Shown here: one piece after another, positions 1 to 6,778 of the stretch
Layout: each line of letters begins with the position of its first letter
Numbering within the stretch: the stretch's first letter is position 1
From: a bacterium
GTDB taxonomy: Bacteria > JALSQH01
NCBI GenBank assembly: GCA_026985515.1
Contig: JALSQH010000243.1
Location: forward strand, 1 to 6,778
DNA length: 6,778 nucleotides
Direction: 5' to 3'
Notes under the pieces: model-generated
What the model was told of the DNA's origin: nothing
Databases searched by the model: none
What the model saw: the letters and a program-made list of their open reading frames with translations, nothing else
Position numbers and translations under genes: made by a program

Positions 1-1182
1 TACAGTTGCCACTTCCATCGTGTCAACAAAGCCACCGGTAAAGTAAACAGGTGACTGTTTGTAAGAAACATGATACCTCGTCTCATACCATGATCTCCCG
101 GGAGCCTCCCCCATATCCTTTCCACCAGAACTTTTGCAGATCCTCCTCACTGCTTCCCTCTCTGCATCAACAATATCCTCTTCCCCCTCAAACATGATTA
201 TAAGCAGATTCTCTCCAGGGAGCAAATTTATCATCTTTGCAAGCCAGTTGCCATGCTTCAAAAAGTACCTCTCCGCCCTTTTTATGATTTCAGGATACTT
301 CCCGCTTATTTCACGAAACTTTTCCTTGATAAAGTTCTCCCTCTTTGCTGTCTCATCCTTCTCCCCGGAACCAACCATAATCGTATCAAGCTCGTCATAT
401 AGGCGCATAACAGGAGGTCTGATGCCAGCCTGAACGATTTTTCTCATGGCATTGAGACCCGCTTCAACACTTTTAAATCTGAACCCCAGAAAAGCTCTCT
501 TTTCAGGGAGAGGATAAATTCTGAAATACAACCGGGTAAAAATTATCATGGTACCCTCAGATCCAGCAGCGATCTCAAGGAAATTGGGATAGAGTACACC
601 TCCAGGGAGAATTCCAGTATCCACAACCTTTCCTCCGGGGAGAACTCCTCTGAAGCCAAGTAAAATGTCTTCAATTTTTCCATAAAAGGTTGAGAACTGC
701 CCTGCAGACCTTGCAGCAACCCATCCACCAGGACTTGAACAGTAGATGGAAGATGGAAAATGCCCAAGGGTAAAACCATGAAAATTCAATTCCCTCTCCA
801 GCCTCTCCCCAATAATACCTGGTTCCATAACAACCACCCTGTTTTCAGTATCAATATCAAGAATCCTGTTCATTCTTTTGAGATCAATGATAACCTCATT
901 ACGGAGAGGGAGGGTGGCTCCACAAACTCCTGACCCTGCACCATAGGGAATGATATTGATGGAATGCTCTGAGGCAAATTTTACCAGATCAACCACTTCT
1001 TTCTCCCTTGCAGGTCTCACCACAAGGGAGGGTTTATGATAGGGAAAATTTCCATAGAGAAAGGAGAGTTGTGCAAATGGATAGAGGTCTCTTGAGTAGG
1101 CTATCAGTGAGGTTTTACTATCGTCAAACTCAATTCCCCTCTCCTCGCAAAAATTTTTAAGAACTTTAATTTCCTCTGCCAT
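1..1182 (-). CDS. AGPS-type FAD-binding oxidase, C-terminus beyond the window
   Basis: An open frame runs from ATG at 1182 to the left edge without a stop, giving the first 394 residues; relatives are usually well over 450. It carries a PCMH/VAO-type FAD-binding domain: the pyrophosphate loop PYGAGSGVCG at residues 79-88, then GHFPSS...GGW at 140-154, YGKIED at 167-172 and GSEG at 207-210. The GH-P-S...GGW...YG-IED pattern is characteristic of alkyldihydroxyacetonephosphate synthase (AGPS) and its bacterial relatives rather than of GlcD or D-lactate dehydrogenase. A substrate-domain segment with W365, R369 and H371 in the SWYETRYH stretch follows. The C-terminal region, where AGPS keeps its catalytic tyrosine and histidines, is not visible, so the exact reaction is open. 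The start overlaps the upstream gene by 17 nt and has an AAGAGG ribosome site 4 nt before the ATG, so it is the last visible gene of the glp-like operon. Family call is firm; ether-lipid synthase versus another 2-hydroxyacid or DHAP-type flavoenzyme is not settled. Confidence 0.9.
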   Translation of the reverse strand, partial: MAEEIKVLKNFCEERGIEFDDSKTSLIAYSRDLYPFAQLSFLYGNFPYHKPSLVVRPAREKEVVDLVKFASEHSINIIPYGAGSGVCGATLPLRNEVIIDLKRMNRILDIDTENRVVVMEPGIIGERLERELNFHGFTLGHFPSSIYCSSPGGWVAARSAGQFSTFYGKIEDILLGFRGVLPGGKVVDTGILPGGVLYPNFLEIAAGSEGTMIIFTRLYFRIYPLPEKRAFLGFRFKSVEAGLNAMRKIVQAGIRPPVMRLYDELDTIMVGSGEKDETAKRENFIKEKFREISGKYPEIIKRAERYFLKHGNWLAKMINLLPGENLLIIMFEGEEDIVDAEREAVRRICKSSGGKDMGEAPGRSWYETRYHVSYKQSPVYFTGGFVDTMEVATV

Positions 1183-1621
1183 ACAACCTCTTTTCCTCTT
1201 TCAACCTCTCATTGAGAGATATGATGAGTTCTACTCCCTTCTTAAAGGGAACGCCGTAGGGACAGTAAATAGAATCAAGGTCAAATTTTTTCAACTCCTC
1301 AGCAAGATTGGCAATTACTATGAAATCTGGTTGTGATCTTGTAAGCAGTGATGGTATATCTGAGGGAGAAAGGGAATATTTTCTCAGAGTGGATTCAATA
1401 AATGGATTGTAATATCTGCATCTTCCACAATAGACACAACCACTCAGAGCCCTGAGAGTATCGTAATCTTCCCTTTTAAACTCTATCAGGTTATCGTCAA
1501 TAAAATTTTTCTTGAAAAGGAGGAGTTGATTGGGTCTCCTTATCAATTTCCACAACTTTACTATCCAGTGCCTGATAAAAAAAAGCCCCAGAAATAAAAT
1601 AGAGAGAAATCTTCTATTCAT
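1166..1621 (-). CDS. Small membrane-anchored Fe-S protein in the glpC position
   Basis: This is a 151-residue protein. Residues 5-20 are hydrophobic and are followed by basic residues (K22, K25, R28, R29), which suggests one membrane anchor. C62-x2-C65-x2-C68 (GCVYCGRC) comes next, and the only other cysteine is C120, followed by P121. That is enough for one [4Fe-4S] cluster, but the fourth ligand lies 52 residues after C68 rather than in the compact CxxCxxCxxxCP of ferredoxins and HdrC/GlpC; the position where that Cys is expected is Asn72. Classical GlpC is about 400 residues with two [4Fe-4S] motifs and two CCG domains, and none of the latter is present. The start overlaps the glpB-like stop by 8 nt, with a GAGG ribosome site 7 nt upstream; the stop overlaps the oxidase gene. 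By position it should carry electrons from the GlpAB-like flavoproteins to the membrane; this is inferred. Homology to GlpC is not demonstrable by eye. Confidence 0.8.
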   Translation of the reverse strand: MNRRFLSILFLGLFFIRHWIVKLWKLIRRPNQLLLFKKNFIDDNLIEFKREDYDTLRALSGCVYCGRCRYYNPFIESTLRKYSLSPSDIPSLLTRSQPDFIVIANLAEELKKFDLDSIYCPYGVPFKKGVELIISLNERLKEEKRLYGRGN

Positions 1622-2864
1622 TTAGAAACCTCACCCCTCTCAGTGAAAAAATGGCGGATGAGATACCTGTACCTGAATTGGTGTAATCAACACCAGATAC
1701 AACATTACCCACAGCATAGAGGTTTTCAAAGGTGGCTTCACCCCATCTATTAACAGGTCTGCCAGCCGAATCCCTCCTCACCCCCGCGAACCAGATGGGA
1801 TGAATCCCTGAAAAATCTTCAGAAAAGTAGCTCTGAATATCCTCCTCAGGTTTCAAAATTTCATCTCCAATGAATAGGGGGAAGTGAAAAATTGTTTCCT
1901 CAGCCCTCTTAAAATCCCTGTATATTCCTCCACCCAGAAATTTTCCAGTGGCAAGAATAAATTTATCACCTTCAATGGTATTCTGACTTTCAGTTGTCAC
2001 GCTCTCAATTCTGTTTCCCGAAGCTTTGAAACCAACTACAGTGGCTTTAACTTTAACGATATCGTCAAAAATCCTCTCACACTCATTTTCCCACCTCAGG
2101 CCAAAGGGAGACTCTTCCACAGCCACCATTTCAGATACATTGGCAGAAATTTCATCGGTGAGCATCTCGTAATGTTCCTTCCACCTGATCACCCCCAGAA
2201 TGGGAGGAATAAAGATATTGCCCCCTCTGTATTCTCTGAGAAGATCAACTAATTTCTCAAAAACAGGGGGATTTCTGTCAAGTATCCTGTTTAATTCAAG
2301 AATTGAGTAATAACCCCTCTCGCAGAAGAGACCCACCTCTCTGAGAGTTACTTTCAGATCAAGTGATGAATTCTTCAGGCTTTTTTCCACAAAAAACTTT
2401 ACTCTTTCAGCAGGAAGGTCAGAAATACATCGGGGAACCACAACCACCACTTCGCCGGAAGAGGGAAGTGGAAGAATAGTTTTCCAGGAAGTAATACCAG
2501 TTCTGATCGTACCCTCCACAGTCAGAAATGGAAGGGTTTTGCTTGAAATGGGAAAAAACAGATTATCGCCTCTCGCAGTGGTAAAAACTTTTCTCAGATA
2601 ACCTTCAATATCTTTGCCGGAAAATCCGTGGAAAATGTGCTGGGGAAAATAGGTGGCAACTCTTTCAAACAACTCTGAGATTTCCATACCTATCTGTTCC
2701 CCATGAGGAACACCGGGCAGCCAGCCCCCATTTACCACACCGGAGAACTGCCAGGTGGATCCCCTTCTGTTATCTATGGCGATAACCTCGTAACCTTTCT
2801 CTATCAGGAGTCTGGAGGCAAATCTCCCTGCACTTCCACAGCCAATTACAACCACCCTCTCCAT
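1614..2864 (-). CDS. glpB: GlpB-like anaerobic glycerol-3-phosphate dehydrogenase subunit B
   Basis: This is a 416-residue flavoprotein, close to the 419 of E. coli GlpB. An N-terminal dinucleotide-binding fold has the glycine motif G8-C-G10-S-A-G13, with the strand ending IAID31 and then a GlpB-like stretch at 35-47 (GSTWQFSG...NGG). A second characteristic patch, ILATGKFLGGGI, lies near 303-314. The C-terminal flavin-contact motif ENLYAVGNVVSG runs from 380 to 391 and leads into DYTNSGTGISSAI. In the known GlpABC complex GlpB binds FMN and passes electrons from the GlpA FAD toward the membrane subunit. The ATG shares its A with the stop of the upstream glpA-like gene (TGATG), and a strong GAGGGAG site lies 5 nt upstream, so the two are translationally coupled. 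The pairing with a glpA-like gene supports the subunit assignment more than the sequence alone, since a wider family of FAD-dependent oxidoreductases shares these motifs. Confidence 0.85.
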   Translation of the reverse strand: MERVVVIGCGSAGRFASRLLIEKGYEVIAIDNRRGSTWQFSGVVNGGWLPGVPHGEQIGMEISELFERVATYFPQHIFHGFSGKDIEGYLRKVFTTARGDNLFFPISSKTLPFLTVEGTIRTGITSWKTILPLPSSGEVVVVVPRCISDLPAERVKFFVEKSLKNSSLDLKVTLREVGLFCERGYYSILELNRILDRNPPVFEKLVDLLREYRGGNIFIPPILGVIRWKEHYEMLTDEISANVSEMVAVEESPFGLRWENECERIFDDIVKVKATVVGFKASGNRIESVTTESQNTIEGDKFILATGKFLGGGIYRDFKRAEETIFHFPLFIGDEILKPEEDIQSYFSEDFSGIHPIWFAGVRRDSAGRPVNRWGEATFENLYAVGNVVSGVDYTNSGTGISSAIFSLRGVRFLNE

Positions 2865-4498
2865 CAGAACTCCCTCAGTCCACTGTTACCGAGCAACTGA
2901 CCGTGGAGAAGTTCCTCATAGGCCAGTTGAATACCAGCAAGGACAGGTTTTCTCAATTTGAACATGTGTTGCATATATTCCCTGAGGAGCCAGGATCGGT
3001 ATGAAGCATCTCCATTGTGGTACTCTCTCATTATTTCAGCGGCAATCATGGCATTTCTTCCTCCACCTGGTCCCATGCCAAGCCTCGTTCTTCTGCTCAC
3101 ATCTGAAAGAGTAACAGCCATCTCATTCTTTATCACATAAAAGATCTCAGCCTTCATCACCTGTTCATCAGGATCAACCATCATGAATCCATCCTTTGTC
3201 TCCTTTGCCATTTCAAGAATATCCACACTTCTGCTTCCATATCTGAAAATAAGTTTTGCAGCAGTCATGGGGGATATACCATATTCACCTGCCAGTGCCA
3301 TCGGGTCCATCTTTTTCTCACCACCTGGAAGGGGGATTTTATGGGTTCTGCACTTTTTTCTTACCTTCAATTCCTTTGAAATAATGTCCACAGCCTCCTG
3401 GCTCATGAGCCTGTATGCGGCTAATTTCCCACCTGCTATACTGTAAAGGCCCTTAACACCATCCAGCTCACCATGGTTGTAGACTCTGTGATCTCTGGAA
3501 AGGTCATCCTCATTGACACCATACTGGTAAAGGGTGGGTCTGATTCCAGCATAAGCCCTGATTATCCTTGCCTCCCTGACTCTGGGAACGACGGTTTCAA
3601 TACTTGAAAGGAGATACTCAATCTCATCGTGGAGAATGGGAATGTTATCCAGATCTCCGAAGTAATCATCATCGGTGGTACCAATTATGGAGTTGTTTTC
3701 ATGGGGCATGATGAATATTGACCTGCCGTCAAGCGCCTTTACAATGATGCCATTATTGGAGAATCTCCTGTCAAGTACAATGTGAACCCCTTTACTGGGC
3801 CTGATTTTGATTCTCACTCCCGCTATATCAGCAACTTTCATCAACCATGGACCGGTAGCAATAAAAACCACCTCACCCTGATATGTTTTCTCCTCCCCAC
3901 TTATGCTGTTTCTGGTAACCACTCCCCTCACCCTGCCATTTTCCACAATAAACTTTACCACCTCGGTATGATTGAGCACATCTGCACCCGCTTCCTTTGC
4001 AGAGACAGCGTTGAGGACAGTCAGCCTGTATGGATCAATTCCGAACTCATCCATTGTAACAGCACCTGCAATATCTTCAGAAACCTCAGGTTCAATCTCC
4101 CTGACCTCTTTTGCAGAAAGCCTTGCGTGGGGCTTTCCATTTTTCAGAGGGGCAAAAAAATCATACGCTTCAAAATAGGTTTCAAGTAACTCGGCAAATA
4201 TTTTTGAGTCACCCTCTTTGAAGGGGTAGAGAAACGGGATGCGGAAGAGGAGATGAGGGGCAATTTTCTGAATGTAACCACTGTCAACACACGATTTTCT
4301 GGTGGTATGAACATCTGATATGAGGTATCGCAGACCACCATGAATCATGCCACTGCTTCCACCAGTGGCACCAACAGCAAAATCGTCCTTCTCAATGAGG
4401 AGAGTTTTAATTCCCCTGAGAGCCGCGTCCCTCGCTATGCCCGCACCATTTACCCCCCCACCTACCACAATTAACTGATAAGAATCCTTCTCACTCAT
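2864..4498 (-). CDS. glpA: GlpA-like FAD-dependent glycerol-3-phosphate dehydrogenase lacking [2Fe-2S] cysteines
   Basis: This 544-residue protein (E. coli GlpA is 542) oxidises sn-glycerol 3-phosphate to DHAP in the family. A DAO-type FAD domain starts with GGGVNGAG at 13-20 and acidic E36, then SSGMIHGGLRYL at 48-59, RPSKGVHIVLD at 233-243, IIGTTDDDYFGD at 271-282, RAYAGIRP at 314-321 and GGKLAAYR at 356-363. The HGGLRYL and SKGVHIV forms are closer to aerobic GlpD than to E. coli GlpA. The C-terminal BFD-like region is still recognisable (EIFYVI at 451-456, SRRTRLGMG at 468-476), but the four Fe-S cysteines are replaced by D442, D444, G478 and A483. The whole protein has only two cysteines (C70, C383), so no [2Fe-2S] cluster is expected. 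It is the first gene of the operon, sharing 1 nt with glpB. No Shine-Dalgarno precedes the ATG, and a promoter 7 nt upstream implies a leaderless message. A stand-alone GlpD role is possible but less likely given the glpB partner. Confidence 0.92.
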   Translation of the reverse strand: MSEKDSYQLIVVGGGVNGAGIARDAALRGIKTLLIEKDDFAVGATGGSSGMIHGGLRYLISDVHTTRKSCVDSGYIQKIAPHLLFRIPFLYPFKEGDSKIFAELLETYFEAYDFFAPLKNGKPHARLSAKEVREIEPEVSEDIAGAVTMDEFGIDPYRLTVLNAVSAKEAGADVLNHTEVVKFIVENGRVRGVVTRNSISGEEKTYQGEVVFIATGPWLMKVADIAGVRIKIRPSKGVHIVLDRRFSNNGIIVKALDGRSIFIMPHENNSIIGTTDDDYFGDLDNIPILHDEIEYLLSSIETVVPRVREARIIRAYAGIRPTLYQYGVNEDDLSRDHRVYNHGELDGVKGLYSIAGGKLAAYRLMSQEAVDIISKELKVRKKCRTHKIPLPGGEKKMDPMALAGEYGISPMTAAKLIFRYGSRSVDILEMAKETKDGFMMVDPDEQVMKAEIFYVIKNEMAVTLSDVSRRTRLGMGPGGGRNAMIAAEIMREYHNGDASYRSWLLREYMQHMFKLRKPVLAGIQLAYEELLHGQLLGNSGLREF

Positions 4499-4505
4499 GT
4501 TATCT

Positions 4506-4533
4506 ATTTTACAGAGATGGTGTTAGCAGTCAA
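4506..4533 (-). promoter_or_regulatory. Sigma70-like promoter of the glp-like operon
   Basis: On the minus strand TTGACT (4533-4528; 5 of 6 to consensus) is followed after 16 bp by TAAAAT (4511-4506; 5 of 6). Only 7 nt (AGATAAC) separate the -10 box from the glpA-like ATG at 4498, so transcription should begin at or one base before the start codon. There is no purine-rich ribosome site in between, which fits a leaderless transcript. The site sits just after a terminator-like stem-loop, marking the operon boundary. Confidence 0.7.
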
Positions 4534-4545
4534 AGGGAAAGAGAA

Positions 4546-4575
4546 ACCCAAAATCACAATTAGGAGATTTTGGGT
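4546..4575 (-). terminator. Terminator-like stem-loop between the orphan genes and the glp-like operon
   Basis: A perfect 10-bp inverted repeat (4546-4555 with 4566-4575) encloses a 10-nt loop. Read on the minus strand it is ACCCAAAATC...GATTTTGGGT followed by TTCTCTTTCCC, a pyrimidine-rich but interrupted tail. It lies 32 nt after the stop of the 299-residue gene and 12 nt before the -35 box of the next operon, as expected of a rho-independent terminator. The stem is AT-rich and the T-run is broken, so termination may be partial; an operator role beside the promoter is the alternative. Confidence 0.55.
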
Positions 4576-4606
4576 GACTAAAGATTTATTATTCAAAACT
4601 TATACC

Positions 4607-5506
4607 TTATATTCCGCCGTCACCTAAAGGGTGACGGCTGTGAGGTGCTGATTTATAGTGATAAAAAGGCAGAGATGGATTAACCAGATTTCTATTTGAT
4701 GATTTCGGTGATAAATTCGTCCTGTATTTCTTATCTGTTAAGAATCTTTTAGCATCTATCTTCTTCTCCTTTATCCCTTTATAAACTAAATTATCAATCT
4801 GCCTTAATATCTCCCCGCTCTTCTCCAAGTTTATTCCAAGCAATTTCGCAATTTCTTTAAACAGCTTTTTGAGTTCCTCATAACCTTCTTTAGTGTGTTT
4901 TTCCTTTTGTTGTACGTTTTTGGCCTCTTTTTTTGTTCCCCCTGTCCAGCCCTTTTGGTCTTCTCTTTTTGTAGCCGTCTGTGTCTGCCCCGCCGTAATC
5001 TCCTGCTTCTTCTTCTCATGCACCCCTTTCTCCAGCGCATTGGACACGCTCTGTAGATGATCGAAGAGGAGTGTATCTAAATAATTAAACTCCTTTATTG
5101 AAGCTATGAAGTTGCCTTTAGCTTCCTCCACCTCCTTATTATTTCCTGCTTTCAGGTTCATATAGTAGCTTTTCAAATAGCTCTTAGCCATAGTGAGGGA
5201 AGTATAAGCTTCCTCTATCTCCTTTTTAGTCTCCTCACTCAACCCGGGCATCTTCATTAGCTTTTCATACACATTTTGCCATCTATCCAAGACGTTTATG
5301 AGCTCCTTTATCTTCTCATTTCTCTGCTTAATAAGAGCTGCCTTCTCCTCGGGCGTTTTAGCCTGAGAGATTTTTTTGCTTATACCTGCAATTTCAGCCA
5401 ATAGCAGTTTCTCTTTATCTGCTAGCCTATTTTCCTGATGTATTTGTCTGTCTAAAAGCTCTTTGTTAATACCTTTCTTTTTGCCGGCTTCGACTGTTGA
5501 GCCCAT
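4607..5506 (-). CDS. Unrecognised lysine/glutamate-rich coiled-coil protein
   Basis: I do not recognise this 299-residue protein. It has no cysteine, no signal peptide and no membrane segment. Residues about 12-75 and 87-170 are rich in K, E, L and I with heptad-like spacing, suggesting long helices or coiled coil. Residues about 163-208 are a Q/K/T/G-rich low-complexity linker, and 209-255 form a further helical block. The tail from about 262 changes character (R, N, S, P, H, G) and its last part is encoded by a perfect hairpin at 4616-4638, so the original C-terminus may have been overwritten by a repeat insertion. The gene follows the hydrophobic-N-terminus gene by 53 nt and is AT-richer than the glp genes. 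No Shine-Dalgarno precedes the ATG; instead TAAAAT lies 7 nt upstream, the same arrangement as at glpA. The two orphans probably act together; the role is unknown. Confidence 0.75.
   Translation of the reverse strand: MGSTVEAGKKKGINKELLDRQIHQENRLADKEKLLLAEIAGISKKISQAKTPEEKAALIKQRNEKIKELINVLDRWQNVYEKLMKMPGLSEETKKEIEEAYTSLTMAKSYLKSYYMNLKAGNNKEVEEAKGNFIASIKEFNYLDTLLFDHLQSVSNALEKGVHEKKKQEITAGQTQTATKREDQKGWTGGTKKEAKNVQQKEKHTKEGYEELKKLFKEIAKLLGINLEKSGEILRQIDNLVYKGIKEKKIDAKRFLTDKKYRTNLSPKSSNRNLVNPSLPFYHYKSAPHSRHPLGDGGI
4616..4638. repeat. REP-like perfect palindrome inside the 3' end of a coding region
   Basis: GCCGTCACC (4616-4624) and GGTGACGGC (4630-4638) form a perfect 9-bp GC-rich stem with a 5-nt loop. 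It lies within the last codons of the 299-residue gene (minus strand) and encodes RHPLGDG. No T-run follows on either strand, so it is a poor terminator. Its GC content contrasts with the AT-rich flanks, as in dispersed palindromic (REP-like) elements. Whether further copies exist cannot be seen here. Confidence 0.5.
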
Positions 5507-5513
5507 GTTAATT

Positions 5514-5519
5514 ATTTTA
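5514..5519 (-). promoter_or_regulatory. Possible -10 box just upstream of the 299-residue gene
   Basis: TAAAAT on the minus strand is followed by AATTAAC and then the ATG at 5506, the same 7-nt spacing as the glpA promoter and again without a ribosome site. No good -35 hexamer sits 15-18 bp upstream, so this may be a weak or accidental match in AT-rich DNA; the gene could also be read from the promoter at 6478-6506. Confidence 0.35.
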
Positions 5520-5559
5520 GTAAGCCTGTTTTTAAAGTATTGCCTTTCTGTTCAGCCAG

Positions 5560-6447
5560 CTACCAATCATCTAGTATTTTATCAATCTCCTTGTTTATTC
5601 TTTTCCTTTTCTTAACATAATTCCCAATCTTCTCCGCCGTCTCGTGCCATCCTTTTTCTTCTTTATCCAGCTCTTCCGCCTTCTTAGAATGCACATACAT
5701 CCCTACCGTCAGTTTCCAATTCTTAAAGTAGCCACTCAATTCCATTAGCATATACCCATAAGCAGCATAATCGGCTCCTTTATCCAAGCAGCTATCCTTA
5801 TAACCCGCACAGTAACCATTTAACGCTCTGTTAAAGTAATTATACCCAACATTAACATTTATTTCTCCCATTTTTTCATACTGCTCAGCCAACCGCTTGG
5901 CATCTTCTTCTGTTATGTTTAGAAAGGGCCCATATCTAGCAGCTTCTACTTCTTTTTCTGCAATCTTATCTATAGATTCTTCAAATGAAATCTCTCCTTT
6001 AATGTACTGCTTATGATATGTCTTTGTTTCATCATACAGCTTAAGCACCTTCTCCATAGCTCTTTTACCTATCTCCTGTTTTGTAGGCTCCCTTCCCAGC
6101 TCTTCTTTAAGCTCCTCTATTATTTCTTTCTTTGCTCCTTCAAATGCTTCAAGTGTTTTCTTATAATCATCAGCATCTCCGAAAATAAATTTCGTCCATT
6201 TATCGTAACTTTCATCAAGAGCTCTTTTCTCCTCATCTGTTAATTTCGTCCTCCCCATCATACTCCTTACATCTAAGTAATCCGCCCTCAGCTCTTTAAC
6301 GCTTATAACCTCTTCAACTACATCCTTAAACTTATCACTTATCTTTAAGGGCGTTCTATTCACTGCCTTTCCCTTAAATGAATGAATAGTAAAAGCAGCA
6401 ATTCCTGTAATTAAGAGAAAATAAAATGAATTTACCAACTTCTTCAT
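5560..6447 (-). CDS. Unrecognised protein with N-terminal signal or membrane anchor
   Basis: I do not recognise this protein of 295 residues (296 if the preceding GTG is used). A basic start (MKKLVNSFYF) leads into a hydrophobic stretch to about residue 21 (LLITGIAAF), typical of a signal peptide or signal anchor, so the rest is probably outside the cytoplasm. No lipobox cysteine is evident. Most of residues 35-195 is charged and helical (K/E/D-rich). A distinct aromatic region at 200-255 contains NGYC-AGYKDSC with the only two cysteines, 7 residues apart and able to form a disulfide if exported. The ATG at 6447 is preferred over the adjacent GTG at 6450 because GGGAGG (6459-6454) is 6 nt from the ATG but only 3 nt from the GTG. 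The gene has its own promoter at 6478-6506 and is followed after 53 nt by the coiled-coil gene, probably in the same transcript. Confidence 0.78.
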   Translation of the reverse strand: MKKLVNSFYFLLITGIAAFTIHSFKGKAVNRTPLKISDKFKDVVEEVISVKELRADYLDVRSMMGRTKLTDEEKRALDESYDKWTKFIFGDADDYKKTLEAFEGAKKEIIEELKEELGREPTKQEIGKRAMEKVLKLYDETKTYHKQYIKGEISFEESIDKIAEKEVEAARYGPFLNITEEDAKRLAEQYEKMGEINVNVGYNYFNRALNGYCAGYKDSCLDKGADYAAYGYMLMELSGYFKNWKLTVGMYVHSKKAEELDKEEKGWHETAEKIGNYVKKRKRINKEIDKILDDW

Positions 6448-6453
6448 CACAAA

Positions 6454-6459
6454 CCTCCC
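6454..6459 (-). promoter_or_regulatory. Ribosome binding site deciding the start of the orphan gene
   Basis: GGGAGG on the minus strand is followed by TTTGTGATG. The 6-nt gap to ATG is normal; the 3-nt gap to GTG is too short. This selects ATG at 6447. Confidence 0.75.
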
Positions 6460-6477
6460 ACTTGCCTTATCACTTTC

Positions 6478-6506
6478 ATTTTATTACCGATTCAGGAGAA
6501 ATGCAA
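6478..6506 (-). promoter_or_regulatory. Possible sigma70-like promoter next to the repeat array
   Basis: On the minus strand TTGCAT (6506-6501; only TTG matches consensus) is followed after 17 bp by TAAAAT (6483-6478; 5 of 6). Initiation about 7 nt downstream would give a leader near 25 nt that includes the GGGAGG ribosome site. The -35 element ends exactly where the first repeat copy begins (6507), so structure in the array could influence this promoter. Confidence 0.45.
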
Positions 6507-6526
6507 GGAAAGGGAGAAATGAACAA

Positions 6527-6541
6527 ACCTGCGGGGCGGGT
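6527..6541 (+). repeat. Small hairpin within each repeat copy
   Basis: ACCTGC (6527-6532) pairs with GCGGGT (6536-6541) around a GGG loop, including one T-G wobble that would be an A-C mismatch on the other strand. In the second copy (6756-6770) the single substitution places C before the stem, opposite G, which lengthens the helix by one pair. Confidence 0.5.
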
Positions 6542-6734
6542 GGAGACCTTCTGTCCCGGAGTGGTTTTGTGACGGAGACAGACACGATGGGATAAAGGCG
6601 GAGCAATCGTGGAATGCCCACAGAGGAAGACATCCTTTTTGCGGAGCCTCCCATCGAGTCGGCTGTGAAAGTGGTTTACTCAAATGAACTCACTACCACG
6701 GAGTCACACTTAACGGAGGGACAGAAGGTCGGAA
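6541..6734 (+). ncRNA. Candidate structured RNA (or foldable DNA) with repeated GGA/GGA internal loops
   Basis: A perfect 13-bp helix joins 6545-6557 to 6718-6730. Inside it, 6568-6573 pairs with 6703-6708; 6585-6591 with 6650-6656; 6596-6599 with 6646-6649; 6603-6606 with 6639-6642. The last closes a three-way junction of two hairpins (6609-6612/6618-6621 and 6622-6627/6633-6638). A further hairpin is 6671-6675/6695-6699. Between successive helices GGA lies opposite GGA four times: 6542-6544/6731-6733, 6558-6560/6715-6717, 6574-6576/6700-6702 and 6600-6602/6643-6645. GGA/GGA permits sheared G-A pairs on the plus strand, and the wobbles G6623-T6637 and that of the adjacent hairpin also favour the plus strand. 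I do not match it to tRNA, rRNA, tmRNA, RNase P RNA, a group II intron or a CRISPR. Expression is not shown by sequence; a foldable single-strand DNA element is the alternative. Confidence 0.5.
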
Positions 6735-6778
6735 AGGGGGATGGGAAATGAACACACCTGCGGGGCGGGTGGAGACCT

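Follow-up and report, generated by a model that had tools for sequence, protein, structure and literature searches.

The locus and its predicted fold

The window that we analysed is a stretch of 6,778 nucleotides and makes up the whole of one contig (C243) of a 2.36 Mb draft genome, which is 97.6% complete and consists of 268 contigs. On the minus strand, positions 1-4498 hold an operon-like run of genes resembling those for the anaerobic glycerol-3-phosphate dehydrogenase proteins GlpA and GlpB and for a GlcD-like FAD oxidase; since the scores lie below the curated NCBIfam cut-offs, we regard the encoded proteins as diverged relatives. Two further minus-strand genes (4607-5506 and 5560-6450) have predicted products of 299 and 296 residues, which appear lysine- and glutamate-rich by eye, and which have no Pfam match above the cut-off and no NCBIfam match. 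Positions 4552-4708 belong to a second dispersed repeat, which is 78% identical to positions 3648-3806 of a stretch of contig C204 (L024) and contains a hairpin (CCGTCACC/GGTGACGG).

The element studied here lies at the other end of the window, where a sequence-only reading had proposed a nested fold with GGA/GGA internal loops, possibly representing a new class of structured RNA or DNA. Its features are as follows, with pairing partners taken from the predicted fold unless described as proposed.

6509-6540, plus strand: linker preceding the unit, which also precedes the unit in other copies
6541-6734, plus strand: core of the repeat unit, a nested fold with a three-way junction (minimum free energy -82.1 kcal/mol, z -5.79)
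6542-6544, plus strand: GGA beyond the outer helix, with 6731-6733 (GGA in 7 of 8 full copies)
6545-6557, plus strand: 5′ arm of the outer 13-bp helix, a perfect inverted repeat (10 of 13 pairs invariant among copies)
6558-6560, plus strand: GGA facing GGA 6715-6717 (closing pairs 0.999 and 0.857)
6574-6576, plus strand: GGA with proposed partner 6700-6702, predicted to lie in the three-way junction (inner closing pair 0.000)
6600-6602, plus strand: GGA facing GGA 6643-6645 (closing pairs 0.999 and 0.998)
6643-6645, plus strand: GGA facing 6600-6602, from base-pair probabilities
6700-6702, plus strand: GGA with proposed partner 6574-6576, its first two bases predicted to pair with the arm 6663-6667
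6715-6717, plus strand: GGA facing 6558-6560, from base-pair probabilities
6718-6730, plus strand: 3′ arm of the outer 13-bp helix, the portion of the family with the most copies
6731-6733, plus strand: GGA beyond the outer helix, with 6542-6544 (GGA in 9 of 10 copies)
6735-6778, plus strand: linker followed by the beginning of another tandem unit, which the end of the contig truncates (97% identity between 6745-6778 and 6516-6549)

Much of what had been read from the letters is borne out. The pentamer CGGAG occurs at exactly the six positions claimed for it (6557, 6573, 6599, 6642, 6699 and 6714), with only two more occurrences on the plus strand of the window, and this number is beyond chance: the mean in dinucleotide shuffles of the unit was 0.42, and six was not attained in any of 5000. 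The 13-bp inverted repeat (6545-6557 and 6718-6730) is perfect, with 100% complementary arms, and the triplets of the fourth GGA/GGA proposed at the outer end of this helix are both in place. Folded as plus-strand RNA, the core has a minimum free energy that none of 200 shuffled sequences matched, as the proposal required. Its fold also stands out from shuffles as minus-strand RNA (z -6.24) and as single-stranded DNA (z -5.13).

The proposal that the six CGGAG copies form three facing pairs survives for two of them. Base-pair probabilities support 6557/6714 and 6599/6642 but not 6573/6699, where the outer C-G pair forms (0.99) and the inner G-C pair has a probability of 0.000. Forcing all three pairs yields a structure of -75.3 kcal/mol, about 7 (6.8) kcal/mol worse than the unconstrained optimum. 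The middle GGA/GGA step is absent from the predicted fold because this region prefers the three-way junction. Thus, the use of one motif at every helix boundary was overstated; other internal loops, as well as the junction, lack GGA/GGA. The linker of the window copy can form a hairpin of 6 bp (ACCTGC GGG GCGGGT, -7.6 kcal/mol), but in two other linker variants the hairpin is weak and folding is no better than that of shuffles, so we give it no weight.

The stretch had been taken for a single element. Its sequence and strong fold largely stand, but it is really a unit of a repeat that is both tandem and interspersed: the earlier reading had missed that the unit restarts at 6745 and is repeated across the genome. 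Given that the unit belongs to such a repeat, it is better labelled first as a 'repetitive element' than as a 'new RNA class'.

Copies, arrays and junctions

The repeat has a period of 229 bases, position 6745 restarting the sequence found at 6516, and each unit combines the folded core of 194 bases with a linker about 35 bases long. A 299-base query gave 16 matches at E <= 1e-3 on 10 contigs, and a 241-base query gave 18. At 0-1 mismatches, the genome has 16 copies of a 15-base sequence from the 3′ arm, counted separately from the complementary 5′ arm, while a 21-base piece from the middle of the unit has 10 copies, all exact, with no near misses in the genome at up to three mismatches. Other full copies are about 90-94% identical to the window copy over the unit. 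Maps of open reading frames in the window and nine contigs place the copies in intergenic stretches, at about ten loci whose neighbouring genes are ordinary and have no relation to each other. Five contigs (C243, C68, C141, C155 and C204) end within a copy or at its edge, and the true copy number is therefore probably higher.

The assembled loci range in content from a fragment to slightly more than two units, and include single units and short head-to-tail arrays. Two-unit blocks are alike between loci (C13 and C141, 93% over 407 bases; C71 and C141, 94% over 323 bases), and multi-unit blocks have therefore probably spread together.

All nine readable 3′ ends of arrays stop within or just past the same linker. 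A further 3′ tail of up to about 70 bases is common to C68, C141, C222 and a solitary repeat piece on C205, and is more weakly present in C13. Some pairwise similarities between these tails exceed all 300 shuffles, and searching with a composite query brought up tail sequence at five loci. We considered whether the tail is a decayed further unit, which it seemed to resemble by eye, and rejected this idea, as alignment against shuffles gave no support. The 5′ edges differ from each other: the arrays on C205, C71, C204, C222 and C13, and the solitary C205 piece, all start inside the unit. Some of these edges (e.g. in C71 and C204) have a decayed stretch before the clear match and do not look like sharp cuts. 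Since C13 and the solitary C205 piece have 170 upstream bases in common, we counted them as one event. The asymmetry between 5′ and 3′ ends thus comes from only about five independent 5′ truncations and is suggestive only.

The bases common to C13 and C205 (L017:2503-2675 and L018:4536-4710, about 170 bases) lie beside a repeat fragment of 28-30 bases. The genes after this fragment (L017:2709-4730 and L018:4747-6504) are weakly similar, with 67% DNA identity over part of their length, and have no Pfam match. These two sites are a duplicated gene region that carries a repeat fragment. A gene for a ParE-like type II toxin (PF05016) is found between the two C205 repeat loci, at L018:4141-4404.

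At the other repeat locus of C205, the 3′ end of the array is directly joined to the first 56 or so codons of an AAA-ATPase-like gene (L018:3378-3552). Relatives of this gene are found on C13 (L017:4805-5460; PF09820, E 8e-46), where it runs off the contig end, and on C204 (L024, from about 6565), and the remainder of the gene has no match in C205. The join falls in a shared GCAGGTTTG, which fits microhomology-mediated or short-homology recombination, although one such join is too little to establish it. The pvlArgDC-like gene that follows the C71 array has a counterpart (88% identical protein) in G001, the one further genome of the phylum that we searched. There, the gene is preceded by a short spacer without the repeat, yet the upstream neighbour differs from that in C71, and this site is therefore not a clean empty site in which to recognise a target-site duplication; none was identified.

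Search for relatives and test of fold conservation

In agreement with the earlier impression that the stretch matches no known RNA family, Rfam searches with the window and with four other contigs gave no match at the gathering score, and neither did a permissive scan of 6400-6778 (best sub-threshold hit 12.2 bits, E 1.7). No Rfam ribozyme matched, and we rejected a viroid-like or ribozyme identity. A protein-coding role was also rejected: the period of 229 is not divisible by 3, and variable columns show no clear preference for one codon position (9, 6 and 9 in a minus-strand open reading frame). Outside the genome, no relative was detected by a covariance-model search of 289 other genomes, whose strict filters may miss weak matches, by a DNA search of 58 other genomes, or elsewhere in the phylum (DNA search, 2 genomes). 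A permissive model search of G001 had a best E of 0.2, which is not convincing.

Searches with exact patterns, which catch close relatives only, found no relative in viral or GTDB contigs, and phage and plasmid collections held none either. A 16-mer had ten matches in viral contigs and an 18-base pattern was found at ten places in GTDB contigs, in both cases with little or no extension past the pattern, and these are about the numbers expected by chance. In JAKQNO01 (isolate USDV_metabat.159), two places (L060:2611-2631 and L063:6064-6206) have an exact match of 21-22 bases to the 3′ arm. These matches consist of the 18-base pattern plus 3-4 bases, and lie in intergenic, purine-rich short repeats (GGACAGAAGGACAGAAGG...) that contain no unit; the resemblance is probably convergent. 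In L063, complementary pyrimidine repeats come after the purine-rich ones, and the two could form a long hairpin.

Because no homologue was found outside the genome, compensatory change could be counted only among the copies within it, and the counts carry little information. Among ten copies, a single pair has changed on both sides, a count that 277 of 500 shuffles equalled or exceeded. In the fixed fold, 8 variants in paired columns keep the pair and 13 break it, so any preservation lies in the placement of variants, not in compensation. Variable columns are rarer among paired columns (19 of 126) than among unpaired ones (19 of 68). Conservation of GGA positions, which the earlier reading had made a check of its proposal, largely holds for the eight triplets among the copies, with 3 of 24 GGA columns variable as against 16 of 46 other unpaired columns.

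We compared the 41 distinct variants of the ten copies, each placed singly in the consensus, with random variants having the same base change. On average, real variants destabilised the ensemble by 0.55 kcal/mol on the plus strand, compared with 1.53 for random ones (P 0.0003), and by 0.14 compared with 1.10 kcal/mol on the minus strand (P 0.0001); these P values are approximate because the copies share ancestry, and they refer to a fold predicted from the same sequences. The arm 6661-6702 is variable and shows no fold-sparing effect by itself, and the overall effect persists when it is left out (P 0.0002 for the plus and 0.003 for the minus strand). A per-copy version of the test agrees, with 3 of 8 copies clear on each strand and none worse than random. 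These results suggest that the fold is under selection, and, with both strands passing, they do not distinguish one strand from the other or RNA from DNA. The preservation could also stem from an active master copy instead of a present function.

Spread of the repeat and its place among known families

We consider it probable that the stretch is a unit of a non-coding, structure-forming interspersed intergenic repeat that spreads without a transposase of its own. The copy number, tandem period, intergenic positions, common end point in the linker and retention of the fold beyond chance are observations; from this anatomy and the fold statistics we infer every step of the mechanism. Units would multiply inside arrays through slippage during replication or through unequal recombination, and recombination would also carry arrays to new sites, in DNA events that keep the 3′ side constant and remove varying lengths from the 5′ side. 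An influence of folded repeats on neighbouring transcripts has been proposed for ERIC and BIME. The fold might be kept because RNA copies made by read-through influence the stability of neighbouring transcripts or their termination and are mildly useful, or, alternatively, as a requirement for spread. Most likely, the repeat is passive but structurally constrained.

The strong fold, the variants that mostly spare it and the low variability of GGA columns relative to other unpaired ones could also be explained by a multicopy family of structured non-coding RNA genes whose transcripts would have a specific role and whose GGA/GGA loops would bind protein or make tertiary contacts. Several variable pairs that change via G-U on the plus strand (6592/6649, A-U/G-U/G-C; 6672/6695, U-G, C-G and U-A) also agree with this explanation. 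However, the surroundings of the unit showed neither a sigma-70-like promoter nor an intrinsic terminator, the minus strand keeps the fold equally well, copies are cut short and adjoin unrelated genes, and the one other genome of the phylum that was searched (G001) has no convincing match. We therefore regard RNA genes as unlikely, though less so than the explanations that follow. A MITE that is bounded by the 13-bp inverted repeat and mobilised by a transposase in trans would account for a multicopy, intergenic element, and the inverted repeat has the size of terminal inverted repeats. Yet this inverted repeat is internal: the linker accompanies it, also at C45, which holds a single unit, and in solitary 3′ fragments, and the arm is in no other genome context at 0-1 mismatches over 15 bases. 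An element that extends past its inverted repeat argues against a MITE, and of all the explanations we find this one the hardest to credit.

The nine constant 3′ ends, when set against several truncated 5′ ends, and the 3′ tail common to some loci resemble what is expected of a one-ended mobile element that moves by reverse transcription or a rolling circle, with the 3′ end as the start of copying, the 5′ ends as variable stops and the arrays as products of multimeric copying. Such an element is improbable in our view: there is no poly(A)-like tail, the independent truncations are few, and neither a reverse transcriptase (PF00078) nor a Y1 HUH transposase or RAYT (PF01797) was matched in the 97.6% complete draft genome. 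These two negative results argue against retro- or RAYT-type movement, not against movement by other enzymes; the search, which covered these two domains, identified no mobilising enzyme. We are just as sceptical of a version in which folded RNA or single-stranded DNA is the mobile intermediate, combining 3′-fixed multimer copying and 5′ truncation in a lineage without a recognisable reverse transcriptase or Y1 transposase, and in which the GGA/GGA loops would serve as recognition sites of an unknown enzyme.

Returning to a repeat dispersed by recombination, the best reading is that it constitutes a new family of a known kind, the structure-forming intergenic repeats of bacteria such as ERIC, BOX, STAR and BIME. 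It occurs in multiple dispersed copies, between genes, with a common fold beyond chance (z about -6). BOX elements have a modular structure, in which an internal module is repeated, whereas here the whole unit is repeated. Both are interspersed intergenic repeats with a component in variable copy number. The size and copy number of BOX in pneumococcus are catalogued (PMC2267715). The catalogue of Cozzuto et al. comprises 92 families, two thirds of which have a common predicted structure and are intergenic; ERIC, PU-BIME, NEMIS and YPAL, with tens of copies and often a proposed effect on mRNA, share with our repeat an intergenic position and a common predicted fold (PMC2267715), a likeness for which sequence was compared through Rfam only. 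The structured families in this catalogue often form a single stem-loop, and some form double or more complex structures, while the present unit combines a three-way junction, repeated GGA/GGA loops and tandem arrays (PMC2267715). STAR elements of Staphylococcus are interspersed direct repeats that occupy different loci in different species, and whose arrays expand and contract (PMC3532100). Our repeat is like them in being interspersed and intergenic, in forming direct repeats in arrays of variable number and in that the means of spread is unknown; however, STAR units are GC-rich 14-bp repeats with recurring spacers of at least 40 bp, whereas the unit here is about 229 bp long and almost wholly foldable (PMC3532100).

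Among the folding intergenic repeats of bacteria, this new member is unusually long and elaborate; it comes from a phylum of which two genomes were searched. Its copies, which differ by about 8%, amount to a small natural mutagenesis set, with which preservation of a fold can be tested without other species. If the one-ended pattern is borne out in a closed genome, one would have to ask which enzyme moves the repeat.
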